NCBI GenBank assembly: GCA_016458225.1
Contig: JAEMGR010000017.1
Location: forward strand, 1-64,000
Length of the DNA stretch: 64,000 bases
Source of the DNA: Myxococcaceae bacterium JPH2
GTDB lineage: Bacteria > Myxococcota > Myxococcia > Myxococcales > Myxococcaceae
Direction of reading: 5' to 3'
Below the pieces are notes generated by a model, which was given only the letters and a program-made list of their open reading frames with translations, searched no databases and had not been told where the DNA came from. Each line of letters starts with the position of its first letter. Position 1 is the stretch's first letter. The position numbers and the translations under genes were made by a program. Positions 1 to 64,000 of this stretch are shown in pieces.

Positions 1-366
1 GCCCCTGCCCCGAGTTGGAGTTGGGCCCTTCTGCTCGGCCCCTGCGGCGCTTCGCGTCCGGGCCGGCTCGCCATGGGCTGCTTGCTCCCGCAGGACCTGG
101 CAAGCCCTCCTCCCCGTCATTGCGTTTCAGTCCGTGGGCGGTCCTGCGTTCGATGCGCGGGCGCACGGATTCGGTGCTCCGCGGCGCGGGAAGACGGGGC
201 GCGCACCTGTAGCACTCAAACTCTCAAACTCGCGGATTCGTTGAGGAAACGCCTTCTGTTGGGCGTTTGACTCGTCGTCCGTGCTGGGTCTAGAGTCCCT
301 CCACTCCGCTTGGTCTCTGCGCCGCCTGCCGCGGTGCGTACCCCCGGCGCCGGGCGGCTCCACGAG
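1..366. other. Non-coding leader region upstream of the kinase gene
   Basis: No convincing gene is seen here. Short open frames exist on both strands but lack myxobacterial codon pattern, a ribosome-binding site or a recognisable product. The stretch holds a 7-bp perfect inverted repeat (AAACGCC at 247-253 with GGCGTTT at 262-268, 8-nt loop) and a sigma-70-like promoter at 267-296, which overlaps the right arm of the repeat. The repeat could be an operator or a weak terminator of a gene left of the window. Confidence 0.5.
267..296 (+). promoter_or_regulatory. Predicted sigma-70-type promoter of the kinase gene
   Basis: TTGACT at 267-272, an 18-nt spacer and TAGAGT at 291-296. Transcription would start near 303, giving a leader of about 64 nt before the ATG at 367. 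The -35 box overlaps the right arm of the inverted repeat 247-268, a possible repressor site. Consensus match only. Confidence 0.45.
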
Positions 367-3171
367 ATGAAGAAGCCGACCTTCTTTGGGAAGTACCTGC
401 TCCTCGAGCGCATCAACGTCGGCGGCATGGCGGAGGTGTTCATCGCGAAGGCCTTCGGTGTCGAGGGCTTCGAGCGCATCCTGGCCATCAAGAAGATCCT
501 CCCGACGATGGCCGAGGATGAGGAGTTCATCACGATGTTCATCGACGAGGCGCGGATCAGCGTTCAGCTGAACCACGCCAACGTCGTGCACATCCACGAA
601 CTCGGGAAGCATGACGACACGTACTTCATCGCCATGGAGTACGTGGCGGGTCGGGACGTGCGGACCATCCTGGAGCGCTACCGTCGCCGCAAGGAGATCA
701 TGCCCACCGCTCAGGCGGTGTTCATCGTCTCCAAGATGTGTGAGGGCCTCGACTACGCGCACCGCAAGAAGGACGCGCGCGGTCAGGACCTCCACATCAT
801 CCACCGCGACGTGTCGCCGCAGAACATCCTCGTCTCCTACGAAGGCGAGGTGAAGATCATCGACTTTGGCATCGCCAAGGCCGCCAATCGCTCGCAGAAG
901 ACGCAAGCCGGCATCCTCAAGGGGAAGTTTGGCTACATGAGCCCGGAGCAGGTCCGGGGCATGCCCATCGATCGGCGCAGCGACATCTTCGCCGTCGGCG
1001 TGCTGCTGTACGAGATGCTCACGGGCGAGAAACTCTTCGTCGGCGAGTCCGACTTCTCCACGCTGGAGAAGGTGCGCAACGCGGACGTCCCCACGCCTCG
1101 CGAGTTCAATCCGAACATCTCGGCGGGGCTGGAGAAGGTGGTCATGAAGGCTCTCGCGCGAGAGCCTGAGGAGCGCTACCAGTGGGCGTCTGACCTGCAG
1201 GAGGACCTCATGCGGTTCCTCCTCGCGGGCGATGCCATCTACTCGTCGAAGCATCTGTCCGGGTACATGAAGGAGGCCTTCGCGGAGGACTTGCTTCGCG
1301 AGGCCGAGAAGATGGAGCGCTATGCCTCCGTCGAGCGTCCGGATCAGATTGAAACATCGGGCGTGACGGTCCCTCCGCCGTCGCCGCGCCCGTCTCGGGC
1401 CAGTCGCGCGGTCGCGGGGCCTGCTGCGGGCCGCTCGCCCACGGCGCCTGCCGCACCTGCTCCGGGGTATGTGCCCCCGCCCACGGCTGAAGAGCTGGCC
1501 GAGATGGATGGCGCGGCAGACAAGACGCAGATCGTCGACTCCACCAACGCCGCTTTCCTCTCACCTGAGACTCGGGTGGCCGAGAGCAGTGTGGTGGTGG
1601 ATGACAGTGCCACGGGCCGCACCGAGAACCCGATGGCCAAGGTGAGCAGCACCAGCGCCGCCTATCCCAGCCCCTATTCAGGTCAGGAGTCCTCGCGCGC
1701 TCCCAAGAGCAAGAGCGGGCCCAAGGCTCAGGTGGTCATCGGCGACGAGGAGGGTGAGGGCTACGCCGGCGCCACGATGATTGGTCCGGCGCCGTCGGCG
1801 CCCCCTGCCCGAGGCCGGCCCGCTGCTCCCGAGCCGGAGGAGAGCACTGGGAACATGGTCGTTCCGTCCAACCTGCGCTCGAATGGCGCGCGTGGACGGG
1901 CCCGCCAGGAGGAGCCGCCCGAGGATGAGGTCGGCGACGGCTACGACGCGCCTCCGGAAGACGATGGGTACGGCCAGCAGGGGCCGGACGACTACGGTGA
2001 CGAGGAGCGCGGCGCGGCCGAGCAGGACGAGGAGACCGCGGGCTCTCGGGCGCCGGGTGGGGCGAAGAAGCCCTCCAAGCCCGCGAAGAACCCTCCCGCG
2101 AAGCCTGTGAAGGCGAGCGCGCCTGCCAAGGCGAAGGCGTCCAGCGGGAAGGGGATCCCCAAGCCCGCCATCATCGGCGCTGCGGCGCTCGTGGCCTTGT
2201 TGCTGGTCGCGGGGCTCGCCGTCGTCATGCGGAAGCCCTCGACGGGCTCTGCGACGTTCGTCGTGACGCCGTCGGCTGGTGCCACCGTGAAGGTGGATGG
2301 GCGACCGGTGAAGATCAACGACGTCGTGGCGCTGAAGCCCGGTCGGCATCAGGTTGCGGCGATTGCTCCGGGGTATCAGCCCCTGGTTCAGCAGGTCGAC
2401 GTGGTGGCTGGGCAGGAGGCCGCTGTCGTCAGCCTTCAGCTCGTCCCCTCGCAGCCTCCTGGGAACACGCCTCCACCGCCGCCCGAGCCGAAGCCCACTC
2501 CCGTGGCGGCTCAGGAGCCGTCTGGTGTGAAGCCGACCCCCGAGGTCAAGCCCACGGCCACGCCGGAGCCGGTCGAGAAGCCCGCGCCGGAGACCAAGCC
2601 GACGACCGTCGCCACCCCCGAGCCCACACCGCCGCCGAAGCCCGCGACCTTCACCGCTACGTTCGATGGCGATGATGGGGCGGAGATCTCCGTTGAGGGC
2701 AAGCCAGCGGGGAAGGCTCCGAGCGCTCGAATGCCTGGGCTGACAGTGGGCAAGTCCTACAAGTTCACGGCGCGCCTTGCGGGCTTCAAGCCGTACTCGG
2801 GCCGCTTCGAGTCGGATGGGAGCGATGAGCTCAAGGTGACCTTCGCGTTGGAGAAGGAGCCAGAGCGGGAGCCGCCACCTTCTCGGACGCCGAAGCCGGC
2901 GCCGCCGCCGCCCGTTGCCGCGGTGAAGGCTCCCCCCAAGGCCGCGGTGATGGGCAAGTTCGCTTGCAGCACCAAGCCCGCGGGCGCGCAGATCTGGGTG
3001 GACGGAAAGAACACCGGACGCGAGACCCCCGTGGCGTTGGGTAATCCGCTGATGCTGCCCGTGGGCAAGCGAAAGATTGTCTTCAAGCTCAACGGCAAGT
3101 CGACCAAGCCTCAGGTCGTTCCTATCTCTGAGGACGGGGTCGCCAAGCTGGTCAACGTGCCTATCGAATGA
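367..3171 (+). CDS. Membrane Ser/Thr protein kinase with PEGA repeats
   Basis: A 934-residue bacterial Hanks-type kinase. The kinase domain is at the N-terminus: ATP-binding Lys42 in LAIKK, catalytic HRD at 146-148 followed by VSPQN, DFG at 166-168 and an SPE motif. A long Pro/Ala/acidic linker follows. One transmembrane helix at about 601-622 precedes three PEGA-like beta repeats in the extracytoplasmic C-terminal third. It should phosphorylate cytoplasmic proteins in response to a cue sensed outside the membrane or at the wall; substrates are unknown. The ATG at 367 is chosen because the kinase fold begins right after it; an in-frame start at 310 would add a non-conserved stretch. A sigma-70-like promoter lies at 267-296 and a hairpin follows the stop. 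Confidence 0.9.
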   Translation: MKKPTFFGKYLLLERINVGGMAEVFIAKAFGVEGFERILAIKKILPTMAEDEEFITMFIDEARISVQLNHANVVHIHELGKHDDTYFIAMEYVAGRDVRTILERYRRRKEIMPTAQAVFIVSKMCEGLDYAHRKKDARGQDLHIIHRDVSPQNILVSYEGEVKIIDFGIAKAANRSQKTQAGILKGKFGYMSPEQVRGMPIDRRSDIFAVGVLLYEMLTGEKLFVGESDFSTLEKVRNADVPTPREFNPNISAGLEKVVMKALAREPEERYQWASDLQEDLMRFLLAGDAIYSSKHLSGYMKEAFAEDLLREAEKMERYASVERPDQIETSGVTVPPPSPRPSRASRAVAGPAAGRSPTAPAAPAPGYVPPPTAEELAEMDGAADKTQIVDSTNAAFLSPETRVAESSVVVDDSATGRTENPMAKVSSTSAAYPSPYSGQESSRAPKSKSGPKAQVVIGDEEGEGYAGATMIGPAPSAPPARGRPAAPEPEESTGNMVVPSNLRSNGARGRARQEEPPEDEVGDGYDAPPEDDGYGQQGPDDYGDEERGAAEQDEETAGSRAPGGAKKPSKPAKNPPAKPVKASAPAKAKASSGKGIPKPAIIGAAALVALLLVAGLAVVMRKPSTGSATFVVTPSAGATVKVDGRPVKINDVVALKPGRHQVAAIAPGYQPLVQQVDVVAGQEAAVVSLQLVPSQPPGNTPPPPPEPKPTPVAAQEPSGVKPTPEVKPTATPEPVEKPAPETKPTTVATPEPTPPPKPATFTATFDGDDGAEISVEGKPAGKAPSARMPGLTVGKSYKFTARLAGFKPYSGRFESDGSDELKVTFALEKEPEREPPPSRTPKPAPPPPVAAVKAPPKAAVMGKFACSTKPAGAQIWVDGKNTGRETPVALGNPLMLPVGKRKIVFKLNGKSTKPQVVPISEDGVAKLVNVPIE

Positions 3172-3222
3172 GCGTGCTGGCATCCGACACCCGCTCCGAA
3201 TTGTTGAAAGGAGAGGGTGCTC

Positions 3223-3240
3223 GGGGCGTTATGACGCCCC
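3223..3240 (+). terminator. Hairpin after the kinase gene
   Basis: Perfect 7-bp stem (GGGGCGT, loop TATG, ACGCCCC) 52 nt after the kinase stop and 35 nt before the next gene. There is no T-run after it, so it could be a weak terminator or a 5' leader structure of the KamA-like operon. Confidence 0.35.
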
Positions 3241-3274
3241 CGCACGCGACGCTAAACGCTAAGGTGACGCGCCC

Positions 3275-4645
3275 ATGACGACGACGCACATTCGGGGCAA
3301 GGCCGAGGCCGGCCCTGCTCAGCAGCCCTTTACCTATCCGCTCCGTAAGGAGTTCATCGAGCCCGACTGGCGCCGCATTCCTGGCTACAAGGACGTGACG
3401 GCCGCGGAGTGGGAAAGCGCTGTCTGGCAGCGCAAGCACACCGTCAAGAACCTGAAGGAGCTGAAGGCGACCCTGGGCGCCCTGCTTCCCGAGGACCTGG
3501 CGGAGAGCATCGAGCAGGACCAGAAGCAGCGCGCGACGATGTCGCTGCTCGTCCCCCCGCAGATGCTCAACACCATGAACCTGGAGGACCTCTGGAGCGA
3601 TCCGGTCCGCAGGTACATGCTCCCCGCGCTGGCGGACCGTCGCACGGACTGGCCCAACCACCCGAAGGCCAGCCGCGACAGCCTCCACGAGCAGGACATG
3701 TGGGTCGTCGAGGGCCTCACGCATCGCTATCCCACCAAGGTGCTGGCGGAGATGCTGCCCACCTGTCCCCAATACTGCGGGCACTGCACGCGCATGGACC
3801 TGGTGGGCAATGACGTGCCCCAGGTGTCCAAGCACAAGTTCGCGGTGGGACAGAAGGAGCGCTACGAGCAGATGCTCGACTACCTGCGCCGCACGCCCAC
3901 CGTGCGCGACGTGGTTGTCTCCGGCGGCGATATCGCCAACCTGCCCATCCAAGCCCTGGAGCCGTTCGTCAGCGCGCTGCTGGACATCCCGAACATCCGG
4001 GACATCCGTCTGGCCAGCAAGGGCCTGATGGCCATTCCGCAGCACTTCCTCCAGGATAGCGTCCTGCAGGGGCTGGACCGTCTGGCGAAGAAGGCCATCG
4101 AGCGGGGCGTGGACCTGGCGCTGCACACGCACGTCAATCACGCGCAGCAGCTCACGCCGCTCGTGGGCAAGGCCGTGCGCAAGCTGCACGAGATGGGCTT
4201 CCGAGACGTGCGCAACCAGGGCGTGTTGCTGCGCGGAGTGAACGACAGCTCGCAGGCCCTGCTGGACCTGTGCTTCACGCTGCTCGATCACGCGAAGATC
4301 CTGCCGTACTACTTCTACATGTGCGACATGATCCCCAACAGCGAGCACTGGCGGCTCTCGGTGGATCAGGCGCAGAAGCTCCAGCACGACATCATGGGCT
4401 ACATGCCGGGCTTCGCCACGCCGCGCATCGTCTGTGACGTTCCCTTCGTGGGGAAGCGCTGGGTGCATCAGGTGGCCGAGTACGATCGCGAGCGCGGCAT
4501 CTCGTACTGGACGAAGAACTACCGGACCAGCGTGGAGGCGAATGACGCCGACGCGCTCAGCCGGAAGTACGAGTACTTCGATCCGATCGACGTGCTGCCC
4601 GAGGCCGGTCAGGCGTGGTGGCGGGAGCAGCAGAAGGCGGCGTGA
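3275..4645 (+). CDS. KamA-family radical SAM protein with a divergent PLP loop
   Basis: A 456-residue homologue of lysine 2,3-aminomutase. The radical SAM cluster motif is Cys164-x3-Cys168-x2-Cys171, followed by TR as in the family. Near the C-terminus, the usual PLP-binding PGGGGK is replaced by PFVGK with Lys394 retained. The Asp residues that contact the side-chain amino group in lysine aminomutase have counterparts in CDM and in CDVPFVGK (Asp388). The length and order match the family, so an SAM- and PLP-dependent amino-group migration is likely, but the altered loop makes the substrate uncertain. Its stop overlaps the start of a second KamA homologue, so the two are translationally coupled. 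Confidence 0.8.
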   Translation: MTTTHIRGKAEAGPAQQPFTYPLRKEFIEPDWRRIPGYKDVTAAEWESAVWQRKHTVKNLKELKATLGALLPEDLAESIEQDQKQRATMSLLVPPQMLNTMNLEDLWSDPVRRYMLPALADRRTDWPNHPKASRDSLHEQDMWVVEGLTHRYPTKVLAEMLPTCPQYCGHCTRMDLVGNDVPQVSKHKFAVGQKERYEQMLDYLRRTPTVRDVVVSGGDIANLPIQALEPFVSALLDIPNIRDIRLASKGLMAIPQHFLQDSVLQGLDRLAKKAIERGVDLALHTHVNHAQQLTPLVGKAVRKLHEMGFRDVRNQGVLLRGVNDSSQALLDLCFTLLDHAKILPYYFYMCDMIPNSEHWRLSVDQAQKLQHDIMGYMPGFATPRIVCDVPFVGKRWVHQVAEYDRERGISYWTKNYRTSVEANDADALSRKYEYFDPIDVLPEAGQAWWREQQKAA

Positions 4646-5871
4646 TGATTTCCTCCGTGCTTCCGGTGACCGGTTCACCGGAGCCGCGTACCGCGCGTCC
4701 CTCGACGAGTGTTCAGGGGCGCGCGCGTCTGTTCCCCTCCGCGACCGATGCGGAGTGGAGCGATTGGCGCTGGCAGCAGCGCCACGCGGTGCGCAACTTG
4801 GAGCAGCTCGAGAAGTACATCGCGCTGACTCCCGATGAGCGTGCGGGCGTGCAGGAGACGTCCGAGCTGTTCCGCATTGGGATCAGCCCGTACTACCTGT
4901 CGCTCATTGATCCCGAGCATCCCTTCTGCCCGGTGCGCATGCAGTCCATCCCGGTGCGCGCCGAGGCACGGATCCGCCCGGGCGAGCTGACGGATCCGCT
5001 GGGCGAGGACAAGACGCGTCCGGAGGAGTGCATCGTCCACAAGTATCCGGACCGAGTGCTCTTCCTCGCCATCGACACGTGCTCGGTCTACTGCCGGCAC
5101 TGCACGCGGCGGCGCATCACCAAGGGCGGTGAGGCGGAGCTGACCAAGGATCAGATTCGCCGGGGCATCGAGTACATCGAGCGTCACCCCGAGGTTCGTG
5201 ACGTCCTCATCTCGGGAGGGGATCCGTTCCTTCTCAGTGAGGAGCGGCTGGAGTCCATCCTGGAGCCGCTGACTCGCATCCCGCATGTGGAGATGATCCG
5301 CATCGGGACGCGCGTGCCGGTGTGTCTGCCCATGCGTGTGACGGACTCGCTCGCGCGCATGCTGCGGCGCCATGCGCCCGTCTATGTCATCACTCACTTC
5401 AATCACCCGAAGGAAGTGACGGCCGAGGCTCGCGAGGCGTGTGAGCGATTGGTGGACCACGGTGTGCCGGTGGAGAACCAGGCCGTGCTGATGCGGCGGC
5501 TCAACTCGGACGCGCGCATCATCAAAGAGCTGTCGCACGTTCTGCTGCGCAGCCGGGTGCGGCCGTACTACCTGCACCAGATGGATGTGGCCGAGGGCTG
5601 CGAGCATCTGCGTACGCCCATCGCGAAGGGCGTGGAGATTCTCCAGCAGCTCCGCGGGTTCACGTCCGGGCTCGCGGTGCCACACCTCGCGGTGGATCTG
5701 CCCGGGGGCGGCGGCAAGGTGACGCTTCAGCCGGATTACGTCATCGAGCGCAGCGAGCACGAGACGGTCTTCCGCAACTTCAAGGGTCAGCGCTACGCCT
5801 ACCCCGAGCCGGAAGAGACTGACTGCTCCTGCCCCTATGACGACGTGTGGCGAGCGCGCGACGCTCGGTGA
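4645..5871 (+). CDS. KamA-family aminomutase (lysine 2,3-aminomutase-like)
   Basis: A 408-residue radical SAM enzyme with all hallmark elements: Cys146-x3-Cys150-x2-Cys153 for the iron-sulfur cluster, TRRR after it, and a canonical PGGGGK with PLP lysine Lys358. Asp residues in QMDV and in VDLPGGGGK correspond to those that bind the lysine epsilon-amino group, which favours lysine or a similar diamino acid over glutamate. In family members this makes L-beta-lysine, used in osmolyte, antibiotic or fermentation pathways. The ATG overlaps the preceding TGA by one base; a GTG 30 nt upstream is less likely. Adjacent to a diverged paralogue, so the products may act on related substrates or form a heteromer. 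Confidence 0.85.
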   Translation: MISSVLPVTGSPEPRTARPSTSVQGRARLFPSATDAEWSDWRWQQRHAVRNLEQLEKYIALTPDERAGVQETSELFRIGISPYYLSLIDPEHPFCPVRMQSIPVRAEARIRPGELTDPLGEDKTRPEECIVHKYPDRVLFLAIDTCSVYCRHCTRRRITKGGEAELTKDQIRRGIEYIERHPEVRDVLISGGDPFLLSEERLESILEPLTRIPHVEMIRIGTRVPVCLPMRVTDSLARMLRRHAPVYVITHFNHPKEVTAEAREACERLVDHGVPVENQAVLMRRLNSDARIIKELSHVLLRSRVRPYYLHQMDVAEGCEHLRTPIAKGVEILQQLRGFTSGLAVPHLAVDLPGGGGKVTLQPDYVIERSEHETVFRNFKGQRYAYPEPEETDCSCPYDDVWRARDAR

Positions 5872-5875
5872 CAGG

Positions 5876-5904
5876 ACTCCCGGGGGAGAAGGCCCGGGAG
5901 TTTC
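5876..5904. terminator. Rho-independent terminator between convergent genes
   Basis: Perfect 9-bp stem: ACTCCCGGG at 5876-5884 and CCCGGGAGT at 5893-5901, then TTTC. It lies 5 nt after the second KamA stop and faces a convergent gene on the minus strand, so it may work in both directions. Confidence 0.65.
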
Positions 5905-5999
5905 GAGGTTCAGCACTCACGCCTGAGTTGCTTGGCGCTGTCCTGGGCCAGACCTGTGATGCGGAGACTCTCGGAGGGAAGCGTCGAGGGGCTGCTTGC

Positions 6000-6641
6000 T
6001 CAGTGCGAGCGCTTGCCGTGCTTGGCGCTGCCTGACTTCTTCGCGCTGCCGCCCTTCTTGGAGGACCTCGAGACGGCCTTCGTGGGAAGGGGCTCGGCGT
6101 CCTCGGGGGCGGCGGCTACCTCTTCACCTGCGGCGGGGAGGGCTTCGCCCGGCAGGCCCACTTCGACGATGGGAGGGGCGTCCGCAGTGGCCTCCAGCTC
6201 CACAGGATCCGCGTCGCTGAAGCCCTTCTGGATGGGGATCTCGCCGTTGGCCGGGCCCTCGGGGGGCTTCTTCGCGGCCTCTTGGGCGGCGGCGACCTTG
6301 GCGGCCTCGTCCTGGCGCTTCTGCGCGGCGTCCGCCTGCGCGCTGTCCTCCCGGCCCATCCGCGCCGTGTAGCGCGCGTACTCCTTCGCGGAGACGCCGT
6401 GCTTGGCCAACACCTGCGAGGAAGCCTCCGACTGCTGGCGGATGACCTCCTTGCGCTCGGCGCTGCTCAGCTCGGATGGCTTCCGGTTGCCGTTGGCCGC
6501 GTCCACCTTGGCCTGGGCCTTGCTCTCGTCTCGGCGAATCTCCGCGACCTTCTCGGGCGTCAGGGCGCTGTCCTCCGCGCGGGAGGAGGCTGGCAACGCG
6601 AGGCACGCTGCGGCCAGGGCGAGAGAGAGACGGGGGGACAT
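6000..6641 (-). CDS. Secreted hypothetical protein with charged coil and Lys/Ser tail
   Basis: 213 residues, not recognised. A clear signal peptide (MSPRLSLALAAACLALPASSRA) precedes a charged, probably helical region rich in Lys, Glu, Ala and Gln, then an acidic/Pro/Ala segment, and a C-terminus rich in Lys, Ser, Gly and His. The start at 6641 is favoured because GAGGAG lies just upstream on the minus strand; a longer frame to 6677 lacks this. Likely periplasmic or surface-associated. Convergent with the KamA pair. Confidence 0.6.
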   Translation of the reverse strand: MSPRLSLALAAACLALPASSRAEDSALTPEKVAEIRRDESKAQAKVDAANGNRKPSELSSAERKEVIRQQSEASSQVLAKHGVSAKEYARYTARMGREDSAQADAAQKRQDEAAKVAAAQEAAKKPPEGPANGEIPIQKGFSDADPVELEATADAPPIVEVGLPGEALPAAGEEVAAAPEDAEPLPTKAVSRSSKKGGSAKKSGSAKHGKRSH

Positions 6642-6741
6642 GGGGGCTCCTCGATGCGAACCGGGAAGACGCGGCATCTAAGCATGCCCCCGAGACGGGC
6701 GCACCACGCGATGCGTCCCTTGCTCGAGATGGGCCCGCGTC

Positions 6742-7077
6742 TTAGCCGTTCTGGCAGCGCGCGCACTCGTCGTTGGCGTTGGCGCACTGCTCGCGGGCTT
6801 GGGCGCAGCGGGGCGGGAGATCATCGCGGTCGGCGTTGCGCTCCGCGAGCGCGCAGAGGTGTTCCGCCGCGGCGCAAGTCTCTGGCGCGAGGGCGCAGCG
6901 GTCCCCGCAGGACAGGTCGTCCTCGTGGGCTCGCGATTCCAACTCCTCGAGACGGGACGAGGCCGCGTCGAGGGCCGCGTCGTCATCTCCAGCCACACGG
7001 GTGTCGACATGCTTCGCGCAGCCAGCCACGGCGAGGCCGACCGCGAGTGCCAGCAGGGAGGTCCGGAGCGTCCGCAT
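6742..7077 (-). CDS. Small cysteine-rich lipoprotein
   Basis: 111 residues. Signal peptide with lipobox LAVAGC, so the mature protein begins at Cys20. The rest is acidic and holds eight further Cys in short spacings, e.g. CGDRC, CANANDEC and CARC, suggesting disulfides or metal binding in the periplasm. The start is set at 7077; upstream GTG (7095) and ATG (7089) are possible alternatives. Function unknown. It precedes the secreted coil protein on the same strand, about 100 nt away. Confidence 0.65.
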   Translation of the reverse strand: MRTLRTSLLALAVGLAVAGCAKHVDTRVAGDDDAALDAASSRLEELESRAHEDDLSCGDRCALAPETCAAAEHLCALAERNADRDDLPPRCAQAREQCANANDECARCQNG

Positions 7078-7116
7078 GGCATTCCCCATAGGCACGGCTC
7101 GACAGGGCGTCCAGCC

Positions 7117-7677
7117 TCAACGCCGCTCGGGTGAGGACATGTGACGTTCGGGCCGCGGAGTGGGCTCCGGGGGGCGCGTCCAATACAGCCACGCGGTGAC
7201 TGCCAGGAGGGCCAAGACCGCCAGCCTTCGGAGCCAGTCCTCGCGGCGTCGCTTGGGGGATTCGGCGTCCGCTCGGGCGGCGTCGGCCAGCGCGGCCTCG
7301 ACCTCGGGGCCGGTGGCGTTCAGCCGACGACAAGCGTCCGCCACAGGCACCAGCGCGACGGGCAGCGGCGCCGAGTCTCGCTCCAAGGCCGTGTCCAGCA
7401 TGCGCGCCCAGGCGGTCTCCTCATCCGCGCTCTCGGGGGGCCTGGCTGGCGCTCCGAGTCGTCGGCTCAGCGCGACTCCGGAGCGCAGGAGCAGCACCTG
7501 GAAGGACTCGATGGGGATGCCGTACCAGGTGGCGCACTCGGGGGAGGGGCGGCGCTCGACCAGTCGGCGGACCAGGACGGCGGCGGCGCGAGGCTCCAGG
7601 GCGCGCAGGCCGGTGGCGAGGGCGGCAGGGGCGAGGCGGGCCACGTCGGGGACAGAGGTGCTCACGGTGGGAGTCAT
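7117..7677 (-). CDS. Hypothetical protein with C-terminal membrane anchor
   Basis: 186 residues, not recognised. The N-terminal half is Ala/Arg/Leu-rich and probably alpha-helical. A single transmembrane helix near the C-terminus (LRRLAVLALLAVTAWLYW) is followed by a Pro/Arg-rich tail, so the bulk should lie in the cytoplasm. It is divergently arranged with the SpoIID-domain gene, sharing a 57-nt intergenic region, and lies upstream of the Cys-rich lipoprotein on the same strand. Confidence 0.6.
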   Translation of the reverse strand: MTPTVSTSVPDVARLAPAALATGLRALEPRAAAVLVRRLVERRPSPECATWYGIPIESFQVLLLRSGVALSRRLGAPARPPESADEETAWARMLDTALERDSAPLPVALVPVADACRRLNATGPEVEAALADAARADAESPKRRREDWLRRLAVLALLAVTAWLYWTRPPEPTPRPERHMSSPERR

Positions 7678-7699
7678 AGGGCATCCCGCGGCCGTTTTC

Positions 7700-7727
7700 T
7701 TGAGGCGGCGACTTGCCCTCCTACACT
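7700..7727 (+). promoter_or_regulatory. Predicted promoter of the SpoIID-domain gene, leaderless spacing
   Basis: TTGAGG at 7700-7705, 16-nt spacer, TACACT at 7722-7727. A start site 7 nt downstream would be position 7734, directly before the ATG at 7735, and no Shine-Dalgarno sequence is visible. This suggests a leaderless mRNA. Confidence 0.4.
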
Positions 7728-7734
7728 CCCGAGC

Positions 7735-8841
7735 ATGTTGCGACCTGTCGCACTGGCACTCCTGTTGCTCTCACCTCTGCCCGCGCTCGCCGTGGAGACC
7801 ATGCGCATTGCCATGGAGGATGCCGATGGCGAGGTGCGCGTGAGCGGTCGAGGCCTCGCCATGGGGAGTGACGCGGAGGATGCCCAGTTCGTCCCGCTGT
7901 CGGGCGGACAGGCCTTGGTTCGCCGGCGTGGCGGGAGGCTGGAGGTCAACGGCGCGCCCGTCATGGGAGACGCCGTGCGCTTCCGCGCGGGTGCCGATGC
8001 CATTGATGCAGGTGTCCCGGGGGATCAGCCGCTGCGCGCAGGGGGCTCGCAGGTGCGCGGTGACGTGGTGGTTCGCACGTTCAAGGACGGGCTCCAGCTC
8101 ATCAATGTCATCTCGTTGGAGGACTACCTGGCCGCGGTCCTGGGCAGCGAGATGCCCGTGTCCTTCCCGCTGGAGGCGCTCAAGGCCCAGGCGGTCGCCG
8201 CGCGCACGTACGCGCTCCAGAAGAAGCTGGAGGCCTACAGCAACGCCTTCCACCTGGGCAGCAGCGTGCTCCATCAGGTGTATGGCGGCGTCAATCGCGA
8301 GGACCCCAAGACGCGCGCCGCCGTGGAGGCCACTCGGGGCGAGGTGCTCACGTTCGAGCTGGCGCCCATCGAGGCCTACTTCCACGCCTCGTGCGGGGGG
8401 CGCACCGAGTCGGGGCTCGCCGCCCTCCAGCGCGACCTCCCGTACCTGCGGCCCGTCGACTGCCCATGTGGCCGGCTGCCGGCGAGCAAGTGGACCGCCA
8501 CGATGTCCGACGGCGAGCTGCGCTCCGCCCTGCGCGCCTCTCCCGAGGGGCTGAAGGTGACGGGGCGCACGGACACGCACCGGGTGACGCGGGTGACGCT
8601 CGGGGATGGCTCGGTGGTGGACGGGGTGCAGCTGCGGCGCAAGCTGGGCTACACGCGGCTCAAGAGCCTGGACTTCGACGTCGAGCGCACTGCGCACGGC
8701 TACACGTTCTCCGGCCGGGGATACGGCCACGGCGCGGGGCTGTGCCAGTGGGGCGCCAAGGCCCTCGCGGACCAGGGCCGCGACTACCGGGCCATCCTCT
8801 CGCACTACTACCCAGGGGCTGAGCTCCAGCACCTGTACTGA
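7735..8841 (+). CDS. SpoIID/LytB-domain protein, exported
   Basis: 368 residues with a signal peptide (LALLLLSPLPALA). The SpoIID domain fills the C-terminal two thirds: EDYLAAVLGSEMP, then FPLEALKAQAVAARTYAL, and a GYGHGAGLCQWGA block near the end. In Bacillus, SpoIID is a lytic transglycosylase that trims stem-less glycan strands during engulfment; homologues in Gram-negative bacteria are thought to act in peptidoglycan remodelling. A wall-remodelling role in the periplasm, perhaps during sporulation or division, is therefore inferred. The long open frame upstream overlaps a divergent gene and has no start evidence, so ATG 7735 is used. Confidence 0.85.
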   Translation: MLRPVALALLLLSPLPALAVETMRIAMEDADGEVRVSGRGLAMGSDAEDAQFVPLSGGQALVRRRGGRLEVNGAPVMGDAVRFRAGADAIDAGVPGDQPLRAGGSQVRGDVVVRTFKDGLQLINVISLEDYLAAVLGSEMPVSFPLEALKAQAVAARTYALQKKLEAYSNAFHLGSSVLHQVYGGVNREDPKTRAAVEATRGEVLTFELAPIEAYFHASCGGRTESGLAALQRDLPYLRPVDCPCGRLPASKWTATMSDGELRSALRASPEGLKVTGRTDTHRVTRVTLGDGSVVDGVQLRRKLGYTRLKSLDFDVERTAHGYTFSGRGYGHGAGLCQWGAKALADQGRDYRAILSHYYPGAELQHLY

Positions 8842-8898
8842 CCGAGCCTCACCGCGAGATTCCGTGACGGCGCGCGGGCTGCTACAAGCGCTGCCCCC

Positions 8899-11174
<2,276 letters not shown>

Positions 11175-11209
11175 ACAACCGGTTGGATTGCCAGGGTTCC
11201 GGCGTTCAC

Positions 11210-11238
11210 TTGCTCGCGTGGGACGCCCTTGCTAAGAG
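11210..11238 (+). promoter_or_regulatory. Possible promoter of yajC-secDF
   Basis: TTGCTC at 11210-11215, 17-nt spacer, TAAGAG at 11233-11238. The leader to the GTG at 11320 would be about 75 nt. Only a moderate consensus match. Confidence 0.3.
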
Positions 11239-11319
11239 GCCCCCCTTTCGGATGAATTTTCGCCCCCCCGATTCCAGGGGGGAACGTTCCGGGTCCTTCC
11301 TCAACGAACGAGGCAGTGC

Positions 11320-11667
11320 GTGGCAGAGAGCTTTCTGATTCTGGCGCAGGCAGGTGGCGGGGGCCCGTTGCCCACCGTGGGATTCCTGATCTTCCTGGTG
11401 GCGATCATGTACTTCGTCATGATCCGGCCCCAGCAGAAGCAGCTCAAGGAGCACCGCAACCTCCTGGCGGGCCTGAAGAAGGGCGACGAGGTCGTCACCG
11501 CCGGCGGTCTGCTCGGGAAGATCCACCAGGTGGACGAGCGCACCGTGACGATCGAGATCGCCAACGGCGTGCGTGTCCGCATGCTCAAGACGTCCATCAC
11601 CGCTCGGGGCGGGGTGGCGGAGGGCGCGCCGGCCAGCGCCGACGAGAAGAAGAAGGAGGAGAAGTAA
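11320..11667 (+). CDS. yajC: Preprotein translocase subunit YajC
   Basis: 115 residues with one N-terminal transmembrane helix (GFLIFLVAIMYFVMIRP), then KGDEVVTAGGLLGKI, typical of YajC, and a Lys/Glu-rich tail. It is the small partner of SecDF and YidC in the inner membrane. The start is GTG 11320. The stop TAA shares one base with the secD ATG, so translation is coupled. Confidence 0.94.
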   Translation: MAESFLILAQAGGGGPLPTVGFLIFLVAIMYFVMIRPQQKQLKEHRNLLAGLKKGDEVVTAGGLLGKIHQVDERTVTIEIANGVRVRMLKTSITARGGVAEGAPASADEKKKEEK

Positions 11668-13439
11668 TGGACCGCGGCTGGTGGTGGAAGTTCAGTTTCA
11701 TTGTCGCGGTGACGCTGGGGACCATCTGGTTCCTGGTTCCCACCTACTACTCGTTGGTCGTGCTCGATCGCTCCGAGCGCAACAACATCGCCGTGCTGGA
11801 GCAGCGGCTGCCCAAGTGGGCGCCCCCCGCGAAGTACCGCCTGAACCTCGGGCTGGACCTTCAGGGTGGCATCCACATGGTGATGCGGGTGGACACCAAG
11901 ACGGCCCTGCAGAAGCGCACCGAGCGCCGCGGGCAGCAGATCGCCAACTTCGTCAACGACAAGAAGCTGGCGACGGTGACGGCGGACACGGATCCGGAGC
12001 GGCTCCAGCTGACGCTGACCGTCAGCCCCGAGAGCGCGATGGACGCCGTGGAGAAGGACGTCCTCAGCACCTTCGGTGACTTCAGCAAGGTCGGCCGCAA
12101 TGGCGACAAGCTGGTGCTGGCGCCGGACGAGGGCCAGATGACGCGCTTCCGCGAGGAGGCCGTGGATCAGGCGATGCTCGTCATCCGCCGCCGCATCGAC
12201 AAGTGGGGCGTGGCCGAGGTCGACGTGCGCAAGCTGGGCACGGACTCCATCCAGATCTCCCTGCCGGGCCGCAGCAACCCGGAGCAGGCCAAGGAGTTGG
12301 TGGGTACCACCGCGCAGCTCGAGTTCCGGATGGTGGATGACACCAATCCCCAGTTCTTCGCGGAGATGGTGAAGCAGCACCCGCCCTCTCCCGAGAGCAA
12401 GGTGACGCTGACGGACACCGAGGGCTTCCCGCAGCTGTCTTCGCCCAGCCGCGAGGCGCTGCTGGAGTACGCGAAGGGCAAGGTCCCGGACAACCGCCAG
12501 GTGCTGACCGAGTGCGTGGCCAACCCGGTGAAGAAGAACGACTGTCTGTCGTACCGCAGCTACCTGGTGGAGAAGGAGTCGCCGCTGACGGGTGAGAGCC
12601 TGTCGGGCGCGGATGCCTCCATCGGGCAGATGAACGAGCCCGAGGTGAACCTCGCGTTCGACGCCGCGGGCGCGCGCGAGTTCGAGAAGCTCACCGAGGC
12701 GGGCGTGGGCCGTCGCATGGCCATCGTGCTGGATGACAACGTGCACTCGGCGCCGCGCATCAACGAGAAGATTGGCGGCGGTCGGGCGCGCATCACCATG
12801 GGCCGCGCGGGCGCTCGCAGCTTCGATGAATGGCTGGGCGAGGCGCAGACGCTGGCGCTGGTGCTCAAGGCGGGCGCGCTGCCGGCCCCGGTGACGGTGG
12901 GCGAGATTCGTCAGGTGGGCGCGACGCTGGGTGACGAGCTCATCAAGAAGGGCAGCCTCGCGGCGGCGGTCGGTCTGGCGCTGGTGGTGGTCTTCATGGC
13001 CATCTACTACCGGAAGACGGGCCTCATCGCGGACGTGGCTCTGCTCCTCAACGGCCTGCTCATCCTCGCAGGTCTGGCGTTCTTCAACGCCACGCTGACG
13101 CTGCCGGGCATCGCGGGCTTCGTGCTGACGCTGGGCATCGCGGTGGATGCCAACGTGCTCATCAACGAGCGCATCCGCGAGGAGCTCAGCCACGGCAAGA
13201 GCGCGCGGGCGGCGGTGGACCAGGGCTACGATCGAGCCTTCTGGACCATCTTCGACGCGCACGTCACCACGCTCATCGCTGGCTTCATCCTGTTCTTCAC
13301 GGGAACGGGGCCGGTGCGAGGCTTCGCCACCACGCTCATCGTGGGACTGCTGGCGTCCCTGTTCACGTCCATCGTGGTGACCCGCGTCATCACGACCTAC
13401 TTCGTCCACGGCCGTAACGCGCAGACGGTGTCGGTCTAA
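11667..13439 (+). CDS. secD: Protein translocase subunit SecD
   Basis: 590 residues. An N-terminal membrane helix is followed by the YRLNLGLDLQGG motif, a long periplasmic P1 region, and five C-terminal transmembrane helices with the IAVDANVLINERIREE signature. With SecF it uses the proton motive force to help pull secreted proteins across the membrane. The ATG overlaps the yajC stop and has AGGAGGA upstream. An open frame extending to 11316 is antecedent out-of-context sequence over yajC. Confidence 0.96.
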   Translation: MDRGWWWKFSFIVAVTLGTIWFLVPTYYSLVVLDRSERNNIAVLEQRLPKWAPPAKYRLNLGLDLQGGIHMVMRVDTKTALQKRTERRGQQIANFVNDKKLATVTADTDPERLQLTLTVSPESAMDAVEKDVLSTFGDFSKVGRNGDKLVLAPDEGQMTRFREEAVDQAMLVIRRRIDKWGVAEVDVRKLGTDSIQISLPGRSNPEQAKELVGTTAQLEFRMVDDTNPQFFAEMVKQHPPSPESKVTLTDTEGFPQLSSPSREALLEYAKGKVPDNRQVLTECVANPVKKNDCLSYRSYLVEKESPLTGESLSGADASIGQMNEPEVNLAFDAAGAREFEKLTEAGVGRRMAIVLDDNVHSAPRINEKIGGGRARITMGRAGARSFDEWLGEAQTLALVLKAGALPAPVTVGEIRQVGATLGDELIKKGSLAAAVGLALVVVFMAIYYRKTGLIADVALLLNGLLILAGLAFFNATLTLPGIAGFVLTLGIAVDANVLINERIREELSHGKSARAAVDQGYDRAFWTIFDAHVTTLIAGFILFFTGTGPVRGFATTLIVGLLASLFTSIVVTRVITTYFVHGRNAQTVSV

Positions 13440-13465
13440 GCCGGCGCCGCGCACGGGAAACCGCC

Positions 13466-14635
13466 ATGCAGATCATCAAGCACAAGACGAACATCGACTT
13501 CATCGGCAAGCGCAAGCCTGCCATCTTCATCTCCACCCTGGTGAACCTGGCCATCATCGTGGGCATCGCCACGGTGGGGTTCAACTTCGGCGTGGACTTC
13601 GCCGGCGGCACGGTGGTGGAGCTGAAGTTCAACCACCCGACCACCGCCGCGGACGTCCGCGAGCGCGCCCAGAAGGGCGGCCTGCACGACGTGAGCGTGC
13701 AGGGCATCGGTTCCTCGGAAGAGAACGCGTTCCTGCTCCGCATGGGCGGCGTGACGCAGCTCACCGAGGAGGGCGCGGAGAAGGCCAAGCAGGCCATCCA
13801 GGGGCTGGGGCAGGTCCGCAACGTGTACGCGGACATGGCCAACGGCATCATCAACTTCCGCTCGGCGACCCCGCTGGCCGCCGCGGCCGTGAAGCAGGCC
13901 GTGGAGAGCACGGGCACGGGCGTGCAGGAAGTGCGTGACCTGGGCGCCTCGCAGGCGGGCAACGGCTTTGACTACCAGGTCGTCGCGAGCGGCATGGCGG
14001 ACAAGGTGTTCGCCGCGCTGGGCGCCGGGCTGGACAAGCCGGACTTCGAGCAGCGCCGCGTGGACTACGTGGGTCCGCAGGTTGGCAAGCAGCTGCGCAA
14101 CCGCGGTGTGATGGCGCTGCTGTACTCGATGTTCGCCATCCTCATCTACGTGGCGTTCCGGTTCGACTTCAAGTTCGGCCCGGGCGCGCTGCTCGCCATG
14201 GTGCACGACGTCATCATGGTCGCCGGCTACTACTTGGTGAGCCAGCGCGAGTTCAACCTGACGTCCATCGCCGCGCTGCTGACCATCGTCGGCTACTCGG
14301 TGAACGACACCATCGTCATCTACGACCGCATCCGCGAGGACATGGCCAAGTACAAGGGCAAGCCCCTGGCCGAGGTCATCAACATCGCGGTGAACGACAC
14401 GCTGGCCCGCACCATCCTCACCTCGGGCGTGACGGCGCTGTCGCTCATCGGTCTGCTCATCTTCGGCGTGGGCGAGATCTGGGACTTCGCCATGGCGATG
14501 CTCGTCGGCATCGTCGTGGGCACGTACTCGTCCGTGTACATCGCGAGCCCGCTGACGCTGTGGCTGGATGAGCGCGCGGCCGCCCGCGAGGCCCGTCACC
14601 ACGACGGCGCCAAGCACCAGCCCAAGGTCGCCTGA
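13466..14635 (+). CDS. secF: Protein translocase subunit SecF
   Basis: 389 residues with a first membrane helix, the GVDFAGGT motif, a periplasmic domain, and a C-terminal membrane block with VGYSVNDTIVIYDRIRE, the SecF signature. It partners with SecD 26 nt upstream. A strong terminator follows, so yajC-secD-secF ends here. Confidence 0.96.
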   Translation: MQIIKHKTNIDFIGKRKPAIFISTLVNLAIIVGIATVGFNFGVDFAGGTVVELKFNHPTTAADVRERAQKGGLHDVSVQGIGSSEENAFLLRMGGVTQLTEEGAEKAKQAIQGLGQVRNVYADMANGIINFRSATPLAAAAVKQAVESTGTGVQEVRDLGASQAGNGFDYQVVASGMADKVFAALGAGLDKPDFEQRRVDYVGPQVGKQLRNRGVMALLYSMFAILIYVAFRFDFKFGPGALLAMVHDVIMVAGYYLVSQREFNLTSIAALLTIVGYSVNDTIVIYDRIREDMAKYKGKPLAEVINIAVNDTLARTILTSGVTALSLIGLLIFGVGEIWDFAMAMLVGIVVGTYSSVYIASPLTLWLDERAAAREARHHDGAKHQPKVA

Positions 14636-14640
14636 GTCGT

Positions 14641-14714
14641 CCGCGCGACACTCGCGCGGCGCAACGTGAGGGCCCTCCTCCCGAGGAATCGGGGGCGAGG
14701 GCCCTTCGTTTTTT
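14641..14714 (+). terminator. Terminator of the yajC-secDF operon
   Basis: Two hairpins in tandem. The first is an 8-bp stem (CCGCGCGA at 14641-14648 with TCGCGCGG at 14652-14659). The second spans 14669-14705 with complementary arms AGGGCCCTC and GAGGGCCCT plus an inner stem, followed by six T residues at 14709-14714. The second is a classic intrinsic terminator. Confidence 0.85.
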
Positions 14715-14828
14715 CCCTCGGGCGCGATGCGTTTCTCGGCCTCGCGCAGAGGCTGCCGAGCGCGCGAGGGGGTGGCTGAACGCCTGAGCAGGAAGGAAAT
14801 GTCGTGGTAAAGGTTGGACTCCCTTCGT

Positions 14829-14847
14829 CAGACGTCTGAGGTACTGT
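14829..14847 (+). promoter_or_regulatory. Palindrome and -10-like element before recJ
   Basis: CAGACGTCTG at 14829-14838 is a perfect 10-bp palindrome. TACTGT at 14842-14847 lies 8 nt before the recJ ATG, with no Shine-Dalgarno. No good -35 at normal spacing was found. Possibly a leaderless, regulated promoter; weak evidence. Confidence 0.25.
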
Positions 14848-14855
14848 CCGCCGTC

Positions 14856-16568
14856 ATGCGGTGGCTGATTCCAGACGTGGTGGAGCAGGAGGTGGGCGCG
14901 CTGGCCGGAGAGCTGTCGCTGCACCCACTGGCGGCGAAGGTGCTGTTGCACCGGGGGTACCGGACGCCTGAGGCGGCTGCCGCCTTCCTCTCTGACCGAC
15001 TGGCGGACCTGCCGGACCCGTTCCGGATGAAGGGCATGACGGGCGCGGTGGAGCGCCTGACGCGCGCCCTGCGGCAGCGCGAGAAGGTCACCCTCTACGG
15101 TGACTACGACGTGGATGGGGTCAGCTCCACGTCGCTGCTCTACCTGTTCCTCAAGGAGCTGGGCCTCACGGCCGCGACGTACATCCCCCACCGGCTGGAT
15201 GAGGGCTATGGCCTCAACCTGGGCGCGGTGGAGCGCATCGCCGCGGATGGGACACGGGTGCTGGTGACGCTCGACTGCGGCATCACCTCCGTGGCGGAGA
15301 TCTCCCGCGCGAAGGAGCTGGGGCTGGACGTGGTGGTGGTGGATCACCACACGGTGCCGCCCACGCTGCCTCCCGCGGTGGCGGTGCTCAACCCGCACCA
15401 GCCCGGCTGCGAGTACCCCACGAAGGTGCTGTGCGCGGCGGGCGTGGCCTTCAACCTCTGCATGGGCCTGCGCAAGCGCCTGCGCGAGGATGGCTTCTTC
15501 GCCACGCGCAAGGAGCCCAACCTCAAGTCGATGATGGACCTGGTGGCGCTGGCCACCGTGGCGGACGTGGTGCCCCTGACAGGCGCCAACCGCATCCTCG
15601 TGGCGCATGGCCTCCAGGAGCTGTCCCAGGGGCGTCGTCCGGGCATCCGCGCGCTGAAGGAAGTGGCGGGCATGGACCCGGACGCCACCGTCACGGCGGG
15701 GCAGGTGGGCTTCCGCCTGGGGCCTCGCATCAACGCCGCGGGCCGCTTGCATGACGCGTCCCTGGGCCAGCAGCTCCTGTGCTCCGAGTCGCTGGAGTCC
15801 GCGCGCGCGCTGGCGGGCGTGTTGGACCGGGCGAACGCGGAGCGGCAGGGCATCGAGAGCGGCATCCTCACCCAGGCGCTGGCGCAGGCCGAGTCGCTGG
15901 GCGACGTGCGCGGCTTCGTGCTCTACGACGAGGGCTGGCACCCGGGCGTCATCGGCATCGTCGCCTCGCGCGTGGTGGAGCGCTTCTACCGGCCCACGGT
16001 GATGGTGGGCGTGAAGGACGGCATCGGGAAGGGCTCGGCGCGCAGCATCGAGGCGTTCCACCTGTTCGACGCGCTCAACGGCTGTGCCGACCTCTTCCTG
16101 CGCTTTGGTGGCCACAAGCACGCCGCGGGCCTCACCATCGAGGCGGACCGCCTGCCGGCCTTCCGTGAGGCCTTCGAGCGCATCGCCGCTCAGCGCCTCT
16201 CGCCCGAGGACCTCATCCCGCGCTGCAAGGTGGATGCGGTGGTTCGACCTGGAGACCTGGACGCCACGGCGGTGGAGTCGCTGCAGCGGCTCGGGCCGTT
16301 TGGTCAGGGCAATCCGGAGCCGGTGCTCGTGCTGCGGCACCAGGTGGCCCGTCCGCGCGTGTTGCCGGCGAAGTCGGGTGGTGGGGCGGGGCACCTCAAG
16401 CTCGCGCTGCTGGACGCGCCCGAGGTGGACGCCATTGGCTTCGGCATGGCGGACCGCGTGTCGCTGGTGGAGGGGCCGGTGGATCTCGCCTTCCAGGCCG
16501 GCTTCGACACGTTCCGCGGGCAGAGACGGTTGTCCCTGCGGCTCAAGGACGTGCGCCAGGCGGCGTGA
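14856..16568 (+). CDS. recJ: Single-strand-specific DNA exonuclease RecJ
   Basis: 570 residues of the DHH phosphoesterase superfamily, 5'-to-3' exonuclease on single-stranded DNA in recombination and mismatch repair. Seen: YGDYDVDG at 81-88 (metal-binding Asp), DHH at 163-165, GPRINAAGRL, and the DHHA1-type GGHKHAAG motif, then the C-terminal OB-like region. ATG 14856 gives the usual N-terminus; an upstream TTG at 14814 would add 14 residues. Confidence 0.95.
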   Translation: MRWLIPDVVEQEVGALAGELSLHPLAAKVLLHRGYRTPEAAAAFLSDRLADLPDPFRMKGMTGAVERLTRALRQREKVTLYGDYDVDGVSSTSLLYLFLKELGLTAATYIPHRLDEGYGLNLGAVERIAADGTRVLVTLDCGITSVAEISRAKELGLDVVVVDHHTVPPTLPPAVAVLNPHQPGCEYPTKVLCAAGVAFNLCMGLRKRLREDGFFATRKEPNLKSMMDLVALATVADVVPLTGANRILVAHGLQELSQGRRPGIRALKEVAGMDPDATVTAGQVGFRLGPRINAAGRLHDASLGQQLLCSESLESARALAGVLDRANAERQGIESGILTQALAQAESLGDVRGFVLYDEGWHPGVIGIVASRVVERFYRPTVMVGVKDGIGKGSARSIEAFHLFDALNGCADLFLRFGGHKHAAGLTIEADRLPAFREAFERIAAQRLSPEDLIPRCKVDAVVRPGDLDATAVESLQRLGPFGQGNPEPVLVLRHQVARPRVLPAKSGGGAGHLKLALLDAPEVDAIGFGMADRVSLVEGPVDLAFQAGFDTFRGQRRLSLRLKDVRQAA

Positions 16569-16571
16569 CGG

Positions 16572-16799
16572 CTACGCGAGTCCCCAGCGCACCCGACCTG
16601 GGGTCATCAGCGCGCCGGCCCGTGCCAGTTCGTTGAGGCGGAAGCGCTCGGCTTGATGCTCGAAGGCCCGGCGACAGCGCTCCGAGCAGAAGAAGTACCG
16701 ACGCTTCTTGTACTCGGCGGAGGGCTGCTCCTCCGTCTCGTCGAGCTGCTTGCCACACACGGGATCCCAATACTTCCCCTGGCCCTGCACGCCTTTCAT
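16572..16799 (-). CDS. Small YHS-domain protein
   Basis: 75 residues. DPVCGKQL, then Tyr-rich RRYFFCSERC and AFEHQAERF match the YHS domain, a short cysteine-containing module found in heavy-metal ATPases and copper-handling proteins. Metal binding is inferred. ATG 16799 has a good GGGAGG ribosome-binding site at proper spacing on the minus strand; a longer frame to 16841 lacks one. Convergent with recJ, ending 3 nt past its stop. Confidence 0.8.
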   Translation of the reverse strand: MKGVQGQGKYWDPVCGKQLDETEEQPSAEYKKRRYFFCSERCRRAFEHQAERFRLNELARAGALMTPGRVRWGLA

Positions 16800-16882
16800 G
16801 GCTCGCCTCCCACCTGGAGGGCCCGCGCCCTCCACACCCACGCCCCATCGTGATGAGAAGCAGGGGGTGTGCCAGGGCTCAA

Positions 16883-16902
16883 CTCCCTGGAACGCCAGGG
16901 AG
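16883..16902. repeat. 8-bp hairpin between YHS gene and outer-membrane gene
   Basis: CTCCCTGG at 16883-16890, loop AACG, CCAGGGAG at 16895-16902. It lies between the minus-strand terminator hairpin at 16917-16951 and the YHS gene. It may be a second termination structure or a leader element. Confidence 0.35.
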
Positions 16903-16916
16903 CGAGGAGGCGAGAA

Positions 16917-16951
16917 GGGAAGCGGCAGGCAAAAACTACCGGCCGCTTCCC
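16917..16951 (-). terminator. Terminator of the minus-strand metallopeptidase operon
   Basis: 10-bp perfect stem GGGAAGCGGC (16917-16926) with GCCGCTTCCC (16942-16951), 12 nt beyond the stop of the barrel protein on the minus strand, followed there by TTCTC. The A-rich loop is 15 nt. Confidence 0.6.
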
Positions 16952-16963
16952 TCGGGTGGAGCG

Positions 16964-17725
16964 TCAGAAGCCGACGCCCGCGCTGGCGCCCAGGTAGAAG
17001 TCATTGAGGTAGCCGCGACGCAGCCCCATGGCCTCCAGGCGGAAGGTGAGGTGGAGGTTCCCCTCACGGTTGAGGCTGGGGCGTCCGCGCAGACCCACGC
17101 CGTACTGCACCACGGGCTTGAGGCCGTTCACCTTCGTCTCGGCGTCGCCCACGGTGATGGAGGTGTTCTGGTAGGCGAGGCCGGCGCCGGCCTGGGCATA
17201 GAAGCCGAAGCTCGACTGGCCCAGGCGCAGCAGGTACGCGGGCGCCACCGTGAGGTAGTGGATGCGCGTGTCGCCGCGGATGAGCGTGGTGCCGTCGCTG
17301 AGGCTGCCGTAGAGCCAGCGCAGGTCCGCGAAGAGGGCCTCGTGCAGCGTCTCGTTGTCGATGAGGCGACCGAACTCCCAGGTGACGCGCAGGCCCGCCG
17401 CGAGGCGCTTGTCGGAGCCGTTGCCGCGAGCGCTGTCGAGCAAGAGCAGGCCGCCCATCAGCTCGGCGGCGATGCCGAGGTTGGGGTCGTCCAGGCGGGA
17501 CATCTTCTCGAAGCCTTCCTTGTCGTCGCCGTGCTCGGCGGCGTTGCGGAAGTCATCGGTCTGGTCGACGGTGCGGCGGCGCTGGGCGTACGGGTCCTCC
17601 GCGTCGTTGGTCGTGCGCGCGGGCTCGTCGTCCGGGTAGTCGTAGGGGGCGTCATCCTGCTGGGCCAGGGCGGGCGTGGCGAGGAGGAGGGCGCCGGCGA
17701 GGAAGGTCTGGAACCAGGTCTTCAC
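16964..17725 (-). CDS. Predicted outer-membrane beta-barrel protein
   Basis: 253 residues with signal peptide (LAGALLLATPALA). After an acidic linker the sequence alternates in a beta-strand pattern (e.g. FGFYAQAGAGLAYQ, LHLTFRLEAMGL) and ends in a terminal Phe, as outer-membrane barrels do. The family is not recognised. The start is a GTG at 17725, 11 nt after the metallopeptidase stop, so the two form an operon. Upstream in-frame sequence overlaps that gene and is not coding. Confidence 0.65.
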   Translation of the reverse strand: MKTWFQTFLAGALLLATPALAQQDDAPYDYPDDEPARTTNDAEDPYAQRRRTVDQTDDFRNAAEHGDDKEGFEKMSRLDDPNLGIAAELMGGLLLLDSARGNGSDKRLAAGLRVTWEFGRLIDNETLHEALFADLRWLYGSLSDGTTLIRGDTRIHYLTVAPAYLLRLGQSSFGFYAQAGAGLAYQNTSITVGDAETKVNGLKPVVQYGVGLRGRPSLNREGNLHLTFRLEAMGLRRGYLNDFYLGASAGVGF

Positions 17726-17736
17726 GAGGGCGGTCC

Positions 17737-19011
17737 TCACTGTTTGATGGGCATGCACTTGTTGCCACCAGCGGCGCTGGGAGGGCAGAGGTTGGTCCCC
17801 GTGAGCCGGTCGGACGCGATCTGCAGGTGGTCCATGAGCTGATTGCACACGGCCTTCTTCAGGTCCGTGTCCGTCAGGTGCGAGATGATGGGCTTCACGG
17901 CCTCGGCCAGCGTGAAGCTGTTCTGGTCGTTCTGGTACTTCTTCATCACTTGGTAGAGACCGGGCGTGACGGTGCTGTCGTCGTTGTACGCGGCCGCGAC
18001 GGCGCGCATCAGCACCTTCTGTTGATTGGTGGACTGTCCAGCCTGATAGAGCGCGGTGGCCAGGATGGTGCCCAGCCGGTACTCGTAGCCGTTGCCGGAC
18101 CACGTGGAGAGGTCCATCGAGTACAGGTTGTTGAGGAGCGTGGCATCCAGGCAGCGGTCGGCGCGCGCCAGGTCGCGGCGCTCCACTTCATCCGTGAACG
18201 GGCCCTCGAACGAGGTGGCCATGAAGCGGGTGTCGCAGCCGCTCTCCGTGAGGCAGGTGGAGCCGTAGGCGTGGTAGTCCGCCAGGCCCTCGTCCAGCGC
18301 CTTCACGATGTTGGCCCCGGGGCTCGGGCTGTCGCTGGCCCAGACGCTGAAGACCTCCGGGAGGCGCTGACCGCCATAGGCCAGGCGGTTGAAGACGTGG
18401 TGCGAGTACTCGTGCGCCATGATGCCCGCGTTGAGGGGCAGGGGCGCGCGCTGGATCTGATCGAACGGCAGCACCAGGAAGGCGCGCAGCGGCGAGTAGA
18501 AGATGGCGTTGTCCTTGCCCGGCTCCTTGCTCACCTGCGTCTGGATGAAGTCCGGGAAGTAGTGGACCGTGGGGGCCGGACCGAAGTCGGCGACCTTCAC
18601 GTTGGCCACGGTGCGGAAGTACTCGTTGGCCTTCTCCAGGTTGTAATACGACGTCACCATGTTCCAGGTGTGGAAGTCCGCGGGCCACAGGACGCCGCCC
18701 TGGTTGATGTAGCTGGCGGACACGTCGTGCCCCGACTCCTTGATCAGGATGTCCGGCAGCGTCGCCTCCGTGGCCGTGGCGAGCTCGGGGTCGTTCGGGT
18801 CGATGACGATGCGCGCGCCACCCTGGAAGTCGGCGATGGTGCCCTTCAGGCCGACGATGTCCTCGATGGTGGTGAGTTCGACTTCCTTGGGTGCGTACTG
18901 GCCATTGCTGGAGCGCACGAGGGCGCGGACCTTGACCGGCGCCGGTTCATTGGGCGCGCAGCCGACGGCCAGCCCCAGCACGGCGGCGGCGGCGGTGACT
19001 GTTCGGAGCAT
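17737..19011 (-). CDS. Lipoprotein zinc metallopeptidase (HEYSHH)
   Basis: 424 residues. Lipobox LAVGC with Cys18, so it is membrane-anchored outside the cytoplasm. The zinc motif H200-E-Y-S-H204 followed by HVFNRLAYGG resembles thermolysin/fungalysin-type gluzincins; the third ligand was not assigned. It probably cleaves extracytoplasmic proteins. Start ATG 19011 gives the signal peptide. A TAAAAC element lies 7 nt before the ATG on the minus strand with no Shine-Dalgarno, so a leaderless message is possible. Co-transcribed with the barrel protein downstream. Confidence 0.75.
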   Translation of the reverse strand: MLRTVTAAAAVLGLAVGCAPNEPAPVKVRALVRSSNGQYAPKEVELTTIEDIVGLKGTIADFQGGARIVIDPNDPELATATEATLPDILIKESGHDVSASYINQGGVLWPADFHTWNMVTSYYNLEKANEYFRTVANVKVADFGPAPTVHYFPDFIQTQVSKEPGKDNAIFYSPLRAFLVLPFDQIQRAPLPLNAGIMAHEYSHHVFNRLAYGGQRLPEVFSVWASDSPSPGANIVKALDEGLADYHAYGSTCLTESGCDTRFMATSFEGPFTDEVERRDLARADRCLDATLLNNLYSMDLSTWSGNGYEYRLGTILATALYQAGQSTNQQKVLMRAVAAAYNDDSTVTPGLYQVMKKYQNDQNSFTLAEAVKPIISHLTDTDLKKAVCNQLMDHLQIASDRLTGTNLCPPSAAGGNKCMPIKQ

Positions 19012-19092
19012 GGCGTCGTTTTACTCCGGACGGACCGGAACGTGTATTCCCCTGGGAGTGAAGGGACGCGGACTCGGGCGGGCTCGGATTCC

Positions 19093-19123
19093 TTGACGCG
19101 CTGTTTCCTCTATCCGCTATGGT
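19093..19123 (+). promoter_or_regulatory. Possible aspS promoter
   Basis: TTGACG at 19093-19098, 19-nt spacer, TATGGT at 19118-19123. The spacing is slightly long but both boxes are good. The leader would be about 40 nt. Confidence 0.35.
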
Positions 19124-19168
19124 GCTCCGCCTTCTTTCTTCCCCCCGAAAACCAAGCAGGCGGGTGTC

Positions 19169-20983
<1,815 letters not shown>

Positions 20984-21064
20984 GCCACGCGCGCGGTCGC
21001 TTGAGAGGGAGGGGGCGCTGCCTTACGGTGGTGGCCCCTCTTTCGTTTCCGCGGTGCCGCCGCC

Positions 21065-21694
21065 ATGGACCTCACGCTCTGGGCCGCCTTCACTCTCACT
21101 CAGTTCCTGTTCGCCATCACCCCGGGCCCCGCCGTGCTGCTGGTGGTGACGCAGGCGATGTCCCGGGGCTTCCGGGCAGGCATGGGCTCGGCGCTAGGCG
21201 TGCAAGCGGGGAACGCGGTGTACTTCCTCATCTCCGTGGCGGGGTTGGGCGCCGCGCTCGCGGCCTCGCAGATGGCCTTCAATGTCATCCGCTACGCGGG
21301 CGCCGCGTACCTCGTGTACTTGGGCGTGCGCACGTTCCTGTCCGCGGGCGAGAGCGCCACGCGCGAGCTGAAGCCGCCGCCGCTGTGGCGCAGCCCGTTC
21401 GCGCAGGGCTTCACGAAGCAGCTCGCCAATCCCAAGTCGATTCTGTTCTTCGGCTCACTGTTGCCGCAGTTCATCCACCCGGGGCCTCACGCGGGTTGGC
21501 AGTTCGCCGTGTACGGCATCACGTGCATCGTGGTGGAGGTCCCCGTGCTCGCCGTCTACGCGCGGCTGGGCGTGGCGGGTCAGCGACTGTCGAGTTCGGC
21601 GCGCGCCCTCGTCTGGCGTGAGCGGCTGTCGGGCGCGGCGCTCGTCTCCATTGGCGCGGTGCTCGCCACCATGCGCGGCGCGGCCCAGAAGTAG
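21065..21694 (+). CDS. LysE/RhtB-family amino-acid exporter
   Basis: 209 residues, about six hydrophobic segments, beginning LWAAFTLTQFLFAITPGPAVLLVVTQ, the family signature with ITPGP. The cytoplasmic loop holds GFTKQLANPKSILFF, also typical. It exports amino acids or related metabolites in the inner membrane; the substrate cannot be read. The start lacks an obvious Shine-Dalgarno. It follows aspS by 81 nt on the same strand. Confidence 0.88.
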   Translation: MDLTLWAAFTLTQFLFAITPGPAVLLVVTQAMSRGFRAGMGSALGVQAGNAVYFLISVAGLGAALAASQMAFNVIRYAGAAYLVYLGVRTFLSAGESATRELKPPPLWRSPFAQGFTKQLANPKSILFFGSLLPQFIHPGPHAGWQFAVYGITCIVVEVPVLAVYARLGVAGQRLSSSARALVWRERLSGAALVSIGAVLATMRGAAQK

Positions 21695-21771
21695 CGGCGA
21701 CCTGGCGAGCCCCTGACTGCTCGGAGGGCTGTCCTAGGGGGCATGTAATCCCTACGGGCTTTCGGCCCCAC

Positions 21772-21792
21772 CTTGGCGCCATGCGCGCCAAG
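21772..21792 (+). repeat. 8-bp inverted repeat, candidate activator site
   Basis: CTTGGCGC at 21772-21779 and GCGCCAAG at 21785-21792 with a CATGC loop. It lies 35 nt upstream of the sigma-54-type promoter of the RpoH-family gene. A dyad at this place fits an enhancer-binding-protein site; it could also be a terminator for the LysE gene, though no T-run follows. Confidence 0.45.
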
Positions 21793-21827
21793 TGGCTGTC
21801 TTGACTGGGGCTGGCAGGGCACCCGTG

Positions 21828-21843
21828 TGGCATTCCCCTTGCT
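21828..21843 (+). promoter_or_regulatory. Sigma-54-type promoter of the RpoH-family gene
   Basis: TGGCATTCCCCTTGCT matches the -24/-12 consensus at all the key positions: TGGCA, then TTGC and T at the correct distance. The start site would be about 21854, leaving an 80-nt leader before the ATG at 21934. It implies control by an unlinked enhancer-binding protein. Confidence 0.7.
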
Positions 21844-21933
21844 CGACATCCCGGGACGCGAGGAGTTCGGGTCACGCCTTGGGGGGCGTGAGTCGCGCGG
21901 CTGCGGCGCCGACTCCTCGAGAAAGGGAGTGCG

Positions 21934-22815
21934 ATGTCTTCTTCCGTCGAGGCTCATGAGCCGGGACACCTGCCGCTCTATCTCAAGGAGATTGGCAACC
22001 ACGCGCTGCTCACCGCCGCCGAGGAGCAGGCGCTCGCGCGTTCATTCATCCAGGGGGACCTGCAGGCGGGCCACAAGCTCGTCACCTCCAACCTTCGCTT
22101 CGTGGTGAAGGTGGCCTACGAGTACCGCTCGTATGGCTTGCGGATGGCGGACCTCATTCAAGAGGGGAACATCGGCCTGATGAAGGCCGTGCAGAAGTTC
22201 GACCCGGACAAGGGCATCCGCCTCATCTCGTATGCGGTGTGGTGGATCCGCGCCTTCATCCAGAGCTACATCCTCAAGAGCTGGTCGCTCGTGAAGCTCG
22301 GAACGACGCAGGCTCAGCGCAAGTTGTTCTTCGCGTTGGCCCGCACGCGCCGCGAGCTGGAGCGCGGCGGCAACGGCACACCCACCGAGGTGGACGCGGC
22401 CGCCATCGCGCGCAAGCTCAACGTCAAGGCGTCCGAGGTGCGCGAGATGGAGCAGCGCATGGGCGGACACGACTTGTCGCTCGACGCGCCGATGGGCGGT
22501 GAGGACGCCACCAGCCACCTCGACTTCCTGGAGTCGGGCCATGTCACCCAGGACGACGAGGTGGCCGAGCGACAAGAGGCGGACGTCACGCGCGAGCTCA
22601 TCGCGCAGGCCATGTCGCGGCTGGATTCGCGCGAGCGCTTCATCATCGAGCAGCGGGTGATGAGCGAGTCGCCGATGACGCTGCGCCAGTTGGGCGAGCA
22701 CTTCGGCTTCAGCCGCGAGCGCGCGCGTCAGCTGGAGATTCGCGCGAAGGAGAAGCTCAAGGTCCTGCTCGCCGAGTTGATGGCCGTGCGCGACGGCGAC
22801 ACCGCCGCCGCGTGA
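21934..22815 (+). CDS. RpoH-family (sigma-32-like) RNA polymerase sigma factor
   Basis: 293 residues. Region 2 is conserved ([27 protein letters not shown], then [22 protein letters not shown]), followed by the RpoH-box-like QRKLFF at 128-133 and a region 4 helix-turn-helix ([21 protein letters not shown]). Myxobacteria carry several sigma-32-like paralogues used in heat shock and development; which one this is cannot be told here. GGGAG lies before the ATG. A sigma-54-type promoter at 21828-21843 and a dyad upstream suggest a sigma cascade. A strong terminator follows. Confidence 0.9.
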
Positions 22816-22831
22816 GCAGGCTCCCGTTGTG

Positions 22832-22870
22832 ACGGGGGCGGCCCAGCACTTGGGCCGCCCCCGTTTCTTT
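22832..22870 (+). terminator. Strong terminator after the sigma factor
   Basis: 14-bp perfect stem: ACGGGGGCGGCCCA at 22832-22845, loop GCACT, TGGGCCGCCCCCGT at 22851-22864, then TTTCTTTT. It also faces the convergent rsgA. Confidence 0.9.
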
Positions 22871-22930
22871 TCCCCGGACGTCCTCCGCCAGGAGCGCGGT
22901 GTGCTGCTCCCGCGGGCGGTGCGTGGAGCG

Positions 22931-24034
22931 CTACTTGCCGCCTCGCCGCTTGGCGTGGCTTCGGTCTCGGCCTGCCTCGGTGCGCTGCTTCAACCAGCGT
23001 CGGTGGTCGGCCTGCGCGAGGGGATCCGTGAGCCTCGCCTGTCGCGCTTGTTCGCGCTGGAGCTTCTCGAAGTTCTCGAGGCGCTCCGCGGTGAGGGTGC
23101 CGCTGGCCACCGCTTCGCGCACCGCGCACCCAGGCTCCGCGCGGTGCTGGCAGTTGGAGAAGCGGCAGTTCGCGGACTGGTCGATGATGTCCGCGAACGT
23201 CGCGTCCACGCCTTCCTCGTCGGCGCCCCACAGCCCCAGCTCGCGCATGCCCGGCCCGTCGATGAGCATGCCTCCGCCGGGAAGCTCGAACAGCTCGCGA
23301 TGGGTGGTGGTGTGCCGGCCCTTGTCGTCCTCGGTGCGGACGGACTGGGTGGCGAGGCGCGCCTCGGCCAACAGGTGGTTGACCAAGGTGGACTTGCCCA
23401 CGCCCGAGGAGCCGAGCAGGACGCCCGTCTTCCCCTCCGGGAGCCAGACGCGCACCGCGTCCAGGCCCACGTCGTGCGGCGCGCTCACCGCGACGACGGT
23501 GACACCGGGGGCCAGCGCCTCCACTTCGCGGACGCGCTCGGTGGGGTCCTCCAGCAGGTCTGCCTTGGTGAGCACCACCACGGGCGTGGCGCCGCTCTGC
23601 CAGGCCAGGGTGAGGGCGCGCTCGATGCGGCGGGGATTGAAGTTCGCGTCCAATCCCGCCACGAGGAAGGCCACGTCCACGTTGGCCCCGATGAGCTGGG
23701 GCTCGTGCTCGGTGTCGGCCTCGCGCCGCGCCAGGAGGGAGCGGCGGGGGAGGACGGCGTGCAGGCGCGCGTCACCCTCTCCGGTGGGCGGGGGCGCCAG
23801 GGCCACCCAGTCGCCGATGGTGGGGAGCGCCTCGGTGCTGGCGGCGTGATGCAGGAGGCGGCCCGCGGTGCGCGCCAGCCAGGTCCGCTCGGCGGTGCGC
23901 ACGCTGAGCAGCCCGCGCGTGTAGCGCACGACGCGACCGGGGACGAGGGACAACGCGGACTGCGATGACAGGCGTGAGAATGCGTCGGCGAGGTCGGGGC
24001 CCCAGCCGAGTGAAGTCAGTGAAGCGATGGACAC
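22931..24034 (-). CDS. rsgA: Ribosome small-subunit biogenesis GTPase RsgA
   Basis: 367 residues, circularly permuted GTPase with order G4 (TKAD), G1 (GSSGVGKST), G3 (DGPGMRELG), preceded by an OB-like domain. The C-terminal zinc knuckle reads CRFSNCQHRAEPGC. It matures the 30S subunit and is stimulated by it. The GTG at 24034 has GGAGT upstream and gives the family N-terminus; a longer open frame to 24184 is not favoured. Confidence 0.93.
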   Translation of the reverse strand: MSIASLTSLGWGPDLADAFSRLSSQSALSLVPGRVVRYTRGLLSVRTAERTWLARTAGRLLHHAASTEALPTIGDWVALAPPPTGEGDARLHAVLPRRSLLARREADTEHEPQLIGANVDVAFLVAGLDANFNPRRIERALTLAWQSGATPVVVLTKADLLEDPTERVREVEALAPGVTVVAVSAPHDVGLDAVRVWLPEGKTGVLLGSSGVGKSTLVNHLLAEARLATQSVRTEDDKGRHTTTHRELFELPGGGMLIDGPGMRELGLWGADEEGVDATFADIIDQSANCRFSNCQHRAEPGCAVREAVASGTLTAERLENFEKLQREQARQARLTDPLAQADHRRWLKQRTEAGRDRSHAKRRGGK

Positions 24035-24393
24035 GGAAAGAACTCCAGGCAGAGCGGTGCCTACGGCGCACCTGGTTTCAGGGCGCCCAGCCGGGAGCGA
24101 AGCCACGCGGTGCCGGACCTTCGGGACCGGCCTAGGCGGCGAGCGCCCGCTGAGCGAACAGGACTGCGGCCGAGGCAAGGACAAGGGGCGAGTTCATGGT
24201 GCCTCCGACAGTTCGCGTGCGGCGTCCATCGCCGCGCTGCGCCCGCATCCATAGCACCGATGACGCCGGCGCGGCATGCGGGACGTCTCGTGCCCAACGT
24301 CTCGGATGAGGGCCCCGCCGCGGTGCACTCGCGCCGTGGCTCGGGCTCCGTGCCGCGCGGGGTGTTGTCCGACCACGCGCCTGGGGGGATGTC
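24035..24393. other. Divergent intergenic region between rsgA and the metalloprotease
   Basis: About 360 nt between two divergently transcribed genes. The only possible gene is a 21-codon minus-strand frame at 24132-24197 with a good ribosome-binding site. No convincing promoter boxes or large repeats were recognised. Confidence 0.4.
24132..24197 (-). CDS. Possible 21-residue hydrophobic peptide
   Basis: Starts ATG at 24197 with GGAGG five bases upstream, ends TAG at 24132. The peptide begins MNSPLVLASAAVLFAQ and looks like a signal peptide ending ALAA. It may be a small membrane peptide or a leader, or the decayed start of a secreted protein. Length alone gives no support; the ribosome-binding site is the main reason to record it. 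Confidence 0.25.
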   Translation of the reverse strand: MNSPLVLASAAVLFAQRALAA

Positions 24394-25203
24394 ATGAGCA
24401 AGAAGTTCCCGACCGCGGCGGAGGCCCGCCTGTGCGTCGACCGCATCGTTCCGCTGGACCTCAAACGTGAGGCCGCTCGGAGCGCCATCGCGCAGAACCC
24501 GCTGAATGACCCGGCGCCCTACCTGCTCAAGGTGAAGCGGCCGGGCGTGTCGCTGCACCCGCTCAAGATGGCGCTGGAGACGGGCAAGCGATGGAAGCCC
24601 GGGCAAACGCTCCGGGTGCGCTTCCTCGATGGCAGCAGGCTCCAGCGCCAGCGCGTGACGGAGCAGGCGAACACCTGGATGGCGGACGCGAACGTGAAGT
24701 TCCAGTGGGTGGCGAGCGGCGCCGCGGAGATTCGCATCTCGTTCACGGCGGATCCGGGCTCCTGGTCGGCCGTCGGCACCGACTGCCTGCTGACCCAGTA
24801 CTTCCCGAAGTCCGGACCGACGATGAACTTCGGCTGGCTGCAGGACGACACGGATGACGTCGAGTACCGCCGCGTGGTCGTCCACGAGTTCGGTCATGCG
24901 CTGGGCTGCATCCACGAACACCAGAATCCCAAGGGCGGCATCGTGTGGAACGTGCCCGCGGTCATCGCGATGTTCAGCGGCCCTCCGAACAGCTGGTCCG
25001 AGGCGGAGATCCGCTCGAACATCATCGACAAGTACTCGTTGGATCAGCTCAACGCGACGCGCTTCGACGTGAAGTCGATCATGCTCTACGCGTTCCCGAA
25101 GGAGCTGATCAAAGGCCCGGCGTCGCTGCTGGCCACGGGGACACCGGAGAACACCCAGGCCTCGGCGCGAGACAAGGCCTTCATCCGCAAGATGTACCCG
25201 TAG
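24394..25203 (+). CDS. Astacin/matrixin-like zinc metalloprotease (metzincin)
   Basis: 269 residues. The zinc motif H164-E-F-G-H168-x5-H174, reading HEFGHALGCIHEHQ, and a Met-turn S-I-M230-L-Y are the metzincin hallmarks; HEHQ after the third His is astacin-like. An N-terminal propeptide-like stretch of about 65 residues precedes the fold. No signal peptide is visible at the chosen ATG, which has GGGGG upstream, so export, if any, must use another route. It could act on extracellular prey proteins or intracellularly; not decidable. Confidence 0.82.
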   Translation: MSKKFPTAAEARLCVDRIVPLDLKREAARSAIAQNPLNDPAPYLLKVKRPGVSLHPLKMALETGKRWKPGQTLRVRFLDGSRLQRQRVTEQANTWMADANVKFQWVASGAAEIRISFTADPGSWSAVGTDCLLTQYFPKSGPTMNFGWLQDDTDDVEYRRVVVHEFGHALGCIHEHQNPKGGIVWNVPAVIAMFSGPPNSWSEAEIRSNIIDKYSLDQLNATRFDVKSIMLYAFPKELIKGPASLLATGTPENTQASARDKAFIRKMYP

Positions 25204-25212
25204 CCCGAGCCG

Positions 25213-26361
25213 CTACGCCGCGAAGGCGCGGATGGCGGCGATGAGCTTCGCGACGGAGTCCTCGCTCACGCTGAGGGGCGGCATGAGGCGCACCACCTCG
25301 GGGTCGTGTGAGCCGCCCACCAGGATGCGCGCGCCGAGCAGGTGCTTGCGCAGGGCCGCCGCATGCGGTCCCACGCGCAGGCCCAGGAGCAGGCCCGCGC
25401 CGTGAATCTGGCGCACCACCGTGCCGGCCAGCTCGCGGCGCAGCACCGCCTCCACGTGAGTGGCCCGGTCCATCAAGCGCTCGTCGTGGAGGATGTCGAG
25501 CGTGGCGATCATCGCGGCGCACGCGAGCGGGCCCCCACCGAACGTCGAGCCCAGGTCCCCGGACTTGAGTCGGCGCGCCACCTGCTCGGACACCAGGGTT
25601 GCCCCCATGGGCACGCCCGAGGCCAGGGCCTTGGCGGACGTGAGGAGGTCCGGCGTCACGCCGAAGTGCTGCGCGGCGAACGGCGAGCCCGTGCGGCCCA
25701 TGCCCGTCTGGATCTCGTCGAAGATGAGCAGCGTGCCGCTCGCGTCGCAGGCCTGGCGCAGCGCGCGCAGCCACTCGGGCGTCGCGGTGCGCACGCCGGC
25801 CATGGACTGAATGGGCTCGACGATGACCGCGGCCACGTCCGTCAGGTCCACTTGTGCCAGCGCCGCCACGTCGTTGAAGGGCAGCGTCTTCGCGGGCGTC
25901 AGCAGGCCCGAGAGCGGCTGGGTGATGGGCGCGTCGTCCGTGACGGAGAGCGCCAGCAGCGTGCGGCCGTGCCAGCCACCCTCGCAGCCCGCCAGCTTCT
26001 TTCGGCCCGTGAGCAGGATGGCGATCTTGAGCGCGTTCTCGTTCGCCTCCGTGCCGGAGTTGCAGAAGAAGACGGACGCGATGGCCTCGGGCGCGAAGTC
26101 GACCAGCTTCTGCGCGGCCAGGTCACGCACCGGCAGCGACGCCGCCATGGAATAGAACATCAGCGCGCGCGCCTGCGTGGCCACCGCCTCGGCCACGCGC
26201 GGGTGCGAGTGCCCCGTCGCGCACACGCAGTGCCCGCCGTACCAGTCCAGGTAGGCGTTCCCCTCTGCGTCGAACACGCGGTCCCCCTCTCCGCGATGAA
26301 CCGCGAAGGGGTAGGGCGCATAGGTCGGCAGGAGCGCCGGGACTTTGGACGACACGGTCAT
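25213..26361 (-). CDS. Class III PLP aminotransferase (ArgD/ornithine-type)
   Basis: 382 residues with fold-type I features: VFFCNSGTEANENALK, GGWHGRT, IVEPIQ, LIFDEIQTGMGRTG and the PLP lysine in TSAKALASG. It resembles acetylornithine, succinyldiaminopimelate or similar omega-aminotransferases. The exact substrate is unknown; it is not in an arginine operon here. Convergent with the metalloprotease, 9 nt apart. Confidence 0.88.
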   Translation of the reverse strand: MTVSSKVPALLPTYAPYPFAVHRGEGDRVFDAEGNAYLDWYGGHCVCATGHSHPRVAEAVATQARALMFYSMAASLPVRDLAAQKLVDFAPEAIASVFFCNSGTEANENALKIAILLTGRKKLAGCEGGWHGRTLLALSVTDDAPITQPLSGLLTPAKTLPFNDVAALAQVDLTDVAAVIVEPIQSMAGVRTATPEWLRALRQACDASGTLLIFDEIQTGMGRTGSPFAAQHFGVTPDLLTSAKALASGVPMGATLVSEQVARRLKSGDLGSTFGGGPLACAAMIATLDILHDERLMDRATHVEAVLRRELAGTVVRQIHGAGLLLGLRVGPHAAALRKHLLGARILVGGSHDPEVVRLMPPLSVSEDSVAKLIAAIRAFAA

Positions 26362-26482
26362 GGACAGAGCCTTTTTGCGCGCGGGGGAGCCGCGGCCGCT
26401 GGAGAGGCGCCGTGAATATTATGCGACCCACCCCGGTGCAAGCGGCACGTGAGGCTCTGCGTCACGGAGTGCGGGTGGTTGG

Positions 26483-26500
26483 CTTATGCAGGAATATGCA
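26483..26500. repeat. TATGCA direct repeat in an AT-rich spot
   Basis: TATGCA-GGAA-TATGCA, two 6-bp copies 10 nt apart, in the 160-nt gap between the aminotransferase and the 233-residue gene. AT-rich for this genome; it may be a binding site. Nearby, AATATTATG gives a possible minus-strand -10 for the aminotransferase. Confidence 0.25.
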
Positions 26501-26521
26501 CCGGCCTGGCGGGCGGAGGAC

Positions 26522-27223
26522 TCAGCGCTTCCGCTCCAGGCGGTGCTCCTCGCCACGCACCAGGGCGCGCGCGACTGCTTCGGCGCCGCTGCGCAAGAGG
26601 TCCGCGGGAGGCGCGGACCAGGACTCGAAGCGGAAGGCATCGCGCCAGAGCTTCTTGGCGGTGTGATCCAGCCGCAGGCCCTGGGACTCGAGCAGCCAGT
26701 CCAGCGCTTCGTCCGCGAAGAAGTACCAGGCCTCCTCGCAGAAGGTGGCCTTCTCGGTGAGCTCGACCACGCGCACCAAGGCCTCGGCGATGGCCAGTGC
26801 GCGGATGTCCGCGTCGGTCTCCACCGAGGGCAGCTCGCGCGACAGCTTGTCGAAGAGCGCCCCGAGCTGGCTCAACCACGCGTGGGCCTTGCCCAGCGCC
26901 TGGAGCATGTTCTGGACGTTGTGCTCCACGCCCAGGTTGGTGATGGGCTTCTCGTTGAAGAACGTGTGGCACCAGCAGTAGCCGCCGAGGCTCTCGTTGC
27001 CGAGCTGCACGCCGGTCGTCGTGTACCAGGGGCCCAGGTTCTGGGAGAGCAGGGCTTGGACGTCGCGGGCCATGCCCTCTCGCACGTCGTCAGTGAGCTT
27101 GCGAGTCCCCGGTGGCACGCGTGGCGTCAGGTACTCGCGCAGGAGCGCGGCGATGCGCTCGGGCTGATAGCCGTCCAGGCTGTTGTGGACGGCCTCCCAG
27201 GAGTCGGTCGGGGTGCGAGGCAT
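26522..27223 (-). CDS. Hypothetical protein paired with Fic
   Basis: 233 residues, not recognised. Predicted soluble and mostly helical, with a central aromatic segment containing GGYCWCHTFFNEKP and a C-terminus rich in Leu, Ala, Arg and Glu. No signal peptide or membrane helix. It starts 12 nt after the Fic stop on the same strand with AAGGA upstream, so they form a two-gene unit. It may be a target, inhibitor or chaperone of Fic. The canonical Fic-inhibitory motif S/T-x3-E-G/N was not found in it. Confidence 0.7.
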   Translation of the reverse strand: MPRTPTDSWEAVHNSLDGYQPERIAALLREYLTPRVPPGTRKLTDDVREGMARDVQALLSQNLGPWYTTTGVQLGNESLGGYCWCHTFFNEKPITNLGVEHNVQNMLQALGKAHAWLSQLGALFDKLSRELPSVETDADIRALAIAEALVRVVELTEKATFCEEAWYFFADEALDWLLESQGLRLDHTAKKLWRDAFRFESWSAPPADLLRSGAEAVARALVRGEEHRLERKR

Positions 27224-27235
27224 GGCGAGGTCCTT

Positions 27236-27907
27236 TCAGCACGCATTCAGGCACGGAGCGGCGGGGCCCGCGATGGCTCGGGCCATTCGTCGCGCGAAGC
27301 GGAGGTAGTTCTCGGCGTCGCCCGGACGCTTGGGGTGCAGCACCAGCGGGTGCAGCGCGGGCGTGGGAAGTCGGGCCCGACGCAACAGGTACTCGAGCCA
27401 CACGCGCGCCGCTCGCGCGTTGCCGTCCGGGAACGGGTGGAAGAAACACAGGTCCAGATACAACCGAGTGGCCTGTGCCACGGGATGGCATTCATCCCGC
27501 GCGTCCTCCTCCACCTTGCGCGCGAACGTCGCCTCCAGCTCCGGGGTGTGGCGATAGCGGTGCGTGCCGCGGTGCGCAAAGGCCTCGCCCTGGCGGAAGT
27601 GGACGGGGTGGCCCATCAGCAGGGACTGGGTCTCTTCCAGTCGCGCGTAGGTGAGGGGCGCACCGGAATCGGCGAGGGCTCGCACCTGCGCGAGGGCGGA
27701 GTGGAAGCGCGGACCTCGCGCGTCCTGGACGGGCTCATGGGCGGGCAGGTCGAAGTTCGCGAGGTAGTCCTCCTGCGCGCCGGTCTCCTCGAAGGGGCGG
27801 GAGGACGCGGCCTCCAGGTCCGCGCGCAGCGAGGGCAGGCGCCAGTCCAGCGCGAGCGTGGCCTGGAGGTGTGGCGCGAGCTGCTCGGTGGCGTCCGGCG
27901 GTTCCAT
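27236..27907 (-). CDS. Fic/DOC-family protein (predicted AMP transferase)
   Basis: 223 residues from the favoured start. The Fic motif reads HPFPDGNARAAR from His157: catalytic His, Asp161 for metal and GN for the anion hole. The residue normally Gly or Lys before the Arg is Ala. Family members transfer AMP or other phosphate-containing groups to target proteins. ATG 27907 has GGAG five bases upstream; ATG 27949 and GTG 27988 are in-frame alternatives. No clear N- or C-terminal inhibitory helix motif is seen; SRPFEE near residue 39 is a near miss. First gene of a unit with the 233-residue protein. Confidence 0.88.
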   Translation of the reverse strand: MEPPDATEQLAPHLQATLALDWRLPSLRADLEAASSRPFEETGAQEDYLANFDLPAHEPVQDARGPRFHSALAQVRALADSGAPLTYARLEETQSLLMGHPVHFRQGEAFAHRGTHRYRHTPELEATFARKVEEDARDECHPVAQATRLYLDLCFFHPFPDGNARAARVWLEYLLRRARLPTPALHPLVLHPKRPGDAENYLRFARRMARAIAGPAAPCLNAC

Positions 27908-28029
27908 CCAGACTCCGGAGGTGGCGAGGCGACCGGCGCAGCATCGCATGGCCTGGATTTGTGGTCGCGGAGTGGAGTGAGGCGCCACAACCGCGTAAAC
28001 AGAGGGCCATCTCGGAGGGGCAGGTGACG

Positions 28030-28950
28030 ATGAAGACGTTCCTCGTGGTCAACCCGCGCAGTGCCAACGGGCAGACGGGGAAGCGATGGGCGGAGATCTC
28101 CGCTCAGGTGAGCCGGGCGCTGGGCGACTTCGGGCACGCATTCACCTCGGGCGGCATGGATGCCGCGAGGCTCGCGCGCCAGGCCATCGAGGAAGGCTAC
28201 GAGAGCATCGTCGCGGTGGGCGGAGACGGCACGCTGAACGAGGTCACGAACGGCTTCTTCCGCGACGGGAAGGCCATCAACCCGAACGCGGCGCTGGGGC
28301 TGATTCCGCGTGGCACGGGCGGCGACTTCCGCCGCACCTTCGGGTGGGACCTGGAGCTGGACTCGGCGCTGGAGCGCCTGCGCACCGACAAGACCGAGCC
28401 CTTCGACGTGGGCCGCATCGACTTCACCAACAACGAGGGCCAGCCGGAGACGCGCTACTTCGCGAACATCGCCTCGTTCGGCGTCAGCGGACTGGTGGCG
28501 AAGGAGGTGAACCAGAGCAGCAAGGCGCTCGGTGGCAACCTCAGCTTCGTGTGGGGCACGGTCAAGGGCCTGGTGAAGTACGCGGACCGCACGGTGCGCT
28601 TGTCCGTGGATGGCGGGCCCCCTGAGTCGGTGTCCATCACCACCGTGGCCGTGGCCAACGGGCGCTACTTTGGCAGCGGCATGTTCGTGGCGCCGGACGC
28701 GGTGACGCACGATGGGTACTTCGACGTCACGCTCTGGTCTGGCTATGGCCTCAGCGACTTCGTGCTGAAGTCGAAGGGCGTCTACAACGGCGATCACGTC
28801 AACTGGAAGGGCACGCGCCGGCTGCGCTGCCGCACGCTGCGCGCCGAGCCCGAGGATGGTGACGTGTTCCTCGACGTCGATGGTGAGACGCCGGGGCGCC
28901 TGCCGTGCACGATGACGCTGGTCCCCTCGGCCATCCGGCTCAAGGTGTAG
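28030..28950 (+). CDS. YegS/DgkB-type lipid kinase
   Basis: 306 residues with the diacylglycerol kinase catalytic domain: VVNPRSANG, VAVGGDGTLNEVTNG and LGLIPRGTGGDFRRT. It phosphorylates diacylglycerol or a related lipid, or sphingoid/ceramide lipids which occur in myxobacteria; the substrate is not readable. ATG 28030 has GGAGGGG upstream. Divergent from the Fic unit. Confidence 0.9.
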   Translation: MKTFLVVNPRSANGQTGKRWAEISAQVSRALGDFGHAFTSGGMDAARLARQAIEEGYESIVAVGGDGTLNEVTNGFFRDGKAINPNAALGLIPRGTGGDFRRTFGWDLELDSALERLRTDKTEPFDVGRIDFTNNEGQPETRYFANIASFGVSGLVAKEVNQSSKALGGNLSFVWGTVKGLVKYADRTVRLSVDGGPPESVSITTVAVANGRYFGSGMFVAPDAVTHDGYFDVTLWSGYGLSDFVLKSKGVYNGDHVNWKGTRRLRCRTLRAEPEDGDVFLDVDGETPGRLPCTMTLVPSAIRLKV

Positions 28951-28978
28951 CGCGCCGTCGCCGCTCTTGTCGGCGCGC
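28950..28978 (+). terminator. Hairpin after the lipid kinase
   Basis: GCGCGCCG at 28950-28957 pairs with CGGCGCGC at 28971-28978, overlapping the end of the stop codon. No T-run follows, so termination is uncertain. Confidence 0.3.
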
Positions 28979-29103
28979 GAGCGGACCTGCCCATTGCTTC
29001 GAGAACGTGGTGCGTCGCCTCGGTTTGAGGCAACCTCCTGCATTGTGTGCGCCCCGGTGTTGTCCTGGATGGACACCCGGGGAGATGCGGGAAGGAGCAG
29101 ACC

Positions 29104-30165
29104 ATGGCGCCACAGCGAGGACCGGCACAGCTCGACCTCTTCACCGGGGCCGCCGTGGAGCCACCCGCCTCCGCGCGTGCTCGGCGCGGCCAGCCGGTGG
29201 GGCCCGCGGAAGTCTCCGACGCCGTGCGTGCGCTGGGTGAGGCGCTGCCACAGGGCATCTATCTGGGCACCTCGTCGTGGACGTTCCCGGGCTGGGCGGG
29301 AATCGTGTTCGATCAGGACGCGAGCACCTCGCAGCTCGCGCGGGAGGGCCTGGCCGCCTACGCGCGCCATCCCATCCTGCGCACCGTGGGAATCGATCGA
29401 ACGTTCTACGCGCCCATCCCCGCCACGGCCTTCGCGGAGTACGCGGCGCAGGTGCCCGAGCGCTTCCGTTTCCTCGTGAAGGCCCACGAGGCCTGCACGC
29501 TGGCCCGCTTCCCCCTGCATGAGCGTTATGGCACGCAACGAGGCCAGCCCAACGAGCGCTTCCTGCACGCCGCCTATGCGGCCGAGCACGTGGTGGGCCC
29601 CTTCGTCGAGGGGCTGGGCGAGAAGGCCGGGCCGCTCGTCTTCCAGTTCCCGCCGCAGGACCCGGCGGTGCTGGGCGGGCCCGCGCGCTTCGTGGAGCGC
29701 CTGCATGCCTTCCTCGCCGCGCTGCCGAAAGGGCCGCTCTACGCGGTGGAGGTGCGCAACGAGTCGCTGCTCACCGAGGACTTCGCCCAGGCCCTGGCGG
29801 ACACAGGGACGAGCCCCGTGCTCGCGGCCTGGAGCCACATGCCGCCCGTGGCCCGTCAGGCGCGGCTCACCCGGACGTTCGAGGCGCGCGCGGTGGTGGC
29901 GCGCTGGATGCTCCCTCCGAACCTGGGCTACGAGGAGGCACGCGCTCGCTACGCGCCCTTCGACAAGCTGGTGGAAGAGGACGCGCCCACGCGCGATGTG
30001 CTCGCCCGCGTGTGTCTGGCCGCGGTGCGCGCGGGCCGCCCCGCGTTCCTCACCATCAACAACAAGGCCGAAGGCAGCGCTCCGCTGTCCGCCATCCGGC
30101 TGGCCGAGCGCGTCATGGCCTACCGCGAGCAGGGCGGCCAGCGGGCCGTCCCCGGGCAGTCGTAG
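29104..30165 (+). CDS. DUF72 (YecE-like) protein
   Basis: 353 residues. GTSSWTFPGWAG, YARHPILRTVGIDRTFY, FRFLVKAHE and VEVRNES are DUF72 signatures; the family has a TIM-barrel fold of unknown activity. The start is ATG 29104 with AAGGAG six bases upstream; the longer frame from 29047 has no ribosome-binding site. The upstream 153-nt gap contains further inverted-repeat segments, among them an imperfect one ending at about 29084. Confidence 0.85.
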   Translation: MAPQRGPAQLDLFTGAAVEPPASARARRGQPVGPAEVSDAVRALGEALPQGIYLGTSSWTFPGWAGIVFDQDASTSQLAREGLAAYARHPILRTVGIDRTFYAPIPATAFAEYAAQVPERFRFLVKAHEACTLARFPLHERYGTQRGQPNERFLHAAYAAEHVVGPFVEGLGEKAGPLVFQFPPQDPAVLGGPARFVERLHAFLAALPKGPLYAVEVRNESLLTEDFAQALADTGTSPVLAAWSHMPPVARQARLTRTFEARAVVARWMLPPNLGYEEARARYAPFDKLVEEDAPTRDVLARVCLAAVRAGRPAFLTINNKAEGSAPLSAIRLAERVMAYREQGGQRAVPGQS

Positions 30166-30166
30166 C

Positions 30167-30196
30167 TTGCCTGCGAGCGCATCTGTTGCTTACCGT
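30167..30196 (+). promoter_or_regulatory. Predicted promoter of the 88-residue protein, leaderless spacing
   Basis: TTGCCT at 30167-30172, 18-nt spacer, TACCGT at 30191-30196. A start at about 30203 would be two bases before the ATG, with no Shine-Dalgarno. Confidence 0.4.
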
Positions 30197-30204
30197 GAAG
30201 CGTC

Positions 30205-30471
30205 ATGAATGCCATCACCGTGGCGGCGCTGCTCATTCAGCTCACGACTGCCGGTGGCGCGAGCGGATCCGGCGCGCGCCCGGTGCCACGTCCCGCGACT
30301 CCGGGGCGTGGGGGTGACCTGGGCAAGGACATCACCGCCCTGAAGAATGAGATCTCCTCCCTCAAGGAGGAGTACCGCGCCGCGCGCCAGAATCAGCGCC
30401 TGGCCGCCGAGCAGAAGCAGCGGCTCGAAGAGGCCCGCTACGCGACGCCGACCTACGAGAGCCAGAAGTAG
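30205..30471 (+). CDS. Small exported coiled-coil protein
   Basis: 88 residues, not recognised. A short hydrophobic N-terminus (TVAALLIQLTTAGGAS) may be a signal peptide. A Pro/Gly/Arg linker and a charged heptad-like helix (ALKNEISSLKEEYRAARQ and on) follow. Its last 19 nt overlap, tail to tail, the end of the SNF2 gene on the other strand. Codon pattern supports coding. Confidence 0.6.
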   Translation: MNAITVAALLIQLTTAGGASGSGARPVPRPATPGRGGDLGKDITALKNEISSLKEEYRAARQNQRLAAEQKQRLEEARYATPTYESQK

Positions 30472-33191
30472 GCGGAGGCGATCATCGACCGCTTCTCCGT
30501 GACGCGGGCCTTGTTGGCCAGCTCCGCGAGCTGCCGGTCCTTGGAGGCGTAGCGCTTCTCCTCCTCGTTGCGCAGCGAGGACAGCTTGCGGCGGTAGTCG
30601 CGCTCCATCCTGTCCGAGTGCGCTCGCGCCTTGGCCCGCTCCGCGATGTCCTCGGTGTGGGCCACCACCTTGCGCGCCTCGAACCACGCCTCGCGCGCGG
30701 CGTCCACGGACTCGCGCGACTCCAGGAGGCAGTCCTCGACGTAGCGGTCCGCGCGCTCCTTGGCCTTGTCCAGCTCGATCGCGTTGCGGCGCTCGGCGGC
30801 GCGGATGATCTCATCCTTGGCGGCCATGAGCGCCTGCTCGTGCATGAGCTGCACGGACACGGGCGCGGGCTGACGGCGCTTCTCTTCCTTCGCCGCCAGC
30901 TTCACGAAATGGCTGCCGTCAGCCAGAGGCAGGGCGCGGAAGTTGCCGTCCCGGTCCTTCACGACGACCAGGTGCACGAGCTTCTCCTCGGGCTTCAGTC
31001 CGGTCGTCTCGAACTTGTAGGCGAACCACCAGCCCTCGCTGCCCGCCAGGCGCGCGAGCCGTGACGGCAAGCCCGCCGCATCGAGCTGCAGGTAGCTGAT
31101 GGCGTCCTGCGTCCGGTCGCGCACCGCGTACGCGGCCTTGGCCACCTGGAGCCGCCCCGAGGCGCGGCTGCCCAGCACGGAGCCCGTCAGCGCGCGCGCC
31201 TCTTGCTGGCGCTTGGCCAGGCTCTCCTTGGCCTGATCTCCCGCCACGCGCAGGCGCCGGCGCACGTCACCGTCGAAGCGCTCCAGCACCACCGAGCGCA
31301 TCTCCGTCATGCGCTTGCTGATGGTGCCTTCCAGCTCGCCGCGCAGCTTGTCGAAGGCGGTGTTGATCTCGTCTGGGTGCCGGCACGACTGGTAGATGTC
31401 GAGCACGCGGCGCTCGAAGTCGACGCCGCTCTCCAGCGCGCCCAGGATTTCATCCGATGCGCCGAACACGCCGTCGAAGAGGCTGAGCTTCTTCTCCAGC
31501 AGCTCGAACAGGCGTGCGTCCGCCGCGTTCTGCCGGTTGAGGAAGTTGACCACCAGCACGTCGCGCTGCTGGCCGTAGCGGTGGCAGCGGCCGATGCGCT
31601 GCTCCACGCGCTGCGGGTTCCAGGGCAGGTCGTAGTTGACGACCAGGTTGCAGAACTGGAGGTTGAGTCCCTCGGCGCCCGCCTCGGTGCAGATGAGGAT
31701 CTGCGTCTTGTTGCGGAACTCGTCCACCAGCGCCCGGCGCTCTTCCGGGGTGCCGCCCGCGTCGCCCGACAAGAGGGAGATCTTCCCCCGGTAGCCGTGC
31801 TCGGACAGCAGGTCGGTGAGGTACTGCTGCGTGCGCTTGGACTCGGTGAAGATGAGCGCCTTCTCCGGCCAGCTGTGCGCCCGCATCACCGTGAAGGTGC
31901 GATCCAAGGCGCGCTTGAGGGCCTCGCCCTTGGCGTTGATCCGGATGGAGTCCGCGAGGTCCGCGTACTGGCGCAGCTCCCAGACCTCCTGCTCCAGCGC
32001 GCGCAGGCTGGGCGACTTCGCCGGATCATCCGACCACTCCTCGCCCTCCTCGACGAACTGCTTGGCCTCCTCGGGCTCGAAGAGCGACAGGGCCTGCTGT
32101 CCCAGCCGGGCCGCTTCCAGGCGCTTCTGGAGGTTGTCCGAGAGCCGCCGCAGGGTGGGGGCGATGGCGTACGTGGAGGAGGCCAGCAGCTTGCGGTAGC
32201 AGAGCGTCAGCAGCGTCTTCTTGCCCGGCTCGATGGCGCACGACTCCGCCCGCCGGAGGTACTCGCTGACCTTCTCGTAGAGGTCATGCTCCTCGGGCGA
32301 GGGCATGAAGTCTTCCACGATGCTGCGCCGGTTGGTGTAGCGCACGTACTCGCGCACCTGACGGCGCAGCGTGCGCTGGACCACCGGGGCCAGCCGCTCC
32401 TTGAGTTCGCAGGCGGCGGACTCGGACATGCCGCCGCCCTCGTCCACACGGTAGCGGCTGCGGAAGGCGTGCTCAGGCCCGAGGATCTGCTCGTCCAGGA
32501 GCGACGTCAGCCCGAACAGCTCCATGAGGTTGTTCTGGAGCGGGGTGGCGGTGAGCAGCAGCTTGGGGCGGCCCGCCAGGGACGCGCGCAGCGCCTGGCC
32601 CGTCTTGTTGTTGGGCCGGTGCGCGTTCCGCAGTCGGTGGGCCTCGTCGATGATGACCAGGTCCCACGGAATCTCGGCCACCAGGTGCGACTTGTTGGCG
32701 GCGAACGGGTGCGAGCAGATGACGGGGAAGGGTTGATCGAAGCAGTTGCCGTTGGCGCGCACGTTGCGGCCGTCGATCAGCACGCTGTCCAGGTCGAACT
32801 TCTCGCGCAGCTCGGCGTTCCACTGCGCGCGCAGCACGGCGGGCGCCAGGATGAGGATGCGCGCCTTGCCCTCGGCCATGAGCTGGCCCACCACGAGGCC
32901 CGCCTCGATGGTCTTCCCCAGGCCGACCTCGTCCGCGAGCATGCAGCCGCCGCGCGACAGCGCGTCGAGCGCGAACATGGCCGCCTCGACCTGGTGCGGG
33001 TTGAGGTCCACCTTGGCCTCGGACAGCGCGCCGGCGAGCCGGTGCTGCGAGTCCGCGCTCTTTGCCAGCAGTTCCTCCGCGAGCAGCCGCTCGTGGAAGG
33101 GCGTCAGCGTTCGCGAGGACTCGCCATCACCGCGCGGCGGTGACGCGTCCGCTTCGACCTCGACCCTCAAACCCCTCGCGACCTCCGCCAA
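30453..33191 (-). CDS. SNF2/RapA-like ATP-dependent helicase
   Basis: About 912 residues from a TTG at 33191. Motif I ADEVGLGKT, motif II DEAH in IIDEAHRLRN, motif III LLTATPLQNN, and C-terminal motif VI QRIGRCHRYGQ identify an SNF2-type translocase. A long coiled-coil C-terminal part rich in Glu, Arg and Lys follows. It resembles RapA-type proteins that remodel RNA polymerase or nucleic acid complexes; no phage-defence partner genes flank it. The start is uncertain: in-frame codons with GC-rich third positions extend to about 33250 without an in-frame start codon. TTG 33191 has GGAG eight bases upstream. Confidence 0.85.
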   Translation of the reverse strand: MAEVARGLRVEVEADASPPRGDGESSRTLTPFHERLLAEELLAKSADSQHRLAGALSEAKVDLNPHQVEAAMFALDALSRGGCMLADEVGLGKTIEAGLVVGQLMAEGKARILILAPAVLRAQWNAELREKFDLDSVLIDGRNVRANGNCFDQPFPVICSHPFAANKSHLVAEIPWDLVIIDEAHRLRNAHRPNNKTGQALRASLAGRPKLLLTATPLQNNLMELFGLTSLLDEQILGPEHAFRSRYRVDEGGGMSESAACELKERLAPVVQRTLRRQVREYVRYTNRRSIVEDFMPSPEEHDLYEKVSEYLRRAESCAIEPGKKTLLTLCYRKLLASSTYAIAPTLRRLSDNLQKRLEAARLGQQALSLFEPEEAKQFVEEGEEWSDDPAKSPSLRALEQEVWELRQYADLADSIRINAKGEALKRALDRTFTVMRAHSWPEKALIFTESKRTQQYLTDLLSEHGYRGKISLLSGDAGGTPEERRALVDEFRNKTQILICTEAGAEGLNLQFCNLVVNYDLPWNPQRVEQRIGRCHRYGQQRDVLVVNFLNRQNAADARLFELLEKKLSLFDGVFGASDEILGALESGVDFERRVLDIYQSCRHPDEINTAFDKLRGELEGTISKRMTEMRSVVLERFDGDVRRRLRVAGDQAKESLAKRQQEARALTGSVLGSRASGRLQVAKAAYAVRDRTQDAISYLQLDAAGLPSRLARLAGSEGWWFAYKFETTGLKPEEKLVHLVVVKDRDGNFRALPLADGSHFVKLAAKEEKRRQPAPVSVQLMHEQALMAAKDEIIRAAERRNAIELDKAKERADRYVEDCLLESRESVDAAREAWFEARKVVAHTEDIAERAKARAHSDRMERDYRRKLSSLRNEEEKRYASKDRQLAELANKARVTEKRSMIASAYFWLS

Positions 33192-33269
33192 GACCCTGTC
33201 TCCATCCGTCGTGTCGAGCCCGTCCGCCAGCCGGGCGATCCGGTAAAGCGCGCCATTTTGTTGACCGCA

Positions 33270-33279
33270 ACATGCATGT
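33270..33279. promoter_or_regulatory. Perfect palindrome ACATGCATGT upstream of the helicase gene
   Basis: A 10-bp palindrome in an AT-richer spot upstream of the SNF2 gene, next to TTTACA on the minus strand. It could be an operator. The rest of the 214-nt gap to the DUF58 gene shows nothing clear. Confidence 0.3.
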
Positions 33280-33405
33280 AAAGGGGGTCTTCTCCGAAGC
33301 CGAAAAATCGGCCTCCGCGCGATCGGCGCACGCTCGCGTCGGCGGCATCTACACCCTCCGCAGCGCGCGGTGCATGAAAAGTTCCAAGGGGCTTGACGAA
33401 CGGGC

Positions 33406-34734
33406 TCAGAGTAGTCCGCGAGCCTTGACATCCAGGTACGCGTTGAGCGCCGCGGCGCCGAAGCCGTGCGCGGGGGCTCGCACCACGAGCGCACCCGCGT
33501 CGCGCAGGGTGTTGGCGGTGCGGAGGTATTCGCGCTCCAGTCGGCTGGCGACCTGTCGCGCATAGGCAGCGGGAACGTCCGCGGGCACGTCGGTGGCGGC
33601 GGCTTCCAGGTCCTCGTCACGCAGCGAGGCCACCAGGGGGAGGTGGCGCGGACGCAGGGCCAGCGTGCGGGTCAGGAGCGCTCCGGATGCGCCCGGATCC
33701 ACCAGGTCAGTGAAGAGGACCACCAGCGCGCGGCGCGTCTGGCGCGCGAAGGCGAAGTCGAAGGCCCGGCCGTAGTCGCTCTCTTCCAGGTCCGCTTCGA
33801 CGCGGTAGAGCGCCTCGGTGATGAGTCGCAGGTGCTCGCGGCCCTGTCGCGGAGGGAGGAACGCGCGCACGTCGCTGGCGAAGGCGAGCACGCCCACGCG
33901 ATCGCCCGCGTCCAGGCTCACGCGCGCCAGTCGCAGCGCCGCGTCCACGGCGTGGTCGAGCTTGCGGCGTCCGCCCACTTCGCCGGCCATGTGACGGCCG
34001 CAGTCGAGGAGCAGCAGCACGGGCTGGTGCCGCTCGGGTTGCCAGGTGCGCACGCGCATGTCGCCGTGGCGCGCGGAGGACTTCCAGTCGATGTGCCGGT
34101 AGTCGTCACCGGGCCGGTACTCTCGGAGGGACTCGAACTCGCGTCCCTCGGTGGCCTTGAGTCGGACGGTGCGCGCGGAGGATGCGTCCTCGGACCGAGT
34201 GAGCGCGAGGGCCTCTCGCGAGAGGGCCGTGAGGTCCGGGTACACCTTCACGTCCTGCGCCGCGGGCACGTGCACTTGTCGCGCGCACAGGCCCAGGGGG
34301 CCCATCAACCTCAGGTGCAGGTCGCCGAAGTGGGCATCGCCGCGCGCGGTGGGATGGACGCGATAGGTGACGGTGGTGGGGACGAGCCCCGGCTGCGCGA
34401 TGAAGGGCTGCCGGTGTCCATCGCTCCGCAGCTCGGGCGGTGGCTCGTCGCGCACTTCGCCTCGGAGGGCGGTGGCGCCTCGCGCGTGGATGCGCACGCG
34501 AACCGGGTTGTCCACGCCCGAGGAGAGGATGGGGTCCACATCCCGATGCACGACCACATCATCGGCGCGGGGGGCGCGAACGAAGTCCAGCGCGATGAGT
34601 GAGAGCACCGCGACGTCGAACGCGAGCACGAGCCATCCGAAGGCGGATGACACTCCCGCGAGCGCCGCGGGGATGAGGCCCGCGACGAGGAGCGACACCG
34701 CGAGGCCCGTGGGGACCGGACGCCCGATGCTCAC
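33406..34734 (-). CDS. DUF58 / vWA-like membrane protein
   Basis: 442 residues. Two N-terminal membrane helices (TGLAVSLLVAGLIPAALAG and FGWLVLAFDVAVLSLIALDF), then a DUF58 region with LREYRPGDDYRHIDWKSSARHG, the family signature, and a vWA-like C-terminal part. DUF58 proteins work with MoxR AAA+ ATPases, which directly precede it. The GTG start overlaps the moxR stop (GTGA), so translation is coupled. Confidence 0.9.
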   Translation of the reverse strand: MSIGRPVPTGLAVSLLVAGLIPAALAGVSSAFGWLVLAFDVAVLSLIALDFVRAPRADDVVVHRDVDPILSSGVDNPVRVRIHARGATALRGEVRDEPPPELRSDGHRQPFIAQPGLVPTTVTYRVHPTARGDAHFGDLHLRLMGPLGLCARQVHVPAAQDVKVYPDLTALSREALALTRSEDASSARTVRLKATEGREFESLREYRPGDDYRHIDWKSSARHGDMRVRTWQPERHQPVLLLLDCGRHMAGEVGGRRKLDHAVDAALRLARVSLDAGDRVGVLAFASDVRAFLPPRQGREHLRLITEALYRVEADLEESDYGRAFDFAFARQTRRALVVLFTDLVDPGASGALLTRTLALRPRHLPLVASLRDEDLEAAATDVPADVPAAYARQVASRLEREYLRTANTLRDAGALVVRAPAHGFGAAALNAYLDVKARGLL

Positions 34735-35666
34735 CTCGGCACTCGTACCCGCTCGAGCGTCTGGCGAAGCACCTCGTCCGCGGTGATGCCCTCGACCTCG
34801 GCTTCGGCCTTCAGCAGGAGGCGGTGGTTGAGCACGCTTCCCGCCACGGCCTTCACGTCATCCGGGGTGACGAAGTCGCTGCCCTGGAGCGCGGCGCGGG
34901 CCTTGGATGCGGCCAGGAGCGCCTGGGCCGCACGAGGGCTGGCGCCCAGACGCACGCGCGGATTGGTGCGAGTCTCGCGCGCCACCTGCACCACGTACTG
35001 GAGGATGGACTCGTCGCACGCGACACGGGCCGCGTGCCGTTGCAGCTCCACCAGGGTCGGGGCATCCAGCACGCGCTCCACGTCGATGGGGCGGCCCTCT
35101 CGCTGGTGGAAGGCGCGCAGCATGGCGCCCTCGGCGTCCGCGTCCGGATAGCCCACCCGCACGCGCATCAAGAAGCGGTCGAGCTGCGCCTCGGGCAGGG
35201 GATAGGTGCCCTCCAGCTCCAGCGGGTTCTGCGTGGCGACGACGAAGAACTGCGGAGGCAGAGGATGCGTCACCCCGTCGATGGTGACCTGCCGCTCCTC
35301 CATGGCCTCCAGGAGCGCGGCCTGCGTCTTGGGCGGGGTGCGGTTGATCTCATCCGCGACCAGGACCTCCGTGAAGATGGGGCCCTTCATCAGGCGGAAG
35401 CCGTGCTCCTGCGGCTGGAAGATGTTGGTGCCGAGGATGTCCGCCGGCATCAGGTCCGGCGTGAACTGGACGCGCGAGAACAACAGGCCCAGCGCGCCCG
35501 CCATGCTGCGCGCGGTGAGCGTCTTGGCCACGCCGGGCACGCCCTCCAGCAGCACGTGTCCACGCGCGAGGAACGCCGTCACCAGGTCCGCCAGCACGCG
35601 CGGCTGGCCCTGGACGGCGGCGCCCAACGAGGCGAGGAGGCGATCGAGGGGCGTGGCGCTCGTCAT
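34731..35666 (-). CDS. MoxR-family AAA+ ATPase
   Basis: 311 residues. Walker A GVPGVAKT, Walker B VADEINR, a sensor region with FVVATQNP and a C-terminal lid. MoxR proteins act as chaperones for assembling or activating partner complexes, usually with DUF58/vWA proteins; here DUF58 lies immediately downstream. The zinc-ribbon membrane protein is 12 nt upstream on the same strand. Confidence 0.93.
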   Translation of the reverse strand: MTSATPLDRLLASLGAAVQGQPRVLADLVTAFLARGHVLLEGVPGVAKTLTARSMAGALGLLFSRVQFTPDLMPADILGTNIFQPQEHGFRLMKGPIFTEVLVADEINRTPPKTQAALLEAMEERQVTIDGVTHPLPPQFFVVATQNPLELEGTYPLPEAQLDRFLMRVRVGYPDADAEGAMLRAFHQREGRPIDVERVLDAPTLVELQRHAARVACDESILQYVVQVARETRTNPRVRLGASPRAAQALLAASKARAALQGSDFVTPDDVKAVAGSVLNHRLLLKAEAEVEGITADEVLRQTLERVRVPR

Positions 35667-35678
35667 GTCGGGAGTCCG

Positions 35679-36635
35679 CTACTGCGCGGACTTGTCCTTG
35701 AGGCCCATGAGCGTCCCGCCCAGCGCGGCCAGGGCGCCCAGCACCGCGAGGAAGACGCCCATGCTCGGCGAGGAGTTCATCATCTCGGTGTTGCCCATGG
35801 GGGTGGGCACGCGCGCGGTGTCCGAGGCCAGCTTCATGAAGATGAGCCCCCAGAGCAGCGTCACGATGGACATGCCGAGCTGCGCGAGCCACGGCACCAT
35901 CGGGTTGAGCTGCGCGAGCGAGCGCCGCACGCGGACGCTGATGGCGATCATCACGCCCACGGACAGCAGGCACGCGCCGACTCCCGCGCTCATCAGCCCC
36001 AGGATGTCGCCATCCGCGGCCGTCTCCTTCCACGGCAGGAAGCACGAGAGGACGACCGCCGCGGCGCCCCAGAACGCGATGCGGTCCGCGCCCTTCAGCT
36101 CCCGCAGGAAGTCGCGACCCTGGAGCATCAGCACCTCGGGGTCCTCGATGGCGCTGCTGCCGGGGCGCCGCTCGGCGCGCTCCCACGCGTCCTCGACGTC
36201 GGAATACGAAGGCTCGGGAGGAGGGGCCGGAGCGCGGCGCGGAGCGGGGGCGGCGGCGCGACCACCACTGCCCGAACTGCTCGGCCGGGCCGCCGGGGCG
36301 GGGCGCGAGGGCGGACGCTGGGCGCGCTCGCGGGTGATCTGCTCCATGCTCTTCACGTTCGTCGCGTCATCCGACGGCGCAGGGCGAGCGGGCTTGGCGG
36401 GCCGCGCACGCGCCGCGGGCTTGGCCGCCGCGCGAGGATCCTCGGCCGCGCCGGTGGACTCATCATCATCCTGCTCGGGCGGCGGTTCGGCGGAGAGGAA
36501 AGCGGAGTCGATGATGTAATCGCAGACGGGGCAGATGGACGAGCCTTCCGCCACCTGGGTGTCGCAGCCAGGGCAGTTCAGGGCCGGCGCTCCTGAGAGA
36601 GAAAACGTGCGCGCATCTTCGAGGCGCCGGGCCAT
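35679..36635 (-). CDS. Zinc-ribbon membrane protein
   Basis: 318 residues. An N-terminal zinc ribbon (CPGCDTQ, then CPVC) precedes a long Pro/Ala/Arg-rich linker and four C-terminal membrane helices. First gene of a minus-strand operon with moxR and DUF58. The function is unknown; it may anchor or regulate the MoxR complex. ATG 36635 is preferred over TTG 36644. Confidence 0.7.
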   Translation of the reverse strand: MARRLEDARTFSLSGAPALNCPGCDTQVAEGSSICPVCDYIIDSAFLSAEPPPEQDDDESTGAAEDPRAAAKPAARARPAKPARPAPSDDATNVKSMEQITRERAQRPPSRPAPAARPSSSGSGGRAAAPAPRRAPAPPPEPSYSDVEDAWERAERRPGSSAIEDPEVLMLQGRDFLRELKGADRIAFWGAAAVVLSCFLPWKETAADGDILGLMSAGVGACLLSVGVMIAISVRVRRSLAQLNPMVPWLAQLGMSIVTLLWGLIFMKLASDTARVPTPMGNTEMMNSSPSMGVFLAVLGALAALGGTLMGLKDKSAQ

Positions 36636-36699
36636 GGCTGTCAAACCCCGTGAGTCCTAACCCCTGGATTTTCGCGGAGAATTGACCTACGCCAAGCCC

Positions 36700-38790
36700 A
36701 TGCGCCGCCTGCCCGTCGACCTGTTCGTCCGCCTCGCGCTGCTCTCCGCGCTCGCGGGGTGTGCCCACTCCAATCCCGCGTCCCCAGGCTCCGCGAATTC
36801 GGCGCGGGCGCGCCAGGACATCGCGCGATGGGAGGATCAGCGCTCGCTTGGGGATGGCCAACTCGTGGCGTGGGCCGTGGGTGCCGAGGAGCCGCTGGTG
36901 CGAGCGCGAGCATTGCGCGCGCTGGCCCGCATCCAGGACGCCTCGACGCTCGACGCGGTGGTGGCAGGACTGACAGCGCCGGCGCCCGAAGTGCGAGACG
37001 AAGCGGCCTTCGCGGCAGGCGAGCTGGCCTTGTCCTGGGAGCCGCTGCCCGAGGCCGCGCGCGAGCAGCTCACCACGGTCCTGGTCGCCGCCGAGTCCCG
37101 AGAATCCGAGGGCCGCGTGCGCGCCTCTCTGGTGGAGGCGCTCGGGAAGCTGGGCACGCGCGACGCGATTCGGCACCTCACGGGGCGGATGACGGAGGGC
37201 CCGACGGAGTGGCGAGCCCGCGCTGCGCTGGCGTTGGGCGTGGTGGCGCGGCGCGGAGGTGCGGCGGGCGTGCGCGAGGTTCCGATGGCGCCCGCGGCGC
37301 AGCTCCTCGCGGCAGGGCTTCCTGAGGAAGCGCGCTACGCGGGCGCGTACCTCCTGGCGAACCTCCGCCGAGCCGAGACCCTGGCGGCCCTGCGTGCGTG
37401 TCTGGGCGATGTGGCGCCGGACGTGCGCGCGCTGTGCGCGAAGGGAATGGGTGACGTGGGCGGACCTGAGGACGCCGCGACGCTGGCCGCGCTGCTGGCG
37501 AGAGAGACGACGCCCCGAGTGGCGGCGGAGACCGCGCGGGCCCTGGCGAAGCTCACGGCGTCATGCAGCGGGCCCTGCCTGCCCATGGATGCGCTGAGGG
37601 GCCTCACGCCCAGCCTCGAGCACGTGGCGCGAGGCGAGTCTGCCTGGAGTCATCCGGTGCTGGCGGTGGCGCAGCTGGGCCTTCCGGGATTCGCTCGGCC
37701 GCTGTGGGTCGAACTGCGGAAGGAACTCGCGGGAGCGATGGCGCACGCGTCGTCGGAGGTCGCGCGAGCAGACCTCGCATGGCTCGATTGTCGTGTGGCC
37801 GCGGCGATGGATCAGCAGACGGGCGCGCTCGCCGAAGTCCTGCGTTGCGGCGACGGCAGGGTGCCCGAGCCGAGGCGCCTGGCGCTGGGCCTGCGTGAGG
37901 TCGCGCGTGCCAAGGGCGCGGGAGGCGCGGACTTCGCCGTGGCGTTGCTGAGCCACCCGGACACGCGCGTGCGCCTCGCCGCGTTGGAGGCAGTTTCCGA
38001 GCGCCCCGTTCCGGGAGCGGCCGATCCCGTGCGCGCGATGCTTGATGGCACGGATCTCGTGGAGGCAGGCGCCGCGGCGTCCGTGGCCGGTCGACTGAAG
38101 GATGCCCAGGCGCTGCCCGCCGTGGAGCGTCTGGCCGCGCGAGTGGCCCAGGCGTCGGATCTCGCGGAGCCCGTCGCGGGCGCGCTGGTGGCGCTGAAGG
38201 GGAAGGGCGCCGAGCCGCTTCTGCGCGAGTGGCTCCAACATCCCCACGCGAACGTGCGCCGCGTGGCGGCCGACGCACTCACCGAACTCACCGGCCAGCC
38301 AGTGCGCTCGGCGCGCGTGGCGCTCCCCTCAGAGACGGTCGCGCCCGCTCAGCCCGTGGGGGCCCGGCTGCGCTTCCACACGGCGAAGGGGAACTTCGAG
38401 GTCGCCCTGGATACGGAAGAGGCCCCTGTCACCTCGGGCAACCTGCTCGCGCTGGCCCGCCGCGGTTACTTCCAGGGCGTCGCGTTCCATCGCGTCGTCC
38501 CGGACTTCGTGGCGCAGGGCGGAGATCCGCGCGGCGATGGGGAAGGGGGCCCTGGCTACTCCATCCGCTGCGAGATGACGCGGCGACTCTACCGCCGAGG
38601 CGTCGTGGGCATGGCGCTGTCGGGCAAGGATACGGGCGGCAGCCAGTTCTTCTTCACGCACGCGCCGCAGCCCCACCTGGACGGTCGCTACACCGCGTTC
38701 GGTGAGGTCATCTCCGGGATGGATGTGGTGGACGCGTTGCTGGAGGGCGACGTGATGACCTCGGTGGAGGTCATCGAGCCCGGCGCCTGA
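36700..38790 (+). CDS. Lipoprotein with HEAT-like repeats and a cyclophilin domain
   Basis: 696 residues. Lipobox LSALAGC, so anchored in the outer or inner membrane. Residues about 30-540 form a long series of helical HEAT-like repeats (e.g. DPVRAMLDGTDLVEAGAAAS). The C-terminal about 150 residues are a cyclophilin-type peptidyl-prolyl isomerase: FHRVVPDFVAQGGDPRGDG and GSQFFFTHAPQPHLDGRYTAFG. It likely folds proteins in the periplasm with the repeats as a docking scaffold. ATG 36700 gives the signal peptide. Possibly leaderless: no Shine-Dalgarno. Divergent from the zinc-ribbon operon. Confidence 0.85.
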   Translation: MRRLPVDLFVRLALLSALAGCAHSNPASPGSANSARARQDIARWEDQRSLGDGQLVAWAVGAEEPLVRARALRALARIQDASTLDAVVAGLTAPAPEVRDEAAFAAGELALSWEPLPEAAREQLTTVLVAAESRESEGRVRASLVEALGKLGTRDAIRHLTGRMTEGPTEWRARAALALGVVARRGGAAGVREVPMAPAAQLLAAGLPEEARYAGAYLLANLRRAETLAALRACLGDVAPDVRALCAKGMGDVGGPEDAATLAALLARETTPRVAAETARALAKLTASCSGPCLPMDALRGLTPSLEHVARGESAWSHPVLAVAQLGLPGFARPLWVELRKELAGAMAHASSEVARADLAWLDCRVAAAMDQQTGALAEVLRCGDGRVPEPRRLALGLREVARAKGAGGADFAVALLSHPDTRVRLAALEAVSERPVPGAADPVRAMLDGTDLVEAGAAASVAGRLKDAQALPAVERLAARVAQASDLAEPVAGALVALKGKGAEPLLREWLQHPHANVRRVAADALTELTGQPVRSARVALPSETVAPAQPVGARLRFHTAKGNFEVALDTEEAPVTSGNLLALARRGYFQGVAFHRVVPDFVAQGGDPRGDGEGGPGYSIRCEMTRRLYRRGVVGMALSGKDTGGSQFFFTHAPQPHLDGRYTAFGEVISGMDVVDALLEGDVMTSVEVIEPGA

Positions 38791-38799
38791 GTTCGCGCT

Positions 38800-39978
38800 T
38801 CAGCTTCCGCTCGCCCTCGCGGGCGGAACGGGCGGGCCGCCACCGAGCGGCTCGAGGTTCCAGCGGCGGTTCTCCGCCTCCTCCATCTGCTCGACGTCAT
38901 GGCGGATGCGGGCCCACTCGCTGTCGGGGATGCGCAGGAAGGCCTCGGCGAGCGCCGGGTCGAACTGCGTCCCGGCACACCGGCGGATCTCATCCTTGGC
39001 CACTGCCAGCGGCCGGCCCTTGCGATAGGGCCGGTCCGAGGTGATGGCATCCAGCGTGTCCACGAGACAGAAGATGCGGGCCCCGATGACGATCTCTTCA
39101 CCCGCCAGGTTCTGCGGGTAGCCCTTGCCGTCCCACCGCTCCTGGTGCTGCATCACGATGAGCGCCGCGTCGTGCAGGTAGGGCATCTTCGCGAGCATGC
39201 GGTAGCCGAACTCGGGGTGCTTGCGCATCTCCACCCATTCCTCGGGCGTCAGCGGACCGGGCTTGAGCAGGATGGAGTCGCGCACGCCAATCTTGCCAAT
39301 GTCATGCAGCAGCGCGCCTTGCTCGACCACGTCCAGCGCGTAGCCGGCCAGCCCAATCTCCTCGGCCACCCGCCGCGCATAGAGCGAGACGCGACGCGAG
39401 TGCCATTGCGTCTCGGTGTCGCGATAGTCGAGCGCGCTGATCAGCCCGTCCAGAAGGCCCGTGGTGCGCTCCACCACGCGATGCTCCAGCTCGCGGTTGA
39501 TGGCGAGCAGCTCCGCGTTCTTCTCCGCCACCTCGCGCGTCAGCCGCTCGTTGGCCTCCACCAGTCGGTAGTGCTCGACCGCCTGACGCACGCTGCTGGT
39601 CAACTCGCTGAGCGCCCAGGGCTTGCCCAGCAGGCGGAACACCTCACCCCGGTTGACCGCCTCGGAGGCGGTGCGGAAGTCCGCCGCCGCCGTCAGCATC
39701 AGCCGGACTGCGCGCGGGTTCTTCTCACGCAACGCGGACAGCAATTCGATGCCGTTGAGGTACGGCATCATGAAGTCCGTGAGGACGACGTGGAAGCCCA
39801 CCTCTCGCGCGGCGAGTACGGGATCACTGTGCGTGACGACGTCGTACCCCTCCGTCTGCAGGATCCGAGACAGCGCGGCCAGGATGAGCACGTCGTCATC
39901 CACCACGAGGATGCGGTCCATGTCGGCGAGGTCTCCAGTGCGGCGGGCCTTCTCGCAGGCCGTCCCGGCCTTATACAT
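38800..39978 (-). CDS. Response regulator with HD-GYP domain
   Basis: 392 residues. A receiver domain (acid pocket around Asp27-29, phosphoacceptor Asp68 in LTDFMMP) is joined by a coiled coil to an HD-GYP domain with HD at 225-226 and GYP at 286-288. HD-GYP proteins hydrolyse cyclic di-GMP; the HHE motif here reads HQE (278-280), so activity should be tested. ATG 39978 has GGGAGG upstream; ATG 39921 would remove 19 residues. Convergent with the cyclophilin lipoprotein 9 nt away, divergent from the DapB-like gene. Confidence 0.9.
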   Translation of the reverse strand: MYKAGTACEKARRTGDLADMDRILVVDDDVLILAALSRILQTEGYDVVTHSDPVLAAREVGFHVVLTDFMMPYLNGIELLSALREKNPRAVRLMLTAAADFRTASEAVNRGEVFRLLGKPWALSELTSSVRQAVEHYRLVEANERLTREVAEKNAELLAINRELEHRVVERTTGLLDGLISALDYRDTETQWHSRRVSLYARRVAEEIGLAGYALDVVEQGALLHDIGKIGVRDSILLKPGPLTPEEWVEMRKHPEFGYRMLAKMPYLHDAALIVMQHQERWDGKGYPQNLAGEEIVIGARIFCLVDTLDAITSDRPYRKGRPLAVAKDEIRRCAGTQFDPALAEAFLRIPDSEWARIRHDVEQMEEAENRRWNLEPLGGGPPVPPARASGS

Positions 39979-40171
39979 CCCTTGCCTCCCGCCCAAACAG
40001 GACCCCCCCTGACGATTCCGGGCCTCCAAGCCATGGAAATCCTTGGAGAATGTTCCAAACTGGAAGTCTTGCGGATCCAAGTGATGCTTGCCTGCCCGGC
40101 AATGCGTGGTCTATGGTGACGAAATCGCCTGTTTGTTGATGTAACCCCTTGTAATTCTGGAGCAATCTCCG

Positions 40172-41173
40172 ATGGCTAGAGCCCCCGCAGGGCCGGTGCC
40201 GGTGGTGGTGATGGGGCTGGGGTTCATTGGGCAGGAAATTGCCAAGGCAGCCCTGTCCTCTCAGGAGGTCGAGCTCATCGGCGCAGTGGATACCCAGCCG
40301 GCACTGGTGGGTCGCGCGCTCGGTGAGGTGCTCGGTCTCCCCGCACCCAAAGTGAAGGTGATGGACACGCTGGAGCGCGCCGTGGGGCGCCGTCAGGGCG
40401 TGGTCCTCTTGCATGCGACCGGCTCCCGGTTGCCCGACGTGATGGCGCAGCTGCTCGAGGCGCTGAAGCTGGGCCTGCCGGTGGCGAGCACCTGCGAGGA
40501 GCTGGCCTTCCCGTACCTGAAGCACCCCGAGCTGGCGGACAAGCTGGATCGCGCCGCGCAGCGCGCCGGCGTGGCGGTGGTGGGCACGGGCGTCAACCCG
40601 GGCTTCGTGTTGGACCGGCTCATCGCGACGGCAGGGCAGGTCTGCGGTCCGGTGCGCAAGGTGACGGCGACGCGGGTGGTGGACGCGCGCACGCGCCGCG
40701 AGGCGCTCCAGCGCAAGGTGGGCGCGGGGCTGAGCGAGGATGAGTTCTTCGCCTTGGTGGACAGCGAGCAGCTGGGCCACGTGGGGCTGGTGGAGTCCGC
40801 CGCGCTCGCCGCGCTGGGGCTGGGGCTGGACTGTGACGATTACGAAGAGGAAGTCGCGCCCGTCTTCGCGGAGGAAGACATCTCCGGGGGCGCGTTCGCG
40901 GTGAAGAAGGGTCGCGTGGCGGGCATGTTCCAGTCCGTGGTGGGACTGGAGGATGGCCAGGAGCGCGTGCGTCTGGAGTTGACTATCGCTGTGGGGGCGG
41001 AAGACCCCAAGGATCGGATTGAAATCGACGCGGATCCTAAGTTGGTGCTGGAAGTTCCGGGGGGTGTGGCGGGGGACCGGGCCACCGCGAATGCGCTGGT
41101 GAATGCCGCGCCACGCTTGACGGCCGCCGAAGCAGGGCTCCTCACGGTGCTCGAGCTTCCGGCAGGACGGTAA
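40172..41173 (+). CDS. DapB-like NAD(P)-binding dehydrogenase
   Basis: 333 residues. N-terminal Rossmann motif GLGFIG after VVVM, then ASTCEELAFP and GTGVNPGFVLDRL, which occur in dihydrodipicolinate reductase-like proteins such as 2,4-diaminopentanoate dehydrogenase. It is longer than true DapB and lacks the usual lysine-pathway context. Reduction or deamination of an amino acid derivative is possible. GGAG lies upstream of the ATG at 40172. Followed 16 nt later by the MaoC pair. Confidence 0.75.
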   Translation: MARAPAGPVPVVVMGLGFIGQEIAKAALSSQEVELIGAVDTQPALVGRALGEVLGLPAPKVKVMDTLERAVGRRQGVVLLHATGSRLPDVMAQLLEALKLGLPVASTCEELAFPYLKHPELADKLDRAAQRAGVAVVGTGVNPGFVLDRLIATAGQVCGPVRKVTATRVVDARTRREALQRKVGAGLSEDEFFALVDSEQLGHVGLVESAALAALGLGLDCDDYEEEVAPVFAEEDISGGAFAVKKGRVAGMFQSVVGLEDGQERVRLELTIAVGAEDPKDRIEIDADPKLVLEVPGGVAGDRATANALVNAAPRLTAAEAGLLTVLELPAGR

Positions 41174-41189
41174 CTGTCAGGAGAGGGAC

Positions 41190-41639
41190 ATGCTCGACAA
41201 GAACGCGATCGGCCGTGCCTCGCCGCCGACGCTGAATGAAGTGGAGAAGGGGTCCATCCGGCGCTTCGCGGAGGCCATCGGAGACTACAATCCCATCTAC
41301 TACGACGAGGAGTACGCTCGAGCTTCGGGCTACCCCACCATTGTCGCGCCCCCTACCTTTCCCGCGTCGTTCCACTCCGCCGCCGACCTTCGAGAGCTGC
41401 TCGGCGTAGGCATCAAGAGCTTGCTGCACGCGGAGCAGGGCTTCGACTACGAGCGTCCCATCTTCGCCGGAGACCGCATCTTCGTCTCCACGCGCGTGGC
41501 GGACGTCTTCGAGCGGCCCGGCATCGCGGGGAAGATGGACATCGCAGTCATCGAGGACGAGGGCCGAGACGAGGAAGGCAACCTCGTGTTCCGTGCCCGC
41601 AGGACCCTGGTGGTGCGTGCTTCCAAGGAGACTCCCTGA
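41190..41639 (+). CDS. MaoC-like dehydratase, N-terminal-domain subunit
   Basis: 149 residues resembling the FAS1-like/HadA type subunit: FAEAIGDYNPIYYDEEYAR, then PTFPASF and DYERPIFAGDRIFVSTRV. Such subunits pair with a catalytic MaoC subunit to form a heterodimeric (3R)-hydroxyacyl dehydratase. Good GAGAGG ribosome-binding site. The stop overlaps the next ATG by one base. Confidence 0.85.
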   Translation: MLDKNAIGRASPPTLNEVEKGSIRRFAEAIGDYNPIYYDEEYARASGYPTIVAPPTFPASFHSAADLRELLGVGIKSLLHAEQGFDYERPIFAGDRIFVSTRVADVFERPGIAGKMDIAVIEDEGRDEEGNLVFRARRTLVVRASKETP

Positions 41640-42304
41640 TGCCCGCGCGCAAGCTCTATTTCGAGTCCATCCGCGTCGGTGACGAGCTGCCGGCCCTGGC
41701 CAAGGCTCCCATCGACCGCGTGCAGTTGTCGCGCTACGCGGGGGCCTCCGGCGACTACAACCCGGTGCACGTGGACGAGGTCTACGCCAAGAGCGTGGGC
41801 ATGCCGTCCGTCTACGCGCCGGGGATGCTGGTGATGGGCATGCTCGGCCAGCTCATCAGCGACTGGGCCCGGGGCGGCCAGCTGCGGCGCTACAACGTCC
41901 GCTTCATCAAGATGGTCTGGCCCGGGGACACCGTGGTCTGCAAGGGCCGCGTGAGCGACCGGCACGGCTCCGGCGGTCGCTACTTCGTGGAGATCGACCT
42001 CTGGGCGGAGAACCAGCGGGGCGAACTCGTCATGAAGGGCGGCTCGCAAATCCAGCTCTTCTTCTCGCTCGAGGACGAGAGCCGGCAGCGCTCCGGTCAG
42101 GCCCCCATCGTCGTCGAGGTGCCCCGCGAGAGCCTGGCCACCGCCAGCGCCAACGCGGGCGGGTCCTCCGTGCCCCGCGCCCCGGAAGAGGGCGAGGACT
42201 CGGGCGAGCCCCGCACTGGCGCCTCGTCCAAGAAGACCGCCCCCCGAGAGAAGCCCGCCGCCAAGACGGCGACCCTGCCCTCGGCACGCAAGCCCAAGAA
42301 GTAG
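41639..42304 (+). CDS. MaoC-family dehydratase, catalytic subunit
   Basis: 221 residues. The hydratase motif with catalytic Asp/His is seen in YAGASGDYNPVHVDE, and the hot-dog fold continues through FIKMVWPGDTVVCKGRV. The final 70 residues are a low-complexity Ala/Pro/Ser/Lys tail absent from most family members. Start overlaps the stop of the partner gene, so the subunits are probably made together. Role in fatty-acid or secondary-metabolite acyl chain processing is inferred. Confidence 0.87.
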   Translation: MPARKLYFESIRVGDELPALAKAPIDRVQLSRYAGASGDYNPVHVDEVYAKSVGMPSVYAPGMLVMGMLGQLISDWARGGQLRRYNVRFIKMVWPGDTVVCKGRVSDRHGSGGRYFVEIDLWAENQRGELVMKGGSQIQLFFSLEDESRQRSGQAPIVVEVPRESLATASANAGGSSVPRAPEEGEDSGEPRTGASSKKTAPREKPAAKTATLPSARKPKK

Positions 42305-42320
42305 GCCCGCCCGGGGAGCA

Positions 42321-42366
42321 ACCCTGCGTTCAGCCCGGTGGCTCTGACCGCCCCTCAACGCAGGGT
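42321..42366. repeat. 10-bp perfect inverted repeat upstream of the acyl-CoA dehydrogenase
   Basis: ACCCTGCGTT at 42321-42330 and AACGCAGGGT at 42357-42366, 26-nt loop. It lies between the MaoC gene and the acyl-CoA dehydrogenase promoter. It could be a terminator stem or an operator for a fatty-acid-responsive regulator. Confidence 0.45.
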
Positions 42367-42377
42367 GTCATTCAAGG

Positions 42378-42406
42378 TTGACTCAAAAATCAGGCGACGC
42401 CAAACT
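42378..42406 (+). promoter_or_regulatory. Possible promoter of the acyl-CoA dehydrogenase
   Basis: TTGACT at 42378-42383, 17-nt spacer, CAAACT at 42401-42406. The -35 box is strong, the -10 weak. An inverted repeat ends 12 nt upstream. Confidence 0.35.
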
Positions 42407-42491
42407 TCCTGCGTCCTTACCGGGCCTCTGACCCCAAACCGCTCTTCCGCGTGGCGAGCGGCGGGCAGCGAGCCCTCACGCAGGAGTGGCC

Positions 42492-44336
<1,845 letters not shown>

Positions 44337-44360
44337 GCCGAAGGGCGGGGTGCGCGGGGG

Positions 44361-44810
44361 CTACTCGCCCTCGCGCACGCCGATGGCGAGCTGGGCCAGT
44401 CCGGCCTTCTTCGCCAGCTCCATCACCTGGACCACCGTGCCGTGGGGAACACCCTCGTCCGCCTGGACGATGACCACGGTGTCCGGGTTCTGTCCCCGGG
44501 CCTGCTCGAAGGCCTTCTTCAGCTCGTCCTGGGACACCACGTTGCCCGCCACGACGAAGCGGCCATCCGCCAGCACCGCCACGGACAGGTCCGTGGTGCG
44601 CGCGGTGACGTCCGCGGCGCCGCCCTTGGGCAGGTTCACCTTGAGGCCCGTCTTCACGCCGCCGCCGGGGCCCTGCTGGACGATGACGGTGCTCGTCACC
44701 ATGAAGATGATGAGCAGCACCAGCATCACGTCCGTCAGCGGCGTGATGTTGATCTCCGCGAACACGCCCTCGTTCTCGTCATCCGACCCTGGCGTCTTTC
44801 CCATGCCCAT
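44361..44810 (-). CDS. ExbD/TolR-family transport protein
   Basis: 149 residues. One N-terminal membrane helix after the INITPLTDVMLVLLIIFMV signature; the Asp in TPLTD is the proton-pathway residue. The rest is periplasmic with DGRFVVAGNVVSQDELKKA. It works with the ExbB/TolQ-like protein encoded 12 nt upstream to drive an outer-membrane process by the proton motive force. Confidence 0.92.
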   Translation of the reverse strand: MGMGKTPGSDDENEGVFAEINITPLTDVMLVLLIIFMVTSTVIVQQGPGGGVKTGLKVNLPKGGAADVTARTTDLSVAVLADGRFVVAGNVVSQDELKKAFEQARGQNPDTVVIVQADEGVPHGTVVQVMELAKKAGLAQLAIGVREGE

Positions 44811-44822
44811 GGCGCGGTCTCC

Positions 44823-45542
44823 TTACGTCGAAGAGGGCGCGGGCTGCGCGTCCGGGCGGGGAGGGGAGGCGGGGGCTTCCACGACGGGGGGCACGCCCGC
44901 GGCGCGCTCCTTGAGCAGCTCGACGAACTCGTCGCCCAACAGGCGCAGCTCCACGAGCACGCGCGACAGCCGGGCCTGGAAGTAGTTGTAGAAGACCATG
45001 GCCATGACGGCCACGAGGATGCCCACGGCGGTGGCCACGAGCGCCTCGGAGATGCCCGTCATCACCGCCGACGTGCCGCCGGTGCCGCCGGCCTCCACGT
45101 CCAGGCCCAGGTCCTTGAACGAGCGCATGATGCCAGCCACGGTGCCGAACAGGCCCACGAACGGCGTCGTCGAGCCGATGGTGGCGAGGATCCACAGGTT
45201 GCGGCGCAGCTTGAGGCCCACCTGGGCGCGCTCGCGCTCCACCGCGGACTCGATGCCCGAGCCGCCCGTGGTGCGGGCCCGCTCCCAGCGCTCGAACCCC
45301 GCGAGGAAGATGTCGGCGGCCACCGCGTCGGAGCGCTCGGCCGTGGTGCGCGCGGCGGGCACGTCCCCTCGCAGCAGGTGCTTGTGGATGGTCTCTCCCA
45401 AGGCGCGCGAGCGCTCGCTCACCCCCCAGAGGGCGAGCAAACGTTCGATGGCCACGCCCAGCGCGACCACCGAGGCGGCCAGGAGCAGGGCAAGGGTGAC
45501 ACCGCCGAGGCGAAGGTAGTGCAGGAGATCGTTCAGGCTCAT
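44823..45542 (-). CDS. MotA/TolQ/ExbB-family proton channel protein
   Basis: 239 residues. An N-terminal membrane helix (LALLLAASVVALGVAIERLL), then GLFGTVAGIMRSFKDLG and a TAVGILVAVMAMVFYNYF segment typical of ExbB/TolQ. It forms the stator-like channel with the ExbD-like partner. No TonB or TolA gene is in the window. Divergent from the DUF4292 lipoprotein. Confidence 0.92.
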   Translation of the reverse strand: MSLNDLLHYLRLGGVTLALLLAASVVALGVAIERLLALWGVSERSRALGETIHKHLLRGDVPAARTTAERSDAVAADIFLAGFERWERARTTGGSGIESAVERERAQVGLKLRRNLWILATIGSTTPFVGLFGTVAGIMRSFKDLGLDVEAGGTGGTSAVMTGISEALVATAVGILVAVMAMVFYNYFQARLSRVLVELRLLGDEFVELLKERAAGVPPVVEAPASPPRPDAQPAPSST

Positions 45543-45584
45543 GGAGGATGACCGGGCAGGGCCGCCTGGCCCAGACTAGGACAT

Positions 45585-46415
45585 ATGAACCGCGCAGCCG
45601 CTGCAATCTTCCTGGCCCTGCTTTGTTCGGCCTGCCCCAAGCGACTCGAGTTTGGTCCAGAAGGCCGCATCAGCGACCCGCAGGTGCTCTACCAGCACGT
45701 GCGTGAGCGCCAGGCGCAGGTCGTCACGTTGGAGGGCGACGCGAAGGTGCACATCGAGTCGCCGCAGGGCAGCGGCACGCTCAGCATGTTCGTGGGCATC
45801 AGTCGCCCCGCGCTCGTCCACCTGGAGACGTTCGACTTCTTCAACCGGCCCGTCGCCTCGCTCACCAGCGACGGCGAGCGCTTCGGTCTGCTCCAGGCCC
45901 GCGAGAACACCTACTACCAAGGGCCCTCGAGTCCGGAGAACGTCTCGCGCTTCCTGCCCGTGGTGTTGCCGAGCGAGGAGCTGGTCGCCGTCATGCTCGG
46001 CCAGACCCCGCTCATTCCCCCGGAGCGGATGACGCTGGAGCTGGATGAGAAGAACCGGGTCTATGTGCTCACGCTCTACCGAGGCCCCGCGCGTCAGACG
46101 CTGCGCGTCGATCCGCGCTACCTGCGCGTGGTGAAGAGCGAGGTGAGCGGCGTGCCGGGCTACGACCTGGCGTTCGATGACTTCAAGCTGCGCGGCGAGC
46201 TGCTCTTCCCGGGGAAGGTCTCCCTGGATGCCGCCGCGGCCAATACCAGGCTGGAGCTTCGGTATCAGCGGGTGACACTCAACGGCCGGCCGGATCTCAC
46301 ACTCTACGAGTTGGCGGCCCCCGAGGGCGCGAAGGTGGTGGACGTGGACGCTCAGGGGCGCGAGCTGTCGGGCCCCCACCCGGTGGGTCCTCCGCCACCG
46401 GTGCCGGGCTCCTAG
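45585..46415 (+). CDS. DUF4292-type lipoprotein (LolB-like fold)
   Basis: 276 residues. Lipobox LLCSAC with Cys18. LEGDAKVHIESPQGSGTLSMF, then FDFFNRPVASLTSDGERF fit the DUF4292/LolB-like group, which may bind lipid or lipoprotein in the periplasm. Function inferred only. The start has AGGA just upstream. Followed by the MshEN-type pair on the same strand. Confidence 0.7.
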   Translation: MNRAAAAIFLALLCSACPKRLEFGPEGRISDPQVLYQHVRERQAQVVTLEGDAKVHIESPQGSGTLSMFVGISRPALVHLETFDFFNRPVASLTSDGERFGLLQARENTYYQGPSSPENVSRFLPVVLPSEELVAVMLGQTPLIPPERMTLELDEKNRVYVLTLYRGPARQTLRVDPRYLRVVKSEVSGVPGYDLAFDDFKLRGELLFPGKVSLDAAAANTRLELRYQRVTLNGRPDLTLYELAAPEGAKVVDVDAQGRELSGPHPVGPPPPVPGS

Positions 46416-46475
46416 GCGGCCGGGCGCGGAAGAATCAGTGGTTTGGCCCAACTCGGGTACACTGGCCCCTACGAC

Positions 46476-47255
46476 ATGGCACAGATCAAGCTTGGCGAAC
46501 TGCTGATCAAGGCGAACGTGCTCCAGGAGAGCCAGCTCAAGGCCGCGCTCGCCGAACAGGCGAAGTGGGGCGGAAAGCTGGGGGAGATCCTGGTCCGGAT
46601 GAACCTCGTGTCCGAGGACATCCTGGTCCGCGCCCTGTCCAAGCAGCTCGGAATGCCCGCCGTGAACCTGGAGGCGGTGCAGAGCGTTCAGCCGCACGTG
46701 AAGGCGAAGATCTCCACGCAGACGGCGCGGGACTTCTCCGTGCTGCCGCTTCAGCTTCGGGATGAGGGCAAGACGCTGGTGGTGGCCATGTCGGATCCGC
46801 TCAACGTGCGGATGCTCGACGAGCTGCGCGCCATCACCAAGTGTCGCATCGTGGTGAACGTGGCGGGGCGGACGTCCATCGCGCGCGCGTTCGCCCGCAT
46901 CTACGAGGAGACGGCCGAGCTGGAGGACGCGGACACCAACTTCAAGGTGGTGGACGCGCAGGGTCGCACTGTCGTCAAGAACCTCAAGGACCTGGACCCT
47001 GCCGCGGCCGCGGTGGTGAGCGCCGGGCCTCCTCCTCCGACGAGCGCGGCGCCCCGGAGCGCCGCGGCGCCTCGCGCGCAGGCGCCCGTGGTGGAGGCTC
47101 CTCCAGCCCGCGCTGGCGGCAGCCCGGCGGACATGCTCCGCAGCGTCGAGGACGTTCAGCGCAAGGAAGTGGCCGCGCTCAAGGCGATGGTCGAGCTGTG
47201 CATCGAGAAGGGCATCTTCTCGCGCGAGGAGTACCTCGCGAAGGTCAAGCGGTAG
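46476..47255 (+). CDS. Stand-alone MshEN (GspE N-terminal)-domain protein
   Basis: 259 residues. The N-terminal MshEN domain has two 24-residue motifs beginning KLGELL and KLGEIL, separated by five residues, as in cyclic di-GMP-binding MshEN domains; the usual Gly at position 10 is Asn in both. A further GspE-N region (LPLQLRDEGKTLVVAMSDP) follows, and a Pro/Ala linker and a helical tail (VEDVQRKEVAALKAMVELC). There is no ATPase domain. It may sense c-di-GMP or dock to a motility or secretion machine. A TACACT element precedes the ATG by 12 nt. Confidence 0.75.
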   Translation: MAQIKLGELLIKANVLQESQLKAALAEQAKWGGKLGEILVRMNLVSEDILVRALSKQLGMPAVNLEAVQSVQPHVKAKISTQTARDFSVLPLQLRDEGKTLVVAMSDPLNVRMLDELRAITKCRIVVNVAGRTSIARAFARIYEETAELEDADTNFKVVDAQGRTVVKNLKDLDPAAAAVVSAGPPPPTSAAPRSAAAPRAQAPVVEAPPARAGGSPADMLRSVEDVQRKEVAALKAMVELCIEKGIFSREEYLAKVKR

Positions 47256-47264
47256 CCCTCACCC

Positions 47265-48203
47265 ATGCGCAAGAAGATTGGCGAGCTGCTGGTCCAGGCC
47301 GGCGTGGTGACCGAGGAGCAGGTCAAGACCGCGCTGGCGTCCGTGCGTCGCGGCCAGGGACGGAAGCTGGGCGAGGTCCTCATCTCCCAAGGCGCGTGCA
47401 ACACGACGGACATCGCGCGGGCGCTGGCGACTCAGTACGAGCTGCCCTTCGTGGAGCTGCCCGAGAACATCCCCGTCGCGGTGGCGTCGCTCGTGTCGGT
47501 GGACTTCCAGTCCGAGCACCGCATCCTCCCGTTCCGCCTGGAGTCAGAGGGGCGGGGCGAGAAGCTGCACGTGGCGGTGGAGGATCCGGCGGACCTGACC
47601 ATCGTGGACGAGCTGCGGTTCCAGCTCAGCAAGCAGCTGCGCATCTTCGTCGCGTCACCTGACGACATGGACACCGCGCTGGCGCGTGCCCGGGGAGAGC
47701 CCTTGGACATCGTGGAGGCAGAGCCACTCGACGAGGAGCCGGTCGCTGCTCCGCCGCGTCCGCGTCCAGCCGCGAGCGCCGCGGCGATGCCCTGGGAGCT
47801 GCCCCCGCCTCCGCCGGACGAGTCCAAGTCCTCAGGCGTCGATGTGCTGGAGGACTTGCTCGGGGCGAAGGCGCGCCCGAGTCCCGCGAAGCCGCCGCCG
47901 CCGCCCGTTCCGGATGAGGATGAGGCGGAGTCCGGGTCGGGCAAGCCGCGCGTCCCGGTGGTGATGTTCGGGGGCGCCGCGCAGGGCTTGCGACCGTCGG
48001 TGGTGCTCACGCCCACGCCCAGCTTCTCGGACGAGGACCTGGCGGTGCTGGACGACCTCGACCGCCTGTCCAAGGGCGAGGAGCCGAGCCTCGACACGGA
48101 GAAGGTGAAGCCCGCGCGCATGGTGGCGAGCCTCATCCGGTTGCTGATCCGCAAGGGACTCATCCAGGAGTCGGAGTTCCTGGAGGAGCTGGCGCGGAAG
48201 TGA
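47265..48203 (+). CDS. Second stand-alone MshEN-domain protein
   Basis: 312 residues, paralogue of the preceding gene 9 nt away. Two motifs beginning KIGELL and KLGEVL with Gly at position 10 in both, so closer to the canonical c-di-GMP-binding form; the spacer is six residues. A GspE-N part follows ([21 protein letters not shown]), then a long Pro/Ala/Glu linker and a C-terminal helical segment ([19 protein letters not shown]) resembling that of its neighbour. No nucleotide-hydrolysing domain. Confidence 0.75.
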
Positions 48204-49225
48204 CCGTCGGGACGCACCCCGCCTCCGCCGAGCCCGTGCTGGAGGTGCGAGGGCTGACCACGGAGCTGCGGTTGGAGGGCGGCCCGGTGCGCGCCGTGGA
48301 CGGCGTGTCGTTCTCGGTCCCAGCGGGGAGCACGCTCGGCGTGGTGGGCGAGAGCGGCTGCGGCAAGAGCCTGACCGCGTTGTCGGTGATGCGGCTCGTC
48401 CCCGAGCCTGTCGCGCGCATCGTCTCAGGTGAAGTCCGCCTGAGTGGTGTGGACCTCCTGTTGCTCCCGGAGGCGCGGATGCGCGAGGTGCGCGGACGCG
48501 CGCTGGGCATGGTGTTCCAGGAGCCGATGACCTCGCTCAACCCCGTGCACACGGTGGGCGAGCAGCTCGCCGAAGGACCTCGGCTCCACCTGGGGGAGTC
48601 CCGCCGTCGCGCGCGCGAGCGGGCCGTGGAGTTGCTGCGCACCGTGGGCATTCCGGCGCCCGAGGAGCGCGTGGACGCCTATCCGCACCAGCTCTCCGGG
48701 GGCATGCGCCAGCGGGTGATGATCGCGATGGCGCTCGCGTGCGACCCCTCGGTGCTCATCGCGGACGAGCCAACAACTGCATTGGACGTCACGGTCCAGG
48801 CGCAGATTCTGGAGCTGCTCAAGCGCGTGCAGGCAGCGCGTCACATGGCCGTGCTGCTCATCACCCACGATCTGGGCGTGGTGGCGGGGCAGTGCGACAC
48901 CGTCGCGGTGATGTACGCGGGCAGGGTGGTGGAGCACGCGCCCGTGCGCGAGCTGTTCGCGCATCCCGCGCACCCGTACACGGCGGGGCTGTTGCGCTCG
49001 ATTCCCTCCTGGGATGCGGCACGCGGGGAGTCGGCGGAAGGCGCGCGTCCCCGGCTGCGCGCCATCCCGGGCATGGTGCCTTCCCTGCGACAGCTCCCGA
49101 AGGGCTGTGCCTTTCGCGAGCGCTGCGAGCGAGCCGTGGAGCGCTGTGCCCAGGTCGCGCCGCCGCTGGAGGTGAAGCGAGGGACGCAGCTCGCCGCATG
49201 TCATCAGCCGGTGCCCGTGTCATGA
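48200..49225 (+). CDS. Peptide ABC transporter ATP-binding protein (DppD/OppD-type)
   Basis: 341 residues. Walker A GESGCGKS, signature LSGGMRQR, Walker [20 protein letters not shown], and the oligopeptide-type C-terminus ([15 protein letters not shown]). It energises import of peptides. The GTG start overlaps the stop of the MshEN gene; its own stop overlaps the next ATG (ATGA). Confidence 0.92.
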
Positions 49226-50268
49226 CCGCGCCGCTCGTCCAGGTCCGGGGCTTGAAGGTGCACTTCCCGGTGCGTCGAGGACTGCTAGGGCGGACCCACG
49301 GGTGGGTGCGCGCGGTCGAAGGCGTGGACTTCGACGTGGCGCGAGGCGAGACGCTCGGCGTGGTGGGCGAGAGCGGTTGCGGCAAGAGCACCCTCGGGCG
49401 CGCATTGCTCCAACTGGTGGACATCACCCAGGGCTCCGTTCGTTTCGACGGGCAGGAGCTGGTGGGGCTCTCTCAACGGCGCGTTCGTCCGCTGCGGCGG
49501 CGCATGCAGCTCGTCTTCCAGGACCCGTTCGCGTCGCTCAATCCCCGGATGACCGTGCGGGACATCCTGAGCGAGCCCTTCGTCATCCACGGGCTGGCGC
49601 GCGGCGCGGAGCGAGCGCGCGAGCTGCACGGTCTGCTGGACGTCCTCGGGTTGCCGAAGGACGCGCTGGAGCGCTATCCGCACGAGTTCTCCGGCGGTCA
49701 GCGCCAACGCATCGGGATTGCACGTGCCATCGCGTTGCGCCCGGAGCTGGTGGTGGCGGACGAGCCGCTGAGCGCGCTCGATGTCTCCATCCAGGCGCAG
49801 ATCGTCAACCTGCTGGCGGACCTTCAGCGCGAGCGAGGGCTGACCTACGTCTTCATCGCGCACGACCTCAAGGTCGTGGAGTACCTCTCCACCCGCGTGG
49901 CGGTGATGTACCTGGGCCGCATCGTGGAGCTGGCTCCGGCGCGGCGGCTGTCGCAGGGGGCTCGGCATCCGTACACCCGCGCGTTGCTGTCCGCGGTGCC
50001 CGTGCCCGACCCGATGCATCCGCGCACGCGCCAGGTCCTGCCGGGCGAGCCGCCGTCCCCGCTGTCTCCGCCGGCGGGGTGCGCGTTCCATCCTCGGTGC
50101 CCGCAGGCAATGGAGCGGTGCCGGCGCGAGTCACCCCCGCTGTATCCGTTGGCCTCGGGGCACTCGGTCGCCTGCTTCCTCGCGGAAGGCGACGCGCTCG
50201 GTGCCGCCCAGGCTTCTTCCCTCGCAGGAGGTTCCGGTGTTCTGGCTCAGCCATCATCACCCGGATGA
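49222..50268 (+). CDS. Peptide ABC transporter ATP-binding protein (DppF/OppF-type)
   Basis: 348 residues. Walker [10 protein letters not shown], signature FSGGQRQR, Walker [20 protein letters not shown] and a C-terminal oligopeptide-type Cys motif ([15 protein letters not shown]). Partner of the preceding ATPase. No permease or binding protein is in the window. ATG 49222 overlaps the upstream stop; ATG 49198 is less likely. Confidence 0.92.
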
Positions 50269-50644
50269 GTACAACCGCACCTACCTGCTGGGCGGCGTGC
50301 GCGTGTGCGCGCGTTGCCTGGGCACGTATCCGGTCCTGGTCGCTGTCTTCCTCGCGCTCTTCGCCCTGCGCGCGCCGCTGATGTTCGGCGCGGAGGTGCC
50401 GGTGGGGCTCGTGCTCGTGACGCCCGCGGTCGTCGACTGGGCGGTGGGACGCTTCCGGCCTGGCGCAGGGTCCAACGCCCTGCGCTCGTTGACCGGCGTA
50501 TTGCTGGGCGCGGGGCTCGGACGCTCGCTGTTCATTCACGTCCAAAGGCCATTGCCCACGGTCCTCTTGGCTCAAAGCGCGCTGGTGACAGCCGTCGCAG
50601 TCCCTGTCATTCTGGCTACTTACCGGAAGCCACGTCCGGAATAG
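50237..50644 (+). CDS. DUF2085-like small membrane protein
   Basis: 135 residues. [15 protein letters not shown], then VCARCLGTYP match DUF2085, whose members carry a conserved His/Cys signature and several membrane helices; about three to four are predicted here. Function unknown, metal binding possible. GTG 50237 has AGGAGG five bases upstream and lies inside the end of the preceding ABC gene (32-nt overlap). Confidence 0.7.
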   Translation: MFWLSHHHPDEYNRTYLLGGVRVCARCLGTYPVLVAVFLALFALRAPLMFGAEVPVGLVLVTPAVVDWAVGRFRPGAGSNALRSLTGVLLGAGLGRSLFIHVQRPLPTVLLAQSALVTAVAVPVILATYRKPRPE

Positions 50645-50709
50645 ACCCTGACCGCGGCATGGTCCGTTAGAGGGCCTGGGCGGTGGGAAGGGAAAGCACC
50701 CGTGGCTCC

Positions 50710-51357
50710 ATGAGCAATGGGGGAGTGTTGGGACCGGAGATCTCAGACGAGCGGCTGATGCTCGCCTTCCAGGCGGGAGATGCTCGTGCATTCGAGGCCC
50801 TGGTGCGCAGGCACCGGGCGCCGGTCTTCAACTTCATCCTGCGCTTCGTCGGTCACCGGTCGCGGGCGGAGGACGTGCTGCAGGAGACGTGGCTCAAGGT
50901 CGTGCGCAGCGCCCGGGAGTACGAGCCCAAGGCCAAGCTGACGACGTGGCTCTACACCATTGCGAGGAACCTCTGCGTGGACAGCACGCGCAAAGAGAGC
51001 TACCGCCAGACCTCCTCCTTGGAGGCACCCGCCGCCGGCACCGACGGCGACGAGGGGCGTGCGCTCGGGGAGAGCCTTCCGGACGAAGGCGCCAGCCCGG
51101 AGCGGGGCGCTCACAACGCGCGGCTGCGACCCTTGTTGGAGCGTGCGCTCGCCAGCCTTCCAGAAGAGCAACGCGAGGTCTTCATCCTCCGTGAGTACAG
51201 CGGCATCCCCTTCAAGGAGATCGCCGAGGTGACGGGCGTGTCCGAGAACACAGTGAAGAGTCGGATGCGCTACGCGCTGGAGGCGCTGCGCCGACGCCTG
51301 GGCGAACTGGGCGTGGACGGCGATCTGGCGGAGGATGGAAGGACGGTGGCGGGATGA
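50710..51357 (+). CDS. ECF-type RNA polymerase sigma factor
   Basis: 215 residues. Region 2 (RRHRAPVFNFILRFVGHRSRAEDVLQETWLKV) and region 4 (FKEIAEVTGVSENTVKSRMRYAL) are clear. Its stop overlaps the ATG of the anti-sigma gene, the standard pairing. ATG 50710 and GTG 50683 are both possible starts. A TAGAGG -10-like element at 50668-50673 lacks a good -35. Confidence 0.9.
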   Translation: MSNGGVLGPEISDERLMLAFQAGDARAFEALVRRHRAPVFNFILRFVGHRSRAEDVLQETWLKVVRSAREYEPKAKLTTWLYTIARNLCVDSTRKESYRQTSSLEAPAAGTDGDEGRALGESLPDEGASPERGAHNARLRPLLERALASLPEEQREVFILREYSGIPFKEIAEVTGVSENTVKSRMRYALEALRRRLGELGVDGDLAEDGRTVAG

Positions 51358-52769
51358 AAGCGCAGAATCCACACGCGCACGAGGACCGGCTCCTCGACTT
51401 CGCCTATGGCGAGCTGCCAGGCCCCGAGGCTCAGGCCGTGGAGGCGCACCTGCAAGGGTGTGTCCGGTGCGCGCGGGCCCTGGAGGACATCCGAGGCGTG
51501 CGCGTCACCATGGCCCAGCTCGCCGACGAGCCCGCGCCCGACGCGGGGCTGGAGTCCTTGCTCGCTTATGCGAACCAGGCCGCCCGTCGCGCGGTGGCGG
51601 GGCCCGAGCCCAAGCCTTCGCGGTGGCGTCGCTGGCTCCTGCCCGTGGCGGGACTGGCCGCGGTGAGCACCCTGGGCATCCTGTCCATCACGGTGAACGA
51701 GAACCTGAAGCTGGCCCCTCCGCTGAAGGAGGCGGACGTCGTGGGTGCCAAGTCGCCCGGCGCGCCGCCCGCGGTCAGCGCGACGCCTGGACTCGAGGCC
51801 AAAGCCAAAGGCGCAGTGGCTCCGGCCGCGGCGCCGCGCGACGAGGAGGCCTTGCTGGACAAGGCTGCTCCGAAGCGCAGGGATCGAGGGGCCTACCCGG
51901 ATCGCTCGGCGGAGTGGATGAACGCCGGCAGCGGGGGGGGGCTGGACACGCGCGCCGAGAAGAGCGCGCCCTCGAAGAAGCAGGTGCTGGAGCTCGGTCA
52001 GAAGGACCGGCCACCGCCGCCTCCTCCTCCCGCGCCCACGGCGGCCGTTGTCACTCCCGAGCCCTTGGCGCAGGCCGTCGCCGGACCGCGCTACGACGAC
52101 TTCGCCAAGGAGGAGCGCTCGTCCTTGCGCATCGGAGGTGCCTCTCGCGCACAGGCAGTGGCGGGCGAGGCGGAAGCCTCCGACGGGCTCGCGGAGAATG
52201 CCCCCAGCGCCTCCGCACCAGCCGGTCGAGGAGTCCCAGCCGAAGCTCCGAAAGATGTCGAGGCGCCGAAGCCTGTCGTGGTGTCCAAGCCCGTGAGCAA
52301 GGCTGCCCCCGCTCCGTCGCGGCCGTCCGAGCAGGACATGGAGCTCCCGCGCACCTCCGTGGGGAGCGTCATGCCCGGCAAGGCGGATCCGTCAAATCAG
52401 GCCCCCAGTCAGGCTCCGATGGCGACTCCCTCGTTGACCTGGCAGGACCTGTCTCGGCAGGCGCAAGCGGCGGCGAGCCAGGGGGATGACGTCCGCGAGC
52501 TGCGCCTCCTGCGACAGGCCTTGAGTTCCGGAGCCCCCCGGACGGAGCGCATTCGCATCCTCAACCGCATGTGCGAGCTGGAGTCCGCCCTGGGGCAGGA
52601 CGACGCGGCGGAGGCGACCTGCAATCGTGCCTTGGCCGAAGCCCCCAACTCGCGAGCAGCCGAGGTGGCGCTGAAGCGGATGCGCAAGAAGTCCGCGCCG
52701 GAGCCGGCCCCGGCGGCTGCCTCGCCGGCGCCCCCTCGGACTGAGCCGCCCAACGGCGGAGCCCGCTGA
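51354..52769 (+). CDS. Zinc-binding anti-sigma factor with long extracytoplasmic region
   Basis: 471 residues. N-terminal anti-sigma zinc finger: His32-x3-Cys36-x2-Cys39. A single membrane helix at about 87-107 (WRRWLLPVAGLAAVSTLGIL) is followed by some 250 residues rich in Pro, Ala, Lys and Glu, and a TPR-like C-terminal helical part (LRLLRQALSSGAPRTERIRI). It should hold the ECF sigma factor until a periplasmic signal releases it. Translationally coupled (ATGA) to the sigma gene. The Tad locus follows 109 nt later. Confidence 0.88.
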   Translation: MKAQNPHAHEDRLLDFAYGELPGPEAQAVEAHLQGCVRCARALEDIRGVRVTMAQLADEPAPDAGLESLLAYANQAARRAVAGPEPKPSRWRRWLLPVAGLAAVSTLGILSITVNENLKLAPPLKEADVVGAKSPGAPPAVSATPGLEAKAKGAVAPAAAPRDEEALLDKAAPKRRDRGAYPDRSAEWMNAGSGGGLDTRAEKSAPSKKQVLELGQKDRPPPPPPPAPTAAVVTPEPLAQAVAGPRYDDFAKEERSSLRIGGASRAQAVAGEAEASDGLAENAPSASAPAGRGVPAEAPKDVEAPKPVVVSKPVSKAAPAPSRPSEQDMELPRTSVGSVMPGKADPSNQAPSQAPMATPSLTWQDLSRQAQAAASQGDDVRELRLLRQALSSGAPRTERIRILNRMCELESALGQDDAAEATCNRALAEAPNSRAAEVALKRMRKKSAPEPAPAAASPAPPRTEPPNGGAR

Positions 52770-52801
52770 GAGGGTTTGTGTACTTGGCGTGAGAAATTGA
52801 G

Positions 52802-52820
52802 ACACCCTGAGCGAGGGTGT
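52802..52820 (+). terminator. Hairpin between the anti-sigma gene and the Tad locus
   Basis: 7-bp stem ACACCCT (52802-52808), loop GAGCG, AGGGTGT (52814-52820), then TTC. It lies 33 nt after the anti-sigma stop. Probably separates the sigma operon from the Tad operon. Confidence 0.45.
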
Positions 52821-52866
52821 TTCGCGACAGTCCATTTGACCGATGCGTCATGTGGGCTGTGCTCTC

Positions 52867-52872
52867 GATAAT
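52867..52872 (+). promoter_or_regulatory. GATAAT -10 element, leaderless promoter of the Tad operon
   Basis: GATAAT (5 of 6 to TATAAT) at 52867-52872, so a start 7 nt on is exactly the A of the ATG at 52879. No Shine-Dalgarno and no good -35 at 16-19 nt are present; TTGACC at 52836-52841 is 25 nt away, too far. Weak but suggestive. Confidence 0.35.
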
Positions 52873-52878
52873 GACGAC

Positions 52879-53850
52879 ATGAGGCGGTCTGAGAAGGTTG
52901 GGGTGGGGGAGTCTGGCCAGGTGGCCGTCGAGTCGGCACTCGTGATGCCGCTCATGGTGTTCCTGGCGCTTGGAATCATCCAGCTCACGATGATCCAGCA
53001 CGCGAAGCTGATGACGGAGTATGCGGCGTATCAAGCCGCGCGCGCGGGCATCGTCTGGAACGGCAACAACGAGCGCATGCACGACGCGGCCATCGTCGCG
53101 TTGCTGCCCACCATGGGGCGCACGGACGACATCGTCGAGCTGGGCAAGACCTGGGGAAAGCACCAGCTCTATGACAAGGCGATGCGCGCGCTGGCGTGGG
53201 GCGGCGGCGTCGTGCCGGAGTCGCTGAACGGCTCCAACCTCTTCGGCATCATCCGGGTGGACACCGTCAACCCGGCCTACTTCACGCCCATCGACACCAT
53301 CTGGAAGCTGCGCGCGGGCTACAACTGGCAGGAGCTGGACTTCGACGGCGCGGACAGCTTCCCGGAAGTGCCCGGCCTCGAGTCGAAGATCATCAAGTTC
53401 TTCAACCTGCCCGAGCCGGACGAATCCGAGACCGTCTACCGCAAGGCCACGCGTCTCACCATCCGCCTGCGCTACTGGTACGAGATGCGCGTGCCGTTCG
53501 CCAACTGGGTCATCTTCTACGCGTGGTACGCCTCCAACGCGCAGGTCGCGCTGCGCGGCGCCATTGATCGCCCGACGCTGGAGCAGAAGGCGAACATGAC
53601 GAACCGCACGAAGGACATCAGCGCCCTGCGTGGCAAGGCGCGAGGAATGGACCACGAAGAGGGCTACAACACGGTCTACGCCCCGGAGATGTGGGTCCTC
53701 TGGGGGCTGGCGGATGGCAGCATCCCCCTCGTCTCGAAGCTGGTCGGCAAGCGCTACTTCCTGCCCTTGACGGCCACCTACACCATGCGGATGCAGTCCA
53801 ACTTCCACCGCAAGTGGATCATGCACCTCAAGCCCGACTGGGGCCTGTAA
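52879..53850 (+). CDS. TadE-like pilus-assembly protein
   Basis: 323 residues. A short positive leader ends at Gly13, followed by QVAVESALVMPLMVFLALG: a type III prepilin-like site with Glu at +5 (Glu18) and a hydrophobic helix, as in TadE-type minor pilins. The remaining about 270 residues are extracytoplasmic and aromatic-rich, much longer than usual for TadE. ATG 52879 is chosen for the leader; an ATG at 52843 gives an unlikely N-terminus. First gene of a locus that runs to at least 59650. Confidence 0.8.
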   Translation: MRRSEKVGVGESGQVAVESALVMPLMVFLALGIIQLTMIQHAKLMTEYAAYQAARAGIVWNGNNERMHDAAIVALLPTMGRTDDIVELGKTWGKHQLYDKAMRALAWGGGVVPESLNGSNLFGIIRVDTVNPAYFTPIDTIWKLRAGYNWQELDFDGADSFPEVPGLESKIIKFFNLPEPDESETVYRKATRLTIRLRYWYEMRVPFANWVIFYAWYASNAQVALRGAIDRPTLEQKANMTNRTKDISALRGKARGMDHEEGYNTVYAPEMWVLWGLADGSIPLVSKLVGKRYFLPLTATYTMRMQSNFHRKWIMHLKPDWGL

Positions 53851-53863
53851 GAGGAATTGCCCC

Positions 53864-55954
53864 ATGTTCACCCGGACCCTCCGACAGAGTTTTCGTCGCC
53901 AGGAAGGCCAGGCGCTGGTGCTTGCCGCGCTGTTGGTACTGGTGATGTCCATCGCGGTCGTCACGACCGTCAACATCGGTCATACCGTCCACGAGCGCAT
54001 CCGCCTGCAGAACACCGCGGACGCGGCCGCCTACTCCATGTCCGCCATGGAGGCGCGGGCGTTCAACTTCTACGCCTACGCCAACCGCACCCAGGCGTCG
54101 CACTACGTCTCCGCGATGATGTGGCAGTCGCTGCTGTCACTCATCTATTTCGCGGAGGCCTTCCTCGCGGACACGTATGGATTCATGAAGACGCTGAATC
54201 CATGCGCCGGTAAATCCAAGAACATATTCTGGAAGGTCGCTTGTCCCATCCTCGAAGCCTTGCCTTACATCGGGCAGGTTTTGAAAATCATAGACAAGGC
54301 GATGGATGCCTGGCGGATGATCGTCAAGGCATTCCATATGCTTGTCCGGACGACCAACCCAGACAAGCTCATTGGCAAATTCATCATTCCCACCCACCGG
54401 GTACTCAACAGCGTCCTGTTCTTCGCCTCGCAAGCGGTGATGATGTCGGCGTCCACGCACGTATTGCAGACCACCGACACGGTCATTGCGGACAATGACA
54501 AGAACATCAACTCGCTGGTCAGCCAGGGGGTCACGGGCGTCATCAGCCAGTGTCTCTTCGATCAGGCTCACTTCCCGGAGGCAGGTGGGCGTCCGCTGGG
54601 CGTGCCTGTCAATCCGTTCAAGCCGATCAAACCCGAGGCGTGGCGACACGATGAGAAGGAGGCGCGCGCCAAGCGAGCCATGGGCGCGGTGGCCAACGCC
54701 ACCCGCTATGCGTGCGACTCGAAGGGCAGCCTGGGCGTGGGCAGCGTGGACCTCATCTCCTGCCAGGAGCGCTTCATCACGTCCCGTCGCCTGGGAGACC
54801 TGATTCCGCTGCCGGACTGGCTGGGCATCCTCCGCGACTGGCTCAACAACGAGATCGACATCCCCGGCGTGTTCAGCTTCGGCAAGCTGGGCCAGACGCG
54901 TCTGCTCACGGTCAACAACCCGGACCGGGCGAAGATCGTCAAGACCAACACCGCCCGCAACTACATCCGGGATTGGCGTGAGGGCATCGCGCCGTCGCTC
55001 GGCAGCATGGCCCAGGGCGACAACATGGGCTCGGATGACTTGTATTGGCTGAAGTTCGGACCGGCCAACATCCCGGGCTTCCGCAACCCGCTGTCCTGCA
55101 AGACCGACGTGAAGGACCCCAGCGAGTGCTGGGGAGATCCGCGCAAGGGTCTCAAGGACACGGGCGGCAAGTACATGCCGTACCAGTACATGGCCAAGAC
55201 GAGCATCTGGGCCATGAACGCCACCGAGGGTTCATTCCAGAACGGCGGCGTGCACTGGCGCGTGCATCCTCAGCGCATGCCCACCGGTGACACCACGTGG
55301 CGCGGGTACACGCGCCCTAGTGGCCCCGAGGGTGAAGTGGGCGTCACGGAGCACAAGATCTGCACCTTGCCCGTGTGCTTCCTGGGGGCGGGGAAGATCA
55401 GCGTGTACACGGCGAACGTGCACCCGGCCGAGGACACGAATCACCCGTGGGGCGGCGTCGTCCCGTTCATGCACTTCGAGCCCGGTCAGTTCGACGGTGT
55501 CTGCGCTCGCAAGGCGAGCACGGAGACGGCGGCGAAGCGCGACCGGTTCGACTTCAACCAGCCGTCCACCTGGGTGGCGCTGAACAAGTCGCCGGACGAG
55601 GTCATGAACAAGGACCTCAAGGACAAGGACGCTGGCACGAACGCGCCCGCGCAGCTCAACGACCAGGGCAAGGTGAAGTTCGCCTTCACGAGCGACAGCA
55701 AGGGCCTGGAGATGAAGAACGACCGGAAGAAGTTCGCGGGCTTCGTCGAGGGACTCAACGTCATCACCCGCGGCCAGACGTACTACCACCGGCCGGGCAA
55801 CTGGACGGAGCATCCGAACTTCTTCAATCCCTACTGGCGCCCGCGACTGGCGTCCGTGTACCAGGGCCGAGGCACGCTGCCGCTCATCACGACGCTGGAG
55901 TCACAGCTCCCCACCCAGGTTCGCGGCATCGCGGCCAAGGTCATCACCCATTGA
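53864..55954 (+). CDS. TadG-like pilus-assembly protein
   Basis: 696 residues. After a basic leader, Gly15 is followed by QALVLAALLVLVMSIAVVTTVN, the TadG/TadE-type helix, and by IRLQNTADAAAYSMSAMEARA, typical of TadG-related proteins. Glu at +5 is Leu, so processing may differ. The large C-terminal part is unique and rich in Cys, Trp and Lys. An internal segment near 54180-54500 has markedly lower GC and rarer codons. 13 nt after the TadE-like gene. Confidence 0.8.
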   Translation: MFTRTLRQSFRRQEGQALVLAALLVLVMSIAVVTTVNIGHTVHERIRLQNTADAAAYSMSAMEARAFNFYAYANRTQASHYVSAMMWQSLLSLIYFAEAFLADTYGFMKTLNPCAGKSKNIFWKVACPILEALPYIGQVLKIIDKAMDAWRMIVKAFHMLVRTTNPDKLIGKFIIPTHRVLNSVLFFASQAVMMSASTHVLQTTDTVIADNDKNINSLVSQGVTGVISQCLFDQAHFPEAGGRPLGVPVNPFKPIKPEAWRHDEKEARAKRAMGAVANATRYACDSKGSLGVGSVDLISCQERFITSRRLGDLIPLPDWLGILRDWLNNEIDIPGVFSFGKLGQTRLLTVNNPDRAKIVKTNTARNYIRDWREGIAPSLGSMAQGDNMGSDDLYWLKFGPANIPGFRNPLSCKTDVKDPSECWGDPRKGLKDTGGKYMPYQYMAKTSIWAMNATEGSFQNGGVHWRVHPQRMPTGDTTWRGYTRPSGPEGEVGVTEHKICTLPVCFLGAGKISVYTANVHPAEDTNHPWGGVVPFMHFEPGQFDGVCARKASTETAAKRDRFDFNQPSTWVALNKSPDEVMNKDLKDKDAGTNAPAQLNDQGKVKFAFTSDSKGLEMKNDRKKFAGFVEGLNVITRGQTYYHRPGNWTEHPNFFNPYWRPRLASVYQGRGTLPLITTLESQLPTQVRGIAAKVITH

Positions 55955-55962
55955 GCCTCGCC

Positions 55963-57126
55963 ATGTTCCACGCGCGCACACGGAAGCCGTCGCGACGGGG
56001 CGCCGCCACCGTCGAGTTCGCGGTCATCATCCCCGTGCTGGTGATGATCCTGATGTTCAGCATGTACCTCACCGAGTTGGTGAGGGCGAAGCTGAAGCTC
56101 CTGGAGATGGCGCGGTACACCACCTTCGAGATGACCAGCTACACGCTGAGCGACATCGCCAAGGCGGAGCATGACGCCGCCTTCGATGACGCGAAGAAGG
56201 AGGCGCTGGAGGAGGCCCTCGAGCGCTACAAGGACATGGACTCGGTGGAGCCCAATGCCCGCGCGGGTAACTTCATCGCGAACTACACGAACGTGAAGGC
56301 CGAGGTCACCAACCGCGAGGTGCCGTTCATCGAGGGTGGCCTGGTGCTGGGCAACTCGGGGGAGGGCTGGGCCTCGGACGTGCTGGGCGCGGTGAATGGT
56401 GGCGCCAAGGGTCTGCTCAACTTCTGGAAGCTCAACACCAAGGGGTGGGTGGACACGAGCGTGAGCATGAAGTTCGCCAACTCCATCCTGCCCAAGCGGT
56501 ACCTGGAGGAGTCTGGGTCGGGTGGCTTCTTCAAGGTGAACACGTTCGGCAATCGCAACCTGGCGAACCTGGAGCTGAAGTCTCACTTCTCCATGTACGC
56601 CACGGGTTGGAACCTGCCGGACGGTGGCGACGCGGTCATCAATGGCAGACGCGCGGGTGGCCATACGGCGGGCGGAGATCCGCACGGCCTCTACCAGCAG
56701 GTCAATCGCATGACCTTCCTGGGCGTGAAGGCGAAGATCGAGAGTTCGCCGCTGGGAAGCGTCCTGGACTTCTTCAAGAAGTTCTCGCCCGCGTTCCTGG
56801 GCACGTTCGTCATCTCCAAGAACTACGGCCTTCCGGGCACGCTGGAGTGCGCGGGCGTCAACACGTTCCCCGCCAATGGCGTCCACGGCCTCCAGGACCA
56901 GATGACCAAGTCCAAGTCGCTCTTGGACTACGAGCGGCCCCAGTGCTTCGACACCGCGCCGTTCCGCGACCGGGAGTTGGAGAAGTCGCAGTACATCAAG
57001 ATCTTCGAGGCGCGCGGCGAGAACTTCATGGGCTGCAAGAACGCGCAGGCCGAGGACCCGTCCGCCGCCAACAGCGTGGCCGCCACCAAGGGCGATGAGA
57101 ACCAGGACATCCGAAATTGTGAGTAG
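55963..57126 (+). CDS. TadE-like pilus-assembly protein 2
   Basis: 387 residues. Basic leader ending at Gly13, then AATVEFAVIIPVLVMILMF with Glu18 at +5, again a prepilin-like site and helix. The extracytoplasmic part is about 340 residues with several Cys (e.g. GTLECAGVNTFP). Starts 8 nt after the TadG-like gene. The end overlaps the next gene by 32 nt. Confidence 0.8.
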   Translation: MFHARTRKPSRRGAATVEFAVIIPVLVMILMFSMYLTELVRAKLKLLEMARYTTFEMTSYTLSDIAKAEHDAAFDDAKKEALEEALERYKDMDSVEPNARAGNFIANYTNVKAEVTNREVPFIEGGLVLGNSGEGWASDVLGAVNGGAKGLLNFWKLNTKGWVDTSVSMKFANSILPKRYLEESGSGGFFKVNTFGNRNLANLELKSHFSMYATGWNLPDGGDAVINGRRAGGHTAGGDPHGLYQQVNRMTFLGVKAKIESSPLGSVLDFFKKFSPAFLGTFVISKNYGLPGTLECAGVNTFPANGVHGLQDQMTKSKSLLDYERPQCFDTAPFRDRELEKSQYIKIFEARGENFMGCKNAQAEDPSAANSVAATKGDENQDIRNCE

Positions 57127-57901
57127 CGCGGCGGCGCGGCGGGGTCTGGTCCTCGTGTTGCTGCTCGGGGCGCTCAGTGCGAGCGCTCAGCAGGAGCTGC
57201 CCGTGTATCCGGGCACCGTCCACACGCGCATCGGGAACGATCTGGTCATCGCGGGGGAGTACTACCGCATGGCCTACTTCCTCACCGACGACCCGATGGA
57301 CAAGGTCGTGGACTACTTCGTCAAGCAGTGGCGCTCCCAGGGCTATCCCACCGCGGTGGATGGCGACCTGAAGGAAGAGGCAGTCGTCTCGGCGCTCTAC
57401 ACACGCGAGGGACTCCAGCGCGGGGTGGTGCTGCGGCGGCATCTGGGGAAGACGCTCGGGTTCACGGTGTTGCGCGACCTGTGGATGAGCGCGCCCAAGA
57501 GTCCCGCGTCGGGGCTGGTAAAGTTGGAGGGCACGTTGTTCAGCGAGGACCTCGCGTCGCGCGACGTGACCGGAGGGGCGCAGCATCGCTCGGCGCTCAT
57601 CGAGGGAGACATGGCCACGGTGCGCCAGCGCGTGGTGCAGGAGATGACCAAGCAAGGCTATTCGCCGGTGCGCGAGTCCGCGGTGAAGGTGGGCGGACAG
57701 ACGCGCGTGACGCTGGAGCACGCGCGCAAGGGCGAGCAGGTGGTCACCAATCTGAGTCCCGTGGACGAGGGCGTCACCGCCATGCTGCAGATGTGGGTGG
57801 GCTCGGATCGCCCGGACGGCGTTCCCAACGACGCCGCGGTGCGCGAGAGCAAGGCCGCGTACGAGCGCGCGCAGAAGACCCAGAAGGAGGCAGCGCCGTG
57901 A
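57095..57901 (+). CDS. Secreted protein of the Tad locus, unknown
   Basis: 268 residues. Signal peptide (LVLVLLLGALSASAQ). The mature part has two similar-looking halves around DKVVDYFVKQWRSQGYPT and VRQRVVQEMTKQGYSP, possibly a duplicated fold. Not recognised. ATG 57095 (AAGG upstream) overlaps the previous gene; GTG 57119 is an alternative. Its stop overlaps the next GTG (GTGA). Confidence 0.65.
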   Translation: MRTRTSEIVSSAAARRGLVLVLLLGALSASAQQELPVYPGTVHTRIGNDLVIAGEYYRMAYFLTDDPMDKVVDYFVKQWRSQGYPTAVDGDLKEEAVVSALYTREGLQRGVVLRRHLGKTLGFTVLRDLWMSAPKSPASGLVKLEGTLFSEDLASRDVTGGAQHRSALIEGDMATVRQRVVQEMTKQGYSPVRESAVKVGGQTRVTLEHARKGEQVVTNLSPVDEGVTAMLQMWVGSDRPDGVPNDAAVRESKAAYERAQKTQKEAAP

Positions 57902-58692
57902 GGGGCTGGGTGGCGATGGTGGCGTTGGCCGTGGGGTTGGTGGCTTCGCCCGGTCGGGCGAGCGCTCCTCCGCCCATGATGCGCGCGTTGATGGACCACA
58001 TGGCCCGCGGCGTGCGCAGCGCCCAGGTGGGCGACTGGGTGACGTACAAGCTCGATGGGGGCGGAGCGCGCGTCCACTACTGGCGGCTGGCCTTCGTGGG
58101 ACAGGAGAAGGACCGGCATGGTCGCGACGCGATGTGGCTGGAGATCGAGATTGGCACCCATCCGGCCATGCGCGCGCCCCTGGGGCAAATGAAGATGCTG
58201 GTGGCGCTGGAGGGGGCGGGGACGCAGGAGCCCATCACCCGCCTCATCGCTTCGGCGGGCTATGGCAAGCCGCAGGAGTACTCGTCCGAGGCGCTGGAGC
58301 ACGTGTTGAAGGAGGGCCGCGAGCGTCCGGATGGGCCTCCCGAGGCACCGCCCACCGCGGCGGAGCGAGCGCTGCCTCCGCCCGTGATACGGTCCGGCCG
58401 CGAGGCGAGGTTGATGACGCAGGCGGGCTCCGTCACCGCGGTGCCAGTCGAGGTCGTGCTGCGCTCCACCGTGTTGAAGCGCATGTGGATGAGCCGGGAG
58501 ATTCCCATCATGCATCTGGCGAAGATCGAGATTCCGGGGATCGGCCAGAGCATGGAGGTCGTGGAGCACGGCGTGGACGCGCAGCCCCGCATCCGCATGC
58601 CCACCCCCACCGAGGTGCCCATCCGGTTGGAGTACGCGGACCAGGCCTTCGGCAAGCTGCCGTGGTTGCAGGAAGAGGAGCCCCATCCATGA
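57898..58692 (+). CDS. Secreted protein of the Tad locus, unknown 2
   Basis: 264 residues. Signal peptide (AMVALAVGLVASPGRASA), then a beta-rich-looking domain (VGDWVTYKLDGGGARVHYW). Not recognised. GTG start overlaps the upstream stop; its own stop overlaps the next ATG (ATGA). The tight coupling suggests a role in the same apparatus, perhaps pilus subunit export or assembly. Confidence 0.65.
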   Translation: MRGWVAMVALAVGLVASPGRASAPPPMMRALMDHMARGVRSAQVGDWVTYKLDGGGARVHYWRLAFVGQEKDRHGRDAMWLEIEIGTHPAMRAPLGQMKMLVALEGAGTQEPITRLIASAGYGKPQEYSSEALEHVLKEGRERPDGPPEAPPTAAERALPPPVIRSGREARLMTQAGSVTAVPVEVVLRSTVLKRMWMSREIPIMHLAKIEIPGIGQSMEVVEHGVDAQPRIRMPTPTEVPIRLEYADQAFGKLPWLQEEEPHP

Positions 58693-58919
58693 AGCCCGCG
58701 AAGTCGTCGCAGCGCGCCGCTCGCCGCGCCCGTCGCGGTCAGGCGATGGTTGAGTACTCCATGCTCAACTGGGTCCTCGTCGTGGCGCTCGTGGTGGGCG
58801 CCTCGGTGAAGATCCGCTGGAGCGCGGACAAGCAAGCCAACGTCATCGACCTCTTCATGGAGGCGTACCAGGTTTATTACGACTCGTATTACTTCGTGCT
58901 GAACCTGCCGTTCCCGTGA
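58689..58919 (+). CDS. Flp-like prepilin
   Basis: 76 residues. A very basic leader ends in Gly17, followed by QAMVEYSMLNWVLVVALVVGAS: cleavage after Gly would leave Glu22 at +5 and Tyr23 at +6, the EY pair of Flp pilins. The mature 59 residues end in an aromatic tail (YYDSYYFVLNLPFP). This is the best candidate major pilin. Its ATG overlaps the upstream stop and its stop overlaps the next GTG, so all are translationally coupled. Confidence 0.75.
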   Translation: MKPAKSSQRAARRARRGQAMVEYSMLNWVLVVALVVGASVKIRWSADKQANVIDLFMEAYQVYYDSYYFVLNLPFP

Positions 58920-59650
58920 AGTCGGCCTCGAAGGGCGCACTCGCGACTTCCTCCGCGGGTCTGCGTTGGGTGCACGCCATCATCTTCCTGGGACTGGCGG
59001 CGCTCGTCTTCGGCGCGGCCTTTCCCGAGTGGCAGTACCTGGGCGAAGTCGCAGGCTGGCCCTACCACGTGGGCGAGCCGCCGCGCGGTGTGCTGCTGGT
59101 GGGCTCGGTCCTCACTGCCGTGGGGGTCCTGAGGTTGGGCGTGGCGCTCGTGCGCTCCGCCTCCGCTCCCCTGTGGGCCTCGGTCGGCATTCTGTTGGGC
59201 GTGCTGGCCACGATGCTCACGGGCTCCTGGGGCCCGCCGCAGGAGCGCTCCGAGCGTGCGGCGAACCTGGCCATCCTGTCCTCCGCGCGTCGCGTCCATC
59301 TGAGATGGGTGGGCGTGCTGCAGGAGGAGGGCGAGGTGCCGGCGAGCCGCGAGCCGTGGGAGGAGTCGCTCGCGGCGGTGACTCAGACCGCCTCGCGCGT
59401 CAGCGATCGCTTCTTCCGTCGGGTGCCGCCACGCCTGGTGTGGCTGTCAGCGCCGGATGCTCGACCCACTCCGCTCGTGCCGGGCGACGTCTGGGTCTTC
59501 GTGTCGCCCGACGGGATCGCGTTCGAGGTTCGCGCGGTGGGGGTGGAGGACGGGCAGCCCGTGTTCCTTCACGACGAGACGGGCGCCCCCGTCGTCCTGC
59601 GCGGCCTGTTCAATCCGGACCTGCCTCCCACCCAGCCCCGCGAACCCTGA
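58916..59650 (+). CDS. Membrane protein of the Tad locus, unknown
   Basis: 244 residues. Three N-terminal membrane helices (e.g. HAIIFLGLAALVFGAAF and LWASVGILLGVLATML), then a soluble domain with RFFRRVPPRLVWL and HDETGAPVVLRG. Not recognised. GTG start overlaps the Flp-like stop (GTGA). Last gene of the tightly coupled block. Confidence 0.6.
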   Translation: MKSASKGALATSSAGLRWVHAIIFLGLAALVFGAAFPEWQYLGEVAGWPYHVGEPPRGVLLVGSVLTAVGVLRLGVALVRSASAPLWASVGILLGVLATMLTGSWGPPQERSERAANLAILSSARRVHLRWVGVLQEEGEVPASREPWEESLAAVTQTASRVSDRFFRRVPPRLVWLSAPDARPTPLVPGDVWVFVSPDGIAFEVRAVGVEDGQPVFLHDETGAPVVLRGLFNPDLPPTQPREP

Positions 59651-59716
59651 GCGGCGGCCAGGGCCCGCACTCTCCTGTTGCCCGGAGCGCCTCCCTCGGC
59701 GACGCTTCACAGGGCC

Positions 59717-59734
59717 GGGTCTGAACGGACCCGA
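59717..59734 (+). repeat. 6-bp inverted repeat upstream of the lipoprotein gene
   Basis: CGGGTC at 59717-59722 and GACCCG at 59729-59734, six-base loop, in the 114-nt gap before the lipoprotein gene. A small leader or terminator structure. Confidence 0.25.
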
Positions 59735-59764
59735 CATCGCGTGAGTCTCCGGGAGAAATAACGC

Positions 59765-60433
59765 ATGAAGTCGATGACGTGGCTGCGGATGGCGGCGGTG
59801 GGCCTGCTGGTCCTGTCGGGGTGCAGCGAAGACAAGGACGGTGGAGGCGGCGGAGGGGCAGGGGACAAGGCGGGGTTCGGGGATGATCGGGGCCGGCCGG
59901 TGGGGGCCGCGTGGTCGCTGCCGACGGGGCTGCGGCTCGACGGGGACCTGACGGGCACGGACGACGATGGCTACTGCGGCCCGGTGCAGCTGGATCCGGT
60001 GGGCTCGGGGTTCATGGTCCGGGCGTGCTTGCCGGTCCGCAACGATGGTGTCGTGGGCATTCCGCTCGACCTGCCGGCGGGGCTCATCCTCGTGGCATCC
60101 TCTCCCGACTACCAGCACGGGGTCCTGCTGGAGGACTCGCACGTGGTCATCTACCCCGGTGGCGCTGACGCGGGCCCCGAGGTGAAGGGCGGGCCGCTGC
60201 CCATCCATGCCTTCTGCCTCAACCACAGTCGATCCGCCTCCGAGCCGAAGGCGCGCTACACGCTGGGGCCCATCACCCAGAACGCGCAGGTCAAGGAGCT
60301 GATCTCGCTCATCAAGGGCAAGAACGTCGCGGAGGATGGCTCGAAGGTGGAGGTGGTCCAGGAGGCCCTCTGGCACATCACTGACGGCAGCGGCTTGACC
60401 GCGGATGATCGCGCGGCGCTCGCCGAACTGTGA
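59765..60433 (+). CDS. Lipoprotein of the Tad region, unknown
   Basis: 222 residues. Lipobox LLVLSGC with Cys20, a Gly/Asp linker, then a domain with CGPVQLDPVGSGF and a C-terminal helical part (TQNAQVKELISLIKGKN). Not recognised. GGGAG upstream of the ATG. It separates the coupled Tad block from cpaB. Confidence 0.6.
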   Translation: MKSMTWLRMAAVGLLVLSGCSEDKDGGGGGGAGDKAGFGDDRGRPVGAAWSLPTGLRLDGDLTGTDDDGYCGPVQLDPVGSGFMVRACLPVRNDGVVGIPLDLPAGLILVASSPDYQHGVLLEDSHVVIYPGGADAGPEVKGGPLPIHAFCLNHSRSASEPKARYTLGPITQNAQVKELISLIKGKNVAEDGSKVEVVQEALWHITDGSGLTADDRAALAEL

Positions 60434-60489
60434 CGTGCCGCGACGGGGAGGGGATGGCGCGGGAAACTGCTCTGTCGCGAGAGGTGGTT

Positions 60490-60519
60490 TTGACACCTGC
60501 TCTATCACACGGCTAACAT
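60490..60519 (+). promoter_or_regulatory. Predicted sigma-70-type promoter of cpaB-tadBC
   Basis: TTGACA at 60490-60495, 18-nt spacer, TAACAT at 60514-60519. The -35 is perfect. Start near 60526 gives an 80-nt leader that contains a long hairpin at 60538-60582. Confidence 0.6.
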
Positions 60520-60537
60520 CCGCCGCCGTTTGCCGCT

Positions 60538-60582
60538 GGGCGCCGTACCCCCTTGGAAAGACTCGCCGCCATGACGGCGCCC
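60538..60582 (+). promoter_or_regulatory. Leader hairpin before cpaB
   Basis: GGGCGCCGT at 60538-60546 pairs perfectly with ACGGCGCCC at 60574-60582. It lies in the predicted 5' leader, ending 9 nt before the GGAGG ribosome-binding site. It may modulate translation or message stability. Confidence 0.4.
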
Positions 60583-60606
60583 CCCCGTTCTGGAGGTTCC
60601 TGAACC

Positions 60607-61425
60607 ATGCTGAAGGGTAAGACTCCCCTCATCGTCGCGCTCGTGCTCGGACTGCTCGCGGGCGTCGTGGCCTATTCGGCCATCAAGAAGAAGGAAGCCG
60701 ACGTTCGTCGTGGCTGGAACCTCGTGCCGGTCGTCGTGGCGGCCCAGGACATGCCCGAAGGCACGGTCATCAACTACGAGATGATCTCGCAGCGCTCGGT
60801 GCCCGAGCAGTTCGTCACGTCGTCCGTGGTGAAGCCGGACTCCGCTGGCTACATCGTGAACCAGAAGGTGCTGGTGGCGCTGCAGGCCGGCGACCCCATC
60901 CTCTGGAGCCAGTTCGAGACGACGAAGGCGGCCGAGCGCCTCTCCACCAAGGTGCAGAAGAAGGCCCGCGCCATCACCATCGAGGCCAAGCCGACCACGG
61001 CCGTGGGTGGCTGGATTCGCCCCAACGACCACGTGGACATCATCGGCACGTTCCTGGATCCGCAGTCCCAGGAGAACGTGGCCGTGACGCTGCTCCAGAA
61101 CATCATCGTGGTGGCGACCGGAAAGATCACCGGTACCACCAACGTGAACCTCATCCCGGAGAACCAGCGCGACTACGCGAACGTGTCGCTGATGGTGCTG
61201 CCGGAAGAGGCGGAGATCCTGGTGCTCGCGACGGAGCTGGGTCAGCTGACCCTGTCGCTGCGCAACGAGGACGACGTCGATATGATCGAGGAGCGCGGCC
61301 GCGCCACCATCAGCACGCTGCTGTCCGGCGAGCGCACCCGCGTCCTGGAGCAGAAGCGCCGGGAGATCATCCAGATCATCAAGGGCGGGACCTCGGAAAA
61401 GGCCGCGGCCGCCGGTTCGCCGTAA
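60607..61425 (+). CDS. cpaB: Flp pilus assembly protein CpaB
   Basis: 272 residues. N-terminal membrane helix (LIVALVLGLLAGVVAYSAI), then an SAF-type domain (VVVAAQDMPEGTVINYEMI) and a C-terminal RcpC/CpaB domain. It sits in the periplasm and interacts with the secretin. GGAGG lies upstream. Followed by tadB, not by the secretin cpaC as in many loci. Confidence 0.9.
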   Translation: MLKGKTPLIVALVLGLLAGVVAYSAIKKKEADVRRGWNLVPVVVAAQDMPEGTVINYEMISQRSVPEQFVTSSVVKPDSAGYIVNQKVLVALQAGDPILWSQFETTKAAERLSTKVQKKARAITIEAKPTTAVGGWIRPNDHVDIIGTFLDPQSQENVAVTLLQNIIVVATGKITGTTNVNLIPENQRDYANVSLMVLPEEAEILVLATELGQLTLSLRNEDDVDMIEERGRATISTLLSGERTRVLEQKRREIIQIIKGGTSEKAAAAGSP

Positions 61426-61478
61426 GCGCCGCGCGCTGATCGCGACGTCTCGCCCCCGTCCCCCAGGGAACCGCGCGC

Positions 61479-62324
61479 ATGCTTGCAGGAATCGTCCTCC
61501 TCCTCGTCACCGGCTCGGTCTTCTTCTTCAGCCTGGTGATCTTCAGCGTCCTGTCGAAGGCGTATGAGCAGTACCAGGAGCGGTACGTCGCCAAGTCGAT
61601 GAACGACTTGAGCGACATGTTCCTCTTCATCGACGCACGGCAGATGTTGGTCCTCAACATCGCGTGCATGTGCTTGCTCGGCATCCTGAGCTACATCGTC
61701 TTCAACCCCGTGCTCGCGGTGGCCTCGACGGTGTTCGGCTTCTTCCTGCCGATGATCCTGGTGAAGTACTACCGCAAGCGCCGCATCAAGAAGTTCAACG
61801 TCCAGTTGGTGGACGCGCTGCAGGCCATGGCCAACGCGTTCAAGGCGGGTCTCACCTTCCCGCAGGCCATCGAGCACGTGGCCCGCGAGGCGCAGCCGCC
61901 GCTGTCCCAGGAGTTCGGCCTCTTCGTCAAAGAGGTGAAGCTGGGCGTGCCGCTGGAGGAGTCGCTCATCAACATGGGGCGCCGCGTGGGCAGTGACGAC
62001 CTGGAGCTGGTCGTCGTCTCCACGAACATCGCGCGCCAACTGGGCGGCAACATGGCGGAGATGTTCGAGACCATCTCCGCGGTGATTCGCGAGCGCTTCC
62101 GTCTGGAAGGCAAGATCGACGCGCTCACGTCCCAGGGCAAGTTGCAGGGATGGATTGTGGCGGCCATGCCGGGCGTGCTGGGCATGGTGCTCAACTACAT
62201 GCGTCCGGACCTGATGGAGCCGATGATGAACCACATCTTCGGCTACGTGCTGGTGACCATCATCGCCATCATGGAGATCCTCGGGATCTTGATCATCCGG
62301 CGCATCGTCAACATCGACATCTGA
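61479..62324 (+). CDS. tadB: Type II secretion F-domain protein TadB
   Basis: 281 residues with N-terminal membrane helices and the F-domain stretch LQAMANAFKAGLTFPQAIEHVA, a second membrane pair at the C-terminus. It forms the inner-membrane platform with TadC. 53 nt after cpaB. Confidence 0.92.
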   Translation: MLAGIVLLLVTGSVFFFSLVIFSVLSKAYEQYQERYVAKSMNDLSDMFLFIDARQMLVLNIACMCLLGILSYIVFNPVLAVASTVFGFFLPMILVKYYRKRRIKKFNVQLVDALQAMANAFKAGLTFPQAIEHVAREAQPPLSQEFGLFVKEVKLGVPLEESLINMGRRVGSDDLELVVVSTNIARQLGGNMAEMFETISAVIRERFRLEGKIDALTSQGKLQGWIVAAMPGVLGMVLNYMRPDLMEPMMNHIFGYVLVTIIAIMEILGILIIRRIVNIDI

Positions 62325-62334
62325 GAGGCGCACC

Positions 62335-63225
62335 GTGCAGGACATCCTCACAGTCATCCTGATCATCGGCTCGGCGCTTCTCACCGCGGCGGCGGTGGCG
62401 TTCCTGGGCATCGGTCTGTACCAGAACGTCTTCGAGCGCTTCTTGTCGGAGGTCCGCGACGAGTCGGGCGGCGGCATGAAGGGCGCCGGCTCGGTGGCCA
62501 TCCGCAAGCTGGGCGTCATCAACCGGCGCTTCATGTGGCCGTCGTATGAGGCCAAGGCGCGGCGCAAGCTCATCAAGGCGGGCGAGCCCCAGGGCTACAA
62601 GCCGGAAGACATCATGGCCATGCAGGAGGTCAGCGCCGTGCTGGCGCTCATCTTCGGCCTGTTCGCCTGCAATGCCTTGAACGCGACGTTCGCGTGGGCG
62701 CTGCTGGTGATGTTGATCGGCCTCTACTACCCGCTCTTGTGGCTGAACGATCAGGTGAAGAAGCGCCACCTGGCCATCAGCCGCGCGCTGCCGTACAGCC
62801 TGGACCTGCTGACGCTGTCGGTGGAGGCCGGTCTGGACTTCACGGGCGCGCTCGCGAAGGTGGTGGAGAAGGGCAAGGCGGGCGCGCTGCGCGAGGAGCT
62901 GCAGCTGGTCCTCAAGCAGCTCAAGATGGGCAAGACGCGCGAAGAGGCGCTCAAGAGCATGATCGTCCGCGTGGACCTGCCGCCGCTCACCACGTTCGTC
63001 ACGGCGCTCATCCAGGCGGACAAGATGGGCACCAGCTTGGGCAAGGTGCTGCGCATCCAGTCGACCCAGATGCGCATCGACCGCACCCAGCGCGCTGAGA
63101 AGCTGGCCGGCGAGGCCCCCGTGAAGATGCTCTTCCCGCTCATCGCGTGCATCTTCCCCACGGTCTTCATGGTGCTGTTCGGCCCCATCGTGTTCCAGTT
63201 CTTCTTCGGCGAGCTCGCGGGGTAG
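62335..63225 (+). CDS. tadC: Type II secretion F-domain protein TadC
   Basis: 296 residues, paralogue and partner of TadB: two N-terminal helices, F-domain (YSLDLLTLSVEAGLDFTGAL) and C-terminal helices with PVKMLFPLIACIFPTVFMVLFG. The start is GTG 62335, 10 nt after tadB. Confidence 0.92.
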   Translation: MQDILTVILIIGSALLTAAAVAFLGIGLYQNVFERFLSEVRDESGGGMKGAGSVAIRKLGVINRRFMWPSYEAKARRKLIKAGEPQGYKPEDIMAMQEVSAVLALIFGLFACNALNATFAWALLVMLIGLYYPLLWLNDQVKKRHLAISRALPYSLDLLTLSVEAGLDFTGALAKVVEKGKAGALREELQLVLKQLKMGKTREEALKSMIVRVDLPPLTTFVTALIQADKMGTSLGKVLRIQSTQMRIDRTQRAEKLAGEAPVKMLFPLIACIFPTVFMVLFGPIVFQFFFGELAG

Positions 63226-63229
63226 TCCT

Positions 63230-64000
63230 CTGCCTATCCGGCTCACCATTACCCAGGGGCTCCAGCAGGGGCGGGAGCTCGTTTTCGAGTCGGCCGAGGT
63301 GAAGATCGGTCGGACCTCGGAGAACGACCTGGTCCTGCACGACCACGGGGTGTCGCGGCGACACGCGAACCTCGTGGAGCGGGGAGGTCAGTACTTCGCC
63401 AGCGACCTGGGGAGCTCCAACGGCACCCTGGTCAACGGACTGAAGCTGGCGGCGGAGCAGCAGCTTCGCGACGGCGACCTCATCACCGTGGGGCCCGTGT
63501 CGTTCACCTTCGTCTGGGTCCCACCCGAGGGAGACGAGGACGCCACGCGCCCCATCCGGCGCGAGCTGCTCCGCGCCCATGTGTCTCCCGCGGGGAAGGG
63601 GACCGCGGAGCTGGCCGCGCTGGAGTCGGCGCCCACCGGCTTCCGGCCCGCGCTCGTGATTCCCGATCCGCCCGCCGCGGTGAGTGGCGGCGCCAGTGCG
63701 AGCCCCAGCGCGCTCGACAAGGTCGCGCCGAGCCCCGCCCCGGTCCGAGCCACGGGGGCGAAGGAGCCGCTGTCCGCCGCGGAGCGCGCGCGCCACCGCC
63801 GGGAGCTGCAGGGCTCGGTTCAGGGGCAGGTGCGCCTGTGGTGGGAGGGGATGCCTCGGGTGGCCCGATGGGGCGCCGCGAGCGTCGCCGGCCTGGGCCT
63901 GCTGTCGCTCGTGGCCGTGGTCGTCTGGGCCGTGGTGTTCCGCTCGGAGGGCGGCATCGGGCGGGGCGCGGAGCCCTCATTGGTGGGGGCGGAGGCGCTG
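63230..64000 (+). CDS. FHA-domain membrane protein, partial
   Basis: Runs past the window end; 257 codons seen. The N-terminal FHA domain reads IGRTSENDLVLHDHGVSRRHA, then DLGSSNGTLVNG, the phosphothreonine-binding residues being present. A Pro/Ala linker precedes a membrane helix (LGLLSLVAVVVWAVVF). It begins 4 nt after tadC. No ATG, GTG or TTG lies in-frame before the FHA fold; a CTG at 63230 with GGGG seven bases upstream is the likely start. It may link Ser/Thr kinase signalling to the Tad machine. Confidence 0.8.
   Translation, partial: MPIRLTITQGLQQGRELVFESAEVKIGRTSENDLVLHDHGVSRRHANLVERGGQYFASDLGSSNGTLVNGLKLAAEQQLRDGDLITVGPVSFTFVWVPPEGDEDATRPIRRELLRAHVSPAGKGTAELAALESAPTGFRPALVIPDPPAAVSGGASASPSALDKVAPSPAPVRATGAKEPLSAAERARHRRELQGSVQGQVRLWWEGMPRVARWGAASVAGLGLLSLVAVVVWAVVFRSEGGIGRGAEPSLVGAEAL

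Follow-up and report, generated by a model that had tools for sequence, protein, structure and literature searches.

The DNA analysed here (the window) covers positions 1-64000 of contig C17, which is 162.6 kb long and comes from the 9.0-Mb genome of a Citreicoccus-like myxobacterium. Its final part carries a long series of + strand genes whose products resemble Tad/Flp pilus proteins. These genes are given below with their assignments and Pfam match values; identities are to the proteins of Myxococcus xanthus AM003 (locus L060). The mxan numbers 4657, 4656, 4654 and 4653 were deduced from where the genes lie between published ones and were not taken from an annotated record.

50683..51357, + strand: ECF-type sigma factor (PF04542/PF08281), a conserved neighbour outside the published Kil machine
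51354..52769, + strand: zf-HC2 anti-sigma-like protein with TPR hints (PF13490 2.7e-7)
52879..53850, + strand: KilM4, TadE-like minor pilin of Tip4, 323 aa (PF07811 2.5e-12; 75%)
53864..55954, + strand: KilN4, large TadG-like tip pilin, 696 aa (PF13400 9.5e-8; 59%, full length)
55963..57126, + strand: KilL4, TadE/TadF-like minor pilin, 387 aa (PF07811 1.5e-5; 52%)
57095..57901, + strand: Tip-associated secreted protein, called X below (mxan_4657 by position; alignment, AlphaFold2 model, homologues after kilL)
57898..58692, + strand: secreted protein of no known family (mxan_4656 by position; alignment, no Pfam or PDB sequence match)
58689..58919, + strand: KilK, Flp-like adapter pilin, 76 aa (78% to the protein at the KilK position)
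58916..59650, + strand: membrane protein (mxan_4654 by position; conserved position, 32-90% identity; no Pfam match)
59765..60433, + strand: lipoprotein of a Tip-associated family (mxan_4653 by position; family alignment, predicted model)
60607..61425, + strand: KilB (CpaB/RcpC; PF16976 9.1e-22; 92%)
61479..62324, + strand: KilG, TadB-type inner-membrane platform (PF00482 3.1e-17; 93%)
62335..63225, + strand: KilH, TadC-type inner-membrane platform (PF00482 1.6e-18; 83%)
63299..64717, + strand, running past the window end: FHA-domain protein (PF00498 2.5e-18 and 2.4e-19)
64754-66514 on the contig, + strand: FHA/TPR protein, next gene of the operon (domain search)

All the genes named in an earlier note on this DNA (two TadE-like, one TadG-like, one Flp-like, two secreted proteins, a lipoprotein, cpaB, tadB, tadC and an FHA protein) are open reading frames, and cpaB is indeed followed by tadB with neither secretin nor ATPase gene between them. 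The joining of genes by overlaps, also claimed there, holds from kilL4 to the gene at 58916: kilL4 overlaps the 4657-position gene by 32 nt, and 4-nt overlaps link the 4657 and 4656 positions, the 4656 position and kilK, and kilK and the 4654 position. It does not hold for kilM4-kilN4 and kilN4-kilL4, which are spaced by 13 and 8 nt. The genes for the 4654-position protein, the lipoprotein and KilB are followed by gaps of 114, 173 and 53 nt, respectively. As to the Flp-like pilin, the 76-aa frame and its counterpart at the KilK position of M. xanthus speak for it, but the protein scores below the threshold of the Pfam Flp model. An alternative in-frame start of kilM4 is possible at 52843. With 66% G+C, the locus does not stand out in base composition from the window as a whole (69%). 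Upstream, the sigma factor and anti-sigma-like genes overlap by 4 nt; the former is linked to the cluster in most loci of sufficient length, and the latter is also linked to it.

In M. xanthus, kil gene cluster II corresponds to mxan_4648-4661 (Seef 2021, PMC8460266; Herrou 2025, PMC12075869). Its published order includes kilM4 (mxan_4660), kilN4 (4659), kilL4 (4658) and kilK (4655), and kilB, kilG and kilH belong to the same cluster (PMC8460266, PMC12075869). The series found here is kilM4-kilN4-kilL4-[4657]-[4656]-kilK-[4654]-[lipoprotein]-kilB-kilG-kilH-FHA-FHA/TPR. All 13 genes, from kilM4 to FHA/TPR, are collinear and co-oriented in M. xanthus AM003, with protein identities ranging from 36% (lipoprotein) to 93% (KilG). 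In Citreicoccus inhibens, identities to the locus reach 88-100% from kilM4 through the FHA genes. The gene order is kept in more than 10 genomes, so that the arrangement is not due to chance, and a full-length KilN4 homologue was found in much of the Myxococcaceae. The gene-order comparison across myxobacteria proposed in the earlier note thus recovered the kil cluster II order in M. xanthus, Pyxidicoccus and Hyalangium. The cluster is rearranged in Archangium (L064, L066), where the pilin half is flipped relative to kilB-kilG-kilH, which suggests that the two halves behave as modules. Judged from gene order and protein similarity, the region from 52879 to the window end, and on to about 66514, is almost certainly the orthologue of M. 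xanthus kil cluster II.

This identification bears directly on the earlier proposal that the locus encodes a secretion or fibre system that is not Kil and has not been described before. The gene content is odd for a Tad locus, and several of the proteins match no family. The gene-for-gene orthology with the published cluster II (PMC8460266, PMC12075869), in a genome that also carries cluster I, a KilP candidate and Tips, nevertheless makes such a system extremely improbable, and the synteny with M. xanthus refutes it. The rest of the machine is encoded elsewhere in the genome, and throughout the Myxococcaceae these proteins serve as standard subunits, contrary to the claim of novelty. The suggestion that the Tad fibre is modified and its minor pilins unusually large was right, the large TadE/TadG proteins corresponding to the Kil Tip4 pilins. 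What the locus adds to the known Kil predation pilus is an orthologue from a further genome.

Secretin, ATPase and platform genes were sought genome-wide. KilG and KilH are the sole T2SSF pair of the genome other than those on contigs C13 and C1, where the T2SSF genes adjoin strong T2SSE-family ATPases. A secretin gene and an ATPase gene are adjacent on contig C32, in the order FHA protein, KilA, KilC, KilF and KilD (L019, 6713-12895). KilA is a prepilin peptidase (178 aa, PF01478 2.3e-13), KilC a secretin (482 aa, PF00263), KilF an ATPase with an N-terminal FHA domain (591 aa; FHA 1.9e-17, T2SSE 3e-66), and KilD a 741-aa protein with two FHA domains. In M. xanthus, cluster I encodes the KilA peptidase, the KilC secretin, the FHA-fused ATPase KilF and KilD (PMC8460266). 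A short KilC secretin lacking an N0 domain is also a feature of the Kil system. On sequence grounds, the C32 gene set is kil cluster I as described in that paper. Beyond position 64000, where the earlier note had suggested looking, the operon continues to about 66514, and the secretin, ATPase and peptidase genes lie instead on C32.

It could be argued that the locus belongs to an ordinary, complete Tad adhesion pilus that merely appears split in a draft assembly, since the core subunits are Tad homologues. However, the window contig runs 98 kb further without secretin or T2SSE matches, and both genes are found mid-contig on C32, in cluster I order. Clusters I and II are both interior to their contigs, so that the split is genomic and not an assembly break. 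Kil traits are also present, namely the FHA-fused ATPase, the FHA proteins and multiple Tip cassettes, and an ordinary Tad pilus is therefore very unlikely. A division of the kil genes into two distant clusters is the typical arrangement in the published descriptions (PMC8460266, PMC12075869).

Further components of the Kil machine were found on other contigs. In M. xanthus, KilP is encoded apart from the clusters, by mxan_5121 (PMC8460266, PMC12075869); a candidate for the major pilin KilP is here an 85-aa Flp protein on contig C7 (PF04964 2.4e-5, below the curated cut-off). Contig C5 bears a Tip3-like KilLMN cassette with an adjoining 62-aa KilO-like Flp protein, and contig C3 a third KilLMN cassette. 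Three Tip cassettes (C17, C5 and C3) were thus found in this genome, against four in M. xanthus, where AM003 carries Tip4 and the cassettes L109, L110 and L111. The 59-aa KilO-like gene adjoining L109 was the reason for taking this cassette as Tip3. The genome also contains two sets of T3SS-type export gate genes.

Compared with M. xanthus kil cluster II, the locus has all genes in the same order and orientation, the same separation from cluster I, the Tip4 pilins and the FHA proteins. It differs in protein sequence (36-93% identity), in the number of Tip cassettes found, and in that a lipoprotein also stands beside the Tip3-like cassette. Canonical Tad/Flp systems (Caulobacter cpa, Aggregatibacter tad) share with it TadB, TadC, CpaB, TadE/G, an Flp-like pilin, the secretin and the CpaF ATPase. 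Unlike them, the system has two distant clusters, an FHA-fused ATPase, FHA proteins, several exchangeable tip cassettes and a major pilin encoded elsewhere.

Experiments have shown that the M. xanthus Kil machine forms on prey contact and extends and retracts a KilP pilus, and that its Tips recognise and kill prey jointly with a needleless T3SS (PMC8460266, PMC12075869). One Tip complex, any of the four, is enough for pilus formation; Tips require the adapter KilK or KilO, and three of the four require KilA (PMC12075869). Tip4 alone kills without the T3SS, and this extra toxicity is reported for Tip4 only (PMC12075869). By orthology, we infer a Kil function for this strain too. Cluster II would supply the platform (KilG, KilH), the CpaB protein (KilB), the adapter pilin KilK, the Tip4 spearhead (KilM4, KilN4, KilL4), the FHA proteins and accessory secreted proteins. 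On prey contact, the machine built from clusters I and II would extend a short KilP pilus with one of several interchangeable Tip complexes at its end, and the prey would be recognised and killed with the needleless T3SS.

Protein X (57095-57901) is predicted to be exported and starts with what looks like a signal peptide. In the C5 and C3 cassettes, as in each of the four M. xanthus cassettes, kilL is likewise followed by a gene for a similarly sized protein, with an apparent signal peptide or a membrane segment at the N-terminus. When the C3-type X was used as query in a search of the order, homologues were obtained in 85 of 145 genomes, and the L111-type protein was matched at E 9.8e-20. 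Fifty loci of the family were fetched, 20 picked for diversity and 30 as the best matches; all 50 have the gene next to KilM, KilN or KilL genes of a Tip cassette, a single locus showing a different gene order. In profile comparisons, Tip3-type X and C3/L111-type X scored 97%, and Tip4-type X scored 83% and 76% against the Tip3 and C3/L111 types, respectively. Unrelated proteins of the locus, used as controls, scored at most 6% against X. KilM, KilN and KilL, as distantly related pilins, gave 24-82% when compared with one another, which indicates that the scale is reasonable. By these comparisons, X is not peculiar to this locus, and its homologues follow kilL in all the Tip types seen. The gene is absent from the main-text descriptions in PMC8460266 and PMC12075869, as far as these are represented here, and a supplementary synteny figure may draw it unnamed. 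What is new here is a conserved fourth, secreted gene in the exchangeable Tip cassettes, which is one modest component. The earlier note had considered both embedded secreted proteins part of the device; support was obtained for X, as a member of Tip cassettes generally, and for this one only.

The AlphaFold model of X, built with 17 homologues, has two beta-alpha-beta4 domains at modest confidence (mean pLDDT 61.9). The second domain (residues 159-236) aligned best to DcrB, SciW and EagT6, with Z 8.8-9.7 (9.7 over 78 residues) at this model pLDDT of 61.9; Z values of 9-10 on a small alpha/beta domain could reflect a common arrangement. Foldseek gave a probability of about 1.0 and E 0.004-0.015 for this domain, the best match being DcrB (E 0.0038). 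The likeness to DcrB/Eag proteins (DUF1795; SciW, EagT6) thus lies in the predicted fold of residues 159-236, whereas X differs in being two-domain and predicted exported, in its sequence identity of 9-14%, and in having no Pfam DcrB/DUF1795 match among 17 members at E 10, a search in which the HMMER filters drop most weak matches. X also had a Pfam BTRD1 match that missed the cut-off (E 0.01) and was put down to chance. Known Eag proteins work in the cytoplasm. They hold the hydrophobic helices of T6SS effectors (PMC7773334).

Gene position, homology across Tips and the modelled DcrB/Eag-like fold make it conceivable, tentatively, that X is a dedicated periplasmic Tip chaperone, which would hold or assemble the hydrophobic N-terminal helices of the three Tip pilins. 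This is the most economical reading, because such helices need holding before assembly. A still more tentative extension is that each Tip is a four-gene cassette, kilM-kilN-kilL plus its own exported DcrB/Eag-like chaperone. X might instead be an effector or a structural cap carried on the Tip, being predicted exported and present once per Tip cassette, and Tip4 does have a toxic activity of its own (PMC12075869). This seems unlikely, however: X homologues follow all Tip types, but extra toxicity has been reported for Tip4 alone, and the predicted fold is like that of chaperones and like no toxin family. A function confined to Tip4 would be better assigned to the protein at 57898-58692, which has been seen beside Tip4 only.

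The lipoprotein represents a second family associated with Tips. A member of this family adjoins the Tip3-like cassette in this genome, and a Tip3-like cassette is adjacent at 10 of the 11 other fetched lipoprotein loci outside cluster II (the exception being L116). PDB profile searches with the three uncharacterised proteins gave nothing credible, an S8 ribosomal match (0.0036) being judged due to chance. The lipoprotein has the motifs [YF]C[LI]N and QxxPhi[WY]; in the family alignment C151 is invariant, as are Q117, before the Cys, and Q199, with W or Y at +4. In the predicted model, strands are followed by three helices (strand 143-151, helix 192-206). The motifs and this modelled arrangement resemble the thioester-domain (TED) adhesins SfbI and Cpa, but the lipoprotein differs from them in the C-terminal strand: neither a Gln nor a strand occurs after residue 206 in the alignment and predicted model. 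TED reached only E 0.13 in the Pfam search, the structure search with the model gave nothing significant (best E 0.14, best Z 3.2), and a TED chain was absent among the Foldseek matches listed and from the VIA-align list. A thioester-domain adhesin was rejected, since the downstream strand bearing the thioester-forming Gln is lacking, and is kept as a lead only.

How the Kil machine chooses its Tip and where the extra killing by Tip4 comes from are presented as open questions by its discoverers (PMC12075869). If X is indeed a Tip chaperone, there would be one assembly factor per Tip, which could determine the Tip loaded at prey contact. The conserved fourth Tip gene is a part that specialists would not meet in the main text of the Kil papers, to the extent covered here. 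Together with the secreted protein found beside Tip4 only, it offers concrete deletion targets for studying Tip selection and Tip4 killing.

An ECF sigma factor gene and a zf-HC2 anti-sigma-like gene (window 50683-52769) are linked to kil cluster II, the second gene cluster of the Kil predation pilus, in most of the sufficiently long loci. In Archangium (L064), this pair is found at the opposite end of the inverted pilin module. The pair may regulate the cluster. Records titled 'Comamonas sp. KCTC 72670' (loci L053 and L062) also contain kil cluster II of the myxobacterial type in full, and appear to derive from a misnamed myxobacterium.

The lipoprotein gene of cluster II is a tandem duplicate in Myxococcus sp. 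RHSTA-1-4 and Pyxidicoccus caerfyrddinensis (L050:15948-17600 and L065:15942-17450). A tandem pair of complete kilM-kilN-kilL minor-pilin (Tip) cassettes, each with one X gene for a secreted protein, is carried by locus L157 (G080:C1:84801-98500). Two different Tip cassettes each have a neighbouring gene for a small, Cys-rich secreted protein in which CxxxC pairs recur, and Pfam gave no significant match for the first of these proteins:

L068:2463-2726, (-) strand, small secreted Cys-rich protein
L111:3051-3455, (+) strand, small secreted Cys-rich protein

Orphan genes resembling that of the large TadG-like pilin KilN4 (57% to the window's KilN4) were found in M. xanthus AM003 (L063:2872-5037) and in L062 (9863-12091), where no KilM or KilL adjoins them and the neighbouring genes of both are unrelated. 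A second KilN4 is apparently carried by several Myxococcus-type genomes, and in one of these, G100, a KilN4-like match is split in two.

Elsewhere in the window, the product of 47265-48203, which starts with '[24 protein letters not shown]', resembles the N-terminal domain of a T2SS/T4P ATPase from which the ATPase part is missing; oligopeptide-type ABC transporter ATPase genes lie directly downstream of its gene. The genome of the window (G000) contains two T3SS/flagellar export gate (FHIPEP) genes:

G000:C12:190579-192594, FHIPEP gene
G000:C1:131422-133368, FHIPEP gene

The needleless T3SS partner of Kil may include at least one of them.
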